A DNA stretch of 64,000 nt from Gemmatimonadaceae bacterium (lineage in GTDB: Bacteria > Gemmatimonadota > Gemmatimonadetes > Gemmatimonadales > Gemmatimonadaceae), in assembly GCA_020852815.1 (NCBI GenBank), contig JADZAN010000039.1:62001-126000 (forward strand), given 5' to 3'. Each line of letters begins with the position of its first letter. Within the stretch, counting starts at the first letter, position 1. Shown here in pieces: positions 1 to 64,000 of this stretch. The translations under genes and the position numbers were made by a program. The notes under the pieces were generated by a model that saw nothing but the letters and a program-made list of their open reading frames with translations, did no database searches and had not been told where the DNA came from.

Positions 1-1
1 G

Positions 2-634
2 CTCGAAGCTGGGGGGTTCGTCCGCTACCAGCGCGAGATTCGGGGGGTGGGCGGTCCGGTCTTCGCCTACTCCCTTACCGACGACGGCGAGCGCCTCTTT
101 CCACGCGCCTACGACACCGCGCTAAACGAGGTGCTCGAGCTCGTGCGCCAGCAGTTGGGGTCGGACGGCGTGGTTGAGCTCTTCCGGAAGCGGTGGGCCG
201 ATATCGCCGAGAAGGCAAAGCCGGAGTTGGCGCGCCTTCCGTTGAATGAACGGGCGCAGCGGCTGGCGCAGCTTCTCACCTCGCTCGGCTACATGGCCGA
301 GGCGTCGCCGGGAGACACCGCAACGCTGCGCGAGCACAACTGCGCCATCCGCGCCGTGATCGAACGCTTTCCGGAGATCTGCGTCGCCGAGGAGCGCTTC
401 CTCGCCGAAGTGCTCGGCACCAGCGTGACGCGGCAGACGCACATTGCCGCCGGGGCCAACTGCTGCGAGTACTGCATTCACCCGTCGGCGACGGTGGAGG
501 GCGACCAAGCGTTGGCGTCCCTCTCCAGTTCGCCGAGCGACGATCCAGCGAACGGCGCCCTTCCCTTCGTACAACTTGCTTCCGCGCGGGGCGTTGCGCC
601 CGCGCTCCGGCCTGCACTGCAGGAGATGCCATGA
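2..634 (+). CDS. sufR: SufR-like iron-sulfur responsive regulator (5' end outside window)
   Basis: Transcriptional repressor of the ArsR/SufR type expected to sense Fe-S status and control the suf operon that follows. The reading frame is open from base 2 and begins inside the winged helix ([10 protein letters not shown], then [13 protein letters not shown]), so the N-terminal recognition helices lie outside the window. The C-terminal half carries the cysteine set expected for a [4Fe-4S] ligand: HNC, EIC twelve residues later, then CCEYC after a further 26 residues. It ends in ATGA, so its stop overlaps the sufB start by four bases, which argues for translational coupling. After the CCEYC motif there is an Ala/Ser/Pro-rich tail of about 50 residues that looks unconserved. 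The assignment rests on the motif plus context; other Cys-containing ArsR proteins are possible but unlikely here. Confidence 0.85.
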
Positions 635-2064
635 GTTCCGCCATCGACCAACTGGTCTCGAAGGAGTACCAGTACGGCTTCACGACCGACATCGCGACCG
701 ACACGATCCCGCCGGGGCTCAGCGAGGAGGTGGTGCGCCTCATCTCGGCCAAGAAGGGGGAGCCGCCGTTCCTGCTCGAGTGGCGCCTCAAGGCGTTTCG
801 CCGCTGGCAGCAGATGACGGAGCCGCATTGGCCTAACGTGACCTACCCCGCCATCGACTACCAGGGGATCTCGTACTATTCGGCGCCCAGGACGGCCAAG
901 CCGTTAGGCAGCCTCGACGAGCTCGACCCGAAGATCAAGGAGACGTACGACAAGCTGGGGATCCCGCTGCACGAGCAGAAGCTGCTTGCCGGCGTGGCGG
1001 TGGATGCGGTCTTCGATTCTGTCTCGGTCGGCACGACGTACAAGGAAGAGCTCAAGAAGCACGGAATCATCTTCTGCTCGTTTGGCGAGGCGGTGCGCGA
1101 ACACCCGGAGCTCATCGAGAAGTATCTCGGTTCCGTGGTTCCCTACAGCGACAACTATTTCGCCGCGCTCAACTCGGCGGTGTTCTCCGACGGGTCGTTC
1201 GTCTACGTCCCCAAGGGGGTGCGCTGCCCCATGGAGCTGTCGACGTACTTCCGCATCAACGCCGCGGATACCGGGCAGTTCGAGCGTACGCTGATCGTGG
1301 CGGACGAGGGGGCGTACGTGAGCTACCTCGAGGGGTGCACCGCGCCCAAGCGCTCCACCAACCAGCTGCACGCCGCCGTTGTGGAAATCGTCGCCCTCGA
1401 CAACGCGACGGTGAAGTACTCCACGGTGCAGAACTGGTACGCGGGCGACGAGGAGGGGAAAGGCGGCATCTACAACTTCGTCACCAAGCGCGGCAAGGCG
1501 TTCACGAACTCCAAGATCTCGTGGACGCAGGTGGAGACCGGCTCGGCGATCACCTGGAAGTACCCCAGCGTGATCCTGCAGGGCGACAACTCGACCGGGG
1601 AGTTCTACTCGGTCGCGGTCGTCAACAACATGCAGCAGGCCGACACCGGGACCAAGATGATCCACATTGGCCGCAACACGAAGTCGAACATCGTCTCGAA
1701 GGGGATTTCTGCCGGCAAGGGACAGAACTCGTATCGCGGCCAGGTGAAGGTGATGCCCAAGGCCGAGAACGCGCGCAACTACACGCAGTGCGATTCGATG
1801 CTCATCGGCAACGCCTGCGGTGCGCACACCTTCCCGTACATCGAGGCCCAGAACAACTCGGCCACCATCGAGCACGAGGCGAGCACGTCGAAGATCGGGG
1901 AGGACCAGATCTTCTACCTGAAGCAGCGTGGCATGTCGGCCGAGCAGGCGGTGTCGATGATCGTCTCGGGGTTCTGCCGCGAGGTGTTCAAGGAACTTCC
2001 GATGGAGTTCGCGCTCGAGGCGCAGCAGCTGCTCGGAATTACGCTCGAAGGGTCGGTCGGGTAG
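631..2064 (+). CDS. sufB: Fe-S cluster assembly scaffold SufB
   Basis: Scaffold subunit of the SufBCD complex on which [4Fe-4S] clusters are built in the cytoplasm, receiving sulfur from SufS/SufU. The product is 477 residues, normal for SufB. The C-terminal SufBD beta-helix is clear: [18 protein letters not shown] around residue 236, [11 protein letters not shown] with C396 at the place of the catalytic cysteine of E. coli SufB, and [24 protein letters not shown] eight bases upstream of the ATG supports the start. It overlaps the regulator by four bases and is followed by a 232-base repeat-rich gap before sufC, which is unusual for a suf operon. Confidence 0.97.
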
Positions 2065-2296
2065 CTCGTCGGCAAGAAGACGAGAGGACGAGAAGACGAG
2101 TTCGATCGCTTCCGCTTTGAGTTGGTCTCGCGCTTCACCCGGCATGAAGAAGCTCTGATCCCCCGCAGTTGAGTTCACTCGTCCTCTCGTCCCCAGCCTT
2201 CGCTGGGGCAGGCCTCTTGTCTTCTCGTCTTCTCGTCCTCTCGTCTTCTCGTCCTCTCGTCTTCTCGTCCTCTCGTCCTCTCGTCCTCTCAAGAAA
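2065..2296 (+). repeat. Inverted and tandem repeat tract between sufB and sufC
   Basis: This operon-internal gap holds three structures. A 26-base polypurine stretch at 2075-2100 has a perfect reverse complement at 2224-2249. Between them, at 2191-2208, lies the hairpin CCCCAGCCTTCGCTGGGG found elsewhere in the window. From about 2217 to 2291 an 8-base unit TC(T/C)TCTCG repeats about nine times up to the sufC start. In the mRNA this would be a 26-bp stem closing a loop of about 120 bases and could reduce or time sufC translation; that function is an inference. sufC has no recognisable ribosome binding site here (CTCAAGAAA precedes its ATG). Confidence 0.9.
2191..2208. repeat. CCCCAGCCTTCGCTGGGG hairpin, copy 1
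   Basis: Seven-base-pair stem CCCCAGC/GCTGGGG closed by a CTTC loop, followed by CAGGCCTC. It is identical to five other intergenic copies at 21419, 24319, 40708, 40738 and 46796. Confidence 0.9.
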
Positions 2297-3058
2297 ATGC
2301 TCGTCATCAGGAATCTGCGCGCCTCGGTCGCCGACAAGGAAATCCTCAAGGGCATCTCGCTCACGGTGAACGCCGGCGGAGTGCACGCCATCATGGGACC
2401 TAACGGTTCCGGGAAGTCGACGCTCGCCCAGGTGCTCGCCGGCCATCCCGGCTATGAGGTCACGGGCGGGAGCGTGGAGTACGAGGGGAAGGACCTCCTC
2501 GAGATGGAGCCCGAGGCGCGCGCCCATGCCGGCGTCTTCCTCGCGTTCCAGTATCCGATCGAGATCCCCGGCGTCTCCAACGCCTACTTCCTGCGCACCG
2601 CGTACAACGAAGTGCGCAAGGCAAACGGGGAAGAGGAGGTCGACCCGATGGACTTTCTCGACATCATGACCGAGAAGCTCAAGCTGGTGGAGATGGACGA
2701 GGCGATGCTCCAGCGCTCGGTCAACACCGGCTTTTCCGGCGGCGAGAAGAAGCGCAACGAGATCTTGCAGATGGCGGTGCTGGAACCGCGGCTGGCGATA
2801 CTCGACGAGACCGACTCGGGGCTCGACATCGACGCGCTTCGCATCGTGGCGCATGGCGTCAACACGCTCAAGCGTCCCGACCGGGCGACGATCGTCGTCA
2901 CGCACTATCAGCGCCTCCTTGAGTACATCGTCCCCGACTACGTCCACGTGCTCGCCAACGGGCGCATCGTGAAGTCGGGGGGGAAGGAGCTGGCACTGGA
3001 GCTCGAGGCCAAGGGGTACGACTGGCTGCTGGATGAACCGGCGGCGGTGGGAGGCTAA
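2297..3058 (+). CDS. sufC: Fe-S assembly ATPase SufC
   Basis: ABC-type ATPase of the SufBCD scaffold; ATP hydrolysis drives the rearrangement of SufB and SufD during cluster building. The 253-residue product has Walker A GPNGSGKST (residues 34-42), a Q-loop at AFQYPIEIPGV, the SufC-type signature SGGEKKRNE and Walker B LAILDETDSGLD, all diagnostic for SufC over ordinary transporter ATPases. The ATG is preceded by a long pyrimidine tandem repeat rather than a Shine-Dalgarno sequence, unlike sufB. Its stop is one base before the sufD start. Confidence 0.97.
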   Translation: MLVIRNLRASVADKEILKGISLTVNAGGVHAIMGPNGSGKSTLAQVLAGHPGYEVTGGSVEYEGKDLLEMEPEARAHAGVFLAFQYPIEIPGVSNAYFLRTAYNEVRKANGEEEVDPMDFLDIMTEKLKLVEMDEAMLQRSVNTGFSGGEKKRNEILQMAVLEPRLAILDETDSGLDIDALRIVAHGVNTLKRPDRATIVVTHYQRLLEYIVPDYVHVLANGRIVKSGGKELALELEAKGYDWLLDEPAAVGG

Positions 3059-3059
3059 G

Positions 3060-4355
3060 GTGAGCACGGCACTCTATCGCGAGCAGTTCGCGACCATTCC
3101 TGCCGGCGGGCCGGCCTGGCTGGCCGGGTTGCGCGAGCGCGCGCTTGCCGCGTTCGAGGGATATGGCTTCCCGACGTCGAAGAACGAGGACTGGCACTTC
3201 ACCTCGCCGGCCCCGATCACCGAGACGTCGTTCGCGCCGATGTCGCCCTCGTCAGGCGCCGTCACCACGTCGGACCTCGCGCCCTATCTCGTGGGGAACG
3301 CCAACTGGCCGACGGTGGTCTTCGTGAACGGGCGCTACGCGCCGGCGCTCTCGCGGGTGGACGCGCTTCCCGCCGGCGTGCGCATCCTGTCGCTCGCCTC
3401 CGCGCTGCACGAGGAACCGACGCTCCTCGAGCAGCACCTGGGGAAGCTGGCCGAGTTCGACCAGCAGGCGTTCGCCTTCACCGCGCTCAACACGGCGATG
3501 ATGCGCGACGGGGCGGTGTTGCACGTGGCGAAGGAGACCGAGGCGGCGACGCCCATCCACCTCCTGTTCGTGACCGACGCCGGCGCCGCGGGGGGCGTGG
3601 CCTATCCGCGCAACCTCGTGGTGATGGAGCGGCAGGCACGAGCGACGATCATCGAGCAGTATGTGTCGTTAGGCGACGTGCGGCACCTGACCAACGCCGT
3701 CACCGAGTGTGTCCTGGCCGATGGGAGCACGCTGCACCACTACCGCCTGCAGCGCGAGGGGCGGCGGGCGTTTCACGTGGGGCACGTGGAGACGATGCAG
3801 GGGCGCGATTCGCACTACGTCTCGTTCTCCTTCGCGACCGGCGCCGAGCTGTCGCGCACCAACATCTACACCATCCTTGCAGGCGAGGGGTGCGGCGCAA
3901 CGCTGAACGGGCTCTACATGCTCGACGGCGACCAGACCTGCGACCACCAAACGCGCATCGAGCACGCGGAGCCCAACTGCTATTCGCGCGAGATGTACAA
4001 GGGGATCCTGGACGGCACGTCGCACGGCGTCTTCAACGGCAAGGTCTACGTGCGCCCCATTGCCCAGAAGACGGACGGGAAGCAGACAAACAAGACGCTC
4101 CTCCTCTCGGACAAGGCGCGGATCGACACGAAACCGCAGCTCGAGATCTTTGCAGACGATGTGAAGTGCACGCACGGCGCGACGGTAGGCAAGCTGGACG
4201 CGATCGCCGCCTTCTACATGAAGTCCCGCGGCGTCAACGCCGACACGACGCGCCGGCTGCTGACGTACGCATTCGCGGCGGAAGTGCTGGAGACGATCGA
4301 GCTGGAGCCGCTGAAGGAGGATCTCGAACGACTGACGCTGCAGCGATACCTGTAG
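3060..4355 (+). CDS. sufD: Fe-S cluster assembly protein SufD
   Basis: Paralogue of SufB and partner in the SufBC2D scaffold, needed for cluster assembly and iron acquisition. Start chosen at the GTG one base after the sufC stop, giving 431 residues beginning VSTALYREQF; an in-frame ATG at 3033 would overlap sufC and is less likely. The N-terminal SufD motif KNEDWHFTSP and the C-terminal SufBD beta-helix (LYMLDGDQTCDHQTRIEH, KTDGKQTNKTLLLSD, DDVKCTHGATVGKLD, FYMKSRGV) are present, including the conserved CTHGAT histidine. Length and order suf(R)BCDSU match the standard operon. Confidence 0.95.
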   Translation: MSTALYREQFATIPAGGPAWLAGLRERALAAFEGYGFPTSKNEDWHFTSPAPITETSFAPMSPSSGAVTTSDLAPYLVGNANWPTVVFVNGRYAPALSRVDALPAGVRILSLASALHEEPTLLEQHLGKLAEFDQQAFAFTALNTAMMRDGAVLHVAKETEAATPIHLLFVTDAGAAGGVAYPRNLVVMERQARATIIEQYVSLGDVRHLTNAVTECVLADGSTLHHYRLQREGRRAFHVGHVETMQGRDSHYVSFSFATGAELSRTNIYTILAGEGCGATLNGLYMLDGDQTCDHQTRIEHAEPNCYSREMYKGILDGTSHGVFNGKVYVRPIAQKTDGKQTNKTLLLSDKARIDTKPQLEIFADDVKCTHGATVGKLDAIAAFYMKSRGVNADTTRRLLTYAFAAEVLETIELEPLKEDLERLTLQRYL

Positions 4356-4568
4356 CTGGTGGGTCGGGCGAAAGGTCATGAACTCCCGCCGCGGCGTCGC
4401 TCGTGGGTGCGCCGGCCGGCAGTAAGGTCAAGACTTTTCACCACAGGGTGTCGCAGGGCGGTTGCAGCGCGAGGTTCGGGCGAAAAGACACCGCGGCGAA
4501 CGCGATCGGCTGGCGCACACCGCGCCGCCGCTCGAACGACGATGATGCTTGAAAGGGGACGGTTCCGG

Positions 4569-5810
4569 ATGTCGACTCAACTGGCGCACACTCCGCTCGA
4601 CGTCGCGAAGATCCGCGAGGACTTTCCCATCCTCGCCATGGAAGTGCGCGGCAAGCCGTTGGTCTACCTCGACAATGCGGCCACGTCTCAAAAGCCGCGC
4701 AGCGTCATTCACGCCCTCACGCAGTACTACGAACGCGAGAACGGGAACATCCATCGCGGGGTGCACTACCTGAGCGAGAAGGCGACCGAGTTGTACGACC
4801 TCACGCGTGAGACCGCGCGGCGCTTCTTCCATGCACGTCACGCCCACGAGATGATCTTCACGCGCGGCGCCACGGAGGGCATCAACCTCGTGGCGTCGTC
4901 GTTCGCACAGGGCGTCCTCAGGGGCGGCGACGAGATCCTCGTCTCGACCATGGAGCACCACTCCAACATCGTCCCCTGGCAGATGGCCTGCGAGCGGACC
5001 GGCGCCGTGCTCAAGGTCATCCCCATCACCGATGCCGGCGAGCTGGACATGGGCGCGTATCGCGCGCTCCTGAGCGAACGCACGAAGCTCGTCAGCGTCG
5101 CGCACATCTCCAACGCACTGGGCACCATCAACCCCGTCGCCGAGATCGTGCGGCTGGCGCATGAGGTCGGGGCGGCAGTCTTCATCGACGGGGCGCAGTC
5201 GGCGCCGCACGCGCAGGTGGACCTGCAAGCGATCGACTGCGACTTCTTCGCCTGTTCCGGCCACAAGATGCTCGGCCCCACCGGGGCGTCGATCCTCTAC
5301 GGGAAGGAAGCGTGGCTCGACAAGCTCCCGCCGTACATGGGCGGGGGCGACATGATCGACTACGTCTCCTTCGAGCGGACGACCTATGCCAGGCTCCCCT
5401 CCAAGTTCGAGGCTGGGACGCCGTCCATCGGCGATGTGGTCGCCTATCGCCACGCCTTCGAGTACCTGGAGCAGGTGGGGCTCGACGCCGTCGCCGCGCA
5501 CGAGCACGAACTCCTCGCGCACGCAACGGAGCAGCTGCGCGACATCCCGGGGGTGCGCCTCATTGGCACCGCGGCAGAAAAGGCCGGTGTGCTCTCGTTC
5601 ACGATGGACTGCGCCCACCCGCACGACATCGGGACCATTCTGGATGGCTTCGGCATCGCCATTCGGGCCGGTCACCATTGCGCCCAGCCGCTGATGCGGC
5701 GATATGGTGTTCCCGCCACCGCGCGCGCGTCATTCTACCTGTACAACACGCGCGATGAGGTCGACCGCCTCGTGCAGGGCATTCACCACGTGCGTTCCGT
5801 CTTTGCCTGA
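4569..5810 (+). CDS. sufS: Cysteine desulfurase SufS
   Basis: PLP-dependent enzyme that removes sulfur from cysteine to form an enzyme persulfide for the SUF scaffold. Start set at the ATG of MSTQLAHTPLDVAKIRED, with AGGGGA about ten bases upstream; this gives 413 residues, the usual SufS length, whereas the frame is open well upstream. K233 in CSGHKMLGPTGA is the PLP-binding lysine, and C371 in AGHHCAQPLMRR is the active-site cysteine on the short class-II loop. A gap of about 200 bases separates it from sufD; the following sufU starts two bases after its stop, so the pair is co-translated. Confidence 0.96.
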   Translation: MSTQLAHTPLDVAKIREDFPILAMEVRGKPLVYLDNAATSQKPRSVIHALTQYYERENGNIHRGVHYLSEKATELYDLTRETARRFFHARHAHEMIFTRGATEGINLVASSFAQGVLRGGDEILVSTMEHHSNIVPWQMACERTGAVLKVIPITDAGELDMGAYRALLSERTKLVSVAHISNALGTINPVAEIVRLAHEVGAAVFIDGAQSAPHAQVDLQAIDCDFFACSGHKMLGPTGASILYGKEAWLDKLPPYMGGGDMIDYVSFERTTYARLPSKFEAGTPSIGDVVAYRHAFEYLEQVGLDAVAAHEHELLAHATEQLRDIPGVRLIGTAAEKAGVLSFTMDCAHPHDIGTILDGFGIAIRAGHHCAQPLMRRYGVPATARASFYLYNTRDEVDRLVQGIHHVRSVFA

Positions 5811-5812
5811 CG

Positions 5813-6256
5813 ATGGACCTCGGCAATCTCTACCAGGACGTCATCCTCGAGCACAACCGCAATCCCCGCAACTGGGGAGAGCTCTCGCCCCCCAGTGAGC
5901 GTGCCGACGGGCGCAACCCGATGTGCGGCGACGAGGTCACGGTCTGGCTCAAGCTCGACGGCGATCGCATCACTGAGGTGACGTTCGTCGGCACCGGCTG
6001 CGCGATCTCCAAGGCGTCGGCGTCGATGATGACACAGGCGGTGAAGGGGAAGACCGTCGCCGAGGCCGAGTCGACCTTCGAGCAGTTCCACGCGATGGTC
6101 ACCGGGCATCATCCGTCGCCGGGAACCGACGCCATGCTGGGGAAGCTCAAGGTGTTCGCCGGAGTCGCGCGCTTTCCGGCACGCGTGAAGTGCGCGTCGC
6201 TCTCGTGGCACGCGTTGAGGGAAGCGCTGGAAAGCGGGAAGGCGCGCCAGCGCTGA
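5813..6256 (+). CDS. sufU: Sulfur carrier SufU
   Basis: Zinc-dependent sulfurtransferase that takes the persulfide sulfur from SufS and passes it to SufBCD, replacing SufE. The 147-residue protein has the SufU ligand set: C38 and D40 in PMCGDEVTV, C63 in GTGCAISKAS and C127 in RVKCASLSWH. The insertion between the second and third ligands (TVAEAESTFEQFHAMVTG) separates SufU from the IscU scaffold. No sufE is seen, so SufS-SufU is the sulfur-transfer pair. Its start lies two bases after sufS. Confidence 0.95.
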   Translation: MDLGNLYQDVILEHNRNPRNWGELSPPSERADGRNPMCGDEVTVWLKLDGDRITEVTFVGTGCAISKASASMMTQAVKGKTVAEAESTFEQFHAMVTGHHPSPGTDAMLGKLKVFAGVARFPARVKCASLSWHALREALESGKARQR

Positions 6257-6716
6257 CCGGACGTCCCAAACTCCCGAAAACACGAACGCCCCGCACGCCT
6301 GCCAGCATCATCGGATGCCGCCGCGTTCGGGACCGCCCAGCTGAAGCGCCTTTTCTTGCCGGAAGTGCACAACGTGCGCGGCACCGGCTTGCAGTCACCG
6401 CCCGTCCCCGCACCACCCGCACAACAAGCTTGCCCCCACTCACAACCGCTCCGCACCACACGGAAGCGTGTATGGTGCCGGCACGTCGTGCGTGTCCCCC
6501 CGAAGGGAGCGACCGGCGCGCGGGTCCGCCGGCCGCCTCCACAACCCAACCCTTCCACACCCCACCACTCCGCACCACCCCTCCACAACCCCGCCACCAC
6601 GCCGCTCACCACACCCTTATCCACCCACCGCTTCCCCTGAGCCACCCCACCCCAGCCCACCCATCTCCGGCGAGAGCCTCCACTGCACGCTCGCCCAAAC
6701 GATCAACAGCGCTACT
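6257..6716 (+). terminator. C-rich, G-poor tract after sufU; possible Rho-dependent terminator
   Basis: No gene is credible in this 460-base gap between the convergent sufU and the next gene. From about 6537 to 6664 the plus strand is almost free of G and rich in CCAC/CACC runs; because the plus strand is the sense strand of the suf operon, the transcript would be a C-rich, G-poor unstructured RNA like a rut site. No intrinsic hairpin with a T tract follows sufU. Rho-dependent termination is an inference from composition only. Confidence 0.45.
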
Positions 6717-7505
6717 TCACGCCGTCGCCCTGCGCTCGGCGAACTTCTCCGCTGCATCGTCACCGCCCCACACGTCAGCCGTGGGAGCGACGACGCGATA
6801 CGGATGCAGCGCGCGAACCGCCTTCGCCTTGCGATCGAAGAAGCCGGAGCGCCGCAACGACGCCTCCAGCACCCATTCCCATCCATAGCGCGCCTGGAAG
6901 TCGCGCTCCGTCATCCCGAAAAGTTCGTGGATCCAGCGCCGAAGCTCGGCGGCATTGGGTTCGTCAGCCGAGAGAAGGCGGTTGACCGACGTCCGGTCCG
7001 ACGCCAGGTCGGCGAGCGCCGCCGCGCGCTGCCACTCCAGCGCACTCCAGTCGCCCAGCAGGCGTAGCTGCTCGCGGACGCTGAAGGGGAGGAATGCGAC
7101 TTCGTTGCGGCGCAGCGCCGGCCGTGTGAAGAGATCGGCCAGGGTACGCGACAAGGTGGCGGTGCGCGTGCGGCGCACGAGCCAGTCGACCAGGTCACTC
7201 GGCGTGGGACGCGGACGAGCCGCAACCGCGCGCAGGATCGCCGTGGCCCCCTCGACGTCGTCGAGGCCGAAGACGACGCAGGTGCGCGGGAGGCGACGCG
7301 TGGAGCGCATCCCCGACTCCTCGCTCGCCAGGAGGCAGAGCGGGCACCAGGGCGCGAGGTCCATCTGTGCCTTGACGTCGTTCGTGGTCGGACGGCGCTC
7401 GACCGTGTCGAGCAGCGCGACCGACCCCAACTCGGGGGTCTGGTCGTGCATCCGGCGCGCCATCTGGTAGGGCGGCTCGAGGATCAGGAGCGACGAGTGA
7501 CTCAT
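6717..7505 (-). CDS. Uncharacterised protein with a possible C-terminal HTH
   Basis: Not recognised with confidence. The 262-residue soluble protein starts MSHSSLLILEPP and has no signal peptide or membrane segment. It contains APWCPLCLLA near residue 55 and a helical C-terminal part (LADLASDRTSVNRLL, then LRRWIHELFGMTERDFQARY, then EASLRRSGFF) arranged like a two-helix-turn-helix AraC-type domain, but the AraC signature is weak. The upstream region carries the ACACT-N7-ACCCCAGTC motif also found upstream of the small-protein and two-component operon, so it is probably a target of the same regulator. Confidence 0.6.
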   Translation of the reverse strand: MSHSSLLILEPPYQMARRMHDQTPELGSVALLDTVERRPTTNDVKAQMDLAPWCPLCLLASEESGMRSTRRLPRTCVVFGLDDVEGATAILRAVAARPRPTPSDLVDWLVRRTRTATLSRTLADLFTRPALRRNEVAFLPFSVREQLRLLGDWSALEWQRAAALADLASDRTSVNRLLSADEPNAAELRRWIHELFGMTERDFQARYGWEWVLEASLRRSGFFDRKAKAVRALHPYRVVAPTADVWGGDDAAEKFAERRATA

Positions 7506-7538
7506 GGGAGTCAGGATAGGATCGCCCTGGAAGCCTGT

Positions 7539-7559
7539 ACACTCGTAGCAACCCCAGTC
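7539..7559 (-). promoter_or_regulatory. Shared regulatory motif, copy 1
   Basis: On the plus strand this reads ACACT-N7-ACCCCAGTC, about 35 bases upstream of the gene starting at 7505 (minus). The same two blocks with the same 7-base spacing occur at 10932-10952, upstream of the operon that encodes the adjacent response regulator. I saw no third copy in the window. It may be an operator or a promoter element. Confidence 0.55.
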
Positions 7560-7560
7560 C

Positions 7561-7678
7561 GGAAGCGGGGGGGTGGGGGGGGTGAAGAAGGGGGGGGAGC
7601 CGACGTGGCCACCCCCCTTCTCCCTCTTCGCGCGTCGCTCCCCTCGCTCCTCCCGTTCCCGCTGGGCGCTGGCCCGCG
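7561..7678. repeat. G-run tract between response regulator and HTH-like gene
   Basis: The gap contains runs of seven to eight G on the plus strand at about 7567-7600 (C runs on the minus coding strand). There is no hairpin with a T tract. It could form a G-quadruplex on the plus strand; nothing else is visible. Confidence 0.5.
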
Positions 7679-8416
7679 TTAGGCGGGGGGTGGCGATTGC
7701 GGGGTGTCGCGCGAAAGCGAGTTGTCTCCCTCACCCATCGCTTGAGGGTCGAGAGTCACGCGACCATCGGTCTCCGTGTCTTCTGCCTGACCCTCTGGTG
7801 GCAGCATGATGGCAAAGCGCATCAACCCCCACTCGGTCGTGATTCCCAGCGCTTTACGGATGCTGGCGCGATGAAACTCGATGGTTCTGGGGGAAACGCC
7901 GAGTATTTCGGCGATGTCGGTGCTGGACTTACCGTCGCCGATGAGACGGAGGATTTGCAGGTGTCGGGGGGTGAGCCGGTCGAGCGCGGGGTGCTGCACC
8001 GCCGTGGCGTCACGAAACGAGCGCTTGGGGACGCGCGGGGAGATGAACGCCTTGCCGGCCAGGACGTGCTCGATGGCTGAATTGAGCTCCTCGGCTGAGG
8101 CCTCCTTGGGGATGAAACCGTGCGCCCCTTTCTGGATGGCGAGGTCGGCCAGCGCTCGATCGACGTGCATGGTGACGATGAGGACCTTGAGCGCGGGGTA
8201 GGCGGCGGTGATATCGGGGAGGAGTTCGAGCCCGTTGCGGTGGGGCATCGAGAGGTCGAGGAGGAGGATCTCCGGCTGGTGCTTCCCGATCTCGGTGAGG
8301 ACTTCGCGCCCGTCGTTCACCACGCCCACCACGAAGTAGTTCGGCTTGAGGAGCGACCGAAGCCCGTGGCTCATGAGGGGGTGGTCGTCGCAGATCATGA
8401 CTGGGGTGCGGCGCAT
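7679..8416 (-). CDS. LuxR/NarL-family response regulator
   Basis: DNA-binding output protein of the two-component pair with the kinase just upstream (nine-base gap). The 245-residue protein has an N-terminal receiver with D10/D11, phospho-acceptor D54 in LLLDLSMP and K in PKEAS, followed by a GerE/LuxR HTH (LTPRHLQILRLIGDG, SSTDIAEILGVSPRTIEFHR). The last 40 residues (from about PPEGQAEDTETDG) are a polar, probably disordered tail that NarL proteins normally lack. Likely binding sites are the two ACACT-N7-ACCCCAGTC motifs, one ahead of this operon and one ahead of the next gene. Confidence 0.92.
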   Translation of the reverse strand: MRRTPVMICDDHPLMSHGLRSLLKPNYFVVGVVNDGREVLTEIGKHQPEILLLDLSMPHRNGLELLPDITAAYPALKVLIVTMHVDRALADLAIQKGAHGFIPKEASAEELNSAIEHVLAGKAFISPRVPKRSFRDATAVQHPALDRLTPRHLQILRLIGDGKSSTDIAEILGVSPRTIEFHRASIRKALGITTEWGLMRFAIMLPPEGQAEDTETDGRVTLDPQAMGEGDNSLSRDTPQSPPPA

Positions 8417-8425
8417 GGCTATCCC

Positions 8426-9271
8426 CTACTCGTTCACGGGTACGGAGGCTCGGACGGTCGTGCCCTCGCCGGGGGAGGAGCGGATGTCGAACTCTCCCTC
8501 CGCCAGGCGAGTGCGTTCGGCCATGGAGATGAGTCCCAGCCCGGCGCTTCGGGCCGGATCGGTGGACACGAAGCCGCGGCCGAAGTCCTGAACGGTGATC
8601 TCGATCCTGCCGTTGGCGGCTCGCGTCCTGACGCTGGCTCGCTTGGCCCCCGAGTGCTTCACCACGTTCCGCAGCGCTTCCTGTGCAATACGGTAGAGCG
8701 TCAGCGCGCGTTCACGGGAGAGGTGCGCGGCCTCGCCGTTGTCGTCGAACTGCGTGTCGAGGTGGATTCCCGAGGCGCGCTCGACGTCGGAGGCCAACTG
8801 GTTGAGTGCGGGGATGAGCCCTGCCTGGTCGATGATGGCCGGGTGCAGCCGGTGGGCGACACGGCGGAGCATGACGGCGAGATCCTGCAGCTCGTCGCGC
8901 AACGCCTCGACGCGCACCGTGGTCGCCCGTGGGGTGTCGGAGGCGGAGGGCGTGGTGGGGGTGGTGGGGGAAGCGGATGTTGCCGACGTCGCGGACGCGG
9001 TGGAGGCGGAAGTCGAGAACTCATCCGAGTCCCATTCACTGAGTTCGTGCTGCAGCATGGCGACGCGCTGGAGTGCATCGTCGTGTACTTCGCGCGCGAC
9101 CCAGGCGCGCTCGTCCTCATGCGCCTCGAGGAGTTTCTTGGCGTAGCTCTGGTGGAGCTTGATGTTGTAGCGCTGGTAGATGAACATCGCGGCGGCGAGG
9201 GCGGCGAGGACCACCCCAACCGCCATGGCGGCCGCTATGTAGATCCAGACGAGTTGTTGGGAAGCGGGCAC
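8426..9271 (-). CDS. Membrane sensor histidine kinase, HisKA_3 type
   Basis: Sensor kinase expected to phosphorylate the downstream LuxR-type regulator. The 281-residue product begins at GTG, has one membrane segment (residues 8-31), then the HisKA_3 dimerisation helix with H63 in AREVHDDALQRV, and an HATPase domain with G-rich boxes DFGRGF and LGLISMAERTR. It has no extracytoplasmic sensor domain, so the signal probably comes from a partner, plausibly the multi-pass protein whose gene overlaps its start by about 37 bases. Residues 85-115 are a Ser/Thr/Ala/Pro low-complexity insertion, rare inside a HisKA_3 region. Confidence 0.9.
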   Translation of the reverse strand: MPASQQLVWIYIAAAMAVGVVLAALAAAMFIYQRYNIKLHQSYAKKLLEAHEDERAWVAREVHDDALQRVAMLQHELSEWDSDEFSTSASTASATSATSASPTTPTTPSASDTPRATTVRVEALRDELQDLAVMLRRVAHRLHPAIIDQAGLIPALNQLASDVERASGIHLDTQFDDNGEAAHLSRERALTLYRIAQEALRNVVKHSGAKRASVRTRAANGRIEITVQDFGRGFVSTDPARSAGLGLISMAERTRLAEGEFDIRSSPGEGTTVRASVPVNE

Positions 9272-9894
9272 CTCATTCCCCTCCAGATCAGGACGAACGC
9301 GACCACATCACCGTACGCACGCGCGTTGTACACGAAGAGCATTGCGCGCAGGTCGCTGGGGTCCATCGCCGCGACGATCGGGTCGATTGCGGCGAAGAGT
9401 CCGAAATACAGCAGGACCCCCAGTGTCGTCCAGAGCCAATCGCGTCCCCAGACTCCTTCCGGGCGGTGTGCCAGGTTGGAGAGGAGGGTAAACGCCGTCC
9501 AGAGCAGGAGGACGAGGGCACGGAACGGGTGACTGATCGTCTTGAACGTCCCTTGTTCGCCAGTTGCAAAGATCAGCACGATATACGCGACGAAGACGAG
9601 CGGGATGGAGACCCGCACGGCGATGCGCGCCAGCGGCTTCACCTGCCAGTACGAGTACGCCCACAGGAGAATGGCGTCCTCGACTGGCTCGGCGATGGTG
9701 AAGTACCAGAGGTTATTGCCGCTCGACTTCGAGATGGCGAGCTGAATGAAGTCGGAGACGAAGAAGAAGGTGCACCAAATGGCGATCCATCGTCTGGCGT
9801 CCGTCGACTGCCTCCACCTTCCGGCCACCGCAAGCGCCGGCAACAGTTGGGCGAAGACGGCCAGCGTCGCCGGAATCCAATCGAGGAACGTCAC
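9235..9894 (-). CDS. Multi-pass membrane protein, putative sensor partner
   Basis: Unrecognised integral membrane protein. Starting at the GTG of VTFLDWIPATLA it has 219 residues and about six to seven hydrophobic helices (for example LAVFAQLLPALAVAG, VSIPLVFVAYIVLIFA, ALVLLLWTAFTLLSNLA, LGVLLYFGLFAAI). No catalytic motif is visible. It overlaps the kinase gene downstream and begins about 35 bases after the second small-protein gene, so all five genes appear to be one transcript. A role in signal reception for the kinase is inferred from this arrangement. An upstream start at 9969 would overlap the preceding gene. Confidence 0.7.
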   Translation of the reverse strand: MTFLDWIPATLAVFAQLLPALAVAGRWRQSTDARRWIAIWCTFFFVSDFIQLAISKSSGNNLWYFTIAEPVEDAILLWAYSYWQVKPLARIAVRVSIPLVFVAYIVLIFATGEQGTFKTISHPFRALVLLLWTAFTLLSNLAHRPEGVWGRDWLWTTLGVLLYFGLFAAIDPIVAAMDPSDLRAMLFVYNARAYGDVVAFVLIWRGMRCPLPNNSSGST

Positions 9895-9929
9895 AGGGAG
9901 TTGCTTCTTCTCCGGGCAGGACTCCCGAG

Positions 9930-10343
9930 TTAGAGCAGCGGCGAATCGGTCGGACAGTACGGCGGGCACGGGTAGTGATTGTCGAGCAGGACGGCTCCAC
10001 CAGTCGCTGCCGCCGCCGCGCGACGACCCTTGGCCGTTGCGGTGATGTCGTTCCCCTTCTCATCCACACCGACAACGACAGGCGAGTAGATCCCCTCGGC
10101 GGTCAATCCGTGGTAGTACCGGATTCCGACGCAGCCAGGCTGCTCGAGAATCTCCTTGATGCCGTCAGCCCAGAAGAAGCCTGCGTGCTCTGACGCCGGC
10201 GCGGCCTTGCGATAGCGCTGCGTGAGATCGACGGCAGCCGCCAGCGTGATCCGTTGCGACTCCTTCGGCGGGAGCGCGCGCGCCGAGGGCCGCTTGCCGC
10301 GTCCCTTCCCCTTCCTCTTGCCACTCAACTTTCGGATAGCCAT
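9930..10343 (-). CDS. Small protein with C-terminal CPPYCP tail (paralogue A)
   Basis: Uncharacterised 137-residue protein. It starts with a basic stretch (KLSGKRKGKGRGKRPS), then a helix like that of its neighbour (ITLAAAVDLTQRYRKA), a core CVGIRYYHGLTAEG ... VVVGVDEKGNDIT, and ends LLDNHYPCPPYCPTDSPLL. No signal peptide or lipobox is seen. Start supported by GAGG nine bases upstream. The neighbour at 10475-10828 has the same plan and the same tail, so the two are a tandem duplication. I recall uncharacterised small proteins with CPPxC tails in Bacteroidota, but could not check. The paired cysteines could bind metal or form a disulfide; no function is known to me. Confidence 0.8.
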   Translation of the reverse strand: MAIRKLSGKRKGKGRGKRPSARALPPKESQRITLAAAVDLTQRYRKAAPASEHAGFFWADGIKEILEQPGCVGIRYYHGLTAEGIYSPVVVGVDEKGNDITATAKGRRAAAAATGGAVLLDNHYPCPPYCPTDSPLL

Positions 10344-10474
10344 GTCAGTCCTCGCGTGTTGGAAGATGCGGATGAATGGTTAGGCGCCCGACGCGCACCG
10401 CGCCAGCACCGTGCGCAGATGCAACGGTACTGGCGCGAGGAATCTGCGATGGATCGGCGACGGCGGAGTGCCGG

Positions 10475-10828
10475 TCAGCCTCGCAAGGCGCTCGCTTCCG
10501 TGGGACAATACGGCGGACAAGGATAGTGGTTGTCGAGTGATGTCATCGACCCATCCAGCAAGTCACTACCGTTGGCATCGGCTGCAACCAACACCACCGT
10601 ACGCTGCCCCTTCGCATCGCGGGCATGATAGTACCGTAAGAACTCGGCGTCCGGACGGCTGAGCAGCGCAAGGATCGCCTTCTTGCTGAACATCCCGCCC
10701 AGCGACCCTTCCTCCGCCTTGCGGGCGCCGGAAACGGTGGCTTGGGAACGATGGCGGCGCGTCATGTCGGCCGCTTCGGCGGCGCTGATCGCATGATCGC
10801 GCCCAGGCTGAAGAGGAGGATTGGCCAT
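10475..10828 (-). CDS. Small protein with C-terminal CPPYCP tail (paralogue B)
   Basis: Uncharacterised 117-residue protein, the first gene of the five-gene sensory operon. Plan: helix ISAAEAADMTRRHRSQ, then FSKKAILALLSRPDAEFLRYYHARDAKG, a strand pair TVVLVAADANGSDLLDGS and the tail SLDNHYPCPPYCPTEASALRG. It shares with paralogue A the RYYH motif, the VVxV-D-x-G-xD segment and the 12-residue tail LDNHYPCPPYCP, while the N-termini diverge. An ACACT-N7-ACCCCAGTC motif lies about 105 bases upstream. Function unknown; conservation concentrated in the tail suggests that the tail is the working part. Confidence 0.8.
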   Translation of the reverse strand: MANPPLQPGRDHAISAAEAADMTRRHRSQATVSGARKAEEGSLGGMFSKKAILALLSRPDAEFLRYYHARDAKGQRTVVLVAADANGSDLLDGSMTSLDNHYPCPPYCPTEASALRG

Positions 10829-10931
10829 GATGGCTCGGTGAGGTCACGCGTTGTGAGTAGACCAGCCCGCTCCACGCGGATGCGCGGGCCGGCAGGAGTG
10901 CAGAGATGATACGCCAGCCTCGGCATGCCGG

Positions 10932-10952
10932 ACACTAGGGGTAACCCCAGTC
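10932..10952 (-). promoter_or_regulatory. Shared regulatory motif, copy 2 (contains a GGGGT-A-ACCCC palindrome)
   Basis: Plus strand ACACT-N7-ACCCCAGTC with an internal palindrome GGGGTAACCCC at 10938-10948. The outer blocks and spacing are identical to the copy at 7539-7559. It lies upstream of the minus-strand operon 10828 to 7679 that encodes a response regulator, so autoregulation is likely. Confidence 0.6.
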
Positions 10953-11043
10953 GATGGCGCCCCCCCTCGCGCCACTGTAGACTCCGCCACGACTTCCGAA
11001 CCCCGTTCGTCCCTACCTCGCCCCTGCCGCCAAATTCCCACGC

Positions 11044-11352
11044 ATGGCCTTCGCACTCGCCATCATCCGCTACCGTCGCCCCATCGAGGACGTCGTCGCC
11101 AACACCGACGACCATCGCGCCTACCTGCGCGAGCTGCACGAGCGAGGGACCATCGTCGCCTCCGGACCGTTCGACCCGCGCTTTGGCGGTGCCCTCCTCC
11201 TCCACCTCCCCGACGAAGGCACGCAGGAGGCGCTCGACGCCGTGCGCGATGGCGACCCCTTCTCCCAGCGCGGCATCGCGCAATACGAGCTGCTGCGATG
11301 GAACCCCTTGATCGGGAAGGACGCGCTGGAAACGCTGGTCACGAAGCGCTGA
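11044..11352 (+). CDS. YciI-family protein
   Basis: Small 102-residue dimeric alpha/beta protein of the YciI/YCII fold, related to ferredoxin-like fold enzymes; members act on small chlorinated or phenolic compounds or have unknown roles. The typical features are an N-terminal strand FALAIIRYRR, DDHRAYLRELHERGTIVASGPF with the conserved His-Asp region, and the closing strand FSQRGIAQYELLRWN. It stands alone between divergent and convergent neighbours. No clear Shine-Dalgarno precedes the ATG. Confidence 0.8.
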   Translation: MAFALAIIRYRRPIEDVVANTDDHRAYLRELHERGTIVASGPFDPRFGGALLLHLPDEGTQEALDAVRDGDPFSQRGIAQYELLRWNPLIGKDALETLVTKR

Positions 11353-11391
11353 CGGGGCAACGACCGCGGGGCCGACGCACCGTCTGCAGCG

Positions 11392-12474
11392 TCAGCACAG
11401 GTGCACTGCCATCGCCTTGAACGTCGCCCACACCTCCACCCCATCACGCAGCTCGAGTTCATGCACCGAGCGCGCGGTGAGCGCCGCCACCAGCGCGACG
11501 CCCCCCACGTCGAGCGTCACGCGCGCATAGGCCCCCAGCAGCGCGACCTCGCGCACGATGCCGCGAAAGGTGTTGCGTGCCGATGACGGCGAGGGCGTGC
11601 GCGTGAGGACCACTTCTTCTGCCCGGATCACCGCGTACGCTGTCCCCGACGGCGGGGCGACCCCAACTGTGTACAGCGTGAGCGCGCCGCTCGTGAACTC
11701 GATCGCGTGCTGCTCCCCGAGGTAAAGCGGCGGCGCCCCGTCTACCCAGTCGGGCGCCACATCCTCCAGCAGCCGCGCCGTCCCCGCAAGCACATTCTCG
11801 GCGCCCAGGAACTCGGCGATGTACGGCGACGCCGGGCGGCGAAAGACCTCTTCGGGGGGGCCCGACTGCAGCACGCGCCCCTGGTCGAGAAGGATCGCAA
11901 CGTCGCCCAGCAAGCCTGCCTCGGTAAAGTCGTGCGTCACCTGCAACACGGTGAGCCCCCACTCGCGGTGAATCGCGCGGACCTCGCGGCGCGTGCGGGC
12001 GCGGCGCCCCGGATCGAGGGCGCTGAACGGCTCGTCGAGCAGGAGGATGCGCGGGCGCACGGCGAGGGCGCGCGCTATCGCCACCAGTTGCCGCTCACCT
12101 CCGCTCAGGCTCACCACGTCGCGCTCGCGCAGCCCCGCCAGGTCGAAGCGCCGCACGACTTCCTCCACCGTTGCCGTGTCGGTGGCGCCGTAGGCGACGT
12201 TGGCCTGCACCGAGAGGTGCGGAAAGAGATAGCCGTGCTGGTACACCAGCCCCACTCGGCGGCGCTCCGGCGCGAGCGAGCGGGCATCCTCGCCGTCCAG
12301 CTGCAACTCGCCGCCGGTCGCGGGGACGATCCCGGCAATGGTCTCGAGCAACGTCGTCTTCCCCGAGCCGGCGGGGCCAATCACCACGCCGTACTGTCCA
12401 CGCGAGACGGTGAACGAGACGCCGCTCAGGCGAAAGCCGCCCTGGCGGGCGGCAAGGTCGCGCGCGGCGATCAC
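11392..12474 (-). CDS. ABC transporter ATPase, molybdate/tungstate/sulfate type
   Basis: Energising subunit of an importer with the permease encoded just upstream. Start taken at the GTG (12474) overlapping the permease stop as GTGA, giving 360 residues. Walker A GPAGSGKTT, Q-loop LVYQHGYLFPHLSV, signature LSGGERQLVAIARALA, Walker B ILLLDEPFSALD and the H-loop THDFTEA are all present. Residues from about 215 form a TOBE/MOP-like regulatory region (PSSARNTFRGIVREV, ARSVHELELRDGVEVWATFKA), typical of ModC/WtpC/TupC. No periplasmic binding protein gene follows or precedes, so the substrate is inferred only from subunit type. Confidence 0.88.
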   Translation of the reverse strand: MIAARDLAARQGGFRLSGVSFTVSRGQYGVVIGPAGSGKTTLLETIAGIVPATGGELQLDGEDARSLAPERRRVGLVYQHGYLFPHLSVQANVAYGATDTATVEEVVRRFDLAGLRERDVVSLSGGERQLVAIARALAVRPRILLLDEPFSALDPGRRARTRREVRAIHREWGLTVLQVTHDFTEAGLLGDVAILLDQGRVLQSGPPEEVFRRPASPYIAEFLGAENVLAGTARLLEDVAPDWVDGAPPLYLGEQHAIEFTSGALTLYTVGVAPPSGTAYAVIRAEEVVLTRTPSPSSARNTFRGIVREVALLGAYARVTLDVGGVALVAALTARSVHELELRDGVEVWATFKAMAVHLC

Positions 12475-13277
12475 TCCATTCCCCCGGCGTGCAGCTCGCG
12501 GCTCCCGCGCAGCGCCCGCAGGAGCGCCAGCGGGACGAGGGCAATGAGGACCAGGACCGCCGCCACCGGAATCGCCTCGCCCAACCCGTAAGTGGTGAAG
12601 CGATCGTAGCTCAGCACGCCCACCGTTTTCGGGTTGTAGGTGAGGATGACGATCGCGCCGAACTCGCTCACCGCGCGCGCCCACATGATCACCGCCGACG
12701 CCAGGAGGCCGCGCTGCGCCAAGGGAAGCGTGATGCGCCGGAAGACGCGCCCTGCTCCATCGCCCAGCGTGCGCGCCACCGCCTCGTATCGCACGTCGAC
12801 GCGGGCAAAGGCTTCACGCGCCCCGCTCACATACAGCGGCGCCGAGACAAAGAGCATGGCGCAGACAATGCCGAGCGGCGTCCCCACCACGCGCAGCCCC
12901 ACCAGGAGGAGCGCCTGTCCCACCGCGCTGTCGCGCCCGAGCAGAAGGAGGAGGGCGATGCCCGCGACAGGGTGCGGGATGACGAGCGGAAGGTCGAGCA
13001 GCGCCGCCAGCACGGCGCGCCCGGGGAAGCGGCGCCGAGCCAGGAGATAGGCGAGCGGCGTCCCCAGGAACACGCCGACCAGCGTCGCCACGGTCGCCGC
13101 CCCACCGGTGAGGAGGAGCGATGCGCGCAGTTCGGCGTCACTCCCCAGACGCCGGATCCCCTCGCTCCCGCCGCGTACGACGAGTTCACCGACCGGGGCG
13201 ACGAGGAAGATGAGGAGCCCCGAGGCTACCAGCGCCGCGAGAATGGTGCTGAGGGCGGGAAGGCGGCGATTGCCCAT
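12471..13277 (-). CDS. ABC transporter permease, ModB/WtpB-like
   Basis: Membrane subunit of the oxyanion-type importer, 268 residues with about six hydrophobic segments. The cytoplasmic EAA loop that docks to the ATPase is visible as YEAVARTLGDGAGRVFRRITLPLA. LDLPLVIPHPVAGIALLLL and MWARAVSEFGAIVILTYNP match ModB/TupB/WtpB proteins. Its stop overlaps the ATPase start. A solute-binding (ModA/TupA) gene is missing from the window: the 160 bases upstream lead straight to a divergent ABC gene. The binding protein may be encoded elsewhere. Confidence 0.87.
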   Translation of the reverse strand: MGNRRLPALSTILAALVASGLLIFLVAPVGELVVRGGSEGIRRLGSDAELRASLLLTGGAATVATLVGVFLGTPLAYLLARRRFPGRAVLAALLDLPLVIPHPVAGIALLLLLGRDSAVGQALLLVGLRVVGTPLGIVCAMLFVSAPLYVSGAREAFARVDVRYEAVARTLGDGAGRVFRRITLPLAQRGLLASAVIMWARAVSEFGAIVILTYNPKTVGVLSYDRFTTYGLGEAIPVAAVLVLIALVPLALLRALRGSRELHAGGME

Positions 13278-13437
13278 CAGGTGGTCGGGAGCGTGGGGGC
13301 GTGGCCGCGGGGTCGCGCGATCATGCCGCCGAATCTCACCCCCTTCCCCCCACGACCGCCATCCCCACGATCAGCGCGTATATTCGCACCACGTTCGCCG
13401 TCGCTCGTCTCAGTTCACTCTCGCGTTCCGAGGTTCG

Positions 13438-14397
13438 ATGCACGCCGTCGAGTTGCGCTCGATCGTCAAGCGTTACGAAGGCCATGTTGCCGTTCGTTCG
13501 CTCTCGCTCGAGGTCCCGAAGGGATCGGTGTACGGATTGCTGGGCCCCAACGGCGCGGGGAAGACGACGACGATCCGCATGCTGCTCAACATCATCGCCC
13601 CCGACGAAGGGACGGTGCTGATCAACGGGATTCCCAGCACGACGAATGGGGTGCTGGATCGCGTGGGCTACCTGCCGGAAGAGCGCGGGCTGTACAAGAA
13701 GATGCAGGTGCGCCGCCTGCTGCGCTTCCTCGCCGAGTTGAAGGGCGTTGGCGGCAAGGAGGCCGATGTGCGCATCGACCAGTGGCTGGAGCGGCTGGAC
13801 CTCAAGACGGCGGCGAAGGACTGGGGGCTGGCCAAGGTGGACGAGCTGTCGCGCGGGATGCAGCAGAAGGTGCAATTCATCGGGACGTTGCTGCACGATC
13901 CCGACCTGGTGATCCTCGACGAGCCGTTCAGCGGGCTCGACCCGATCAACGCGCAGGCGCTCAAGGACACCGTGGTGGAGCTCAAGCGTCGCGGGAAGAC
14001 CGTCATCTTCTCCACGCACCTGATGGACAACGCGGAGCGGATGTGCGACGCGGTGTGCATCATCGCGCGCGGGGAAAAGGTGCTGGACGGCGCGGTGAGC
14101 GCGGTGAAGGCGGAGCACGGCGCCGGCCACATCGCCTTGCAACTGGCGGGGGCCTCGACGCCGGCCATCGGCGCCGTGCTGTCCGATCCGTCGCTCGTGG
14201 CGCGCGTCGACGACTCGTCGCGCTTCTTCGAGATCGAGCTCGCCCCGGGGGGCGACGGGCAGCAGCTGCTGCGCCGCCTGGTGGAGGCGGGCGCGACGAT
14301 CGACCGCTTCGAGCGCATCTCCCCCTCGCTGCACCAGATCTTCCTGCAGAAGGTCGGGGCGCAGGGGATCGAGGCGGGGATGAGCGGGCACGGCTAG
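13438..14397 (+). CDS. ABC transporter ATPase, NatA/DUF4162 type
   Basis: Cytoplasmic ATPase of an export-type ABC-2 transporter, 319 residues from the ATG of MHAVELRSIVKRYEG. Walker A GPNGAGKTTT, signature ELSRGMQQKVQFIGTLLHDPD, Walker B LVILDEPFSGLD and H-loop STHLMDNAERMC are clear; the signature is the degenerate LSRGM form typical of NatA-like proteins. The C-terminal 90 residues resemble DUF4162. It is an orphan: no ABC-2 permease follows, and the next gene is convergent after a hairpin. The partner must lie elsewhere. Confidence 0.88.
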   Translation: MHAVELRSIVKRYEGHVAVRSLSLEVPKGSVYGLLGPNGAGKTTTIRMLLNIIAPDEGTVLINGIPSTTNGVLDRVGYLPEERGLYKKMQVRRLLRFLAELKGVGGKEADVRIDQWLERLDLKTAAKDWGLAKVDELSRGMQQKVQFIGTLLHDPDLVILDEPFSGLDPINAQALKDTVVELKRRGKTVIFSTHLMDNAERMCDAVCIIARGEKVLDGAVSAVKAEHGAGHIALQLAGASTPAIGAVLSDPSLVARVDDSSRFFEIELAPGGDGQQLLRRLVEAGATIDRFERISPSLHQIFLQKVGAQGIEAGMSGHG

Positions 14398-14424
14398 CGG
14401 CCATCCCGCCAGGGGTTGCCGCAG

Positions 14425-14453
14425 CGCGCCGGCGGGGAGCGTCCCGCCGCGCC
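14425..14453. terminator. Hairpin between convergent genes
   Basis: GGCGGG (14431-14436) pairs with CCCGCC (14443-14448) inside a GCGC-flanked inverted repeat, placed between the plus-strand ABC gene and the minus-strand gene ending at 14453. There is no T tract, so it is at most a weak bidirectional terminator. Confidence 0.4.
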
Positions 14454-15025
14454 TAACGGGAGGGCGCCTGCTGGCTCAGGCGCTCGGCGAGCCCCTCGAA
14501 CGCCTTGTCGCGTTCCCGGTCGCGCTCACCCGGGAGGATCCAGAAGATCTCGCGCTTGAGGACGTCGGCCGCGTCGCGCGGGCCCAGTGGGGCATCGGCG
14601 TCGAAGCCGTGCAGCACGACCCCCACCTTCCCGGCGTCGTAGCCTAACGACGAGCAGAGCTTGAGGGCGCGCTGGGTGCCGCGAATGGACGCCACCGACG
14701 GGTCGCTCACCAGGAGGACGCGCTGCGAAGAGTCGCAGGCGGCCAGCGCCTGCTCGGTCGGCGCCCCCGACCAGGCGACGATGGTCGCGGGATACTGCGC
14801 GGCGAGTCGCTGGAGCGCCACGACGATCTCCGCCGGTGTGGCGCCGGGAGGAAAGGAGGCGTGCGGGACGCCCCCCAGGCGAAGCCGCGCCTCCCCGCCT
14901 CCCGGCTTCGTCGTGGCGACCACGGCTCCCGGAGCCGGGAGCCGCGAGGCGAGGGCGCGCGCCAGGCGCCCAGCGATGTCGGCGATGTCGAGCGTGCGGC
15001 GGTCGGCGTAAAGCGTGATGACCAT
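14453..15025 (-). CDS. Degenerate ParA/MinD-like protein
   Basis: Uncharacterised 190-residue soluble protein. The C-terminal half has the layout of a MinD/ParA/CpaE ATPase after the Walker region: ATIVAWSGAPTEQALAACDSS, RVLLVSDPSVASIRGTQRALKLC, GVVLHGFDADAPLGPRDAADVL, IFWILPGERDRERDKAF. A canonical P-loop (GKGGVGKT type) is missing from the N-terminus, so it is probably non-catalytic, like the pseudo-ATPases of some pilus and localisation systems. The adjacent ABC and redox genes give no hint of its role. Confident as a gene, uncertain as to family. Confidence 0.65.
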   Translation of the reverse strand: MVITLYADRRTLDIADIAGRLARALASRLPAPGAVVATTKPGGGEARLRLGGVPHASFPPGATPAEIVVALQRLAAQYPATIVAWSGAPTEQALAACDSSQRVLLVSDPSVASIRGTQRALKLCSSLGYDAGKVGVVLHGFDADAPLGPRDAADVLKREIFWILPGERDRERDKAFEGLAERLSQQAPSR

Positions 15026-15117
15026 CGCGGGCGGAATCCACCGGCCGCCAGCGGAGCCGGCGTGCGATCGGGGAAGGAGAGGAGGGCGCTCGTTGAGCTG
15101 AGCGCGACGGTCGCCTG

Positions 15118-15564
15118 CTACTGCGCCTTCGCGCAGTGTGTCTCGAACGCCGTCACAAGGTCGGCGGCGATCGCGTCGGCGTCGCGGCTCTCGATCTGCC
15201 AGCGCTCCATGAAGTAGACCAGCTTTCCGTCCTTGAGCAGCCCGATCGACGGCGACGACGGCGGATAGCCGACGAAGTAGGAGCGGGCGCGTTCGGTCGC
15301 TTCCGCATCCTGCCCTGCGAAGACCGTGGTGAGGCGATCGGGCTTGGCGCTGGCCTGCTCCAGCGCGTGACGCACGGCGGGGCGCGCCATTCGCGCTGAG
15401 CAGCCGCAGACCGAGTTCACGACGCAGAGCGTGGTGCCGGAAACATTCGCCAGCGCCGCATCGACCTCGGCACCGGTGCGCAGTTCGGTGAAGCCGATTC
15501 GGGTGAGGTCTTCACGAATGGGCGCCACGAGGCGCTCGTCGTACATGAGTCGGGGGAGCGACAT
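15118..15564 (-). CDS. Bacilliredoxin, BrxA/BrxB (YphP/YqiW) family
   Basis: Thiol-disulfide protein expected to reverse mixed disulfides on cytoplasmic proteins after oxidative stress. The 148-residue product starting MSLPRLMYDERLVAPIRED has the family motif NSVCGCSARMARPA with C53 and C55 as the CGC redox pair, plus GYPPSSPSIGLLKDGKLVYFMERWQIE. In Firmicutes the thiol partner is bacillithiol; whether this host makes bacillithiol or another thiol cannot be told from this window. It lies downstream of a GroES-like gene, separated by a G-rich repeat module. Confidence 0.92.
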   Translation of the reverse strand: MSLPRLMYDERLVAPIREDLTRIGFTELRTGAEVDAALANVSGTTLCVVNSVCGCSARMARPAVRHALEQASAKPDRLTTVFAGQDAEATERARSYFVGYPPSSPSIGLLKDGKLVYFMERWQIESRDADAIAADLVTAFETHCAKAQ

Positions 15565-15571
15565 AACCACA

Positions 15572-15621
15572 GACGGGGGACGGGGGACGGGGGACGGGAG
15601 GGCGAGCGCGTGCGCGCTCGC
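15572..15621. repeat. Intergenic module: (GGGGGAC)n plus GC hairpin
   Basis: Plus strand GACGGGG units repeated four times (15572-15600) followed by an 8-bp hairpin GCGAGCGC/GCGCTCGC at 15602-15621. On the minus coding strand the hairpin directly follows the GroES-like stop and the C-rich part precedes the bacilliredoxin start. Same design as modules at 17869, 21391, 28757, 24269 and 46746. Confidence 0.8.
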
Positions 15622-15623
15622 GG

Positions 15624-16007
15624 TCACTCGTCGTCGAATTCGACTTCGTCGCGGACCAGCGCGAGAATCGCGCTTTGGGGGACGACGAGGTAGCGGTCGT
15701 TCTCGAAGGTGATCTCGACGGCGGCCTTCCTGAAGAACAAGGCGTAGTCGCCGCTGCGGGCCTGCATGGGGACGAAACGCGTCTCGCGCTGCGATCCGGT
15801 GATCTGGCGCCAGGGCTCGTCGCTTGAGTCGGCGAGGTCGGGCATGGGGAGTCCGGGGCCAGTGGCCACGATCTTCCCGCCCTGGACGGCCTGCGAATCG
15901 ACGGCGGTCGACGGGAGGTAGAGCCCGACCTTCGTACGCTCTTCGCCCTCCTCCGATTTCACCAGGACGCGGTCACCAACGACGATGAGACGCTTGCTTT
16001 CCTTTCT
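15624..16007 (-). CDS. GroES-like co-chaperonin-fold protein
   Basis: Protein with the Cpn10/GroES beta-barrel fold: IVVGDRVLVKSEEGEERTKVGLYLPST, then GGKIVATGPG, then RSGDYALFFRKAAVEITFENDRYLVVPQSAILALV. Start taken at the GTG of VRKESKRLIVVGD (127 residues), with GAAGAG eight bases upstream; a TTG at 16043 would add 12 residues. Compared with GroES it has an acidic/polar insertion of about 30 residues after ATGPG (LPMPDLADSSDEPW and onward) and no adjacent groEL, so it may not be the housekeeping co-chaperonin. Downstream is a bacilliredoxin. Confidence 0.75.
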   Translation of the reverse strand, partial: RKESKRLIVVGDRVLVKSEEGEERTKVGLYLPSTAVDSQAVQGGKIVATGPGLPMPDLADSSDEPWRQITGSQRETRFVPMQARSGDYALFFRKAAVEITFENDRYLVVPQSAILALVRDEVEFDDE

Positions 16008-16043
16008 CACGGCTGACTCTTCGGCTGGGGTGCACCCTGACAA

Positions 16044-16456
16044 CGACAGCAGGGTGCCAATGGGCTCCGAGCAATATATCCGTAATCAGGAGTGTCGAGG
16101 GGGCGGTATTGCTGGCGTTTCGCGTCGCCGAGCGCGCGGTGTGTGACGAGTTCCTCACCATCGAGCGCTTGGTGAGTCATGTGTTCAGAATCTTCACAGC
16201 TGGGTACGCGGAGGGGGACGTGCGGTGGGAAAGGTCCACCCCGAATATGGGGGGGGTGGGCTTCGTGGTGTGAAGATCGTCGGCGGCGATGCGGGTTCTG
16301 CCGTCAACGAATCGGTCACGTCGTGCCACACCCTACCGAACAAAAGAAGCAACTCCTTCACCCTCGATTGGGGGGTGGATCCCACGCTGTGGCCTTTCTC
16401 TCCGTGTTCCCCGCGGTAAAGGTCCAAGGCGCCTCACACATCGCACACCAGGGAGT
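16044..16456. other. Gap without a recognisable gene
   Basis: About 410 bases between the GroES-like gene (upstream side) and the end of the M24 peptidase gene. Open frames here have no homologous look and no convincing start. I see no terminator with a T tract, and only a GGGGGGGTGGG run near 16250. Confidence 0.5.
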
Positions 16457-17866
16457 TCAGGCCCCTACCTTGGCCTTCACGAGGTGGTACTGCGACTGCC
16501 GCTTGAACGCCCAGCGCGGCTTGCCGTCGGCGCCGAGGATGAAGTCCTCTTCCTGCGCGATGCTGACCTTCTGCCCTCCCCACTCGGGCACCGGCGAGGT
16601 GGTCTGCAGCTCCGAGGAGAACCACATGGACGGGATGACCTTGGCGTCGCCGCGTCCCGGGACGCCGTCCTGGTAGTCCCAGAGGCCGAAGATGGGGCCG
16701 GCGCCGTGGCCGTGCATTCCGATGGGGTGCGAGTACATGGTCCCTTCGATTCCTTCGCTCGCCAGCTTGGCGCGCGTGGCGCGGAGGACGTCGTTCCCGC
16801 TGCGGGCGGGGCGCGTCTCCTCGAAGAGGATGTCCTGGAAGCGGTTGGAGTTGGCGAGCGCCTGCTGCAACCCGGGGGGCGGGGCGACCTCGCCCTCCTT
16901 GAGGACGTAGGCGTTGTGCTGCGTGTCGGTGTTGAGGCGCATGGCGGTGATCCCGACGTCGCAGTGCAGCACGTCACCGGGGAGGATGACGGGATTGGCG
17001 CCTAACGTGGCACCGGTCGCCCCCTGCCGCTGGATGGAGATGGACGGCTGGAACCAGGTGCCGAGGCCGAGGTCGTTCACCTGCTGCCGCCACCACCAGA
17101 CCAGGTCGTCGGTGCGGGTCACGCCCGGGGTGATGGCCTCGTTGGAGAACATGCGCGCGATGAGCGAGTGCACCAGCTCGGTCATCTTGCCGAAGACCAC
17201 CTCTTCCTCGGGGAGTCGCGAGGCGATCAGCTGCAACGGCAGTTCCTCGGCGCGCTTGAAACGGGCTGTCCACTTCTTCCCGATCATCGCGCTCATCCCC
17301 TCCAGCTCGCCGGCAGAGAGCCCGTCGGAGAAGGCGTGCGTGCGCGACACGTCGATCCCGATGACCCTGGGGTTGCGCTCCTCCAGCACCTCCTTGAGGA
17401 GGAGCCATTGCTGGTCTCCCCACAGCTCGGCGTTGCGCCCGCCGGCCGTGTTGGCGATGACCTTCTTCGCCGTGTAGGCCTTGTATACCCCGCCCTGCGA
17501 CGTCCCGCCTAACGCCAGTCGCTCGACGCACGAGCCGTCGCCCGGATCGGCCGTCCCTGCTGCCGCGCATTTGTCGAAGAAGACGTAGATCGTGCGTCGC
17601 CGCGCCGCGAAGGTGGTGGGCGAGACGATCGACGAGAAGACCGGATCCTCGTTGTACTCGCGCATCGCGATCACCCAGACGTCGATCCCGTGCGCGCGCA
17701 TCAGCCGGGGAAGCACCGTCGTCATGCGCTGCTCGAGCCAGCGCTGCTGCGTCGCGGCCTGCTCGCGAAGCGTGCCGAAGGGGCGCGTTTGCGCGCTGGC
17801 ACCTGTACTGAGCAGGGTGAGTAATGCGAGAGTCGCGAGCGGCGCGAGGAGTCGGCGGTGGGGCAT
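16457..17866 (-). CDS. Secreted M24-family metallopeptidase (Xaa-Pro aminopeptidase-like)
   Basis: Exported dinuclear-metal peptidase of the creatinase/aminopeptidase P (M24) fold, probably acting on proline-containing peptides in the periplasm. The 469-residue product has a signal peptide (LLAPLATLALLTLLSTGASAQ). The N-terminal creatinase-like domain is followed by the pita-bread domain with metal ligands in GDVLHCDVGITAMRLNTDTQ (two Asp), HPIGMHGHGAGP (His), SSELQT (Glu) and IAQEEDF (Glu). It starts a few bases from a G-rich intergenic module and lies downstream of an aldo-keto reductase on the same strand. Confidence 0.9.
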   Translation of the reverse strand: MPHRRLLAPLATLALLTLLSTGASAQTRPFGTLREQAATQQRWLEQRMTTVLPRLMRAHGIDVWVIAMREYNEDPVFSSIVSPTTFAARRRTIYVFFDKCAAAGTADPGDGSCVERLALGGTSQGGVYKAYTAKKVIANTAGGRNAELWGDQQWLLLKEVLEERNPRVIGIDVSRTHAFSDGLSAGELEGMSAMIGKKWTARFKRAEELPLQLIASRLPEEEVVFGKMTELVHSLIARMFSNEAITPGVTRTDDLVWWWRQQVNDLGLGTWFQPSISIQRQGATGATLGANPVILPGDVLHCDVGITAMRLNTDTQHNAYVLKEGEVAPPPGLQQALANSNRFQDILFEETRPARSGNDVLRATRAKLASEGIEGTMYSHPIGMHGHGAGPIFGLWDYQDGVPGRGDAKVIPSMWFSSELQTTSPVPEWGGQKVSIAQEEDFILGADGKPRWAFKRQSQYHLVKAKVGA

Positions 17867-17868
17867 GG

Positions 17869-17922
17869 ACGGGAGACGGGGGACGGGAGACGGGAGTGCG
17901 AGCGGCGCGGGGCGCCGCTCGC
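17869..17922. repeat. Intergenic module: G-rich units plus 11-bp hairpin
   Basis: GGACGGGAGACGGGGGACGG-type units (17869-17897) followed by a perfect 11-bp hairpin GCGAGCGGCGC-GGG-GCGCCGCTCGC at 17898-17922. On the minus strand the hairpin lies downstream of the aldo-keto reductase, and the C-rich units run up to the M24 peptidase start. Confidence 0.8.
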
Positions 17923-17959
17923 GGGCGGGGCATCAAGGTGCGCGGGGAGGTGCGGCCGT

Positions 17960-18979
17960 CTAGCGGTGCTGTTGCGTGGTGAGCACCAGGCCGCCGTCCA
18001 TCCACCCTCGCACGGGGTGCGGCTGGTACGGGGCTTCGAGTTCCGCGCACTCCTCGGGCGTGAGTGACAGGTCGACAGCCGCAACGGCCGCCTCGAGCTG
18101 TTCGAGCCTGGTCGTGCCGACGATCGGCGCGGTCACGGCCGGGCGGGAGAGGAGCCAGGCGAGCGCCACCTGCGCCGGCTGCACACCGCGGCGAGCGGCC
18201 ACGCGAATGGTGGCGTCGACGACATCCCAGTCGGCCGGATGGTCGTACAGCTGGTCGGCGAGCACGCCATCGCCATCGTCGCGCAACGACATCCCGTGAG
18301 CGCCGCGCTGTCGCTTCCCGCCTAACAAGCCGCGCGCCAGCGGCGACCACGGGATCACCCCCAGCCCCTGGTCCCTGCAGAGCGGGAGCATCTCTCGCTC
18401 CTCCTCGCGGTACACGAGGTTGTAGTGGTTCTGCATGCTGACGAACTTCGCCCACCCGTTGCGCTCCGAGATCGAGAGCGCCTTCATCAGCTGCCACGCG
18501 AACATCGAGCTGGCGCCGAGGTAGAGGACCTTCCCCTGCCGCACGAGCTGGTCGAGCGCAGCGAGCGTTTCCTCCACCGGCGTCTCGGCGTGGTGACGGT
18601 GGACCTGGTAGAGGTCGATGCGCTCCACGCCAAGCCGGCGCAGCGAGGCCTCGCACGACTGGATGATGTGCTTGCGCGAGAGCCCGATGCGGTTGGGCCC
18701 GTCGCCCATCTTGAGCCGCACCTTGGTCGCGATGACGACCTCGTCGAGCCGCGCATACTCGCGCAGCGAGCGCCCGGTAATCTCCTCGCTCACGCCCAGC
18801 GAGTAGACGTCGGCCGTGTCGAAGAAGTTGATCCCCAACTCGACGGCGCGGCGAAAGAACGGCTTCGCGTCATCGTCCTCGAGGACCCAGCTGCGCCACT
18901 GACGGCTGCCAAAGCTCATGCAGCCAAGGGCAATGCGGGAGACCACGAGCCCGGTGGAACCCAACGTCGAGAATTTCAT
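17960..18979 (-). CDS. Aldo/keto reductase
   Basis: NADPH-dependent cytosolic oxidoreductase of the AKR superfamily (YajO/Tas-like group), 339 residues. Conserved points: MKFSTLGSTGLVVSRIALGC at the N-terminus, NFFDTADVYSLGVSEE with catalytic Asp and Tyr, VVIATKV with the catalytic Lys, DLYQVHRHH with the His, and the cofactor region PIVGTTRLEQLEAAV near the C-terminus. The segment NHYNLVYREEEREM is also typical. Substrate unknown. It precedes the M24 peptidase on the same strand with a repeat module between. Confidence 0.92.
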   Translation of the reverse strand: MKFSTLGSTGLVVSRIALGCMSFGSRQWRSWVLEDDDAKPFFRRAVELGINFFDTADVYSLGVSEEITGRSLREYARLDEVVIATKVRLKMGDGPNRIGLSRKHIIQSCEASLRRLGVERIDLYQVHRHHAETPVEETLAALDQLVRQGKVLYLGASSMFAWQLMKALSISERNGWAKFVSMQNHYNLVYREEEREMLPLCRDQGLGVIPWSPLARGLLGGKRQRGAHGMSLRDDGDGVLADQLYDHPADWDVVDATIRVAARRGVQPAQVALAWLLSRPAVTAPIVGTTRLEQLEAAVAAVDLSLTPEECAELEAPYQPHPVRGWMDGGLVLTTQQHR

Positions 18980-18999
18980 GGAAGGCCGCTCGCCTTCTC

Positions 19000-19539
19000 C
19001 TACTGGTGAGGATGTGTGACCTCGTGATGCACCGCATCCAGCGTATGCCCGCGGTGCGCCCGCTTGACCAGCAAGGTGCGCACGAGCTGGACGACACCGG
19101 CGAGGACGAGGGCAAAGGCCGTAACGGTGGCGAGGCGCCAGAAGAGTGTCGAGGTGGCCATCCCCGGCCAGTCGGCGTAGGTGGCGCGCGCCGAGCCGAT
19201 GGGTTCGCGGTGCAGCGCGATGAGGGCGAGCGAGGTGAGCGACTCGGCGGCCGCCTCGATCACCGCGAAGAGCGGGGCGCGCCAGATCCAGTGGCGCAGC
19301 GTGAAGTTCCCGAGGTGCAACGCCACCATCGCGAAGAGAATGGCCAGGCGCACGGCGAACATCACGCCGGCAAAGACCAGCGAGTCGTTAGGCCCCTGCG
19401 TCAGCACCACGGCCCAGAACAGGCGCAGCACCACACCCGTCACCAGCGCCATCTCGACCACCGACATCGAGAATCGGCGAAACGCCGGCGGCTCCTCGAG
19501 CCGGAAGGTGCCCGTGACCTGGGGGAAGAACGGAGGCAT
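19000..19539 (-). CDS. Uncharacterised four-helix membrane protein
   Basis: Not assigned to a family. The 179-residue product has about four hydrophobic segments (VEMALVTGVVLRLFWAVVL, VFAGVMFAVRLAILFAMVALH, LFAVIEAAAESLTSLALIAL, ATVTAFALVLAGVVQLV) and a His-rich C-terminal tail (HTLDAVHHEVTHPHQ), which could bind metal. It ends 20 bases before the aldo-keto reductase start on the same strand. Confidence 0.65.
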   Translation of the reverse strand: MPPFFPQVTGTFRLEEPPAFRRFSMSVVEMALVTGVVLRLFWAVVLTQGPNDSLVFAGVMFAVRLAILFAMVALHLGNFTLRHWIWRAPLFAVIEAAAESLTSLALIALHREPIGSARATYADWPGMATSTLFWRLATVTAFALVLAGVVQLVRTLLVKRAHRGHTLDAVHHEVTHPHQ

Positions 19540-19857
19540 GTCTGGAACCTACGCCGCGAACCGGGCGTGCAACAGCGCACTGGCGCACAGTTGCGATGTG
19601 CGCCAAGCGGCGCACGCGAGCGGTAGAGCGCGCGTGATGGGTCTGGAGCGGGTGCGAGGCGAGTGCGAGGCGAGTGCGCGGTTGGTGCGCGTTGGGTACA
19701 GCTCGGGTGACGCGAAACGCGACATGGTGTGTCGCACTCTGCGTCACCCTACGGGCGTCGGACCGCCGCGCGCGAAGGCTCGACAGTCGTCAGGCAACTG
19801 CGCGATGCGTGCTGTGGCGACACACGTGCCACGCGCGCGGTCCAACGGGCCACGCGC
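19540..19857. other. Gap without a recognisable gene
   Basis: About 320 bases. The only structure is a short direct repeat GTGCGAGGCGA / GTGCGAGGCGA near 19650-19675. No gene or terminator can be supported. Confidence 0.5.
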
Positions 19858-20883
19858 TCAGTGGTTCGTGCTCGTCACCTGCTGTGCCAACCATGCCAGG
19901 CTTTCGCGCGCATGCAGGCGCCAGTACGGCCAGTCGTGCTTTCCCGGCCACTCGGCGTAGTGGGGGGGACGTCCGGCGCGCGTGAGTTCGGCGCGCAGCG
20001 CACGGTTCTGGTCGACGAGGCCGTCTTCGGTCCCGCAGTCGAGGAAGATCGCGGGGACGAGCGACGGGTTGGTTGCCAGGAGCAGTTGCACCCGACGGAA
20101 GGGGTCGCGCGCCTGCCACCCCGCGAGGTCGTTCCCGAACACCGGCCCCACGATGGGCCAGAAGCGCTCGCCCCAGCTTTCCCGCAGCGCGGAGTCGGTG
20201 GCCGCATAGCGCGGCGTCCCGTCGAACGGGTGGGGACCGTTGTACATCGGTGAGACGACGCCCGAGTGCGACGCGGCGGCGCGGAAGACATCGGGATACT
20301 GCAGCGCCATCGAGAGTGCGCCGAAGCCGCCCATGCTGAGCCCCGCCACCGCGCGCTGCGCGCGCGCGGTGGCGGTGCGGTACCTGGCGTCGATGGTCGA
20401 CACGAGGTCGCGCGCGATGTAGTCGTCGTAGTGTGGCCAGGGGACACAGTACGAGGCATCGGTGTCGTCGCCGGGGCGCGGCTTGAAGGCCGCCTTGCAC
20501 ACCGAGATGTCGAGGAGGCGATTCCACGTCGCATACCAGCCGTCGTCACCGTCGGGCATGACGACGATCATTTCCGGGAGCCCGGCGGCCACCATCGAGT
20601 CGAGCGTCACGTCGAGTCGCCCCTGCGTCGTCCAGTCGATCTCGCTCCCCCACATTCCGTGAAGGTAGTAAACCGACGGATAGCGCCGAGCCGTCTGCGC
20701 CGCGTAGCTGGGGGGGAGCCAGACGAGGGCGCGCTTGCGCGTGCCCAGCGCCTGCGACCAGAAGGTGAGGGTATCGATCGTCCCGCGGGCGGCGGCGCCC
20801 TGTGCAGCTGCCGGTGACGGCCCGCCAGCGAGAGCCGCGCCGAGAGCGAGCGCCGCCAGCGCCGTGAGGTGCAACCCTCGCAT
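19858..20883 (-). CDS. Secreted esterase D/antigen 85-like alpha/beta hydrolase
   Basis: Exported serine esterase of the putative-esterase (PF00756-like) family. Start at the ATG of MRGLHLTALAALALGAALAGG, a signal peptide ending near AAAQG; 341 residues. Nucleophile elbow GLSMGGFGALSMALQYPDVF, acid region AIFLDCGTEDGLVDQN and catalytic His in WPGKHDWPYWRLH follow the usual order. VYYLHGMWGSEIDW supplies the oxyanion region. It sits 14 bases downstream of the RidA-like lipoprotein gene on the same strand. Confidence 0.9.
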   Translation of the reverse strand: MRGLHLTALAALALGAALAGGPSPAAAQGAAARGTIDTLTFWSQALGTRKRALVWLPPSYAAQTARRYPSVYYLHGMWGSEIDWTTQGRLDVTLDSMVAAGLPEMIVVMPDGDDGWYATWNRLLDISVCKAAFKPRPGDDTDASYCVPWPHYDDYIARDLVSTIDARYRTATARAQRAVAGLSMGGFGALSMALQYPDVFRAAASHSGVVSPMYNGPHPFDGTPRYAATDSALRESWGERFWPIVGPVFGNDLAGWQARDPFRRVQLLLATNPSLVPAIFLDCGTEDGLVDQNRALRAELTRAGRPPHYAEWPGKHDWPYWRLHARESLAWLAQQVTSTNH

Positions 20884-20897
20884 GCGGCGGCCCCGGC

Positions 20898-21380
20898 TCA
20901 CGGCACCGCCGCGATGCACTCGATCTCGACGCGCGCCCCCAGGGCGAGCCCGTTGGTACCGAGCGCGCTTCGCGCCGGCTTGTTGCGGGGGAAGAAGGTC
21001 GCGTAGACCTCGTTCATGGCATCCCATTCGCGCATGTCGGCCATGAAGACGGTGCACTTCACCACGCGGTCGAGCGACGACCCGCTCTTCTCCAGCACCT
21101 CCTTGATGTTCAGCATCGTTTGTCGCGTCTCGGCCTGGATGCCGCCGGCCACCACGCCGCCCTGTGCGTTGGCCGAGGTCCCGATCTGCCCGGCCAGGAA
21201 GAGGAGGTTCCCCACCTGGACGGCGGGCGTGAAGGGGCGCGTGGGCTTGCCGTACGGCGTGTGCCAGGTGACGCCGTTCTCCGTCGTGCTTGTGGCTGAC
21301 GGCGCGGGCGCCGGTGTCGGCTTCGCCTGCGAACACGCGCACAGCGCGATGATCGCCAGCAGAGAGAAGGAGCGATGCAT
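20898..21380 (-). CDS. RidA-family lipoprotein
   Basis: Member of the RidA/YjgF/UK114 family, whose cytosolic members hydrolyse reactive enamines and imines. The 160-residue product begins with a lipoprotein signal, MHRSFSLLAIIALCACSQ, so this copy is predicted to be membrane-anchored outside the cytoplasm. The domain shows VGNLLFLAGQIG, KEVLEKSGSSLDRVVKCTVFMADM, then PARSALGTNGLALGARVEIECIA with the conserved Arg and Glu. It is followed at 14 bases by an exported esterase. Confidence 0.88.
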   Translation of the reverse strand: MHRSFSLLAIIALCACSQAKPTPAPAPSATSTTENGVTWHTPYGKPTRPFTPAVQVGNLLFLAGQIGTSANAQGGVVAGGIQAETRQTMLNIKEVLEKSGSSLDRVVKCTVFMADMREWDAMNEVYATFFPRNKPARSALGTNGLALGARVEIECIAAVP

Positions 21381-21390
21381 GGTGATGATG

Positions 21391-21481
21391 CGGCGGGAGA
21401 GGGGACGGGGAAAGCTTGCCCCAGCGAAGGCTGGGGGGGGATGAGAGTGACGACGCGTTGCGTCGCCGGGGCGCTGCGTCG
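21391..21481. repeat. Intergenic module with hairpin copy 2
   Basis: GGGAGAGGGGACGGGGAAAG leads into CCCCAGCGAAGGCTGGGG at 21419-21436 and then ATGAGAGTGACGACGCG with a 6-bp CGACGC/GCGTCG hairpin. It lies between the penicillin acylase stop and the RidA start (both minus strand). Confidence 0.8.
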
Positions 21482-23962
21482 TCACCGCGTTCGAGGCGAG
21501 GGGGGTAGTTCCAACCAGAGGAGTTGCTCGGTTTCCTGTTCCACTCGTGCGCGGGAGTAGACCAACGGGAAATACTCGTCGCGGGCCCACAGGGGGAGAA
21601 GGTCGCCGTAGTGGCGGCTGCGCGGGTCAGCGGACTGCCCGGGGACGTTGGTCACGACGGAGCGATCGAAGTTGGCGAGGTCGATGATCTCGCGGAACGA
21701 GGCGCCCGAGCCCTGCTTGAAGTCGCGCCCGCCGGTGGCGTAGACGGTGTTGGCATCGCCGCCGCGCGACGCAGGGGGGAGATCGTACTTCGCGGTGAGT
21801 GGATGCCGGAAGATGGCCTGATGGATGTCGCCGTAGCGCCACTTGGCGCGATCGGCGCCGAAGCGGCGCGTGAGCTCCGACGTGGCATCGTCGAGTGCGC
21901 CGAGGAGGAGGGAGTCGGTGGCGCCGCTGCTGGGGCGCGCGAGGACGCTCTCCAGCCACTCGTACTCGGCGCGCGCGGCGAGCGTGCGGGCGACGTCGGG
22001 GGCGTCGGCGAGCTCGCGCGTGATGGCGCGACGATACACGGCCGGGGCCCACGCCGAGAAGATCGTGGGGGCCACCTGGTCGCGCGACATGTGGAGGTTC
22101 CACTCGGCGAGGAGTCGCAGCTCGGGGCGCGATGCGGCTCCCTGGCGCCTGGCGGCGTCGACGAGGTGCGGGACGAGCGCCTCGGCGAGCTTCGAGCGAT
22201 CGTCGTGCTGCAGCTGACGGAAGTCGTCGATGGAGAAGAGGCGCGGCTGGCGCAGCACCTCACGCACGCGGTCGATGCGATAGCGCGACGCCCATTCGTA
22301 GGCGAGCGGGATGGGGTAGCCCGGGGGGAGGATGTTGTGGTTCGCGGTGGCGATGAAGCCGTCGGCGGGGTTGAAGGCGCGCGGAAGCTCCATCCCGGGG
22401 ACGAAGCCGTTCCACTCGTGCGATCCCTCGCCGGGAACCGGGAGGAGTCCGCTCCAGCTGCGCCGGGGCATGATCCCGCCGGCGACCCAACCGATGTTCC
22501 CGTCGACGTCGGCGTAGATCATGTTCTCGCTCGGCATCAGCCAGCGCGACATCGCCTGCTGGAACTCGTCCCAGTTGCGCGCGCGATCGAGCGAGAGCGA
22601 GGCGAGGTATGAGGCGGTGCCGGGCTCGGTGTGGACCGAGCGGAGGGCGATGCCGCGTTTGCGCGTGCTGTCGACGGAGAGGAGCGGGCCGTGGACGGTA
22701 TAGCGGATCGTGACGGTGCGCGGCGCTTCGCCCTTGATGCGGATCGTTTCGCGGTGCGATGCGATACGGCGCCAGCGTCCGTTGTGGCGATAGCAGTCGA
22801 GTGAGGATTCGGTACGGTTGGCGGTGGAATGGTTTGGTGGGGTGGGGGTGGGGGAGGTAGTGTGTTGTTGGGGGGGGCCCCCCACGCCGCCGACCTCACC
22901 CGCCTCACTCGCGCCTTCCGCGCCACCCGCCTCACCCGCCTCACCCGCCTCACCCACCTCACCCACCTCACCCGCCGCGCACGCGCCCAGCGTCTCCACG
23001 TACACGTCCTGCTGGTCCATCCCCACCACGGTGAGTCCGAACGCGATGCGCTCGTTATGCCCGATCGACACGCCGGGCGACGCCGGCTCCCCTGCCCCGA
23101 TCACGTTCCACCCCGGCGCCACCAGGTGTGTCAGGTAGCGCACCGCGGGATTGGTGATGACGCGATGCGGGTCGTTCGCGAGGATCGGCATCCCGGTCGC
23201 CGTCTTGCGACCGCTCACCGTCCAGTTGTTCGACCCCTCGATGCGGTTGTAGGCCACGTCGGCAAACGCCGCGCCGAACCCCCCTAACGACGCAGAGCTT
23301 ATCCCGGCGAGATCGAGCCCGCCCACCGGATCGAGCGCGCGCGCCGGCTCGGCCGGGAGCAACGCGTCCACGCGCGCCGCGCCAAGCCTGGCGACGAGTT
23401 CGGCACGCAGCACCTCGGAGGATGCGTTCGACACGCCCGAGAGCCCGGTCGAGCGTGCCAGCGGAACCTCCGGCGTCCACGGCTCGGGACGGAAGCCAAG
23501 GAGGGCGAACTCCGGGGGGAGCGAGTCACCTGCCATCGCGATGTAGGCATTCACGCCGCGCACGAAGGCGGTGACGATTGCCTTGGTGTCGGGCGCGTAC
23601 GACGCCCATTCCTTCGCCATGTCACCGCGGTAGCGAAAGGTGCGCGCAAAGCGGTCGCGCTCCACGGCGGCCGGCCCCAGCACCTCGGCCAGCCGCCCTT
23701 CACCCGCGCGTCGCCACATCTCCATCTGAAAGAGGCGATCCTGCGCGGCGACGAACCCCTGCGCGAAGAAGAGGTCGGCGGTGTTCCTGGCGTAGATGTG
23801 CGGCACACCCCAACGGTCGCGACGCACCTCCACCGGCGCCGTAAGTCCCCTTACCCGCAGCCGCTGCTCGTCGACCGCGCCGTCGCTCGCGCGCCACGCG
23901 ATCGCCCCCGACGCCGCGAGCGCCATCACGCCCGCAAGGATCCACCTGCGTTGTACCGCCAT
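21482..23962 (-). CDS. Penicillin acylase-family N-terminal nucleophile hydrolase
   Basis: Periplasmic Ntn-hydrolase precursor that self-cleaves into alpha and beta chains; family members hydrolyse amide bonds of beta-lactams or acyl-homoserine lactones. Start at the ATG of [19 protein letters not shown] (membrane or signal segment), 826 residues. The alpha chain has [31 protein letters not shown]; the beta-chain nucleophile is S244 in [19 protein letters not shown], followed by LANDPH. Residues about 324-382 form a Gly/Glu/Ala then Pro/Thr-rich insert encoded by tandem repeats, absent from the normal family. Substrate cannot be told from sequence. Confidence 0.9.
22830..22985. repeat. In-frame tandem repeat inside the penicillin acylase gene
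   Basis: Plus-strand units (CCTCACCCG/CCTCACCCA type, 9 bases) run from about 22890 to 22980, next to a GGGGTGGGGGTGGGGG stretch near 22840. They stay in frame and encode [11 protein letters not shown]-type residues. Confidence 0.85.
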
Positions 23963-24106
23963 GTCGGTTCCCGTCCTGACGCCATCGTGATTGTCGTCGC
24001 GCCGCCTGGCACGCCTCGACAACGTTGCGTCACACGAACGGTCGTGCGGAAGGGTGCGGTGCGAAACGCTTGCCGCGTTGGTGCGGCGATGCAGGGTATC
24101 GCGCGC

Positions 24107-24212
24107 GTGCCCGAGAGAACCCTGCTACACGAAGACACGAAGGGACGTAGTCGCCAGGGGAATCGAGCGCGTTCTCTCGGGCACACCCTCGGCTCGTCTT
24201 CGTGTCTTCGTG
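24107..24212. repeat. Two interleaved inverted repeats (pseudoknot order)
   Basis: Arm A GTGCCCGAGAGAAC (24107-24120) has a perfect complement at 24171-24184, and arm B CACGAAGACACGAAG (24128-24142) a perfect complement at 24198-24212. The order A-B-A'-B' means the two stems interleave. The gap 23963-24268 has no gene; it is upstream of the penicillin acylase and downstream of lepB. Confidence 0.85.
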
Positions 24213-24268
24213 CCTTCGTGTGACAAGCAGTTCCCTCCCCTCCCCAACGCACCCACCCCCCGCACTCC

Positions 24269-24300
24269 CAAAGAAAACGGGGCCGCGCCCGCGCGGCCCC
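24269..24300 (-). terminator. Intrinsic terminator of lepB
   Basis: Ten-base inverted repeat GGGGCCGCGC/GCGCGGCCCC (24279-24300), followed on the minus strand by CGTTTTCTTT. It lies 50 bases beyond the lepB stop, after hairpin copy 3. Confidence 0.85.
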
Positions 24301-24318
24301 ACTCCCACTCCCGTCGCC

Positions 24319-24336
24319 CCCCAGCCTTCGCTGGGG
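24319..24336. repeat. CCCCAGCCTTCGCTGGGG hairpin, copy 3
   Basis: Identical to the other copies and followed by CAAGCTTTCCCC, as at 46796. It lies between the lepB stop and the lepB terminator. Confidence 0.9.
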
Positions 24337-24352
24337 CAAGCTTTCCCCGTCC

Positions 24353-25132
24353 CTACTTGATCCAATGCCCAAGCCGCCCCCACCGAATCGCCGTCAGCCC
24401 GGGCAGCGCGTTGGGCGAATCCGGATCCCACGAGTAGTACACGAAGAGCGGACGACCGCGGAAGTTCTCGCGCGGGACGAGTCCCCAGTAGCGCGAGTCC
24501 TTCGAGTTGTAGCGGTTGTCGCCCATCATGAAGTAGTGCGCCGTCGGCACCACCAGCGGCCCCCAGTTGTCGTGCGTGGGCTGCGCCGGCGCGGGGCCAA
24601 AGCGTGACGTCTTGAGCCCGACCTCCTTCTGCCAATCGAACAGCGGCGACACTTCGTTGGGGTCACCGACTTCGGACGTGGCGCCATAGCCCTGCCGCTG
24701 CTCGATCCCGTTCACGAAGAGCTTCGCATCGCGCATGTAGAGCGTGTCCCCTGGCAAGCCGACGACGCGCTTCACGAGCGTCGGCGTCGGATCCCACGGC
24801 TGGTCAACCTGCGGCGGCGAGACAAAGACGGCGATGTCGTAACGCGCCGGCTCCGCGTAGCCCGGGAGGTTGACGCTCGTGAACGGGATGTTGGGGCCGA
24901 AGCGCAGCTTGTTCACGAAGAGCCAATCGCCCACCAGCATCGACGGGATCATGCTCCCCGACGGGATGCGATACGCTTCGAAGAAGAAGGCGCGGATGAA
25001 GAGGAAGAGCAGGACCGCGCCCGCGATCCCCTTCACGTTTTCCCAGAGCACACCCTTCGACAAGCCGGCGCTGCTCGACTTCTTCCGTGACTGGGCGACA
25101 ACGTTGCTGGGCTTGGATGACTTCTTGGCCAT
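24353..25132 (-). CDS. lepB: Signal peptidase I
   Basis: Membrane serine protease that removes signal peptides from exported proteins. The 259-residue product has a basic, Ser/Lys-rich cytoplasmic start, one membrane segment (GIAGAVLLFLFIRAFFFEAY), then box B IPSGSMIPS with catalytic S60 and box D LVKRVVGLPGD with general base K121, and box E GDNRYNSKDSRYWG. Length and motifs are standard. It is followed by an intrinsic terminator within a repeat module and is probably monocistronic. Confidence 0.96.
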   Translation of the reverse strand: MAKKSSKPSNVVAQSRKKSSSAGLSKGVLWENVKGIAGAVLLFLFIRAFFFEAYRIPSGSMIPSMLVGDWLFVNKLRFGPNIPFTSVNLPGYAEPARYDIAVFVSPPQVDQPWDPTPTLVKRVVGLPGDTLYMRDAKLFVNGIEQRQGYGATSEVGDPNEVSPLFDWQKEVGLKTSRFGPAPAQPTHDNWGPLVVPTAHYFMMGDNRYNSKDSRYWGLVPRENFRGRPLFVYYSWDPDSPNALPGLTAIRWGRLGHWIK

Positions 25133-25259
25133 GCGCTTGCGCGTGCAGGAGGAGTGGGAGCGGTGAATCTAACTACGTCGGGGACGCCCGCGGGTTCCAG
25201 ACGCACGAAAGGCGCGCCTCGGGAGAGACGCGCCCTTCGAAGCCACCTGGATCAGGCGC

Positions 25260-25631
25260 TTACTTCTTGAGGTGCTTGTTGACGAGCGCCGTCATCTTGA
25301 ACATGTCGATCGTCTTCTTGCTGCCGAACACCTTTCCGAGCGCTTCGTCCGGATTGATGTTGCGCTTCACCTTCGAGTCCTGCAGACCGTTCTTGTGGAT
25401 ATACGCCCACAGGTCCTTGGCGACCTGCGAACGCGGACGCGGCTTCGGGCCGATGACCGCGGACAGCTCCGCGCTCGGCGTCATCGGCGCCATGAACGCC
25501 GGATTCGGCTTGCGCTTCGCGGCCTTCTTCGCGGGCGCCTTCTTGGCGGCGGCCTTCTTCGGAGCAGCCTTCTTCGCAGCAGCCTTCTTGGGCGCGGCCT
25601 TCTTCGCAGCGGCCTTCTTCTTAGCGGCCAT
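25260..25631 (-). CDS. SWIB-domain protein with histone H1-like N-terminus
   Basis: Likely nucleoid-associated protein. The 123 residues, from the ATG of MAAKKKAAAKKAAPKK, split into a Lys/Ala/Pro repeat tail (residues 1-41; units AAKKAAPKKA, as in histone H1 and chlamydial Hc1/Hc2) and a SWIB/MDM2 domain (residues 48-123: FMAPMTPSAELSAVIG, SQVAKDLWAYIHKNGLQD, RNINPDEALGKVFG, MFKMTALVNKHL). Bacterial SWIB proteins are known from Chlamydiae and several other phyla; the exact DNA role is not settled. It lies downstream of an unusual set of palindromes at 25762-25948. Confidence 0.92.
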   Translation of the reverse strand: MAAKKKAAAKKAAPKKAAAKKAAPKKAAAKKAPAKKAAKRKPNPAFMAPMTPSAELSAVIGPKPRPRSQVAKDLWAYIHKNGLQDSKVKRNINPDEALGKVFGSKKTIDMFKMTALVNKHLKK

Positions 25632-25761
25632 CGTTCGACTCCTGAGTGATGGAAACGTGTATTCCCCCGGTGGAAACCACGAATTCTTCGCCGCAAAAAC
25701 TAAGAGCGAACCGGTGAGACGCAATAGGGAATTGCATCTCGCTCCCTATGAAAATCGCGCT

Positions 25762-25775
25762 TTTCCCTAGGGAAA
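25762..25775. promoter_or_regulatory. Perfect 14-bp palindrome TTTCCCTAGGGAAA
   Basis: Lies 131 bases upstream of the SWIB gene start. It resembles, in its TTTC...GAAA form, the two hairpins further upstream (25812 and 25921), which suggests a family of binding sites. Confidence 0.55.
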
Positions 25776-25811
25776 CACACGCGTTCGCACCGGACGCGAC
25801 ATGCATCAGAT

Positions 25812-25835
25812 GGCATTTCTCCTGTGAGAAACGCC
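25812..25835. promoter_or_regulatory. Hairpin GGCATTTCTC-CTGT-GAGAAACGCC
   Basis: Ten-base arms with one mismatch and a CTGT loop. It is a near copy of the hairpin at 25921-25948. Confidence 0.6.
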
Positions 25836-25920
25836 ACTTCACCCAGCAGGAAACGTCGTCCGCGCGCCGCGCCGTGGCGTCGCCCCGACGTGTTGCACAT
25901 CACGTCGCGCCCCAGTGAAA

Positions 25921-25948
25921 ACGGCGTTTCTCCTGGGAGAAACGCCGT
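25921..25948. promoter_or_regulatory. Perfect 12-bp hairpin ACGGCGTTTCTC-CTGG
   Basis: Arm ACGGCGTTTCTC pairs perfectly with GAGAAACGCCGT across a CTGG loop. With the 25812 copy it defines GGC(G/A)TTTCTC-CTG(G/T)-GAGAAACGCC. It lies about 175 bases beyond the stop of the hydrolase at 26123 and about 290 bases upstream of the SWIB gene, so terminator and operator roles are both possible; there is no T tract. The rest of the gap 25632-26122 has no gene. Confidence 0.6.
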
Positions 25949-26100
25949 CTCGACAACGCCGGTCCCTGCACAGCACGCCGTCGTCCATCCGCAGTTCGCA
26001 CGGTACGCACGGCCAGCTTTCCCGTCGCGCTCCCCGGGGAATCACTCGCGCGAACCACCCCCCGTCGCGCGTGTACGCCATGGGGAAAACTCAGCTGCAG

Positions 26101-26134
26101 CGCAACAGCTCAGCGCAACAGCTCAGCGCAACAC
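26101..26134. repeat. 13-base tandem repeat across a stop codon
   Basis: CGCAACAGCTCAG occurs twice in tandem plus a partial third copy; the hydrolase stop codon (26123-26125) lies within the second copy. Confidence 0.8.
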
Positions 26135-27772
26135 GTCCCGCAGCCAGGTCACGAGCGCGGCGAGCACGTCGCTCCGCACCTGCGCCTGCGGGAGCGAGGC
26201 GTACTTCTCGGGGTTGCCATCGGGGTCCTGCACGAAGAGGTGGTTCGCCTGCGCGAACATCTGTCGCGTGACTCGGCGATTGCCTCCGGAGCGAATGGCC
26301 TGCTCGAGCGCGGCGGCCTGCTCCGCCGTCACCTGCTGGTCGGTTTCACCCTGCAGGATGAGCGTCGGCACCTGCACCTTGCGCGCCGTCGCCAGAGGAT
26401 CGTGCTCGACGAAGAACTTGAGCCAGGGCGATGTCCCGGCCAGCGAATCGACCATGGCGTCGACCTTCTGGAGCGCCGAGTCACGCCGCGCGCCCTTGTA
26501 CGAGGTGTCGCGCTTGATCGAGTTGCCGAACTGGTAGCGAAGGATCGTGCGCCCGGTCTGCGAGGGGCCAGCCATCAGCACGATCCCGCGTAGCGACTTG
26601 TCGGTGAGCGCCACCATCGGCGCGATGAGGCCCCCTTCGCTGTGTCCCACCAGCGCCAGGCGCGTGCCGTCGATCTCGGGGCGCGAGCGCAGGTAGGCGA
26701 GCGCCGAGCGAATGTCGTCGGCGAAGTCGGCGCTCGTTGCGGCTGCATGACTCCCGGTGGAGGCGCCGTATCCGCGATCGTCCAGGCGCAACACGGCAAT
26801 GCCATTGCGTCCCAGCGTGTCCGCCACCTGGCGGAACGGCCGGTATCCCTTCACGATCCCGATGGCTTCGTCCCGATCTTCGGGACCGCTCCCGGTGATG
26901 GTCACCACCGCGGCGACCTTGCCGTTGCGCGCCGTGGGGATCGTCAGCGTGCCGGCGAGCGTGTGCCCCTGCGGCGTGGGGACGGTGACATCTTCCGCTG
27001 TGTAGGGTGCACCTGGCGGCGCCGAGTAGTCGCGCTTCTCCATCGCCATCGCCGCCCCCGCGGCGCGCGTCCGCGCGATCGTCACGCCCTGTGCGGGAAT
27101 CGAACCGCCCGTGATGGAACCAGTCGCATCGACCGCGAGATACACGGGGAGCCCCCCCAGCGAGACGACGACGGTGTCGCGGCCACGGCGCGCGACGCGC
27201 GTCATCGCCGTCGTTCCGCCCTGCAGATTCCACACGGGGACCTCCACCGAATCGCCGCCCATCGCGCGCGCGCGCTGCACGATCAGCTCGACCATCGCGA
27301 ACGACGGGTTGAGGTACGGGATCGCACCGGGCTTCGTGGCAAAGCGTTGCGTTACCGTGCGCCCACCGCCGGTGAGGTCGGCGATGACGCTGTCGCCCGT
27401 GAAGCGCACCTCGCCCTGCTGCATGGGCGGTGAGTTCACGTCGGCCGTGGCCAGGCGCGCCGCATTGGACAAGTGCGTGGCGCGCCCCTCCGCGTCGGTG
27501 TCGACGCGGATGTGGATGCGCATGTTGGCGCCCTTGAGCAGCAGCTCCGACTCCAGCCGCTCGCGCGTGCGCCGCAGCCGCTCGACGGAGATGGTATCGC
27601 TCCCCCTGATGAGCAGGAGCGCCTCGCCCCTGGCGGGCGCCTGCGCGCCAGCGCGCGACACGCCTGGCGAGGCAACAGCGGCAAGCGCGACAACGGCAAT
27701 GGCCACTGCCGTGGATGCAGCGCGCGGGCGGTGAGAAGGGTGGTTCGACAGGTGGTGCGAGGTGGCGTGCAT
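26123..27772 (-). CDS. Secreted alpha/beta hydrolase (serine peptidase/esterase type)
   Basis: Exported hydrolase of 549 residues starting MHATSHHLSNHPSHR, with a signal segment STAVAIAVVALAAVASPGVSRA. The N-terminal 270 residues form a beta-rich domain of the kind seen in DUF-type acyl-transfer and hydrolase proteins. The catalytic domain has DRGYGASTGSHAA, nucleophile elbow LVGHSEGGLIAPM (Ser near residue 377), acid LILQGETDQQVT and His QANHLFV. It belongs with the YqkD/FrsA-like or S9-related hydrolases; the substrate is unknown. Monocistronic. Confidence 0.88.
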   Translation of the reverse strand: MHATSHHLSNHPSHRPRAASTAVAIAVVALAAVASPGVSRAGAQAPARGEALLLIRGSDTISVERLRRTRERLESELLLKGANMRIHIRVDTDAEGRATHLSNAARLATADVNSPPMQQGEVRFTGDSVIADLTGGGRTVTQRFATKPGAIPYLNPSFAMVELIVQRARAMGGDSVEVPVWNLQGGTTAMTRVARRGRDTVVVSLGGLPVYLAVDATGSITGGSIPAQGVTIARTRAAGAAMAMEKRDYSAPPGAPYTAEDVTVPTPQGHTLAGTLTIPTARNGKVAAVVTITGSGPEDRDEAIGIVKGYRPFRQVADTLGRNGIAVLRLDDRGYGASTGSHAAATSADFADDIRSALAYLRSRPEIDGTRLALVGHSEGGLIAPMVALTDKSLRGIVLMAGPSQTGRTILRYQFGNSIKRDTSYKGARRDSALQKVDAMVDSLAGTSPWLKFFVEHDPLATARKVQVPTLILQGETDQQVTAEQAAALEQAIRSGGNRRVTRQMFAQANHLFVQDPDGNPEKYASLPQAQVRSDVLAALVTWLRDVLR

Positions 27773-27865
27773 GGTCGGCTCGGGTGAAGGAAGGCATGGA
27801 GGCGCCGCAGGCTGCACCCATCCCGCCCCTGCCACCGGCGCCCCGCTCACAGCATCGGGACTTCG

Positions 27866-28756
27866 TTAGGCTACCAGCGACTGCAGCAGCGCCATCATCC
27901 GCACGTCCCACGGATCGGGGGAGGCGTCGCCGTCGGCAATGTCCGGGTACTCCTGCGGCGTCTCGAGGATCAGCGGAATCTCCTGCGTGCGCGGGTCCCG
28001 CAGCAGCCAGCGAAAGGCGTCGACCCCGATCTTCCCCTCGCCGATGAGAGTGTGCCGGTCCTTGTTCGAGGCAAAGTCCCCCGCGGAGTCGTTCAGGTGC
28101 AAGAATGCGGGCGCCTCACCGATCACGTCAGCAAAGCGATCGAGAAGCTCGGTCGCCTTTCCCGGCGCGCTGTGGAAGTCGTGGCCGCTCGCGAACAGGT
28201 GACAGGTGTCGAGTCCGTAACCGGCGCGCGCGCGCAGCTTGGCCGGGAGGCGCGCCAGCATCCCGGCGATCTCCTGCGGCGTACGCCCCATGGTGCGCCC
28301 CGCCCCCGCGGTGTTCTCGATGAGGATGCGCGAGCTGTTGGGGTGTTGCGCCAGCGCAAACGCCATCGCGTCGCCCACGCGCTCCACCGCCCCCGCGGGA
28401 TCGCTCTGCCCGGCCGACCCCGGGTGGAAGCAGAAGCCAAGGACGCCGTACGTGGTGGTGCGCTCGAGTTCCTTGGCCAGCCCCAGCTTGGCGCGCTCGT
28501 ACTTCTCCGGCTCCGGCGATGCGGTGTTGAGGACGTAGGCCGCATGCACGAGGCAGTGCCGCTTCTCGATTCCGGCTGCCTCCACCGCCGCGGTGAAGCG
28601 TGCCGCCTTCTCGGGCTTCACGCTCGCCTTCTCGTTGTAGAACTGCGGCATGCCGCTAAAGATCTGCAGCGAGCGCATCCCGGCCGCGCCGGCGCGCGCA
28701 GCGGCCATGTGGGGGCCGCCGGCACCGATCGTATGGGCGCCGAAGAAATGGGGCAT
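27866..28756 (-). CDS. nfo: Endonuclease IV (AP endonuclease)
   Basis: Zinc-dependent apurinic/apyrimidinic endonuclease of base-excision repair. Start at the ATG of MPHFFGAHTIGAGG (296 residues); an open extension upstream is ruled out by the intergenic repeat module. TIM-barrel metal ligands appear in order: LVHAAYVLN, GFCFHPGSAG, LIENTAGAG, GYGLDTCHLFASGHD, FLHLNDSAGDFASNKDRH, GEGKIG, LILETP. Preceded by a C-rich module and the terminator of the upstream gene. Confidence 0.94.
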   Translation of the reverse strand: MPHFFGAHTIGAGGPHMAAARAGAAGMRSLQIFSGMPQFYNEKASVKPEKAARFTAAVEAAGIEKRHCLVHAAYVLNTASPEPEKYERAKLGLAKELERTTTYGVLGFCFHPGSAGQSDPAGAVERVGDAMAFALAQHPNSSRILIENTAGAGRTMGRTPQEIAGMLARLPAKLRARAGYGLDTCHLFASGHDFHSAPGKATELLDRFADVIGEAPAFLHLNDSAGDFASNKDRHTLIGEGKIGVDAFRWLLRDPRTQEIPLILETPQEYPDIADGDASPDPWDVRMMALLQSLVA

Positions 28757-28910
28757 GGGGCGGACGGGGGACGGGGGACGGGAGTGCGCGGCTGCGCCGC
28801 GCCACGCCTGCATGCGCAAGCTCGGCGCCAGCGCCCAAAAAGGAAAGCGCCGACGCGCCCCGCGCGTCGGCACTCCCATCTCCCGTCCCCCGTCTCCCTT
28901 CCCCCGTCCC
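28757..28910. repeat. Double intergenic module between nfo and the metalloprotease gene
   Basis: Two opposed G-rich/C-rich modules flank the gap: GGACGGGGGACGGGGGACGG followed by a GC hairpin next to the nfo start, and a mirrored set (CCCGTCCCCCGTCTCCC units) next to the stop of the upstream gene. The second includes the terminator at 28837-28871. Confidence 0.8.
28837..28871 (-). terminator. Intrinsic terminator of the metalloprotease gene
   Basis: Perfect 10-bp stem GCCGACGCGC/GCGCGTCGGC (28849-28871, loop CCC), followed on the minus strand by GCTTTCCTTTTT. Confidence 0.85.
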
Positions 28911-31529
28911 CTAGTTCACCCGCACGATCCCCAGCCCCACAGACGCCGGTGGTGCACCTCCCGTGAGGTTGCGGATCCCCAGCGCCTGCGGAAGCGTCTG
29001 CGTCCCCGACAGCTCCCACACCGCGAAGCCGCCGCCGGGGAGGGAGAAGACGTTCGACGTCGTCGAGGGGAAGGTTCCGAACGACGTGGCGCGCACGTTG
29101 ACGGGCCACGACCGCGGGAAGGCGGGCGAGCCGTCACTGAAGCGGAGCGACGCGCTCATGTTCGAGAAGATGTCGCGCGTGTTCCAGCTCGTGATGCGCG
29201 CGCGCGCGTCGCTGATCGTCCCTCCCGGATAGTTGTCCGACGCCGCGGCGATCGAGAAGTACCCCATCATCTCCGCCCAGGTCTTCCCGGTGCGGTTCTG
29301 GAGGTTCGTGATCCCGACGTCGTTTTGCTGCTGCACCAGCGAGCGCAGGAAGACGCCTTCGTCAGGGCCGCCGTACGTGTCCGTCACCCAGCGCGCAAAG
29401 AGCCACGACGAGCCGTAGATCACGTTGTCGCTGCTGTTGATGATCGACTTGGACTCGTTGGACGCGTAGTGCCGGTACAGGAAGCCCATGTGATGGCCGA
29501 TGGCCTCCACCGGGTCGGTGCACCCGAAGCGCGTGTCGGGCGGGCGCACGTAGTCGCAGATGATGCCATCGCTCCACCGGATGTCGGCGCGCTGCCCCTT
29601 GTTGCCGTACAGCTTGCGCGCCCACAGCTCGGTGGCCTGCTGCGCCGTCGCTTCCTCGAGCCACCCCACCTCACCGGAGTCCGCGTCACGGAAGATGCGC
29701 TCGGCGAACATCACCACATGCTTGAACTCGTGCAGCAGCGTTCCGCGCACGTAGTGACGCCAGTCGGCCAGCGTCCAGTTGGCATTCCCCGAGGCGTTGG
29801 GGTTGGGCACGAAGGCGTAGAAGTACTCCCCCTCGTTGCTGGGCGGACAGGCAAACGACTGGTTGGGGGGATAGCTCTGCGGCGAGAAGTCGCACGACGT
29901 CACGAAGCCGAGGAGCGAACCGCCGCTCGAGATCGTGTAGTCGTTCACCTTCTTGGAGAAGACGGCAATCACTCTCCCGTTGTTGTCGTACTCTGCGTCG
30001 AGCACGAGCGGGTCGCCGAAGTTGGAGAGGTAGCCGAACATGTCGCGGTCGAACTCGGTTCCGATGGCCTGGTACTCGGCGTCCATCGTCCCGGCGAGCG
30101 GCGAGAGCGAATCCTCCATGATGATGAGCTTGGGCCCCACGTACACGACGCGCACGCGCACCGAGTCGTAGGTGGTGTAGTTGCCGAAGGTCTTCATCAT
30201 GCGTTTCCAGAACTTGGTCCCCAGCGCTGGCGGGTCATCCACCGCGGTGTTGTAGCTCACACCGGTGCGCGCCAGGGCGGCGCGGTCACGCGCGCGCTTG
30301 GCCTGCATGGCGGCGCGCTGCCTGGGGTGAGCACGCATGAAGTCGATCGACGATTGCAGCGCGGCCGCGTGTCCCAGGGCGATGCGCTGGTCGCGCGTGG
30401 GGGCCGCTACCGTGGCGACGGGCCCCAGCGTTGGTGTCAGCTGCGCGCCCATGGCGTAGGTCGTGGCCGGCTTGAGCAGCGCCGACGTCGCAGTCGTCAG
30501 CGCCGCGCCCACGAGCTGGAAGCTCGCCGAGGCGGTGGAGGAGGTCCCGTAGTTGAATGCGGTGACCACGTACGTACCGCCGGTGGCGGCAAACTCGTTG
30601 CAGCCGACGTCGGTGGCTCCCGTCAGCAGCATCGACTCGCCCACGGCGAGCGTCCGCTGCTTGGCCATCGACAGCACTGCCTGTGCGGCGATGGAGTCGC
30701 CAGCGACCGAGACGGAGATGGGGACCGGGCCGGTCGGCGTGCACGGGAGCGCGGTGGCCACCGGGACGATGAGCGAGATTGCCGTCGCGGTGGCAGCGGT
30801 CACCGTGGCCTGCACGCCGTTGACGCGCACCACGTTGTTGACGAGGTCGGGGGCGAAGTTGGTGCCGTTGATCGTCGCCGCGGTACCGGGCACCCAACTG
30901 GCCGGCGCCACGCCGGCAATGGTCGGCGCGTTGAGCGAGCGGACGAGGAAGCGCACCGAGTCGGTCTTGCCTTCGCTCGTGGCGCGGATGTAGGTGGTCC
31001 CCGCCAGCACGCCGGTCACGAGCCCCTGCTGCGTGACGGTGGCGATGCTTGGCAAGGCGCTCGACCAGGTGAGGGAGCGCCCCGAGAGCGAGCGCCCGAT
31101 GGCGTCGAGCGTGAGGGCGCTGAGCTGTGACGTCCCCCCCTGCCTAACGCTGGGGGCGCGGTTGTCGATCACGACGCTCGCCACCGGGATCTGGAGGACG
31201 GTGATCGACGCGCTCCCCCCCACCCCTTCCGACGTGGCGGTGATGGTCGCCGCGCCCGGTGTCACCCCGGTCACCACGCCGGCGTTATCGACCGAGGCGA
31301 TGGTGGGAGCGCTCGAGCTCCACGTCACCGTGCGCCCGGAGAGCGTGTTCCCGCTGGCATCCTTGGCCGTGGCGGTGAACTGCACCGTCGCCCCCGCCTC
31401 CACCTGCGAGGCGAGCGACGACACCACGACAGACTTCACGGCAGGCGGTCCCGAGGACTCTCCGCCGCATCCCGCCACCAGCACCGTTGTCACCACACCC
31501 ACTACTGCCGACAGCCGAAGTGCACGCAT
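28911..31529 (-). CDS. Ig-like lipoprotein with gluzincin-type peptidase domain
   Basis: Surface or periplasmic lipoprotein of 872 residues. The signal ends in a lipobox (VVTTVLVAGC). Two Big_2-type bacterial Ig domains follow (VEAGATVQFTATAKDASGN, then SVRQGGTSQLSALTLDA), then an IPT/TIG-like domain (PTIAGVAPASWVPGTAATIN). The C-terminal half has HEFKH near residue 600 followed by GWLEEATAQQATELWA, the His and downstream Glu pattern of gluzincin zinc proteases (M30-like). The Ig repeats probably hold or present the protease. No partner genes are adjacent; it has its own terminator. Confidence 0.85.
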   Translation of the reverse strand: MRALRLSAVVGVVTTVLVAGCGGESSGPPAVKSVVVSSLASQVEAGATVQFTATAKDASGNTLSGRTVTWSSSAPTIASVDNAGVVTGVTPGAATITATSEGVGGSASITVLQIPVASVVIDNRAPSVRQGGTSQLSALTLDAIGRSLSGRSLTWSSALPSIATVTQQGLVTGVLAGTTYIRATSEGKTDSVRFLVRSLNAPTIAGVAPASWVPGTAATINGTNFAPDLVNNVVRVNGVQATVTAATATAISLIVPVATALPCTPTGPVPISVSVAGDSIAAQAVLSMAKQRTLAVGESMLLTGATDVGCNEFAATGGTYVVTAFNYGTSSTASASFQLVGAALTTATSALLKPATTYAMGAQLTPTLGPVATVAAPTRDQRIALGHAAALQSSIDFMRAHPRQRAAMQAKRARDRAALARTGVSYNTAVDDPPALGTKFWKRMMKTFGNYTTYDSVRVRVVYVGPKLIIMEDSLSPLAGTMDAEYQAIGTEFDRDMFGYLSNFGDPLVLDAEYDNNGRVIAVFSKKVNDYTISSGGSLLGFVTSCDFSPQSYPPNQSFACPPSNEGEYFYAFVPNPNASGNANWTLADWRHYVRGTLLHEFKHVVMFAERIFRDADSGEVGWLEEATAQQATELWARKLYGNKGQRADIRWSDGIICDYVRPPDTRFGCTDPVEAIGHHMGFLYRHYASNESKSIINSSDNVIYGSSWLFARWVTDTYGGPDEGVFLRSLVQQQNDVGITNLQNRTGKTWAEMMGYFSIAAASDNYPGGTISDARARITSWNTRDIFSNMSASLRFSDGSPAFPRSWPVNVRATSFGTFPSTTSNVFSLPGGGFAVWELSGTQTLPQALGIRNLTGGAPPASVGLGIVRVN

Positions 31530-31749
31530 TCCACGCCTCGCGCGAGGGAAACAAGAACGGACAACCTACCTGACACCCATGGTGCCCCGCGATCCCTACC
31601 CCGTCGCGTTGGCGCACCATTTTGACCCGGACTATCTTGCCGTCGCCCGGGTCACCGCGCGCACATCCTCACATGCGCGTCTCCCGGCGCGCTGGCGCCG
31701 CGCCCGGCGGCAACCCCATAAAGACCTTCTCACTGCCTTCAAGGTTCCC

Positions 31750-33408
31750 ATGAGCGACTCCGCCCTGCGCCCCGGCGCAGCCGGCTTCAATGGTGTCCGG
31801 CGCATCCCACCCGCCGTCAACGAGCCCGTCCGATCCTACGCCCCGGGCTCCCCGGAACGCGCCTCGCTCAAGAAGCGCCTCGCGTCCATGGCCGAGGAGC
31901 GCGTCGAGATTCCCGTCATCATCGGTGGCAAGCCGTTCACCACCGGCGACATGGGGCACTCGGTGATGCCGCACAAGCACGCGCACATCCTGGCCGACTT
32001 CCACAAGGCCAACCCGGCGCAGGTCGAGCTCGCCATCAAGTCGGCGGTCGATGCGCAGCGCGAATGGTCGCAGTGGAACTGGGAAGATCGCGCCGCCGTC
32101 TTCCTGCGCGCGGCCGACCTCCTGGCCGGCCCGTGGCGCGATACGATCAACGCGTCGACGATGCTCAACCAGTCCAAGACGGTCTTCCAGTCGGAGATCG
32201 ACGCGGCCTGCGAACTCGCCGACTTCTGGCGCTTCAATGCGCAGTACGCGCAGGAGATCTACCACGAGCAGCCGTTGTCGTCGGCCGGCGTGTGGAACCA
32301 GAGCGACTATCGCGCGCTGGAAGGATTCGTCTACGCCATCTCGCCGTTCAACTTCACGGCGATCGGCGGCAACCTCGCCGGCTCGCCGGCGCTGATGGGG
32401 AACGGCGTCCTCTGGAAGCCGGCCGCAACGGCGGTGCTCTCCGGCTACTACATCATGAAGATCCTCGAGGAGGCCGGGCTCCCGCCGGGAGTGATCAACT
32501 TCGTCCCGGGCGATTCGGTGATGATCAGCGACAAGGTCCTGACGCACCGCGACCTGGCCGGCGTGCACTTCACGGGGAGCACCGGCGTCTTCAACGCGAT
32601 GTGGAAGACGATCGGCGGCAACATGTCGAACTACCGCTCGTATCCGCGCATCGTGGGCGAGACGGGGGGGAAGGACTTCATGCTCATGCACCCCTCGGCC
32701 GATGCGCAGGCCTTTGCCGTGGGGCTCGTGCGCGGCGCCTTCGAGTACCAGGGGCAGAAGTGCTCGGCCGCGTCGCGCGCCTATGTGCCCAAGTCCAAGT
32801 GGGCCGCGGTGAAGGACGCGATGGTCGCGATGATTGCCGACATCCGCATGGGCGACACGCGCGACTTCCGCAACTTCATGGGTGCCGTGATCGACAAGAA
32901 GGCGTTCGACAAGATCTCGGGCTACCTGGCCGACGCCAAGCAGAACGCGAAGATCGTCGCCGGTGGCGGCGCGCGGGGCGACGAAGGGTACTTCATCGAG
33001 CCGACAGTGATCGAGGCCCCGGCGGCCGACTATCGCACGATGTGCGAGGAGATCTTCGGCCCAGTCCTCTCGGTCTTCGTGTACGACGACGCCAGGTGGC
33101 ACGAGACGCTGGAGACGATCGACCGCACGTCGCCGTACGGGCTCACCGGCGCCGTCTTCTCCAACGATCGGCAGGCGGTGCGCGAAGCACTCGTCACGCT
33201 GCGCAACGCGGCGGGGAACTTCTACATCAACGACAAGTGCACCGGCGCCGTGGTCGGGCAGCAGCCGTTCGGCGGCTCGCGCGCTTCGGGGACGAACGAC
33301 AAGGCCGGCTCCAAGCTCAACCTGCTGCGCTGGGTGAGCCCGCGCTCGATCAAGGAGACGTTCGTGCCGCCCACGTCGTACCAGTATCCATTCATGGGCG
33401 CCGAGTAG
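31750..33408 (+). CDS. pruA: L-glutamate gamma-semialdehyde (P5C) dehydrogenase
   Basis: NAD-dependent aldehyde dehydrogenase (ALDH4) that oxidises glutamate gamma-semialdehyde to glutamate, the second step of proline catabolism. The start is the ATG of MSDSALRPGAAGF (552 residues), the normal length for the mono-functional enzyme; the frame is open much further upstream by chance. E304 (VGETGGKDF) and nucleophile C338 (YQGQKCSAASRAYV) are in place, and ALEGFVYAISPFNFTAIGGN and EEIFGPVLSVFVYDD are typical of ALDH4. No proline dehydrogenase gene is adjacent. Confidence 0.95.
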   Translation: MSDSALRPGAAGFNGVRRIPPAVNEPVRSYAPGSPERASLKKRLASMAEERVEIPVIIGGKPFTTGDMGHSVMPHKHAHILADFHKANPAQVELAIKSAVDAQREWSQWNWEDRAAVFLRAADLLAGPWRDTINASTMLNQSKTVFQSEIDAACELADFWRFNAQYAQEIYHEQPLSSAGVWNQSDYRALEGFVYAISPFNFTAIGGNLAGSPALMGNGVLWKPAATAVLSGYYIMKILEEAGLPPGVINFVPGDSVMISDKVLTHRDLAGVHFTGSTGVFNAMWKTIGGNMSNYRSYPRIVGETGGKDFMLMHPSADAQAFAVGLVRGAFEYQGQKCSAASRAYVPKSKWAAVKDAMVAMIADIRMGDTRDFRNFMGAVIDKKAFDKISGYLADAKQNAKIVAGGGARGDEGYFIEPTVIEAPAADYRTMCEEIFGPVLSVFVYDDARWHETLETIDRTSPYGLTGAVFSNDRQAVREALVTLRNAAGNFYINDKCTGAVVGQQPFGGSRASGTNDKAGSKLNLLRWVSPRSIKETFVPPTSYQYPFMGAE

Positions 33409-33444
33409 GGCGCTCGAGCGCTCCATTCGGCTCATTTGCGCGCA

Positions 33445-35154
33445 ATGTCCGGTGCTCCGCGCGGCGCTGTCGACCCCTCGGGGTCGCTGGCGTCGCGCGC
33501 TTCGCTTTCGGCGACGGCGAGCGCCGCGGCCACGCTGGTCGCCGCGGCGCTCGCCATCCTCCTCCTCATCCTGCAGTACGCCGGTCGCATTTCCCTCCAA
33601 ACCGACGAAGCAGCCATCGCGCTCAACTTGCGCAGCCGGTCGTTTGGGGAGCTGTTGACGCGCCCACTCGACTACGCGCAGATGGCCCCGCCGGGGTGGC
33701 TGGCGATCGAGTGGGGAGCGTTGCGCCTGCTGGGCCCCTCGGAGTTTTCACTCCGGCTCGTCCCCTTCCTCGCCTCGGTGGCCGCGGTGGTGCTCAGCGC
33801 GCGGCTGGCGCGCCGCGTGAGCGCCGGCGTGGCCCCCGTGCTGGCCGTGCTCTGGCTGGCGACGGCGTGGGACTTCCTCTTCTACGGAACGCAACTCAAG
33901 CAGTACGGGAGCGACGTCGCCGTGGTGTTGGCGCTCGTGCACCTGGCGCTCACCGTCGTCGAGTCGGATGACGCGCCCTCGTGGCGGGCCGGGCTCCTCG
34001 GGGGAGCGGCGATCCTCTGCTCGCTCTCGGGAGCCGTCGCCGCATCCGCGCTCGGGCTCGTGCTCGCCGTCGACGCGGTACTGCGCGGCGGCGTGCGACG
34101 CGCGTTGCAGCTGACGCCTCTCCTCCTGCCGTGGGGCGTTGCCGCCCTCGCGGTCTCGCTCTGGACGCTGGCGCTCGCGCCGGACGAGCTTCAGGCGTAC
34201 ATGACCAGGTTCTGGGCCTACACCTACCCGCGCTGGCCGTTGCGCCCGGCGGCGGTGATGGCGTGGCTCTGGGACACCCTCCGCCAGGCAGCGTTCGCCC
34301 CAATGTCGGGGGGGTGGCAACGACACCTCCCCAAGCTCTACGGGCTCCTGTTCGTGGTGGGCGTGGCGCTGCAGGCGCGACGCAACCGGCGGCAGCTGGC
34401 GGTGATCCTCGCCCCGCTCGCGATCGCCGTGGCGCTGGCGATGGCACATCGCTACCCGATCGGCGGGCGCGTCACGCTCTTCATCATCCCCGGACTCCTC
34501 CTGTTCACGGCGATCGGTGCCGAGGGGATTGCGTCGCTCGTGCGTCGCCTCGCGCCGCGCGTGCAGCTGCCGGCAGCGCTCGGCGCGTTCGGCGTCGCCG
34601 CGGTGCTCGCCTTCCCCGCGGCGCGCACCATGGGCGGGAACCTCCCCCCGGTGTGGGGCGACAACGCCCGGCCGCAGGTGGAGGCGCTCGCCACGGCGGT
34701 GCGCGACGGCGACGACGTCTTTGTCCATCACTCGATCGCCAAGCCGTTTCGCTGGTACTGGGCGCTCGCGCCGCACGCCGACGTCCCCGTGAGGTACGGA
34801 CGCTGCTACAGCGGCGACCCGCGCCCCTACCTGTCGCAGGTGGACTCGCTGCGTGGGCGCCCCCGCGTGTGGGTCGCCACCACCGACCCCAGCTGGAACA
34901 GCTACCCGATGGTGGCACAGTACGTTGCAGCTGTCGGCCCGGTGCTGGACAGCGTCGTGGCCACCGATGCCCCCAAGGCCGTGGCCAGTGCGCGCCAGAC
35001 CGTCTACCTGCGCACCTTCGCCGACCCCGCCGCGCTCGCGTCGGTGCAACGCGACACTGTCACCGTCCACCCCAACATCATCGTCGACTGGATCGCCTGG
35101 ACCTGCTTCGGCTCCGAGGCACGACCGCTGATTCACCCTTCGCTCTGGCAGTAG
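33445..35154 (+). CDS. Polytopic membrane protein, GT-C/PMT-like
   Basis: Integral membrane protein of 569 residues starting MSGAPRGAVDPSG, with about ten to eleven membrane helices and a soluble C-terminal domain of about 150 residues. The first loop carries TDEAAIALNLRSRSFGELL, then YAQMAPPGWLAIEWGALRLLGPSEFSLRLVPF (in two pieces), the acidic first-loop and RLPSL-like layout of ArnT/PMT-type lipid-linked sugar transferases. Substrate unknown. It starts 36 bases after pruA and ends 8 bases before the PhzF gene, so the three may be co-transcribed, though functions do not obviously connect. Confidence 0.8.
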   Translation: MSGAPRGAVDPSGSLASRASLSATASAAATLVAAALAILLLILQYAGRISLQTDEAAIALNLRSRSFGELLTRPLDYAQMAPPGWLAIEWGALRLLGPSEFSLRLVPFLASVAAVVLSARLARRVSAGVAPVLAVLWLATAWDFLFYGTQLKQYGSDVAVVLALVHLALTVVESDDAPSWRAGLLGGAAILCSLSGAVAASALGLVLAVDAVLRGGVRRALQLTPLLLPWGVAALAVSLWTLALAPDELQAYMTRFWAYTYPRWPLRPAAVMAWLWDTLRQAAFAPMSGGWQRHLPKLYGLLFVVGVALQARRNRRQLAVILAPLAIAVALAMAHRYPIGGRVTLFIIPGLLLFTAIGAEGIASLVRRLAPRVQLPAALGAFGVAAVLAFPAARTMGGNLPPVWGDNARPQVEALATAVRDGDDVFVHHSIAKPFRWYWALAPHADVPVRYGRCYSGDPRPYLSQVDSLRGRPRVWVATTDPSWNSYPMVAQYVAAVGPVLDSVVATDAPKAVASARQTVYLRTFADPAALASVQRDTVTVHPNIIVDWIAWTCFGSEARPLIHPSLWQ

Positions 35155-35161
35155 CACAACC

Positions 35162-36079
35162 ATGGCCCTTCGCTCCTACGCCTTCCACACCACCGACGTC
35201 TTCACGTCGACGCGCTTTGGCGGCAACCAGCTCGCCGTCCTCACCGACGCGCGCGGGCTCTCCACGGCAGAGATGCACGCCATTGCCCGCGAGTTCAACT
35301 ATTCGGAGTCGACGTTCGTCCTCCCGCCGGACGACCGGTCGCACACGCGTCGCGTGCGAATCTTCACCCCGGGGGGCGAGGTGCCCTTTGCCGGGCACCC
35401 GACGGTGGGGACCGCGTTGGTGCTGGCGGTGACGGGCGAACTTCCGCTCGACGGCGACGAGACGAAGATCGTCTTGGAGGAGGGGGTGGGGCCGGTGGCC
35501 GTCTCCATCCGCGCCGCGAACGGCGTCCCCGACTTCGCCGAGCTGTCGGTGGCCAGGCTCCCCGAGGTGCTCTCCCCCGTCCCCGCCGCCGACGTGCTGG
35601 CGGCGATGCTGTCGTTAGGCACGGACGACCTGGCCGGGGGCGCGTTCCACCCGCAGGCCGTCTCCTGCGGGCTCCCCTTCACCTTCGTCCCGCTGCGCAG
35701 CCGTGACGCGGTGCGCCGCGCGCGCCTCAAGCTCGACCTCTGGGAGTCGGCCCTCGCGCGCACGCCGGCCCACATGGTGATGGTCTTCGCCCTCGACGCC
35801 GAGGACCCCGCACACCAGGTGCGCGCCCGCATGTTTGCGCCGGGCGAATCGGTCCCCGAAGACCCGGCCACCGGCTCGGCCTGCGCCGCGTTAGGCGGGT
35901 ACCTCGGACTGCGCGACCACACCGCGACCGGCACGTTGCGCTGGATCGTGGAGCAAGGCTACGAGATGGGACGCCCCTCGCTCCTGCACGTGAGCTGCGA
36001 CAAGCGGGTCGGCGCCATCACCGCCGTCCGCGTGGGCGGCTCGGCGGTCCTCGTGTCGTCGGGAACTATCCGCCTGTAG
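35162..36079 (+). CDS. PhzF-family isomerase/epimerase
   Basis: Cytosolic enzyme of the diaminopimelate-epimerase-like PhzF family. The 305-residue product shows the N-terminal motif FTSTRFGGNQLAVL, catalytic E49 in FNYSESTFVLPP, FTPGGEVPFAGHPTVGTA and, in the second half, EDPATGSACAALGGYL, which matches the family closely. No phenazine genes are near, so it is one of the many PhzF-like proteins of unknown substrate. Followed by a bidirectional terminator hairpin. Confidence 0.93.
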   Translation: MALRSYAFHTTDVFTSTRFGGNQLAVLTDARGLSTAEMHAIAREFNYSESTFVLPPDDRSHTRRVRIFTPGGEVPFAGHPTVGTALVLAVTGELPLDGDETKIVLEEGVGPVAVSIRAANGVPDFAELSVARLPEVLSPVPAADVLAAMLSLGTDDLAGGAFHPQAVSCGLPFTFVPLRSRDAVRRARLKLDLWESALARTPAHMVMVFALDAEDPAHQVRARMFAPGESVPEDPATGSACAALGGYLGLRDHTATGTLRWIVEQGYEMGRPSLLHVSCDKRVGAITAVRVGGSAVLVSSGTIRL

Positions 36080-36093
36080 TCGACTCGCAAGGA

Positions 36094-36121
36094 AAACGGC
36101 GCGCTCGCCGGGCGCGCCGTT
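36094..36121. terminator. Terminator between convergent phzF-like and mscL genes
   Basis: Nine-base stem ACGGCGCGC/GCGCGCCGT (36096-36120). On the minus strand it is followed by TTTTCC, so it best serves mscL. Confidence 0.75.
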
Positions 36122-36159
36122 CGCATAGGTGGATGAGCGGCGCCTGCCGCGGCGTCACT

Positions 36160-36543
36160 CTACAGCTGCGATGTGCAATGCGCGCAGCGCGTGGCCGCGG
36201 CGGGGATCGTGCTCATGCAGTACGGGCACGCCTTGGTGGGAGGGGCCGGGGGAGCAGGGGGCTCGGGCTTCATGAACATCTTGCCGATCTGCCAGGCGAC
36301 GAACGTGATGATCGCGAAGTTGAGGAACACTCCCGCGAAATCGCCAACCCCGAACTTGATCGACCCGACGTCGAGCGTCCACGTGCGCCATGCACCGCCG
36401 GGAATCGCTGCCCCGATGATCGGCATGAGGAAATCGTCGCTCATCGCCTTCACCAGCGCGCCGGCCGCACCACCCACGATCACCGCCAACGCCAAACCGA
36501 CAACGTTCGCCTTCTCGAGGAACTTCTTGAAGTCTTCCCACAT
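36160..36543 (-). CDS. mscL: Large-conductance mechanosensitive channel MscL with C-terminal zinc ribbon
   Basis: Pentameric inner-membrane channel that releases solutes under hypo-osmotic shock. Start at the ATG of MWEDFKKFLEKANVVGLALAVIVGGAAGALV (first part shown is the S1/M1 region), followed by DDFLMPIIG and the second helix FAGVFLNFAIITFVAWQIGKMF. In place of the usual C-terminal helical bundle it has a Pro-rich linker and a four-cysteine ribbon: C106-x2-C109 (CPYC) and C120-x2-C123 (CAHC). The total is 127 residues. Such a ribbon is unusual for MscL and may bind zinc or sense redox state at the cytoplasmic mouth. Confidence 0.93.
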   Translation of the reverse strand: MWEDFKKFLEKANVVGLALAVIVGGAAGALVKAMSDDFLMPIIGAAIPGGAWRTWTLDVGSIKFGVGDFAGVFLNFAIITFVAWQIGKMFMKPEPPAPPAPPTKACPYCMSTIPAAATRCAHCTSQL

Positions 36544-36723
36544 GGTGCAGCTGCTCCGACACTGGAGGAACCCACCTAACGCGCCGAGGTGATTGCGCGC
36601 GCGCAATGTGAGCCGATTCGGGGCGATGGGCAAGTGCGCAACGTCACCGCCGCGCACTCGGCCATCTCACCCATGCGTGCCTAAGCGCCGGTGCCTCCGG
36701 CGGTTCGGCTCCCCGTCCAACGT
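36544..36723. other. Gap upstream of mscL
   Basis: 180 bases without a gene; includes an ACCTAACG variant of the window-wide octamer at 36574-36581. Confidence 0.4.
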
Positions 36724-39195
36724 CTAGAAACGAGCCTCCACGTACAGATCGAGCCGCATCCGCTGCCGCGGGTAGATCCCGCGCGACAGGTCCATGCGCA
36801 CGAGGCCATCGAGGACCGACCAGCCCACCCCGGCGCCGCTGATGGGGCGCCCGGGGTGCTGCCAGTCATCGCGGCGCCCCGCCCACCCCAGGTCGCCGAA
36901 CAGCACCGGGCGCACCACGCGGGTGGACAGTGCGAGTTCGCCGCGCGCGAGCCAGAACGCCTCGCCCGCCGCCGTGCCAAGCAACTGCCCGCGCACGGTT
37001 TGCGCACCGCCAAGGTAGAACGCGCGCTGCGGGAGCGGCGCGTTGCGGCTGACGCCTCCCCCGGCAGTGAGCGAGGCGGCGAGACGCTCGCCGAACCCCT
37101 TGCTCAGCGTCGCCTCGCCCGCCACGCGCCCATAGGCGCGCGACACCGACGACGTCGCGCTGTCGAACGACGTCCACCCCCCTTCCAGACGTGCGTCGGT
37201 GAGCAGGCGCCACCCCTGCGGGTCGAGCCCCGCCGATCGCTGGTCGCGCAGCGCGAACCCCGCCACGGTGGCGTCGGTTGCCGTGATGTTGGGGAGGAAC
37301 TCGCTCCCCCCGCCCAGGGCGCGCGACAGGTTGAAGCGCGTTTCATTGGCCACGTCCCCCTGGCGCTCGACGAAGAGGCGCGTCGTGAGCGCGCCGCCGC
37401 GGTTGAGGCCATTCGTCAGCTGCAAACCGGTGGCGCGGTAGTAATAGCCCTCGTCACGCCCGTAGAACAGCGCGCCCAGCGACGCCCCGAAACTCAGCGG
37501 GGCACCCCAGTCATCGTTGGCGACCGCCAGCTTGTGGTAGCCAGCCACGCGCCACGTCGCGCGCCCGTTGCTGCGCGCCACGCCGAGCTCGACGTTGGGC
37601 ACCAGGTCGGCCACCCCGAGCCGAGCCGTTGCATCCCATGAGAAGCCGCGCCCCAGTTGCTCCGTCGCCTGCGCCCCGATGGACAGCCCCTCGACACGAT
37701 TGTAGCGCGTCCACCCCAGCCCGTAGTTCAACCGTATCGGCATCGGCGCCCACACCGGCTGCAACGAGAAGTCGAGCTCCTTGAGCAAGGCATCGCGTTC
37801 GGTGAGGCCGAACAGCTGCTCACCCGGCTCATAGATCGATCCCGGCAGGTCCTTGGAGTTGGCCAGCACCGTGCTGTCGCATGGGAGGCGCACCGCTGTG
37901 GCCAGGTTGGACTCGCCGCGCGTGTCGACGCGCGTGTAGAAGCCCGTGCTCGCACAGTCGTCCTTGCGCTTCTCCGCCAGGCGCATGCGCCGCACCGAAT
38001 CGGCCTCCACCAACTTCCCGATGCGGAACTTGCGCTGCTCCGGCGTGAGCTGCCCCCACGGGAGTGAATCGCCAAACAGCGAGTCGCGCAGCTGGCGGCG
38101 CGTCATCATCTCCGGGACCGACGGCATCGAATCGGTGCCATTCACGCTCGCGTACTTGAACCCTTCCTCCATCTTGAACGGGATGCGCATGAAGGAGGCC
38201 CGCGCCCACCCCTCGGCGTACTGCGCGCGCGGCAGCCAGAAGCGTCCGCCGTAGAGCCCGTAGTCGATCGTCACCGCCTCCAGTTGCGCCTGCATCGGCG
38301 AGAGCATCCCCTTCACCCAACCCGGGGGAGCATCCTCCTCGTCAGGCGTGTCGCCAGTGCGCTTGGCCTCCTCCTTCTCGCGCTTCAACTCTTCGTCCAC
38401 CACCCCCCAGATATCGATCGGGACGGCGAGCCGGTACGCGGCACGCACCAGCTGCCCGCTCTCCACATCGAACCAGAACGACCCCACCGAGAGCTTCCAC
38501 TCGGGGCGGCGCGGCTCGATGCGCAGCTCGCGCAGGCGAATGGCACGCCCGTCAGGGAGCGTGATGGTGAGCGAGTCGCCGGTTGCGTATCGGTAGTACG
38601 CCTCGGCACCGATGGCGAGCGGGTGCACGAGTTCGCGCTCGTCCACCTCGGCGCGCGCTTCGCTCCCCCCGATCCAGAGCGCGTCGCGCCCCGGGTAGTA
38701 TGGGATCGGCGAGATCTCGTCCATGTCCACCTCCCCCGCCTCCTTCTCGGCCATGGGGAAGACCGAACGCGCCCCCTTGAGGTCGACGAAGACGCCGCCT
38801 TTGCGCGACCAGCGTACGCGCGAAACGTTCTCGGTGCGGAAGAGGAGACGGTCGCGCCCGACGGCGCGGAACCCCATCCCGACCGACATGCGCTGGTACG
38901 ACGTGGCGTCGTACGAGAGGAGCGTCGAGTCGAGCCGCATGCGAGCATCGCGCGCGCGCAGCAGCAACTGGCGAGCGAGCGGATCGAGAAAGGCCGAGTT
39001 CTCGAGCTCCGGTGTCACCGCGATGCGGCGCACCGGGCGCTTCTCGCGGTCCAGGCGCCGTTCCATGGCCGAGTACCGGATGGAGTCGCGAATGGCCTGC
39101 TGCTTGATGCTGTCGGCTCGCGCCTTCTCGCTGGGTGTGCCGATGCGCACGGAGACTTCCTGGAAGGCGATGACGAGCGTGAGGGCAGCGAGCAT
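36724..39195 (-). CDS. Outer-membrane beta-barrel protein with large periplasmic N-terminal part
   Basis: Probable outer-membrane protein of 823 residues. The N-terminus MLAALTLVIAFQEVSV is a short signal-like segment; residues about 30-400 form a soluble mixed domain with charged helices; the rest alternates polar and hydrophobic residues as barrel strands do (SFGASLGALFYGRDEGYYYRA, GELALSTRVVRPVLFGDLG, GAGVGWSVLDGLVRMDLSRG) and the protein ends in LDLYVEARF, with the terminal Phe used as a BAM-recognition signal. The layout resembles BamA/TamA-like surface antigens or DUF5686-like proteins. No POTRA domain is evident. Function unknown. Confidence 0.75.
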   Translation of the reverse strand: MLAALTLVIAFQEVSVRIGTPSEKARADSIKQQAIRDSIRYSAMERRLDREKRPVRRIAVTPELENSAFLDPLARQLLLRARDARMRLDSTLLSYDATSYQRMSVGMGFRAVGRDRLLFRTENVSRVRWSRKGGVFVDLKGARSVFPMAEKEAGEVDMDEISPIPYYPGRDALWIGGSEARAEVDERELVHPLAIGAEAYYRYATGDSLTITLPDGRAIRLRELRIEPRRPEWKLSVGSFWFDVESGQLVRAAYRLAVPIDIWGVVDEELKREKEEAKRTGDTPDEEDAPPGWVKGMLSPMQAQLEAVTIDYGLYGGRFWLPRAQYAEGWARASFMRIPFKMEEGFKYASVNGTDSMPSVPEMMTRRQLRDSLFGDSLPWGQLTPEQRKFRIGKLVEADSVRRMRLAEKRKDDCASTGFYTRVDTRGESNLATAVRLPCDSTVLANSKDLPGSIYEPGEQLFGLTERDALLKELDFSLQPVWAPMPIRLNYGLGWTRYNRVEGLSIGAQATEQLGRGFSWDATARLGVADLVPNVELGVARSNGRATWRVAGYHKLAVANDDWGAPLSFGASLGALFYGRDEGYYYRATGLQLTNGLNRGGALTTRLFVERQGDVANETRFNLSRALGGGSEFLPNITATDATVAGFALRDQRSAGLDPQGWRLLTDARLEGGWTSFDSATSSVSRAYGRVAGEATLSKGFGERLAASLTAGGGVSRNAPLPQRAFYLGGAQTVRGQLLGTAAGEAFWLARGELALSTRVVRPVLFGDLGWAGRRDDWQHPGRPISGAGVGWSVLDGLVRMDLSRGIYPRQRMRLDLYVEARF

Positions 39196-39230
39196 GCGAC
39201 GAACTCCGGGGGCAGGATCGGTGCGAAGTT

Positions 39231-40568
39231 CTACGATCCCCGGGGGCGAAGGTTTCGTGACGCCTGTAGGGGGAGCGAGCCGCTGTGGGAGCGCAGGATG
39301 TGCAGGCGTTGCCGGAAGGCCTCCCGCTTACGCTCCTCCCGCGCGTCGGGATACGAGAGCATGGACATCGCCAGCGCCACGCCGATGGGGACGGCCGCCA
39401 TCGACCCGCTCCACGGGAAGGGGCGCTCGTCGCTCCCGCGCCGCGCCTCCAGGCGGCTCACGAGTGCCGGGAAACGTGTCTGTGTCCAGACCGTCGCGAG
39501 GATGACGAGAATCCCCAGCCCGGCCAGGAGGATCGGGAAGGAGATGAACTCGCGAAAGACATTCTGGGCCAGGAAGCCAAGGTAGCCGATGACGCCGAGC
39601 ACTCCGAAGAGCAGGACCGTGCGCCGACGGACGTAGAGCGAGAGCGCGACGAGTCCGAGCGCGGTTGGAAGGAGGAGGTGGCGCCAGGCGCTGTCGTCGG
39701 CGCGCAGCCAGAGGACCAGGTAGCCCAGCGTGGTCCCCGCGAGCCCGATGACCCAGAAGGCGTTGGCGAAGTCGCCCGAGCCCGCGCGTCGTTCCGCGCC
39801 GTCAGCCGCAACCATGTTCGCGTCGCGACGTTGCTGGCCGCGCTGCCAGCGTTCCACCCGCTCGGCGACGAGGAGGATTGCGAAGCCGCCGGCGAGGATC
39901 GTCCATTGCTCCGAGGCACTCGAGCCGCCGAAGGAGCAAGCGATGATCGACAGGTGCAACGCGGCGCCCGCCAGCGCCGCCGCCAGCGGCCACGTCACCG
40001 TGACCATGGCGCGCCGCCGCAGCGCGGCGAGTGCCGTCAGGAGCATCATGAGCTCGAGGATGAGCCACTGCCACGCCATCCAGGCCGTGTCGCGGAGCAG
40101 TGGATCGCCCATGAGAGGGTCGTGCGTGGGGAGGTCCGGCCACCGCCCGCTGAGGGAGAGGAATGGCCAGGCGACGAGCGGACTGAGCGAGACGACGAGG
40201 GCAGCGCAGATGTCGGCCGCCAGGGTAAAGCCACGCCCCCGCAGCCATCGCTCCGCGGCGAGCAGGACACCGCCGTAGAGCAGGGCAACACCGAGCACCC
40301 CCCACGGCCCCAGTCGCGCCCACCGGTCGACGAGGAACCAGCCGCACGCGAAGAGGACGAGGAGCGCGCCCAAGGCGTACGCGACCGCCACGACGGAGAG
40401 CGCGCTGGTCGCGCTCGGCGCGCTGGTGGCAGTGGTCACGGTCGTCGCCGCGCTGTCGACGGCGGCGAGCGCCCGGAGCCTGTCGCGCTGCCCCTCGTCG
40501 ATGATCCCCTGCGCCACGCCGCGATCGAGGAGGCGCGAGAGTTCGTGGTTGAGCGGCTTGTCGTTCAC
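39231..40568 (-). CDS. DUF2157-like polytopic membrane protein
   Basis: Integral membrane protein of 445 residues from the GTG of VNDKPLNHELSRLLDRGVA. A soluble N-terminal helical domain (GVAQGIIDEGQRDRLRAL) resembles the start of DUF2157 proteins and is followed by about twelve hydrophobic helices (ALSVVAVAYALGALLVLFACGWFL, LGVALLYGGVLLAAERWL and others). No catalytic motif is visible. It starts about 230 bases from a divergent ABC exporter operon and ends 35 bases before the barrel gene on the same strand. Confidence 0.65.
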   Translation of the reverse strand: MNDKPLNHELSRLLDRGVAQGIIDEGQRDRLRALAAVDSAATTVTTATSAPSATSALSVVAVAYALGALLVLFACGWFLVDRWARLGPWGVLGVALLYGGVLLAAERWLRGRGFTLAADICAALVVSLSPLVAWPFLSLSGRWPDLPTHDPLMGDPLLRDTAWMAWQWLILELMMLLTALAALRRRAMVTVTWPLAAALAGAALHLSIIACSFGGSSASEQWTILAGGFAILLVAERVERWQRGQQRRDANMVAADGAERRAGSGDFANAFWVIGLAGTTLGYLVLWLRADDSAWRHLLLPTALGLVALSLYVRRRTVLLFGVLGVIGYLGFLAQNVFREFISFPILLAGLGILVILATVWTQTRFPALVSRLEARRGSDERPFPWSGSMAAVPIGVALAMSMLSYPDAREERKREAFRQRLHILRSHSGSLPLQASRNLRPRGS

Positions 40569-40679
40569 GTGCGGGGGGTGAGGAGGACAAGCTGCGGGTG
40601 GCCTGACGCGACCACACGGCGCCGACCGTCGCGCCAGAATCTGCCACAACGTACGAGGCGCGGGAGTGGCGCGTTTCCC

Positions 40680-40795
40680 GACAGCGGGGGCGTTCCCGTC
40701 CTCTCGTCCCCAGCCTTCGCTGGGGCAGGCCTCTCGTCCCCAGCCTTCGCTGGGGCAGGCTTCTCGTCATCTCGCTCCCGCGCTATGGTTCCCCC
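40680..40795. repeat. Direct repeat with hairpin copies 4 and 5
   Basis: A 30-base unit consisting of CTCTCGTC followed by CCCCAGCCTTCGCTGGGG (40708-40725 and 40738-40755) and CAGG occurs twice in tandem, just upstream of the ABC ATPase start at 40796. It shares the CTCTCGTC units with the sufB-sufC gap. Confidence 0.88.
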
Positions 40796-41731
40796 ATGCC
40801 CCCCTCCCCCCTCGCCCTCGACGTCCGCGCCCTCCACAAGCGCTACGGCGACGTCGTCGCGGTCAACGGGCTCGACCTCCAGGTGCGCGCCGGCGAGTGC
40901 TTCGGCCTCCTGGGCCCCAACGGCGCCGGCAAGACGACGACCATCGAGATATGCGAGGGCATTCTCGACGCCGACGGCGGCGACGTGATCGTCCTCGGCC
41001 TGCGCTGGGCCACCGACGAAGACGCCCTGCGGCAGCGCCTCGGCGTGCAGCTGCAAGAGGCGCAGTTCGCCGACAAGCTCACTGTCGCCGAGACCGTGCG
41101 CCTGTTCCGCTCGTTCTACCGCAGCGGACCCACTGTCGCCGACGTCATCGCCCGCGTGCAGCTGGAGGAGAAGGCCAACGCCCGCGTGAGCACGCTCTCC
41201 GGCGGGCAGAAGCAGCGCCTCTCGGTCGCCTGCGCCCTGGCCGGTGACCCGGCGCTCGTCTTTCTCGACGAACCGACCACCGGGCTCGACCCGCAGTCGC
41301 GACGGCAGTTGTGGGAGCTGGTGGAACGGCTGCGCGCCGCCGGAACGACGATCATGCTCACCACGCACTACATGGACGAAGCGGAGCGCCTGTGCGACCG
41401 CATCGCCATCGTCGACCGCGGGCAGGTCATCGCCCTCGGCACGCCGCGCGAGCTGATCCGTTCGTTAGGCGCGGAGCAGGTGGTGGAGTGCGCGCTGGGC
41501 GACGGGGAGTCGATTGCCCCCGACGAGCTGGCGGCGCTTCCCGGCGTGCTGCGCGCCCGCAGCGACGGCCCGATCCACACCCTGCAGGTCGCCGCCGCGC
41601 ACGAGACGATCCCCGCGCTCCTTGCCCTCATTGCCCGCCGCGAGTGCCGGCTCACCGAGTTGCGCACGCACTCGCCCACGCTCGAGGACGTCTTCGTCTC
41701 GCTCACCGGGCGCCACCTGCGGGAGGGGTGA
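40796..41731 (+). CDS. ABC-2 exporter ATPase
   Basis: ATPase of a two-gene exporter with the downstream permease, 311 residues. Walker A GPNGAGKTTTIEICEGIL, Q-loop GVQLQEAQFADKLT, signature TLSGGQKQRLSVACALA, Walker B LVFLDEPTTGLD and H-loop TTHYMDEAERLCDR place it with DrrA/NodI/CcmA-like drug, antibiotic or polysaccharide exporters. The C-terminal part (HSPTLEDVFVSLTGRHL) is typical. The permease starts eight bases after its stop. Confidence 0.93.
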   Translation: MPPSPLALDVRALHKRYGDVVAVNGLDLQVRAGECFGLLGPNGAGKTTTIEICEGILDADGGDVIVLGLRWATDEDALRQRLGVQLQEAQFADKLTVAETVRLFRSFYRSGPTVADVIARVQLEEKANARVSTLSGGQKQRLSVACALAGDPALVFLDEPTTGLDPQSRRQLWELVERLRAAGTTIMLTTHYMDEAERLCDRIAIVDRGQVIALGTPRELIRSLGAEQVVECALGDGESIAPDELAALPGVLRARSDGPIHTLQVAAAHETIPALLALIARRECRLTELRTHSPTLEDVFVSLTGRHLREG

Positions 41732-41738
41732 ACCAGCC

Positions 41739-42857
41739 ATGACGATGAGCGCCCCTCCCTCGCCGACAGGTGCAACGATGCCGCCGGCGTCCACGCCGCC
41801 GTCACCCGCCAACGACGCATCGCCCTCCCCGCTCCTGCAGCTCACGCTGGCCCGCTTCCGCGAGTTCCTGCGCGAACCGGAGGCGGTCTTCTGGAGCTTC
41901 ATCTTCCCCATCCTCCTCGCCTCCGGGCTGGGGATCGCCTTCCGTTCGCGCCCCGCGGAGGTGGCCAAGGTCGCCGTACTGGCCTCGGCCCCCGGCGCCC
42001 AGGCGCTGCGCGCCGCGCTGTCGCGCGACTCGTCGCTGGTGGTGGAGGCGCTCGACGACACCGCCGCGGCCACCGCGCTCCGCATCGGGCGCGTGGCGCT
42101 CCTCATCGTCCCGCGCGAGCGCGCCACCGTCGAGTACCGCTACGACGACGCGCGTGCCGAGGCGCGCACGGCGCGGCTGCTCGTCGATCGCGCGTTGCAG
42201 CAGGCGGCGGGGCGCCGCGACCCCATCGCGGTAAAGGAGACGCTGGTGAGCGAGCGCGGCTCCCGCTACATCGATTTTGTCCTCCCGGGGCTCCTCGCCA
42301 TGAACCTCATGGGGGGCGGGATCTGGGGGCTCGGCTTTGGCATCGTCGATGCGCGGCGCAAGAAGCTCCTCAAGCGATTGCTCGCCACCCCCATGTCGCG
42401 CGCGCAGTACCTCCTCTCCTTCCTCTTCATGCGCCTGGCGATGATGGTGGTGGAGGTCGTCTTCATCGTCTCGTTCGGTGCGCTCGTCTTCAAGGTGCCC
42501 ATGCGTGGCCCGCTCCTCGCCTTTGGGGTCATCTGCGTCATGGGGACGCTGACGTTCGGCGCGCTGGGGCTGCTGGTCGCTGCGCGCCCGCGCACGCTCG
42601 AGGGGGCGTCGGGGTTGATGAACTTCATCATGCTCCCCATGTGGGTCGGCTCGGGGATCTTCTTCGCCGCCACCAACTTCCCCGATGCGGTGCAGCCGCT
42701 GGTGCAGGCGCTCCCGCTCACCGCGGTGGTGGACGCCATGCGCCTCAACATGCTGCAGGGCGCTGGCCTTGCCGCGGTGAGCGGTGAGCTGGCGATCATG
42801 GCGGCGTGGCTCGTCGGCTGCTTCGTGTTGGCGCTGCGCATCTTCCGGTGGCGATGA
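41739..42857 (+). CDS. ABC-2 type permease
   Basis: Membrane partner of the preceding ATPase, 372 residues starting MTMSAPPSPTGATMPP. A Pro/Ser/Ala-rich cytoplasmic start leads to the first helix (FWSFIFPILLASGLGIAF), a large extracytoplasmic domain to about residue 180, then five helices with FVLPGLLAMNLMGGGIWGLGFGIV, the ABC-2 motif KKLLKRLLATPMSRAQYLLSFLFMR and MNFIMLPMWVGSGIFFAATNFPDAVQPLVQALPLT (in part). Its stop overlaps the start of the DMT transporter (ATGA). Confidence 0.92.
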   Translation: MTMSAPPSPTGATMPPASTPPSPANDASPSPLLQLTLARFREFLREPEAVFWSFIFPILLASGLGIAFRSRPAEVAKVAVLASAPGAQALRAALSRDSSLVVEALDDTAAATALRIGRVALLIVPRERATVEYRYDDARAEARTARLLVDRALQQAAGRRDPIAVKETLVSERGSRYIDFVLPGLLAMNLMGGGIWGLGFGIVDARRKKLLKRLLATPMSRAQYLLSFLFMRLAMMVVEVVFIVSFGALVFKVPMRGPLLAFGVICVMGTLTFGALGLLVAARPRTLEGASGLMNFIMLPMWVGSGIFFAATNFPDAVQPLVQALPLTAVVDAMRLNMLQGAGLAAVSGELAIMAAWLVGCFVLALRIFRWR

Positions 42858-43843
42858 GCGGCGCGCCCGGTACGCCGCACCATTCGCGGGCCACGGTCGT
42901 CGCGGCCTTTGCCGCGGTGTACCTGCTGTGGGGGTCCACGTACCTCTTCATCAAGTACGCCGTTGCCTTCATTCCGCCGTTAGGGATGGCCGGGGCGCGA
43001 TTCCTCCTCGCGGGGCTCATCCTCTACGGCTACGGCCGGCTGCGCGGCAACGAGCGACCGCGCGCGATCCACTGGCGCTCGGCGGCCGTCGTCGGCGTGA
43101 TGCTGATGACCTCCAACGCCGGCGTGGCGTGGTCCGAGCGCCTCATTCCCTCGGGCGTGGCCTCGCTCCTGGTCGCCATCACCCCATGCTGGATGGTGCT
43201 GTTCGAGTGGCTGGCGCACCGTGAGCGACGCCCGCACGCGGGGGTCCTGGCGGGGCTCGCGCTTGGCCTGGTGGGGCTGGCGATCCTGGTCGGGGTGGGC
43301 GACCTCGTGGGGGGCGGTGGGCGCGCGAGCGGCGGCGTGAACCTTCGCGGCGCCGCGGCCATCATCTGCGGCACGGCGGTGTGGGCCGCAGGGTCGCTCT
43401 ACGCACGCGCAGCGCCGCGCCCCACCTCACCGCAACTCCTGAGCGGGATGCAGATGATCTGTGGCGGGGCGATTCTCTCCATCGTCTCGGCGCTCACCGG
43501 GCAATGGGACGGCTGGGTGTGGCGCGAGACGCCCGCGATTGCCTGGTGGTCGTTTCTCTATCTCCTGACCTTTGGGTCGCTCATCGCCTTCTCGGCATAC
43601 ATGTACCTCCTCACCGTCTCGACACCGGCCCGCGTCTCGACCTATGCGTACGTGAACCCGGTCGTTGCGGTACTGCTCGGTTGGGCCTTCGCCGGGGAGA
43701 CGCTCACGCCGCGGATGCTGCTGGCCTCTGTCATCATCGTGGGAGCGGTGGCGCTCATCGTGTCGTTCGGTGCCTCGGGGCCGCCGTCGCGGGCGACGCT
43801 CAAGACCGACGAGTTCCCGGTCGCGGCGACCGATGCGGGATAG
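42854..43843 (+). CDS. EamA/DMT-family transporter (YedA-like)
   Basis: Ten-helix inner-membrane exporter of the drug/metabolite superfamily, 329 residues from the ATG of MSGAPGTPHHSRATVV. Two EamA repeats are clear: AVYLLWGSTYLFIKYAVAFIPPLGMAG, LMTSNAGVAWSERLIPSGVASLLVA, and in the second half WWSFLYLLTFGSLIAFSAYMYLL and YAYVNPVVAVLLGWAFAGETLT. The substrate could be an amino acid or other metabolite. Four-base overlap with the upstream ABC-2 permease suggests co-expression. Confidence 0.92.
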   Translation: MSGAPGTPHHSRATVVAAFAAVYLLWGSTYLFIKYAVAFIPPLGMAGARFLLAGLILYGYGRLRGNERPRAIHWRSAAVVGVMLMTSNAGVAWSERLIPSGVASLLVAITPCWMVLFEWLAHRERRPHAGVLAGLALGLVGLAILVGVGDLVGGGGRASGGVNLRGAAAIICGTAVWAAGSLYARAAPRPTSPQLLSGMQMICGGAILSIVSALTGQWDGWVWRETPAIAWWSFLYLLTFGSLIAFSAYMYLLTVSTPARVSTYAYVNPVVAVLLGWAFAGETLTPRMLLASVIIVGAVALIVSFGASGPPSRATLKTDEFPVAATDAG

Positions 43844-43939
43844 CAGCGTCCCGGGGTGACGCCAGCCGTGTAGATTGTGGGAGGCGCCCGGCTGTTCGCG
43901 CCCGAACGGCGACGTCAACGTTCGACGCATCCAATCTGC

Positions 43940-44320
43940 ATGGCGAAGATTCTGGTCATCGAGGACGACGAGGCACTGCGGGCACTCATGGCGCGCGTGC
44001 TTCGGTCGAAGGGGCACGAGGTGGTGGTCGCGCGCGACGGCGGGGAGGGGCTGGCGATGTGGGAACGCGAGCGTCCCGAGGTGGTGGTGACCGACCTCTA
44101 CATGCCTAACGTGGACGGTATCGAGGCGATCATGGCGTTCCGCGCGCGCGACCCCGCGTTGCCCATCGTCGCCGTATCCGGGGGCGACTCGCGCGCGTCG
44201 TTCCTCGCGCTGGACTCCGCCGGTGACCTCGGCGCCACGGTGGTGCTGGCCAAGCCGTTCCTCCCGGACCAACTGTACGATGCGGTGGTGCGGGCGCTGG
44301 GGCGCGATCCCTCGGTGTAA
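43940..44320 (+). CDS. Single-domain response regulator (CheY-like)
   Basis: Stand-alone receiver of 126 residues, start MAKILVIEDDEALRALM. Acidic pair E8/D9/D10, phospho-acceptor D52 in VVVTDLYMPNVDG, and the switch Lys in LAKPFLPDQL are present; there is no output domain. No kinase gene adjoins, so it likely serves in a phosphorelay or in protein-protein control. The frame is open further upstream but the family start is clear. Confidence 0.9.
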   Translation: MAKILVIEDDEALRALMARVLRSKGHEVVVARDGGEGLAMWERERPEVVVTDLYMPNVDGIEAIMAFRARDPALPIVAVSGGDSRASFLALDSAGDLGATVVLAKPFLPDQLYDAVVRALGRDPSV

Positions 44321-44359
44321 GCGCGGGTTCGGCGCGGCGTCGCATCGCGCCGTGCGGCG

Positions 44360-45163
44360 TCAGGAACCGAAGCGCGTCCAGATGAAGATCGCCGCGCACG
44401 CATCCCCTATGGCGTCGACGGGGAGTTCGCTCGGCCCGCGATAGACCTCGATGGCCTCGATGTCATTGGCGTGGAAGGACGCCAGGATCTCGCCGGCGCC
44501 ACGCCAATCGAGCCTCGAGCCGTTGACATACACCTGGGTGCCGGTGAATGAGGGCTCGCGGAGGTTCGCGGGGCGAATTGTGTTGCCCTGACAGCGCGCT
44601 GCGAGGACCTCCAGCGATCCGTCGGGCAGGCGCCTGATCCGGAGCCCGCGCACACGACGGAGGATATCCTCCATCCCCTTGCTGGTGTGCGCCTCCAACT
44701 CCTCGCGCGTGAAGAACTGCCCCACGCCGCGGGCACGTCGCTCGTAGAACGTACTCATGCGCACCGACGCCTCGTATCGCGGCGGGACGTTGCCCCTGGC
44801 GGTGACAGACACCGTGTCGAGCGACTGCACCACGGAGTCGAGGACGAGGACGATGTCGCGCTGTTGGGCAGGGGCGAGTGTCAGGCGCTGCGAGGTGAGG
44901 CGATACCCCAACTGTCGCGCCGCGATCGAGTAGGTGCCGGCGGGGAGCCCGGTGAACTCGAAACGCCCGGAGTCGCTCGAGAGCGCCACGCGCGGCTGTC
45001 GAGCGTTTGCGTCATCGTCCTCTCGCAGCAGTCGCACCTCGGCACCGGGCACCGGACGGACGCCATCGGTCACGACGCCTCGCACGACACCCTGCGCGTG
45101 CGCAGTCACCGCGCACAGCGAGAACAGCAGCCCCAATGGCGTCACCACGCAGCGACTCGGCAT
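44360..45163 (-). CDS. Exported CarboxypepD_reg plus TonB-plug protein without barrel
   Basis: Exported protein of 267 residues with signal peptide (TPLGLLFSLCAVTAHAQG). Residues about 25-110 form a carboxypeptidase-regulatory-like beta sandwich (GVVRGVVTDGVRPVPGAEVRLL, SDSGRFEFTGLPAGTYSIAARQLGYR in parts); residues about 125-267 match a TonB receptor plug (FFTREELEAHTSKGMEDILRR, GTQVYVNGSRL, IEAIEVYRGPSELP). The 22-strand barrel is missing, and the stop follows IFIWTRFGS, the usual plug end, so this looks like a stable short form rather than a fresh truncation. This type is common in Gemmatimonadota. Confidence 0.88.
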   Translation of the reverse strand: MPSRCVVTPLGLLFSLCAVTAHAQGVVRGVVTDGVRPVPGAEVRLLREDDDANARQPRVALSSDSGRFEFTGLPAGTYSIAARQLGYRLTSQRLTLAPAQQRDIVLVLDSVVQSLDTVSVTARGNVPPRYEASVRMSTFYERRARGVGQFFTREELEAHTSKGMEDILRRVRGLRIRRLPDGSLEVLAARCQGNTIRPANLREPSFTGTQVYVNGSRLDWRGAGEILASFHANDIEAIEVYRGPSELPVDAIGDACAAIFIWTRFGS

Positions 45164-45234
45164 GGACACCACCCCTGCCCGCGAGTGAAGAGGCCAGCGC
45201 ATGCACATCCGAGCGCGCCCCGTTAACCCCTACG

Positions 45235-45843
45235 CTACACCTCGTCGCGCACTTGCGCACGCTGCTGCCTCTTCCGCAGCCACCACCACACCCCCACCCC
45301 AATGGCGACGAGCAGCACCGCCACCGGCCCCTCGAACCTGCGCACCTCGCCCACGACCAGCACCGCCGCCTCGCCAAAGGCCCACCCCAGCCCCGCCAGC
45401 AGCGCCGCCCACACCAGCGAGGCAATCGCCGTCCCGGTGAAGAAGATCCACGGCGGGACGTGCGCGGCGCCGCACGCCAGCGGGAGCGCAATGCGCCCAC
45501 CGAAGACAAACCGGGAAATGAAGGTGCTGCGCCAGGGGTTCCACCGCATCGCGCTCAGCACCTTGCGCACCAACGGCGGCGAGTTGCGCAGCTTGAGGCG
45601 CACCCACGCCGCCCGCCAGCGCCCCAGCAGGTAGCACGCCGACGACAGGGCAAAGACCCCCGTCGCGCACGCCACCACCACCGCCACGAAGCGCAGGTGC
45701 CCCTGTTCCGCCGCGAAGCCCCCCAGCAGCGGCGCCAGCTCCTCGGTCACGACGGACGAGACGCCTAACGTCAGGTACGCCCAGCGCTCGCCCAACGCGG
45801 TGAGCGACAGGACGTCGATGAGGGCTGGCGGGACGGGAAGCAT
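45235..45843 (-). CDS. DedA/VTT-domain membrane protein
   Basis: Inner-membrane protein of the DedA (VTT, SNARE-associated) family, whose members flip or transport lipids such as undecaprenyl phosphate. The 202 residues carry the family marks SSVVTEELAPLLGG (acidic re-entrant loop) and FISRFVFGGRIALPLACGAAHVPPWIFFTGTAIASLVW in part, with the conserved Arg residues. The C-terminal helix is followed by a basic tail. It is preceded by a large inverted repeat at 45894. Confidence 0.88.
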   Translation of the reverse strand: MLPVPPALIDVLSLTALGERWAYLTLGVSSVVTEELAPLLGGFAAEQGHLRFVAVVVACATGVFALSSACYLLGRWRAAWVRLKLRNSPPLVRKVLSAMRWNPWRSTFISRFVFGGRIALPLACGAAHVPPWIFFTGTAIASLVWAALLAGLGWAFGEAAVLVVGEVRRFEGPVAVLLVAIGVGVWWWLRKRQQRAQVRDEV

Positions 45844-45893
45844 CAGTCTCGGTCGGACGGGCTCGGCACGACGGGTGACACCCTGGAGGTGGT

Positions 45894-45957
45894 TTCAGAA
45901 CCGGTGGCCGCAGTGCCGGCGCACTGCGCCGGCAACGGCGCGGCTACCGGTCTTGAA
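45894..45957. repeat. Large nested inverted repeat (cruciform-like)
   Basis: The outer arms TTCAGAACCGGTGGCCGC and GCGGCTACCGGTCTTGAA pair with few mismatches and enclose a perfect TGCCGGCGCA/TGCGCCGGCA hairpin. It lies between the lipoprotein stop (45964) and the DedA start (45843), both on the minus strand. Without a T tract it may still act as a terminator or mRNA stabiliser. Confidence 0.75.
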
Positions 45958-45963
45958 TCCACA

Positions 45964-46569
45964 CTAGGGACGCGTCGCGGCGGGATAGGTGACCGGGACA
46001 TCGGTGTAGACCTTGCCTCCAACCTCGACTCGTTGCACCACGGCGCGGAAGTGTGCGCGCCCCTTGAGTTCGGGGGCGAAGCCGAGGAAGGTGGGAGTGT
46101 CGCCCAACGTCTCGCCAAGCTTCGCGTCCGGCTTGGCCGCGAGCACCAGATAGACCACCACGTTTCCTTCCGCAACGTCGAGCATCTTGAGGTCGATCCG
46201 GGGCTGCGCGACACGCACTGGCGTGCGTCCGGAGGCATCGAGCACATGCGCGAAAACCGCCGTGCTCCCCGTATCGACCACGAACTCGAGCTGATTCGCC
46301 CCGTCACCCAGCGGGACGAGCATCCCGCCGTGCGGCCCGACAACCGGCGTCGCCGCCGGCTCGCCGACCGCCGCCTTCCCCGCCACGCCACCCGCCTCGC
46401 CCCCAACCGCACCTCTCCCACCCTCACCGCCACCACCGCACCCCGCCAGGCTGGCGCCCACGGAGAGGATGGCGACAAAGCCAACCACCCGCCGCCGCAC
46501 GCAAGCGAACCGAAAGCGGCGCACGGTACACGGATCACGCGGAACGAGTACGGGGCCCTGCAGCTGCAT
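45964..46569 (-). CDS. Lipoprotein with GPHGG motif
   Basis: Uncharacterised exported lipoprotein of 201 residues. AGGTGA five bases before the ATG supports this start, although it leaves a long basic n-region before the hydrophobic core FVAILSVGASLAG and lipobox Cys. A Gly-rich spacer follows, then VVGPHGGMLVPLGDGANQLEFVVDTG, a His-Gly-Gly motif of the type seen in N-terminal domains of metal-efflux adaptor proteins. The end of an RND efflux operon lies about 270 bases away on the same strand, but a terminator separates them. Confidence 0.7.
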   Translation of the reverse strand: MQLQGPVLVPRDPCTVRRFRFACVRRRVVGFVAILSVGASLAGCGGGGEGGRGAVGGEAGGVAGKAAVGEPAATPVVGPHGGMLVPLGDGANQLEFVVDTGSTAVFAHVLDASGRTPVRVAQPRIDLKMLDVAEGNVVVYLVLAAKPDAKLGETLGDTPTFLGFAPELKGRAHFRAVVQRVEVGGKVYTDVPVTYPAATRP

Positions 46570-46745
46570 GGTTCACCTGTAGTCGCAAGTGGATCGCGTC
46601 GCCGGGCAGCTGACGGGCTGCCGCCGACGTGCATACATGAAGAGAGAGCGCGTCACCGCTCCCGACAAGTCGGAACAGATACCGTCTCGTCGTGCGGCTT
46701 TCCACAACGCCCGCCACCCGGGAGCGGTCTATACCCGCGGCACCG

Positions 46746-46841
46746 CAAAAGGAAACGCCCCCGGCCGCATCGCGGCCGGGGGCACTCCCGTCTCCCCCCA
46801 GCCTTCGCTGGGGCAAGCTTTCTCCCGTCCGCCGTCCGCCC
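46746..46841 (-). terminator. Intrinsic terminator of the RND operon with hairpin copy 6
   Basis: After the RND stop come GGGGCGGACGGCGGACGGGA units, the hairpin CCCCAGCGAAGGCTGGGG (46796-46813), GAGACGGGAGT, then a perfect 12-bp stem GCCCCCGGCCGC/GCGGCCGGGGGC (46757-46783) followed on the minus strand by GTTTCCTTTT. This is the clearest example of the module acting as a terminator. Confidence 0.88.
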
Positions 46842-49800
46842 CTAATCCCCCGCCACCGGCGCCGCCCCCGCCACGGGATGCTCCGCCGTTTGCTGCGACA
46901 CGCGGAAGCCAAGGATGCGGGCGAAGAAGCCGCGCATCTCGTCCAGGATCTCGTAGAAGGTCGGGATCGCGACGAGCGTGAGGAGCGTCGACGTGATCAC
47001 CCCGCCGATCACCGCCACGCCTAACGGCGCGCGGAACTGCGACCCCTCGCCACGCCCCAGCGCAATGGGAAGCATCCCGGCAATCAGCGCAAACGTCGTC
47101 ATCAGGATCGGGCGCAGGCGGATGGCACCGGCCTCGATGAGCGCCTCGCGCAACGGCAACCCCTGCTGCTCGCGTGCCCACTTGGAGAAGTCGATGAGCA
47201 AGATCGCGTTCTTGGCCACGATTCCCATCAGGAGGATGACGCCAATGAGCGACATCAGGTTGATGGTGTTGTTCGTGATCGCGAGCCCGAGCATCACGCC
47301 AATCAGCGACAGCGGCAGCGACATCATGATCGCCAGCGGGTCGAGGAACGACCCGAACTGCATCACGAGGATGAGGTACATCAGCAGCACCGCTGTCCCC
47401 AGCGCAAGAAAGATCTGCCCGAACAACTCGCTCTGCTGCTGCGCCTCAGCCCCCATCGTGACCTTGATCTCCGACCCCAGGTTGAGCGCGGCGATCGCCG
47501 CCTGCGCGTCGTTCGAGACCTCGCCCACCGATCGCCCGGCGACGTTGAACTCCACGTTCACCACGCGGTCGCGGTCCAGGTGGTTGATCACCGCCGGCCC
47601 CACCCCTTCCTCGATCCGCGCCACCTGCCCCAGCGGCAACGTGCTCGGCGCGCCGTTGGGCCCCGCGACCACCAGCGGGAGCTGGCGCAGGTCCGACGCC
47701 CGGCGACGCGACTCCGGCGCCAGCCGCACGACGACGTCGCGCATCTCGCCGCTCGGGTCCTGCCAGTCGCCGGCGTCGATCCCGGCAAAGGCCGGGCGCA
47801 ACGACTGCGCGATCTGCCCCACCGTGAGGCCTAACGAGCCAGCCAGCCCGCGGTTGAGCTCCACGCTCAGCTCCGGCTTCTGCCCCTTGGACGACAGCGA
47901 CACGTCCACCGCGTTAGGCACGGCGCGCACCGCCGCCAGCGCACGCTGCGAGGCGTCGGCCAGCTTCGTCGCGTCGTTGGAGCGCATCTCGATCGCCACC
48001 TGCTTGCGCCCGCCCCCCCAGTCCGTGGCATACACGGAGATGCTCGCCCCACCCACCGACGCCAGTTCGTCGCGCAGCTGGTTGCAGAACGCCTCCACGC
48101 CGATCGTGCGCTTGTCCTTGGGCACCATCTTCACGTAGATCGCGCCCTGGTCAACGGCCGAGCTTCCCTCGGAGCCGAGCGACGACATGGAGTAGCGCAC
48201 CACCTCCTTGTGCCGCGCAATCACGCGCACGACCTCCTCGGTCTTGAGCCGCGTGTAGTCCAGGTTGGACCCCGGCGGCGTCTCCACCTTCACGTTGAAC
48301 TCGGCGTTGTCGTCGCTGGGAAAGAACTGCGTCCCCACCAGCGTGCGGTTCCCGATCTTGATTGCCGGCATCGCCAGCGCGAAGACGAAGGTCCCCACCG
48401 AGATCGCCACCACCGACCAGCGGTGGTCGAGTGCCCACGCAATCACGCGGCGGTAGCGCCCCGACAGCCTGTTGAACCACGCGTTGAACTTGTCGAGCGC
48501 CTTGGTGAGTGCGCTCTTCTGGTGCTCCTCGCGATGCGGATCGGGCCAGTACGCCGAGAGCATCGGGTCGAGCGAGAACGACACGAAGAGCGACACCAGC
48601 ACCGAGCAGGCAATCGTCAGCGCAAACGGCTTGAACCATTGCCCGCTCATCCCCGGCATGAAGGCGATGGGAACGAAGACGGCGAGGATGGAGAACGTCG
48701 TCGCCGCCACGGCGAGCCCGATCTCATCGGTCCCCTCACGCGCCGCGGTGTAGTGATCTTTTCCCATCTCCACGTGTCGCACGATGTTCTCGCGCACCAC
48801 GATGGCATCGTCAATCAGGATGCCGATGGCCAGCGAGAGCCCCAGCAGCGACATCGTCTCCAGGTTGAACCCCAGCGCCCAGACGGCGATGAACGACGCC
48901 AGCACCGACACCGGGAGCGCGAGCCCAGTGATGACGGTCGAGCGCCACGAGTTGAGGAAGAGGAAGACGACGAGCACCGTGAGCAACGCTCCTTCGACGA
49001 GCGTCTCCTGCACGTTGCGCACGGAGTTGGTGACGTTGACGCCGGAGTTCTTGATGACGTCGATCTGCGTCCCCGGCGGGAGCGTCTTCTCCAGGTTCTC
49101 GATGCGGGCAATGACCTGCTGCGCCACGTCGGTGGTGCTGTAGCCCTTGGACTTCTTGACGTTGATCCCCACCGACTCCTTGGTGCGCCCGAGACTGTCG
49201 GTGAAGAGCGCCAGCGTGCGCTGCTCCTCGGTGGCATCCTTCACCGTCGCCACCTGTCCCAGGCGCACCAACTGCCCGTTGCGCTCGGTGATGACGATCT
49301 GCTCGAACTCCCGCGGCTCGACCAGGCGCCCCTTGAGGCGGATCGACTTCTCGTCCAGCGCCCCCTTCACGTTCCCCACCGGGGCCGCGAGGTTTTGCAG
49401 CTGCAACGCCGCCACCACCTGCGACACCGCCACCCCCGCCGCCTGCAACGCCTCGGGCCTGAGTTCCACCGTCAGCTCGCGTTCCAGCTTGCCGGGCACC
49501 GACACCTCCGCCACGCCGGATATCGAGCGCAACTCGCGCGTGATCCCCGGGTCGGCAATGCGCGTCAGCTCCGCCGTGGACAGCGTCGACGAGTTGAGCG
49601 CCAGCGACACGATCGGGAGGTCGGTGTCGTTGAACTTCTTGATGATCGGCTCCTCGAGCTCCGTCGGGAGGTCCTGGCGAATCCCGCTGATGGCGTCGCG
49701 AATGTCCTGCGTCGCCTCGGTCAGCGGCTTCCCGAAGTTGAACTCGACCATGATGAAGCCGAAGCCGTCCTCGGCACGGCCGTTCACGTGCTTCACACCG

Positions 49801-50024
49801 GCGATCGACGAGATCGCCTCCTCGACCGGGTCGAGGATCTCGCTCTCCACACCATCGGGCGAGGCGCCGGGGTACACCAGCCCCACCGAGACGTAGGGCG
49901 GCGCCACGTCGGGAAACTCGTCCGTTTGCAGCTTGAGCAACGCGACCAGCCCGAACGCAACGAGTGCCACCATCGAGACGATGGTGATCATGGGGCGCTT
50001 GATCGCAAAATCCGAGATCAACAT
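46842..50024 (-). CDS. RND efflux permease, HAE1 (AcrB/MexB-like)
   Basis: Proton-driven inner-membrane pump of a tripartite efflux system, 1060 residues and twelve helices. The N-terminus MLISDFAIKRPMITIVSMVALVAFG is typical; the signature GLSLAIGILIDDAIVVRENIVRH on TM4 holds the two proton-relay Asp residues, and GILLMGIVAKNAILLID-type sequence with the conserved Lys (VILLMGIVAKNAILLIDFSK) is on TM10. The periplasmic porter and docking repeats are complete. It is the last gene of tetR-tolC-adaptor-RND and ends at a strong terminator. HAE1 features point to drugs or lipophilic compounds rather than heavy metals. Confidence 0.95.
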   Translation of the reverse strand: MLISDFAIKRPMITIVSMVALVAFGLVALLKLQTDEFPDVAPPYVSVGLVYPGASPDGVESEILDPVEEAISSIAGVKHVNGRAEDGFGFIMVEFNFGKPLTEATQDIRDAISGIRQDLPTELEEPIIKKFNDTDLPIVSLALNSSTLSTAELTRIADPGITRELRSISGVAEVSVPGKLERELTVELRPEALQAAGVAVSQVVAALQLQNLAAPVGNVKGALDEKSIRLKGRLVEPREFEQIVITERNGQLVRLGQVATVKDATEEQRTLALFTDSLGRTKESVGINVKKSKGYSTTDVAQQVIARIENLEKTLPPGTQIDVIKNSGVNVTNSVRNVQETLVEGALLTVLVVFLFLNSWRSTVITGLALPVSVLASFIAVWALGFNLETMSLLGLSLAIGILIDDAIVVRENIVRHVEMGKDHYTAAREGTDEIGLAVAATTFSILAVFVPIAFMPGMSGQWFKPFALTIACSVLVSLFVSFSLDPMLSAYWPDPHREEHQKSALTKALDKFNAWFNRLSGRYRRVIAWALDHRWSVVAISVGTFVFALAMPAIKIGNRTLVGTQFFPSDDNAEFNVKVETPPGSNLDYTRLKTEEVVRVIARHKEVVRYSMSSLGSEGSSAVDQGAIYVKMVPKDKRTIGVEAFCNQLRDELASVGGASISVYATDWGGGRKQVAIEMRSNDATKLADASQRALAAVRAVPNAVDVSLSSKGQKPELSVELNRGLAGSLGLTVGQIAQSLRPAFAGIDAGDWQDPSGEMRDVVVRLAPESRRRASDLRQLPLVVAGPNGAPSTLPLGQVARIEEGVGPAVINHLDRDRVVNVEFNVAGRSVGEVSNDAQAAIAALNLGSEIKVTMGAEAQQQSELFGQIFLALGTAVLLMYLILVMQFGSFLDPLAIMMSLPLSLIGVMLGLAITNNTINLMSLIGVILLMGIVAKNAILLIDFSKWAREQQGLPLREALIEAGAIRLRPILMTTFALIAGMLPIALGRGEGSQFRAPLGVAVIGGVITSTLLTLVAIPTFYEILDEMRGFFARILGFRVSQQTAEHPVAGAAPVAGD

Positions 50025-50036
50025 ATGAGTCCCCGC

Positions 50037-51185
50037 CTAATTCCTGGTAACAGCCGCGTCGTTTGGCGCACTCACCCGCACCGGCGTTCCCGGCGTGATT
50101 CCCTGCGCCGCCCCCATCAGGAGGGTGTCGCCGGCCGCCACGCCCTTGAGCACCTCGTACTTCTCGGTCGCCTCGTCCTTGAGCCCGAGCTCGACCTCGA
50201 CCCGCTCGGCGCGCCCTCCCTTGAGGCGCAACACCCACGGACGCACGCCGCGAACATCCACCGCGCTGGCCGCCACCACCGGCGCCTCGCGCGATTCCGA
50301 CTGCGCACGCCCCTCCGCGAACAACCCGGCCACCAGTGTGTTTCGGTCGTTAGGGATCGCGGCGACGATGCGGACCTGCCCCGTGCTGGGATCGGCGGCG
50401 GGATTGATCCGCGTCACCTTGCCCTGGAACGTCTTCCCCGGATACCCGCTGACGGTGAAGGCCACCGGCGAGCCGATGCGGATGGCCGACAGCTGCGCCG
50501 CGGGAACATTGGCCTCCAACCGCATGCTGCGGGGGTCGATGATGGTGAACAGCGCGCCGCCGACCTGCACCACGTCGCCCGCCGACACCGAGCGGACGCT
50601 GACGACACCGGCGAACGGTGCGCGTACCTGCGCGTCGTCGACCTGCTTCTGCGCCAGCGTCAGGCGTGCCTTGGCGTCGTCGAGTTGCGACTGCGCGGCG
50701 AGGTTGGCGCGCCGTGCCGACTCGAGGTCGCGCTCGGCGATCGCGCCGGCCTCGGCGAGCTTCTGCGCGCGCGACAGCTCGCGCGCCGCGATGTCGGCCG
50801 CCGACTGCGCCGTGGTAACGCCGGAGCGCGCGCCGAGAAACTGGTCGCGCACCGTGCGATCATCGATGCGCGCCAGGAGCGTGCCGGCGCCCACGCGGCT
50901 CCCCTGGTCGGCGTGCGTGGAGAGGACGGGGCCCGATAGCTGCGCGCGGACCGTGGCTTCGCGCTCGGCGGCCAGCGAGCCGGAGAGCGCGGGGCCCGAC
51001 GAGATCCTCTCCATCGTGACGATGGCGAGGTTCTCGGCGCTCACCGCGGTGGGGGCGGGCGCGGCGCCGGCCGCGGGATCGCCCTTCCCCTTGGCATCGG
51101 CTTCCTTGCCGCCACAGGCGGCGCCGATGAGGAGCAGCGCGGGAAGGGTGCGTCGCAGCATCGAACGATTAGGTATGACGGACAT
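50037..51185 (-). CDS. RND periplasmic adaptor (membrane fusion protein)
   Basis: Lipoprotein adaptor linking the RND pump to its TolC-like channel, 382 residues from the ATG of MSVIPNRSMLRR, with lipobox PALLLIGAACGG. Barrel-sandwich/lipoyl halves (VRAQLSGPVLSTHADQGSRV and VRAPFAGVVSVRSVSAGDVV) flank a helical hairpin (ARELSRAQKLAEAGAIAERDLESARR). The beta-barrel and membrane-proximal domains follow (VSGYPGKTFQGKVTRINPAAD, KYEVLKGVAAGDTLLMG). It lies 18 bases after the tolC-like gene and 12 before the pump gene. Confidence 0.94.
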   Translation of the reverse strand: MSVIPNRSMLRRTLPALLLIGAACGGKEADAKGKGDPAAGAAPAPTAVSAENLAIVTMERISSGPALSGSLAAEREATVRAQLSGPVLSTHADQGSRVGAGTLLARIDDRTVRDQFLGARSGVTTAQSAADIAARELSRAQKLAEAGAIAERDLESARRANLAAQSQLDDAKARLTLAQKQVDDAQVRAPFAGVVSVRSVSAGDVVQVGGALFTIIDPRSMRLEANVPAAQLSAIRIGSPVAFTVSGYPGKTFQGKVTRINPAADPSTGQVRIVAAIPNDRNTLVAGLFAEGRAQSESREAPVVAASAVDVRGVRPWVLRLKGGRAERVEVELGLKDEATEKYEVLKGVAAGDTLLMGAAQGITPGTPVRVSAPNDAAVTRN

Positions 51186-51203
51186 GGGAGGAACGGTCTC
51201 CAC

Positions 51204-52889
51204 TTATTGAGGAATCTGTGAGGTCGATGCCTGCGAGGTCGTGATGCGCGTGCCCTGCGTGGTGCCACCCGTGGCGCCCGATCCGGTCGCCCCGGCGGCG
51301 CCACTGGCGCCGGACGCGGCCGACGAGCCGGTGCTGAACGACGCGCCGGTGCCTAACGGCAAGTCCTTGAGGAGCGCCAGCCGCATGCGCGCCACCTGCA
51401 GGTTGCGCGCGGCCTGCGCCCGGTTGATGCGGGCCTGGTCCAGGTTGAGGCGCGACTCGGACAGCTCGATCTGCGTCGACAGCCCTTCCTGGTAGCGCAC
51501 GTTGGCGATGGTGAAGGCGCGCGTGGCCTGTTCCGTCGTCCCCACGCTGGCCGCCAGCGCCGCCTCCGCCTGTTGCAGCTGGGCGATGGTCTGCGCCGCA
51601 TCCAGTGCGGCCAGCTCGCGCGTCTGGTCGAGCCGCGCGCGGCTCTCCTCCACGCTCGCCTCGGCCACCATCGTCGCGCCGCGCAGCCGTCCACCGGTGA
51701 ACAACGGGAACGACGCGCCAAGCGCAACGCTCCAGTTGTTGAGCCAGTTTCCCCACGCCGGGACGCCGCCGGACCCGAAGGCGACACGGCTGTACGCCGA
51801 GGTCAGGCTGATCGACGGCATCCACTCGCGCCGGGCAATTGTCAACTGCGCCTCCTGTGCCTTGAGCGCCTCGTCGAGCTGCCGCACCGGGGCCCGGCTC
51901 GACGTGCTGGTGTCGATCGAGGCATCGAGGGGGCTCCCCGTGTTGGAGGCGGTGCGCGCCTCGCGCACGTCGGCCGGCTCGTTGATGTCGCTCGTCAGTT
52001 GCAACGTCTCGCGATACGGCAGGTTGAGCAACTGCTTGAGACGCAGGAAGGCGAGGTCGCGGTCGGTGCGACGCTGCAGCACCACCGGGACCTGGTTGTC
52101 ACGCGTCACGCGCGCGCGCAGCAACTCGAACTCCGACTGGTTCCCCACCTGGCGCGCCAGCGACGTCTGCCGCAGCGTCACCTCGGTGGTGGCCAGCGAC
52201 GACTCGGCAATCGCCACCAGGCGATCGGCGAGCACAGCATCGTAGTACGCCTCGGTCACGTCGAGCGCGAGCTTGGCCCGCTGCGACGACAGCTCGATGT
52301 CGGCCGAACGACGCCCCGCCGTGGTGGCGCGCACCTGCGCCTGGCTGCGCCCGGCATTCCACAGCGTGAGCGACCCGTTGGCCGCGACCTGGTACTGGTT
52401 CTTGGCGCCAAAGCCGGCCCGCGAGAAGTCGATCCCGCCGCCCCCCGAGGCGCATCGCGTGTACAGCTCCAGCGCCGCGATGCGCTGCGCGTCAGTTGCA
52501 CCTGCCGGCGCCAGGTAGCGCGTGCAGGGCTGGAAGTACGTCGTGGTGTCGACCGGCGGCGCCGGCGGCACGTTGGGACCCGGCGTGGGCGGCGAACTCT
52601 GGAACACCGAGAACTGCGTGGCCAGCGTTCGCGTGTACCCCGCCGATCCGTTGATCTGCGGCAGGTACGCCGAACGTGCTTGCATCTGCTGCCCCTGCGC
52701 GCGCTTCACGCCGGCCTGCGCGATGCGCAACGCCTCGCTGGCCGACTGCGACATGCGCAGCGCGTCCTCGAGCGACAGCTTTCGCGGTCCCTGTGCGCGA
52801 ACGGCAGGCGCCAACAACGCCGTTGCCACGATCGCCGCGAGGACCAGGTGCACGGACTTCATAAGGTTGGGTGACGAGTCGAAGGACAT
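51204..52889 (-). CDS. TolC-family outer-membrane channel
   Basis: Outer-membrane efflux duct of the tripartite pump. Start taken at the ATG of MSFDSSPNLMKSVHLV because GTGAGG lies about nine bases upstream; a second Met (52862) would begin directly at the signal peptide MKSVHLVLAAIVATALLAP. It encodes 561 residues with two OEP repeats (SLEDALRMSQSASEALRIAQ, ELLRARVTRD; later LGASFPLFTGGRLRGATMVAEAS, RYQEGLSTQIELSESRLNLDQARINR in part). A Ser/Gly/Ala-rich tail after LLKDLPLGTG is unusual. It starts one base after the TetR stop. Confidence 0.92.
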   Translation of the reverse strand: MSFDSSPNLMKSVHLVLAAIVATALLAPAVRAQGPRKLSLEDALRMSQSASEALRIAQAGVKRAQGQQMQARSAYLPQINGSAGYTRTLATQFSVFQSSPPTPGPNVPPAPPVDTTTYFQPCTRYLAPAGATDAQRIAALELYTRCASGGGGIDFSRAGFGAKNQYQVAANGSLTLWNAGRSQAQVRATTAGRRSADIELSSQRAKLALDVTEAYYDAVLADRLVAIAESSLATTEVTLRQTSLARQVGNQSEFELLRARVTRDNQVPVVLQRRTDRDLAFLRLKQLLNLPYRETLQLTSDINEPADVREARTASNTGSPLDASIDTSTSSRAPVRQLDEALKAQEAQLTIARREWMPSISLTSAYSRVAFGSGGVPAWGNWLNNWSVALGASFPLFTGGRLRGATMVAEASVEESRARLDQTRELAALDAAQTIAQLQQAEAALAASVGTTEQATRAFTIANVRYQEGLSTQIELSESRLNLDQARINRAQAARNLQVARMRLALLKDLPLGTGASFSTGSSAASGASGAAGATGSGATGGTTQGTRITTSQASTSQIPQ

Positions 52890-52890
52890 G

Positions 52891-53565
52891 TCAGGCAGCC
52901 TCACTTCCGTTGGCGTGATGTCGCGCAGCGGGAGGTGCCTGGGTGGAACAGTCGTGCGCTGCCCCGGACGCCGGCGGAACGGTCGCCGACGCCGGGACAG
53001 GTACGCCGAGCGCGCGAAGGAAGACGCGCACGTAGCGCATCGCCGCCTCGCGATCGGGTTGGGGATAGACATTGGGAACCACCTCGCGCGACATCGCGTC
53101 GGCAAACACCGCGCTGAACAACATCGAGCACGTCGTGAAGACATCGACGTCGCCCGGTGCGATGCCATGCATCTGCACCAACCGCGAAGCGTACGACGTG
53201 AGCCGATTGAAGTGCGGCGTCTGCCCGTTGCAGATGTGCGGCCCCATCTCGGGGTGCTCTTCCAGGTCGGCCATCGTCTTGCGAATCATGCCGCGCATCT
53301 CGCGAATGGCGACGAGGTGCCCCTCGCTCCACTCGGTGAGTTCGCGCATCGGGTCCACCGGCTCGGCAGGAAGGAGGACCGATCCCATCGGATCATGACA
53401 GGTGATCGCCTCCGCCAGGAGCTGCGCCTTGGAGCCGAAGAGTCGGAAGAGGGTGACCTCGTTGACCCCCGCCTCCTCGGCAATCCGGCGCGTCGTCGCC
53501 CCGCGAAATCCCACCTCGGCGTAGACCCGACTCGCCGCGGTCAGGAGCTTCTCTCGATTGTCCAT
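52891..53565 (-). CDS. TetR-family regulator of the efflux operon
   Basis: Repressor that probably controls the pump genes behind it and itself. 224 residues from the ATG of MDNREKLLTAASRVYAEVGFRGATTRRIAEEAGVNEVTLFRLFGSK (N-terminal HTH shown in part), with recognition helix NEVTLFRLFG. The ligand-binding half is helical and has three cysteines. It is first in the operon, and a perfect palindrome GCAAGTACTTGC at 53608-53619, 43 bases upstream, is a likely operator. Confidence 0.92.
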   Translation of the reverse strand: MDNREKLLTAASRVYAEVGFRGATTRRIAEEAGVNEVTLFRLFGSKAQLLAEAITCHDPMGSVLLPAEPVDPMRELTEWSEGHLVAIREMRGMIRKTMADLEEHPEMGPHICNGQTPHFNRLTSYASRLVQMHGIAPGDVDVFTTCSMLFSAVFADAMSREVVPNVYPQPDREAAMRYVRVFLRALGVPVPASATVPPASGAAHDCSTQAPPAARHHANGSEAA

Positions 53566-53650
53566 GAAAAGTGGTAAAGTGGTCCGGGAATATATCCCTG
53601 TGCGCAAGCAAGTACTTGCATGTAACGCCAAGACCACTTTCCCGGTTTCA
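53566..53650 (-). promoter_or_regulatory. Promoter/operator region of the tetR-tolC-RND operon
   Basis: Contains the perfect 12-bp palindrome GCAAGTACTTGC (53608-53619) nested within a wider inverted repeat AAAGTGGTCCGGGAA (53575-53590) / AGACCACTTTCCCGG (53631-53645) and a GGGAATATATCCC near-palindrome. Nested palindromes next to a TetR gene are the usual autoregulatory design. Confidence 0.7.
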
Positions 53651-54164
53651 ACTTCGTCTTTCCAAGTTTTCGGGAGGATCTCACCGGCAGACGCGGCGCG
53701 TATCGGTCGTTTGACCCATCCTCGAATCGCGCAGCCGCCCTCGTGTGGTCAGAGCGCGATAGGAGGAATCGACCAGAACCGGCTGTCCTTACCGGTTCGT
53801 TCCAGTCCGGCGAGCGCGCCTGGCGTGACGGATTGTGGCGCCGGCGTGACGGTGCCCGACGCCGCGCCACGGTTCATTTCGCTCCGTGTGGCGCCACGCT
53901 AAGCGCCCCGCACGGTTCTGAACGGGGAGCGCAAAGGCGAGAACGCATGTTCCATAGCCAGCGTGCAAGTCTATGCCAGTTGCGTTCTTATGTCGCGAAA
54001 CAACCCCGCCACGATCCACTCGCCGGACCAAGAGACCATCTCAAGCACACGCCGTCGCGGCCCGTCATTCCGGCGACGGGCTGTGCGCCGCGTCACGACT
54101 GGCATCTCTCCTGCCTTTGTGGTGACCGACCAAACGGTCGTTCACTGTGCTCAGGGAGTCGCCC
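53651..54164. other. Gap without a recognisable gene
   Basis: About 510 bases between the divergent efflux operon and the pilin-like gene. No supported open reading frame, RNA or repeat; promoters for the pilin gene presumably lie in the last part. Confidence 0.5.
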
Positions 54165-54587
54165 ATGCCCCGCCGTTCCGGATTCACCTTCGTCGAGATT
54201 CTCGTCGCCATGGCGGTCTTCGGCGTCCTCTCCGCCATCGCCGTCCCGAAGTACCGGCAGATGCGCGAAAAGGCGTACGTCGGCGCTCTCAAGGCCGACC
54301 TGGCAGAGCTGCGCATCGCGCAGGAAGGCTTCTGGGCCGAGAACCACAGCTACACCACCGACACCACGCAGCTCGACTGGCGCTCAACCAGCGACGTCCG
54401 CGTCGACATTTCGGTCTCCGATCCATACGCCGGCTTCGACGCCACGGCGCGCCATCTCAGCATGGCCGGCATTCAGTGCTCGATGTCGGTCGGCAGGGTC
54501 ACGGCGGCGGGGACGCCGTCGGGCGATATCACCTGCGGTTCGGTGAGCGGCCCCACCCCCGGTCCCGGGATGCCCGTCTCACCCTGA
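54165..54587 (+). CDS. Type IV pilin-like protein (prepilin)
   Basis: Class III-signal protein of 140 residues, start MPRRSGFTFVEILVAMAVFG with AGGGAG about eight bases upstream. The prepilin peptidase site G|FTFVE with Glu at position 5 and the following hydrophobic helix (ILVAMAVFGVLSAIAVPKY) are unmistakable. The globular domain (VGALKADLAELRIAQEGFWAENHSYTTD) resembles the PilE/PilA group and has two cysteines (IQCSM, ITCGS) that may form the D-region disulfide. No other pilus gene is near; it ends in a Pro-rich tail and a strong terminator. Confidence 0.93.
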   Translation: MPRRSGFTFVEILVAMAVFGVLSAIAVPKYRQMREKAYVGALKADLAELRIAQEGFWAENHSYTTDTTQLDWRSTSDVRVDISVSDPYAGFDATARHLSMAGIQCSMSVGRVTAAGTPSGDITCGSVSGPTPGPGMPVSP

Positions 54588-54604
54588 CGGGAGCCCTACA
54601 GACG

Positions 54605-54646
54605 ACAAGCGCCCGGATGCTCGATGCATCCGGGCGCTTCTTCATT
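54605..54646 (+). terminator. Intrinsic terminator of the pilin-like gene
   Basis: Twelve-base stem GCGCCCGGATGC/GCATCCGGGCGC (54609-54637, loop TCGAT) followed by TTCTTCATT. Confidence 0.9.
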
Positions 54647-54654
54647 CCCCCCGA

Positions 54655-55269
54655 TCAGCGATCGGCCCGCGGAATCACGAGCCGCTCCGCGGTGTGCGTC
54701 GCGGAGAACGAACTCACCTTGTTGTCCACCAGCCCCGCGCGTCTCCCCGCCGCAAAGACCTCGACATCCTTGAGTGTCGCCTCCGCCCCCTTGCGGTGCA
54801 CGATCCAGATGGCGCCGTTGGGAACGAGCGTGGCCTTGAGTTCGGGGAGTCGGCTCAGGGCATCGACCGACTCCGCGCCATAGACGATGACGTCCGTGTT
54901 AGGCGCCGGCGCCGTCTTGTAGCGACCCACCTTGCGCGTCAGCTGGTCGACGAACTCGGCGTCATCCACGCCGAGGACGACGACCCTGCTCTGATCGGTG
55001 ATGCCGAGCCGGTCCAGGAGGGTGCGCGGGTTGCGGATCTTGGCCAGCCACTTGGCGGCCATCCCCTCGGCGAAGTGCAGGAGCGCCGGGCCGTCGGCGT
55101 GGTCGAGCATGAGCGCATTGCCCTGCACCTCCACGCGCGCCACGTCGGCCAGGAGGAACCTCTCGCTCCTGGTCTTTCCCCGAAACGCGATGTGATCGGC
55201 CTCGAGCAGCGCACGCCCGACCGTCTTCCGGCGAGCGCGCTCGAGCGTGCAGGGGGTTTCAAGACCCAT
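54655..55269 (-). CDS. DUF3052-family protein
   Basis: Soluble protein of 204 residues from the ATG of MGLETPCTLERARRKTVG. The N-terminal part (DHIAFRGKTRSERFLLADVARVEVQ) is a small PH-like sheet; the C-terminal part matches DUF3052 (LLDRLGITDQSRVVVLGVDDAEF, DVIVYGAESVDALSRLPELKATLVPNGAIWIVHRKG in part), a methyltransferase-like Rossmann fold without an obvious SAM motif. In-frame sequence upstream to 55599 has no conserved look. Function unknown. Convergent with the pilin-like gene. Confidence 0.75.
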   Translation of the reverse strand: MGLETPCTLERARRKTVGRALLEADHIAFRGKTRSERFLLADVARVEVQGNALMLDHADGPALLHFAEGMAAKWLAKIRNPRTLLDRLGITDQSRVVVLGVDDAEFVDQLTRKVGRYKTAPAPNTDVIVYGAESVDALSRLPELKATLVPNGAIWIVHRKGAEATLKDVEVFAAGRRAGLVDNKVSSFSATHTAERLVIPRADR

Positions 55270-55451
55270 GCGTTGGGTGATGATGAGGCGGCGCGTGTGC
55301 TGGACACCCCGCGGTCGCGCCATGTGGCAACGTGTCCATCTCGTCGCGAAGAATACTGGTGAGAGAATACCGCTTCCGGAACCTCTCCCGCCTTTCGGAA
55401 TAGCACCGGCGTGCTGCGCCGTTAGCTTGCGCCAGCCCGACATAGGCCGCT

Positions 55452-55730
55452 GTGGGCAGCGGGTACCGCGTTGAGCGCGAGCTTGGCGGCGGTGGCATGA
55501 GCCGTGTCTCCCTGGCCACCGAGGTCGCGCTCGACCGCGCGGACTCCTCGGACGAGGCCTCGCTCCCCAAGGGGTCGGCACGCCTCTAGGCGTCCGCACG
55601 CCTCAAGGCGTTGGACGCCTACCTCTACCTTGCCAGCGCCTCGCGCCATGCGGATCCCGCGCTCCACCCCTATGTTGCCGAGGCGCAGCGGGCGATTGCC
55701 CGGCTCAACCCCGATCCGTCGCGCCGCTGA
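55452..55730 (+). pseudogene. Serine/threonine protein kinase remnant (internally deleted)
   Basis: In one frame the sequence reads GYRVERELGGGGMSRV, the glycine-rich loop that opens a bacterial Hanks-type kinase, continues SLATEVALDRADSSDEASLPKGSARL to a TAG at 55587, then reopens as ASARLKALDAYLYLASASRH through AQRAIARLNPDPSRR to a TGA at 55730, like the helical C-terminal tail of a kinase-TPR protein. The catalytic lysine, HRD and DFG regions are all absent, so several hundred codons appear deleted. The TAG lies in the first of two 15-base near-repeats, GCACGCCTCTAGGCG and GCACGCCTCAAGGCG. Too small to be a kinase; a decayed gene is the best reading. Confidence 0.6.
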
Positions 55731-55766
55731 ACGGTCGTTAGGCTCCCTTTTCCGCACGCTCCGCCG

Positions 55767-56690
55767 ATGCGCCTCGCGTTCGCCACGTTCCGCGCCCTCC
55801 CGCAGCTGAGCGAGGACGATCGACTCGCGGTGGGTGAGTTGCGCCAGCAGGGCGCCTCGGTGGAGAGCGCGGTATGGGACTCGCCGCTCGTCGACTGGTC
55901 GCGTTACGACGGCATCGTGGTGCGATCCACGTGGGACTACCACCTGCGCCCCGACGACTTCGAACGGTGGCTCGCCCACATCGACGCCCTCGGGATTCCC
56001 ATCTGGAATCCGGCGGCGCTTCTGCGATGGAACATGGACAAGCGCTACCTCCTGGACCTCTCCGAACGCGGCGTGGAGACGGTCCCCACGGTGATTCTCG
56101 ACCGCGCGGCGCCGGTAACGCTCACCGACGTCGTCAACGAGATGGAGTGGGACGAGGTCGTGTACAAACCGTCCATAGCGGCATCGGGCTATCGCAGCGC
56201 ACACGTCCGCTCCGGCGACCACGCGGCGCACGAAGCGGGCTTCGCCCAGCTGCTCGGCGAGCGCGACGTGTTGGTGCAGCCGTTCATCGCCGAAGTGGTG
56301 GAGCATGGGGAATGGTCGCTCCTCTTCTTCGCCGGGCAGTTCAGCCACGCGGTGCGCAAGCGCGCGCGCGCGGGCGAGTTCCGCGTGCAGGATGACTTTG
56401 GCGGCTCGGTAACGCCCGAGACGCCGCGCTCGGCGCTGATTGCCCAGGCCGAGGGCGTGCTCACGCACATTCCGCGACCGTGGTTGTACGCGCGCGTCGA
56501 TGTGTGCGACGTGGCTGGCTCGCTGATGCTGATGGAGCTGGAACTGGTCGAGCCCGACCTCTTCTTGCGGCATCATCCATCGGCGCCGCGCCGCTTCGCG
56601 GCGGCGATTCGTCAACTCGTGGCCGGGCGCCGGACTCCGATCTCCTTCACGCCACGCTCGGTCACACCGCCAGACGCACCGGCGACCTGA
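55767..56690 (+). CDS. ATP-grasp family ligase
   Basis: Carboxylate-amine ligase-type enzyme of 307 residues, similar to the prokaryotic glutathione synthetase/RimK-like ATP-grasp proteins (DcsG-like). Visible landmarks: the N-terminal YDGIVVRSTWDYHLRPDDFERWL and WNPAALLRWNMDKRYLLDL, the ATP-binding segment EVVYKPSIAASGYRSA, VLVQPFIAEVVEHGEWSLLFFAG and HAVRKRARAGEFRVQDDFGG, and the metal-binding end LMLMELELVEPDLFLRH. Substrates unknown. It follows the kinase remnant by 36 bases, with a CGTTAGGC octamer between. Confidence 0.88.
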   Translation: MRLAFATFRALPQLSEDDRLAVGELRQQGASVESAVWDSPLVDWSRYDGIVVRSTWDYHLRPDDFERWLAHIDALGIPIWNPAALLRWNMDKRYLLDLSERGVETVPTVILDRAAPVTLTDVVNEMEWDEVVYKPSIAASGYRSAHVRSGDHAAHEAGFAQLLGERDVLVQPFIAEVVEHGEWSLLFFAGQFSHAVRKRARAGEFRVQDDFGGSVTPETPRSALIAQAEGVLTHIPRPWLYARVDVCDVAGSLMLMELELVEPDLFLRHHPSAPRRFAAAIRQLVAGRRTPISFTPRSVTPPDAPAT

Positions 56691-57151
56691 CCCACCGGGC
56701 GCCGCGGCGCGCCGCCCGCGTCACGACGCCGGGTTGCGGCTGACGGACGGCGAGGGGGGTGACGCCTCGCTCCTCCCTTCGGCCGGTCTCCCCATTCCCG
56801 GTGACGCCCCGCCATGACCATCGGGCGTGGAGCAACCGCCACCGGCAACACGCGCCGCCGCCGAGTTCAGGGCCGGCGCGGTCAGCAGCGTGTGCGCGGC
56901 ATGTCTCGTGGGCTGGAGGCGGCGTGGGGTCATGGAGTAAGTCCGCGAGTCGGTGGACGGAAACGCAGCCCAGAGGGCGCGACGTGCCGGATGCCACTGT
57001 CTCAAGCAAGGGAAGTGCCCCCTGCACCCGCGACGGCGGACCGGCACCACTCTTGTCTTGGCAGGGAGCGTTCCGCTACGCGCGAAGCGCGCTTATCGAC
57101 TGCCACTCAAGCACTTAGCCCTCACGGCCGTCGACGTCGCGCGACACTCGA

Positions 57152-57167
57152 CCGTGATCATTCACGG
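57152..57167. promoter_or_regulatory. Operator-like palindrome 1, CCGTGA-TCAT-TCACGG
   Basis: Six-base arms (seven counting the flanking A/T) with a 4-base spacer, 57 bases before the activator start codon. The same arms and spacing recur at 57203-57218, 51 bases downstream. Confidence 0.65.
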
Positions 57168-57202
57168 TTTGACCCGTCATATTTCGCAGACCACCTTTCC
57201 GG

Positions 57203-57218
57203 CCGTGACATGTCACGG
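57203..57218. promoter_or_regulatory. Operator-like palindrome 2, CCGTGACATGTCACGG
   Basis: Perfect 16-bp palindrome seven bases before the chosen start codon. It matches CCGTGA-N4-TCACGG as at 57152. An alternative ATG (57210) lies inside it, one reason for preferring the start at 57225. Confidence 0.7.
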
Positions 57219-57224
57219 TATTCG

Positions 57225-58808
57225 ATGAGCGACCTCCCGCCACTATACCAGCTCGTTGTCGACGTGTGGCGCGCCGCCACCGACTCCGCCGCGCTCGACG
57301 AATGCGTCGACCGCGTCGCCGCCATGCTCGCCCGCACCGTACGAGCCGACACCCTCGCCGTCTGGCGACTCGCGCGCGACGGCGATCGCCTGGAATCGGT
57401 CGCCGCGAGCGCGGTCCGCCCAGGGCCGCGGCCGGCGCCGGTCACCCGCGACATCCCGGCCGCCATCACCGAAACGCTGCGCGCCATGCAGCGCGAGGGA
57501 GCGCCGCGCCTGGTCACCCCGGAGCCGGTGGACCACGCGCTGCACCCCTTTGCACCCGACGGGAGCTGGCGCGCCATGGCGATCGCCCCGCTGGCAGAGG
57601 GCGATCGCGCCATGGGCTTCGTCGTCCTCGTCGCCCGCAACTCGGGCGTTCTCGACCCCAGCCACGCGCAGTTGCTCGGCCAACTGGCGCCGCCGCTGGG
57701 GACCGCGCTTCGCCTGGAGGACGAACGCGAACACGAGCACCGCCTGCGCGAGGCGCTCGAAGCCGACCGGCGCGCCCTCCTCCAGCGCCTCGATCGCGAT
57801 GAGGTCTCGGGCACCATCGTCGGCGCCGAGAGCGGACTGCGCGACGTGATGCTGCGCGTGGAGCAGGTGGCACCCACCGACGCCCCAGTCCTCCTCCTGG
57901 GTGAGACGGGTTCGGGGAAGGAGCTCGTGGCCCGGGCGATTCACGCCCGCTCGCGGCGCTCGAGCGGACCGGTCGTACGCGTGAACTGCGGCGCTATCCC
58001 GGCTGGCCTCATCGACTCCGAACTGTTCGGGCACGAGAAAGGGTCGTTCACGGGAGCGATCCAGACGCGCAAAGGGTGGTTCGAACGCGCGGACGGCGGG
58101 ACGCTCTTCCTCGACGAGATCGCCGAGTTGCCGCTCGCGGCGCAGGTGCGCCTCCTCCGCATCCTGCAGGACGGAGTCTTCGAGCGAGTCGGCGCGCAAC
58201 GCGCGCACCGGGTCGACGTGCGCATCGTCGCCGCAACGCACCGCAAGCTGCGCGACATGGTGTCGCAGGGGACGTTTCGCGAGGATCTCTGGTATCGGCT
58301 GAGCGTCTTCCCCATCGAGATCCCGCCGCTTCGCTCTCGTCCAGAAGACATCCCCGCCCTGGCCTCGCACTTTGCCGCGCGCGCCGGCACGCGCCTGGGC
58401 GGGACCGCCCTCGCGCTCACTTCAGACGACATCGAGCTGCTGCTGTCGTATTCGTGGCCTGGAAACGTTCGCGAACTGGCCGCGGTGATCGAGCGAGCCG
58501 CGATCCTTGGAGATGGAAGAACGCTGCGGCTGGCGGCTGCCCTGGGCGCCCCGAATCCCTCTGAGGTGGAGCACCAAACTCCCGACGTCGCAACCGAGGA
58601 CCCCACCATCCTCCCCCTCGATCAAGCCATGGCTCGACACATCGAACGCGCACTCAAGGCGACTGGCGGGCGCATCGAGGGGCGCGGTGGGACGGCGGCG
58701 CTGCTGCGCGTGAACCCGCACACTCTGCGCGCCCGGATGCGCAAGCTCAAGGTCGACTGGGCCAGGTTCCGGAAGGACGCGACGGAGGGGGAGGCACAGA
58801 GCGACTGA
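57225..58808 (+). CDS. Sigma54-dependent activator with GAF domain
   Basis: Enhancer-binding protein of the NorR/FhlA type, 527 residues starting MSDLPPLYQLVVDVWRAATD. An N-terminal GAF-like sensor domain (residues about 10-175; AMLARTVRADTLAVWRLARDGDRLES) is followed by the AAA+ domain with Walker A LLGETGSGKELVARAIH, a GSFTGA loop (residues 273-278; Ser replaces the usual Ala of GAFTGA), Walker B GTLFLDEIAELPL, and a Fis-type HTH near the end (GGRIEGRGGTAALLRVNPHTLRARMRKL in part). It lacks a receiver domain, so it senses a small ligand or redox signal. Two palindromes just upstream suggest autoregulation. No -24/-12 promoter was recognised in the window. Confidence 0.92.
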   Translation: MSDLPPLYQLVVDVWRAATDSAALDECVDRVAAMLARTVRADTLAVWRLARDGDRLESVAASAVRPGPRPAPVTRDIPAAITETLRAMQREGAPRLVTPEPVDHALHPFAPDGSWRAMAIAPLAEGDRAMGFVVLVARNSGVLDPSHAQLLGQLAPPLGTALRLEDEREHEHRLREALEADRRALLQRLDRDEVSGTIVGAESGLRDVMLRVEQVAPTDAPVLLLGETGSGKELVARAIHARSRRSSGPVVRVNCGAIPAGLIDSELFGHEKGSFTGAIQTRKGWFERADGGTLFLDEIAELPLAAQVRLLRILQDGVFERVGAQRAHRVDVRIVAATHRKLRDMVSQGTFREDLWYRLSVFPIEIPPLRSRPEDIPALASHFAARAGTRLGGTALALTSDDIELLLSYSWPGNVRELAAVIERAAILGDGRTLRLAAALGAPNPSEVEHQTPDVATEDPTILPLDQAMARHIERALKATGGRIEGRGGTAALLRVNPHTLRARMRKLKVDWARFRKDATEGEAQSD

Positions 58809-58886
58809 CCGGCCGTCGGGTGCCGGCGCCCGCAACGGAGCAATCCGGAGTGCCGTCCCCCAAACCCCAAGGGCATCTTTGGCGGC

Positions 58887-59777
58887 ATGATCCCCTCCGC
58901 TCCACTGGTGCGTGCGGCCGTGCGCCTGCTGGGTGTCGTGCCGGCGGCGCCGGTGCGGGCATTGGCGCGCACCGCCGGGGCGGTTGGCTTCGTGGTGGCG
59001 CGCGGCAGGCGCCGAACGCTGCTCGACAACCAGCGCTTCCTGCAGCCGGCGGCGTCTCCCACCCAGCGGCGGCGCGCGGCGCGGCACACGATGATGAACC
59101 TCGCCGAAGCCGCGGTTGACCTCTATCGCCTACCGACCATGGGTGCCGGAGAGATGTCGACGCTGGTCGAGGTGCGTGGGCGAGAGCACATGGATGCCGC
59201 GCTGGCAATGGGGCGAGGAGTCATCGCCGTGACCGCCCACCTAGGTCCGTACGAGCTCGCGGGAGCCTGGCTGGCCTTGGCGGGGTATCCCGTCCATGCC
59301 ATGGTGGAAGAGCTCGATCCCCAAACCAACGCGGCGCTCGCGCTGTATAGGGAGGCAACGGGGATGAAGCTCCTCTCGCGCAACGCGGGGATCCGACCGG
59401 TGCTGCGACTGCTCAAGGAAGGACAGATCGTCGTCCTCGTTGCCGACCGCGTGGTTGGCGATGGGACCGAAGGGATCGCCGTTCCGTTCGCCGGAGGGGA
59501 ACGGCGTATCCCCACGGGACCTGCAACGCTCGCCTTGTCGACGGGTGCACCGCTCATCATCGGTCACATCGCACGGAACCAGACGGGGGCGACGCGATAC
59601 ATAGTGGAGATGGAACCCCCGGTTGTTGCATCGAGGACGGGTGACGGACCCCGAGATCGCGATCGGCTCACGCGCCGTATCGCTTCATCGCTGGCGAGTG
59701 CTGTGCAATCTCACCCCGATCAGTGGTACGTCTTCCAACCCGAATGGGCCCGGCGTGACGCTTCTCCCCGAAACTGA
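58887..59777 (+). CDS. LpxL/HtrB/PatA-type lipid acyltransferase
   Basis: Membrane-associated acyltransferase of 296 residues that would add a fatty acid to a glycolipid. Start MIPSAPLVRAAVRLLGVVP. Catalytic HX4E motif H118-E123 in VTAHLGPYELAGAWLA, followed by KEGQIVVLVADRVVGDG, VPFAGGERRIPTGPATLALSTGAPLI and the end PDQWYVFQPEWAR, all typical of lauroyl/PIM acyltransferases. Co-directional with an LplT-like MFS protein (22-base overlap) and a PimA-like glycosyltransferase, which suggests the PatA-like reading over lipid A lauroylation. Confidence 0.9.
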   Translation: MIPSAPLVRAAVRLLGVVPAAPVRALARTAGAVGFVVARGRRRTLLDNQRFLQPAASPTQRRRAARHTMMNLAEAAVDLYRLPTMGAGEMSTLVEVRGREHMDAALAMGRGVIAVTAHLGPYELAGAWLALAGYPVHAMVEELDPQTNAALALYREATGMKLLSRNAGIRPVLRLLKEGQIVVLVADRVVGDGTEGIAVPFAGGERRIPTGPATLALSTGAPLIIGHIARNQTGATRYIVEMEPPVVASRTGDGPRDRDRLTRRIASSLASAVQSHPDQWYVFQPEWARRDASPRN

Positions 59778-61245
59778 GCTCGTTCCCGGCACCGTGGACT
59801 CACCGATCGCGACCGTTTCGGCGCGATCGGCGTCGGCCGTGACACCGACCTTCATCCCATCCAGCGAAGAAGAGCAGTCGCCCAACGCCCCGGTGACGAT
59901 CGCGACGGTGCTGGCGCGCCCGCGCTTCGCCATCCTCGTGGCGGGGCAAACCATTTCGCAGTTGGGCGACAAGCTGCATCACATGGCGCTCATCGCCCTC
60001 ATTGGCGCGGGGGCGGCGACCAACGCCGGCGGGCTGGAACTCGCCAAGCTCTCCGTCGTCTTCACCGCCCCGGTGGTCGTGTTCGGCCCCGTGGCGGGTG
60101 CAATGGTGGATGGCTGGAACAAGCGTACCGTGATGATTGCCTGCGACGCGCTACGCACGCTGCTCGTCGCGATCATCCCTGCGCTCTTCGCGGCCACCGG
60201 GCAGCTCTGGCCCGTCTACCTCGTTGCCTTCCTTGTCTTCCTCCTCGGCGTCTTCTTCAATGCGGCGAAGATGGCGCTCATTCCGGAATTGGTGCCGCGC
60301 GCGCAACTCCTGCCGGCCAACGCCGCGCTCACCTTCGTGGGGCGCTTCGCCACCGTGCTGGGTATCGTGGGTGGCGGAGTCATCATCGGCCTGGGGTTCT
60401 GGCGCCAGTTCGGGTGGAGCGACTACGCCGCCGGCTTCTACCTGGACGCGACGTCGTATCTGGTCTCGGTGCTCACGCTGCTCGGCATCGTGGTCCTTGG
60501 GCGCGGGGGGACGCCGCTCGCGCGGGCAATGTCGCCGCACGGCGACGCGCGGGATGCCGCGTCGAGCGCCGTTGCGCCCCCTCCCGAGATCAGGGTGAAA
60601 CGGTCGCTCGGGACTGTCGTAGGAGACGTGGTCCGCACCCTTTCGGTCATCCGGCATGACCGCAACCTGCGCTTCGTCTTTGGAACGTTGGTGGCGCTGT
60701 CGCTCTTTGCCAGCACGGTGTACGTGGCAATGACCTACTCGGTGCAGACGGTGATGGGGCGCGGGACGAAGGGGGTGGGGTACCTCGGGGGGATCCTGGG
60801 GGCGGGGATGATCCTGGGGTCGCTCCTGGTGGGGACGATCGGCTCCCGCTGGGACAAGCGGCGCACCATCCTGGTGGGGAACGCGATCATCGGTCTCCTG
60901 ATGCTCGTGGGCGGGGTCTTCTTCTCGTTCGCGATCTTTGCCCCCGTGGCATTCCTGGGCGGGGCGTTGCTTGCACCTGTCATGGTGTCGCAGGATACGC
61001 TGTTGCACGAAAGCGCCCCGCCGACGGCGCGGGCGCTGGTCTTCTCGACGAAGGACCTCATCCTGGCGGGCGTCTTCATGCTGTCGGCGCTCACGGTTGG
61101 GGGGACGATCTACCTGCTCGGCCTGCTCGGGGTCGACGAGCCCTATCGCCTGGCGCTGTCGGGCGTTGGTCTCGTGGTTCTCACGAGCGGCGTTGCGGGG
61201 CAGCTCTCGCTGGCTGCCGAGCGACGTCGCGCGCCGCAGGGCTAA
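59755..61245 (+). CDS. MFS transporter, LplT-like
   Basis: Twelve-helix major-facilitator protein of 496 residues from the GTG of VTLLPETELVPGTV, overlapping the acyltransferase by 22 bases. The first helix region FAILVAGQTISQLGDKLHHMALIALIG and the DGWNKRTVMIACDALRTLLVA loop match the LplT/MFS-3 group, which moves lysophospholipids or related lipids. The second half has GTKGVGYLGGILGAGMILGSLLVG and DKRRTILVGNAIIGLLMLVGG. A role in flipping the product of the neighbouring acyl- or glycosyl-transferases is inferred from position only. Confidence 0.88.
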   Translation: MTLLPETELVPGTVDSPIATVSARSASAVTPTFIPSSEEEQSPNAPVTIATVLARPRFAILVAGQTISQLGDKLHHMALIALIGAGAATNAGGLELAKLSVVFTAPVVVFGPVAGAMVDGWNKRTVMIACDALRTLLVAIIPALFAATGQLWPVYLVAFLVFLLGVFFNAAKMALIPELVPRAQLLPANAALTFVGRFATVLGIVGGGVIIGLGFWRQFGWSDYAAGFYLDATSYLVSVLTLLGIVVLGRGGTPLARAMSPHGDARDAASSAVAPPPEIRVKRSLGTVVGDVVRTLSVIRHDRNLRFVFGTLVALSLFASTVYVAMTYSVQTVMGRGTKGVGYLGGILGAGMILGSLLVGTIGSRWDKRRTILVGNAIIGLLMLVGGVFFSFAIFAPVAFLGGALLAPVMVSQDTLLHESAPPTARALVFSTKDLILAGVFMLSALTVGGTIYLLGLLGVDEPYRLALSGVGLVVLTSGVAGQLSLAAERRRAPQG

Positions 61246-61304
61246 GGCACTCACTCCGCCTGTTCACGACACGGTCTGGCGCCCCCCCACTCACCATCGA
61301 TCGC

Positions 61305-62444
61305 ATGCGGATCATCCAGGTCTCCCCGTACAGTTGGGACGCCCCCGGTGGGGTGCAGATCCACATACGGCAGCTCACGAAGCACCTGCAGGAGCGTGGG
61401 CACGACGTGCTGGTGCTGGCCCCCGGCGAGGCGCCCGGGCGTCACGGCCACGTGCACATCGTGGGGCGCACGTTCACGACGTGGTCGAACGGTTCCACCG
61501 CGCAGATCTCCTGCGCGCCGGGCACGATCCGCGAGCTGGCGGCGCAGATGCGCAGCTTTGCCCCCGACATCGTGCACGTGCACGAGCCGTTCGCGCCGGC
61601 CATCGGGATTGCGGCGGCCAAGCATGCGCCGGCGCCCGTGGTGGGGACGTTCCACTCGTACTTCCCGCGCGAGACGCGCGAGGGGCGCATCTACACCGCG
61701 ATTGCGCCGCTGCTGCGCCCCACCTGGAACCGCGTGCACCAGCGGATTGCGGTAAGCCAGGCGGCGCGCCACTCGGCCAAGGGGCGGATGGGGAAGGGGG
61801 ACGTGAAGATCCTGCCTAACGGGATCGAGGTGGAGCGCTTCGCCGACGCCACGCCGGCGCGTGACGTCCCCGCCGGGCGCAAGCTCCTGTTTGTCGGCCG
61901 CCTGGACCCGCGCAAGGGACTGCCGTTCGCCATGCGTGCCTTCATCGACCTGGCGCGCCGCTATCCCGACCTCTCGCTCATCGTGGTGGGCGACGGCCCG
62001 CAGCGCGACGCCATCAAGGAAGTGCCGAGGGAGTGGCGCGCGCGCGTGCACATGAAGGGGAAGGTCACGTACGAGGCGCTCCCCACGTACCATCGCGCGT
62101 CGGACATCTTCGTGTCGCCGGCCACCGGGGCGGAGTCGTTCGGCATCGTGCTGGTGGAAGCGATGGCCGCCGGGCTGCCGGTGGTGGCCAGCGACATTCC
62201 CGGCTATCGCGATGTGGCGCGCAACGGGCGCGAGTCGGTGCTCGTGGCGCCGTCCAGCGCCGAGGCGCTGGCCGAAGGGATCGCGCACCTGCTGGACCAC
62301 CCGGAGGAGCGGGCGCGGCTGGGCACCAACGGTGCGCAGCGGGCGCAGGCCTACGCCTGGGACCACATCATCGACGAGCTGGAACTGGTGTACGAGCGCC
62401 TGGCCGGCATCCAGCGTCGCGTCCCCGTGCTCGCCGGCGCCTGA
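61305..62444 (+). CDS. GT4 glycosyltransferase, PimA-like
   Basis: GT-B fold retaining glycosyltransferase of 379 residues. The N-terminus RIIQVSPYSWDAPGGVQIHIRQL resembles PimA (phosphatidylinositol mannosyltransferase), as do VHVHEPFAPAIG and VVGTFHSYFPRE. The C-terminal nucleotide-sugar domain has LLFVGRLDPRKGL, LIVVGDGPQRD and the EX7E element SPATGAESFGIVLVEAMAAGLPVVASD. Preceded by an acyltransferase and MFS gene on the same strand, and converging on a second GT4 gene; together they suggest a mannosylated phospholipid. Confidence 0.92.
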   Translation: MRIIQVSPYSWDAPGGVQIHIRQLTKHLQERGHDVLVLAPGEAPGRHGHVHIVGRTFTTWSNGSTAQISCAPGTIRELAAQMRSFAPDIVHVHEPFAPAIGIAAAKHAPAPVVGTFHSYFPRETREGRIYTAIAPLLRPTWNRVHQRIAVSQAARHSAKGRMGKGDVKILPNGIEVERFADATPARDVPAGRKLLFVGRLDPRKGLPFAMRAFIDLARRYPDLSLIVVGDGPQRDAIKEVPREWRARVHMKGKVTYEALPTYHRASDIFVSPATGAESFGIVLVEAMAAGLPVVASDIPGYRDVARNGRESVLVAPSSAEALAEGIAHLLDHPEERARLGTNGAQRAQAYAWDHIIDELELVYERLAGIQRRVPVLAGA

Positions 62445-62485
62445 CGCACCCGGCGGCGCGCTCCGCGAAAGCGGCGCGCGGTGCC

Positions 62486-62553
62486 ACCTAACGGGCGAAC
62501 GCCTAACGAGCGAACGCCTGACGGGCGAACGCCTGACGGGCCGCCGCCTAACG
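62486..62553. repeat. Short tandem repeat built on the GCCTAACG octamer
   Basis: Units of 15 bases, CGAACGCCTAACGAG and CGAACGCCTGACGGG variants, in the gap between the convergent glycosyltransferase genes. Two full and one 7-base form of the octamer occur (62487, 62501, 62546), the last overlapping the stop codon of the minus-strand gene. Confidence 0.85.
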
Positions 62554-63663
62554 GGCGAGTGACTCGCCCAGGTAGCGCTGCAGGCGACCGACCATCGCGT
62601 CCCAGCTCCACGCATCGTGGACCCATGCGGCGCCGGCCCGCCCCATGTCGGCGGCGCGCGCAGGGTCGAGCAGGAGACGGGCGATGGCGTCGGCGATGGC
62701 GTGGGGACGCTCCGGGTCGACCACGACCCCGGTCTCGCCATCGCGCACTGCCTCGGGGGCGCCGCCCGAGTTCCCGACCACCACCGGCCGCCCCACCGCC
62801 TGTCCCTGCAGGAAGACGGCGCCTAACGCCTCGACGTCGAGCCCGCCGAGTCGCGACCGGCACGGCATGGCAAAGACGTCGCCGGCGCGGAAGTACGCGG
62901 GAAGCTCGGCGTACGGAACCGCGCCGGCGAACGTCACGCGGTCGCTCACCCCCGTGTCGCGGGCAAGGCGGCGCAGGGCGCCGTCAAAGGGACCGCTCCC
63001 CACGATCAGGAGGCGCACCCGCGGGACCGCCTGCGCCAGTTGCGGCAGCGCGCGAATGAGCATGTCCTGCCCCTTGCGCGCCACCAGGCGCGACACGCAA
63101 CAGACCACGGGCGCATCGCCCAGGGCGTGCCGCTCGCGCACCGCCGCGTCGGAGACGGCAGGGTGGAAGTTCTCCGTATCGATTCCCGACGGGAGGAGTT
63201 GCATGGCGTGCGCAAACGCCGGCTCCAGCCGGCGCCGCGCCCAGTCGCTGACGGCGGTGAGGAGCGTGGCGCGGCGTCCAATGTGCGACAGCAACCCGGG
63301 GACGAGCGCTCCGGTGAGCTCGAGCCCGTGCGAGAAGCCGCCGTACGGGAGATCCAGTTTGCGGCTGACGGCGGGCCCCATGTGCCCCAGCGGCCACAGC
63401 GCGCCAAAGAGGACGACATCCGGACGGCGATCGCGCAGCGCAGCATGCAGCTGGCGGCGCACCCCTGGTGTGGGGAGCATCATCTCGGTGTCGAGCCGGA
63501 TCACCTCCTGCGGATAGGTGCGATCGTACGCCGCTGCGCCTCGGTAGCTCGACGAGAAGATCGTGACCGATCCCGGCGGGAAGCGGCGAAAGAGCTGCGC
63601 GACGTAATCGTTGATCCCGCCCACGCGCGGCAGGAAGTCGTTGGTGACGACGAAGACGCGCAC
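62548..63663 (-). CDS. GT4 glycosyltransferase, PimB-like
   Basis: Second GT-B retaining glycosyltransferase. Start chosen at the GTG of VRVFVVTNDFLPRVGGINDYVAQLF, with GGGAG just upstream; a TTG at 63690 would add nine residues and overlap the CYTH gene. FVVTNDFLPRVGGINDYV, FGALWPLGHMGP, GGFSHGLELTGALVPG, LLPSGIDTENFHP, CVSRLVARKGQDMLIRALP and the EX7E-like region DVEALGAVFLQGQAVGRPVVVGN closely follow the alpha-1,6 PIM mannosyltransferase PimB and its relatives. It faces the PimA-like gene. Confidence 0.9.
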   Translation of the reverse strand: MRVFVVTNDFLPRVGGINDYVAQLFRRFPPGSVTIFSSSYRGAAAYDRTYPQEVIRLDTEMMLPTPGVRRQLHAALRDRRPDVVLFGALWPLGHMGPAVSRKLDLPYGGFSHGLELTGALVPGLLSHIGRRATLLTAVSDWARRRLEPAFAHAMQLLPSGIDTENFHPAVSDAAVRERHALGDAPVVCCVSRLVARKGQDMLIRALPQLAQAVPRVRLLIVGSGPFDGALRRLARDTGVSDRVTFAGAVPYAELPAYFRAGDVFAMPCRSRLGGLDVEALGAVFLQGQAVGRPVVVGNSGGAPEAVRDGETGVVVDPERPHAIADAIARLLLDPARAADMGRAGAAWVHDAWSWDAMVGRLQRYLGESLAR

Positions 63664-63679
63664 GCGCTCCCGCGTCCCG

Positions 63680-64000
63680 TCAGCAGGCAAGGTTCGCGTT
63701 CACGTACGCCGGGTCGTCGGTCACGTCGCGCTCGACGTGCGCCATGAGCCACGCCGGAAACTCGGTCGTGATTCCCGCCGCCGGGAGTTCGATCTCCGCC
63801 AGCACCAGCTCGCGATCGGTGAATTCGTCCACTTCCCAGTTGAGCGCGCCGTCCGCGACCACGTGCCGGCGCTTGCGCACGCGCTTTCCCTCGGTGAGTG
63901 GCCACAGCACGTCGAAGACGTCGCGCCCGCACTCCTCCTCGATCTCGGTACGCACGAGCCCAGTCCCCAGCTTCACCGTGCGGAAGTAGCGCTCGCTCTC
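63680..64000 (-). CDS. CYTH-domain protein (N-terminus outside window)
   Basis: C-terminal part of a triphosphate tunnel metalloenzyme-like protein (CYTH; adenylate cyclase type IV/thiamine triphosphatase family). The frame is open to the window edge, reading ESERYFRTVKLGTGLVRTEIEEE, then VLWPLTEGKRVRKRRHVV, LNWEVDEFTDRELVLAEIELPA, with the alternating charged beta-strand residues of the tunnel. The catalytic ExExK is expected before the visible part. It lies 16 bases ahead of the PimB-like gene on the same strand. Confidence 0.85.
   Translation of the reverse strand, partial: ESERYFRTVKLGTGLVRTEIEEECGRDVFDVLWPLTEGKRVRKRRHVVADGALNWEVDEFTDRELVLAEIELPAAGITTEFPAWLMAHVERDVTDDPAYVNANLAC

Follow-up and report, generated by a model that had tools for sequence, protein, structure and literature searches.

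A conserved operon of Gemmatimonadota and Bacteroidota in which a small tail protein and a seven-helix membrane protein may supply the input of a two-component system

The genome of a Gemmatimonadaceae bacterium harbours a sensory operon containing two unnamed protein families: a small protein with a conserved C-terminal tail, here called S, and a seven-helix membrane protein, MEM. The operon lies in a window of 64,000 nucleotides, which is the whole stretch of DNA that was analysed. The cassette formed by S and MEM is real and conserved, and no description of it was found in the literature searched, in which subscription journals were thinly covered. The interpretation favoured here, at a probability of roughly 0.5, is a two-component system whose receptor is divided between S and the seven-transmembrane (7TM) MEM. 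MEM would stand in for the sensor domain missing from the adjoining kinase, which would probably couple to it through its own single transmembrane (TM) helix. S would act as the dedicated partner of MEM, contributing a folded core and a conserved C-terminal tail (CPPxC, often with SPLN) that is recognised by an operon-specific partner, most likely MEM itself. An altered S, or an altered binding of S, would change MEM, this change would switch the kinase and the regulator would then alter transcription. We infer from sequence both the contact between S and MEM and the direction in which the signal travels. The components are as follows (window positions).

10475..10828, minus strand: S117, small tail protein, paralogue A (open frame of 122 aa)
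10499..10537, minus strand: codons of the tail LDNHYPCPPYCPT in S117, with CPPYCP at 10503-10519
9930..10343, minus strand: S137, small tail protein, paralogue B, with a basic N-terminal stretch (open frame of 149 aa)
9948..9986, minus strand: codons of the tail LDNHYPCPPYCPT in S137, with CPPYCP at 9952-9968
9235..9969, minus strand: MEM, predicted seven-TM membrane protein (AlphaFold2 model, charge topology)
8426..9271, minus strand: HK, one TM helix followed by HisKA_3/HATPase_c (Pfam)
7679..8416, minus strand: RR, response regulator with a receiver and a GerE (LuxR/NarL-type) DNA-binding domain (Pfam)

As read from the open reading frames, the gene order is S117, S137, MEM, HK and RR. A gap of 131 bp separates S117 from S137, S137 overlaps MEM by 40 bp (with MEM taken from a GTG start), MEM overlaps HK by 37 bp and 9 bp lie between HK and RR. 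The five frames, all on the minus strand, have the places and lengths given in an earlier note on this DNA, which had also remarked on the short gaps and overlaps. To judge from spacing and conservation, the five genes are probably transcribed together; simple scans for a promoter or terminator at the operon returned none, which speaks neither for nor against a single transcript. At 173 bp past RR, on the same strand (window 6717-7505), lies a gene for a 262-aa protein without a family match, which is kept at the same place in the genus of the window and in genera g33 and g12; tblastn found no match to it in the other loci searched. The operon is flanked on one side by SUF Fe-S assembly genes on the plus strand and on the other by ABC transporter permease and ATPase-like genes on the minus strand (window 3033-6256 and 11392-13277), all identified by reading only.

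The arrangement extends well beyond this genome. With S137 as query, 24 of the 179 genomes from its own family yielded relatives, and a profile of 24 rows, used for the wider searches, matched 31 of 298 Gemmatimonadota, 29 of 296 Bacteroidota (as delimited by GTDB, an Ignavibacteria genome included) and 4 of the 10 genomes of a third, small phylum. Neighbours were counted on the same strand at loci picked solely by their S sequence and offering 3 kb or more of contig. Downstream of S, a kinase is present at 73 of 75 loci, MEM at 71 and a response regulator at 65, and all three occur together at 63; over an equal interval upstream, the kinase is found at 4 of 73 loci, MEM at 1, the regulator at 6 and the three together at none. 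The profile search and these counts clearly dispose of a scattered family with no conserved neighbours, one of the outcomes that the earlier note had named as its refutation, and they bear out its idea of a sensory operon, which proves to be conserved and whose parts include proteins without a name. The two unnamed families make up one signalling cassette in approximately 10% of the sampled Gemmatimonadota and Bacteroidota. In flavobacterial-type loci (L180-L183, L188, L256-L258 and L261) the cassette is often flanked by the same two genes, one of about 514 aa before it and one of 419 aa with one TM helix after it, whose products are possible targets or partners.

Searches for the membrane protein give a concordant picture. 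MEM occurs in 35 of 298 Gemmatimonadota, nearly the same genomes as those with S, and in 62 of 296 Bacteroidota. Most of the 37 Bacteroidota MEM loci without a prior S match have a small gene upstream, which at a permissive threshold matches the S profile in 18 of the 37, about eight more being similar by eye. The tight co-occurrence of S and MEM in Gemmatimonadota is also compatible with S helping MEM to assemble or to remain stable while playing no part of its own in signalling. This is improbable, as duplicated S genes, S-S fusions and lipoprotein forms are more easily understood as ligands or co-sensors.

Members of the S family share a helical N-terminal part, the motifs GxRxYxG, LVLVGVD..GND and PCPPxC and, often, SPLN at the extreme C-terminus. 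Residues R75, Y77, C126, P127 and C130 were invariant in the first S alignment, with cysteine losses appearing in wider sampling. The earlier note held that neither the small proteins nor the membrane protein could be named, and this stands: S117, S137 and MEM fall into no Pfam or NCBIfam family, their relatives show no more than a few weak matches, and searches of Pfam, NCBIfam, PADLOC, Rfam and PDB sequences gave S and MEM no identity. S137 has no plasmid match. The structure model of S is weak (pLDDT 68.4), so that the fold search based on it, with a best Z of 3.1, is uninformative.

S117 and S137 fall in two supported clades of a maximum-likelihood tree (96/91 and 99/96), both of which include members from the genus of the window and from g12 and g33; the duplication therefore predates these genera. 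Contrary to the earlier note, a pair of small proteins is not the core of the system: most loci have a single S, some encode two S units fused in one frame, and the nearest relative of the window, G158 of the same genus, has the S117 type only. In the fused proteins at L105:3965-4666 and L161:5381-6133 each unit has its own tail; the first tail of L161 is degenerate (LRPAWC), yet it retains the W of the second.

Both proteins of the window contain RYYH and carry the same tail of 13 residues, LDNHYPCPPYCPT, as the earlier note had seen, and codons for CPPYCP occur only twice in the entire 5.38 Mb genome. Seven of the 13 tail codons differ between S117 and S137, all of them silently; a recent copy, considered as a source of the identity, is unlikely given these differences, and the tail has been kept at the protein level. 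Across the genomes compared, the tails of the two paralogues in a genome share 94% identity as against 76% and 80% between orthologues, whereas the cores follow the opposite trend, with 34% between paralogues within genomes and 52% and 55% between orthologues. Among 720 pairings of the genomes, no more than 2, one of them the true pairing, reach the within-genome agreement of the tails. Between paralogues, 3 to 7 of the tail codons show silent differences, and recent copying therefore does not account for the match; an old gene conversion of the tail may be its source.

Residue x of CPPxC shows a similar pattern. In all 9 pairs encoded in one operon the two proteins agree at this residue, as against 1 of 11 pairs drawn from different operons of a single genome (Fisher p = 6e-5, shared ancestry ignored), although the two sets of pairs overlap in core identity (0.28-0.59 and 0.20-0.43, respectively). 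Six of the nine same-operon pairs go back to a single old duplication and the pairs are thus not fully independent. Since the tails agree within an operon in spite of the age of the paralogues and of the silent codon differences, the simplest reading is that both are probably recognised by one operon-specific partner, and the tandem S-S proteins L105 and L161 fit such a single reader. Partial Mantel tests did not separate MEM, kinase and regulator as the partner of the tail; MEM is the most likely reader, since it is the component that stays with S.

The location of S bears on how such recognition might work. The open frames of S117 and S137 leave no room for a signal peptide, and export signals are absent from most of the family. 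Within the Bacteroidota set, six S proteins begin with a signal or anchor segment (a seventh that was flagged, L057, is doubtful), and divergent S-like genes adjoining MEM at L270, L271, L274, L279, L281 and L282 carry lipoprotein-type signal peptides. By sequence, S would be cytosolic in the window and at most loci and exported in some Bacteroidota; a single mode of contact with MEM is therefore not obvious. Anchoring, which the earlier note had listed among the possible functions of the tail, is unsupported, as the exported members already possess N-terminal signals.

A recognition element and a peptide signal are the two roles that fit the tail best. In the second case the tail would be released and sensed by the 7TM protein and the kinase, in the manner of ComX-ComP-ComA or AgrD-AgrC-AgrA. 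The tail stands at the extreme C-terminus and is matched within operons and not between them, a pattern that a ligand paired with a receptor of its own would produce; two precursors sharing one tail, fused proteins with repeated tails, the signal peptides of some S proteins and a kinase and regulator of the NarL class all agree with this scenario. The processed peptide put forward in the earlier note accordingly survives as a candidate, but it is weakened by the lack of an export signal in most S proteins and by the conservation of the core. Moreover, no neighbour other than those counted above is conserved: no protease, exporter or modifying enzyme accompanies S, no processing or export protein of a known family, such as Agr/ComQXPA-type signalling would call for, adjoins it, and MEM itself matches no family. 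The CPPxC frame is also common to several phyla, unlike most species-specific pheromones. Peptide communication is on balance rather unlikely, and recognition of the tail by an operon-specific partner remains the preferred reading.

The cysteines of the tail point to another explanation, in which S is a cytosolic thiol or metal switch: the CxxxC tail would bind metal or form a disulfide, S would act directly on the kinase and MEM would serve only as a scaffold. The cysteine pair, in a CPxxC pattern, is kept in 81 of 91 S proteins, and the impossibility of a signal peptide in S117 and S137 agrees with a cytosolic site. However, a flavobacterial group with CPPYGDPNSPL-type tails has lost the second cysteine while keeping PCPP..DP.SPLN and the operon, and one of its members, L188, has lost both (tail VPPYGDPDSPLNP). 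No conserved cysteine of MEM accompanies the pair; a cysteine at the end of MEM helix 7 was tested and showed no link. Such a switch would also leave the within-operon matching of residue x unexplained, and it is considered unlikely. As some lineages have lost the cysteines, a universal role as metal site or disulfide switch, two functions suggested in the earlier note, is unlikely; the cysteines may be important without being the constant element of the tail.

Turning to the putative receptor, a confident AlphaFold2 model of MEM, built from eight sequences over the stretch 9235-9897, shows seven TM helices (mean pLDDT 84.9, pTM 0.81); the true start of the protein is probably inside the frame 9235..9969. 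The loops carry 6.4 Lys+Arg per protein on one side and 1.8 on the other, which predicts an N-out/C-in topology; in this orientation the conserved NN-L-W motif would face the outer side. The best structural match of the model is the TM domain of mGlu2 (Z 13.1, rmsd 4.2, 206 residues), and Gloeobacter rhodopsin aligns at Z 11.7, although a Z of about 13 among helical bundles may reflect a common arrangement only and not kinship. There is no sequence relation to GPCRs or rhodopsins, and the last helix of the window MEM has no lysine that could bind retinal.

Among bacterial families, 7TMR-DISM (PF07695) and HisKA_7TM (PF16927) resemble MEM in coupling seven TM helices to varied intracellular signalling domains. 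Weak matches to PF07695 were found in 3 of 79 MEM relatives (best 3e-4), the window MEM has no Pfam match, and hhalign gave a probability of 15% over only 22 columns; for PF16927 there was no Pfam match and the hhalign probability was 9.5% over 50 columns. Neither profile comparison supports homology. A 7TMR-DISM protein combines 7TM region and output in one polypeptide, whereas MEM has a frame to itself in the loci examined and no output domain is fused to it.

The kinase and regulator are more conventional. RR matches Response_reg at 9.8e-26 and GerE at 4.7e-13. HK matches HATPase_c at 1.8e-12 and has a REVHDD H-box; its HisKA_3 match is short, below the cut-off (0.0054) and interrupted by an insert, while the L009 kinase matches at 3e-11. 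This insert, a Ser/Thr/Ala/Pro-rich stretch of low complexity at residues ~80-115, follows the H-box within a helical hairpin and was not seen in the kinase relatives at L003 and L009. The best NCBIfam neighbours of kinase and regulator, all below cut-off, are MctS/MctR, UhpB and NarX. Pfam detected no sensor domain in HK, which has a single N-terminal TM helix, and the statement of the earlier note that the kinase lacks a sensor of its own holds. A single TM helix, no more and no fewer, is predicted in 59 of the 63 kinases adjoining MEM, as a rule close to the N-terminus and some 50 residues ahead of the H-box. The other four comprise the second half of a split frame, one frame without a start and two with over-extended starts, as partly inferred. 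Kinases of this build would have to receive their input from elsewhere, and MEM would be the obvious source.

By Pfam, the kinase and the GerE regulator belong with the HisKA_3/NarL two-component systems, from which they differ in that the kinase has no input domain and input seemingly comes from S and MEM. In LiaFSR and VraTSR, a three-gene logic places an accessory membrane protein beside a NarL-class kinase with little input of its own, and the cassette resembles them in its accessory membrane protein, low-input kinase and regulator. However, MEM has no LiaF-type match in Pfam or NCBIfam, the window kinase scores 46 bits against LiaS with a cut-off of 450, and the cassette adds a small tail protein. 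The lipoprotein forms of S recall systems in which a lipoprotein or accessory protein gives instructions: in Rcs (RcsF-IgaA-RcsCDB), a lipoprotein instructs a membrane partner. In QseG-QseE, according to PMC6075780 and PMC12691602, an accessory protein or lipoprotein instructs the kinase. The differences are that no sequence relation to either was seen, with no Pfam match to IgaA or RcsF among MEM or S, that most S proteins are not exported and that MEM is a short 7TM protein.

Outputs downstream of S and MEM vary and include HisKA_3 kinases, PAS kinases, a hybrid kinase and a PAS-GGDEF-HD protein. The last is found in the third phylum at L007:5992-9063, where S and MEM are followed by a one-TM protein with two PAS domains, GGDEF and HD, so that the same input pair would appear to feed an output of the cyclic-di-GMP type. 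As this locus and those with PAS and hybrid kinases keep S and MEM, the pair is the constant element and the output is exchangeable. A broader proposal, which is offered tentatively and may well not hold, is that MEM represents a widespread and hitherto undescribed class of 7TM receptors that read a dedicated small protein or tail peptide operon-specifically and feed interchangeable single-TM outputs. If S and MEM are indeed ligand and receptor, they would offer a compact system in bacteria for studying how a seven-helix receptor senses a protein or peptide; the recognition tail would be directly testable by swaps across operons, and kinases seemingly without a sensor would have their input. 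The ratio of the components also varies, as two or three tandem MEM genes accompany a single S and a single kinase at L155, L170, L171 and L190.
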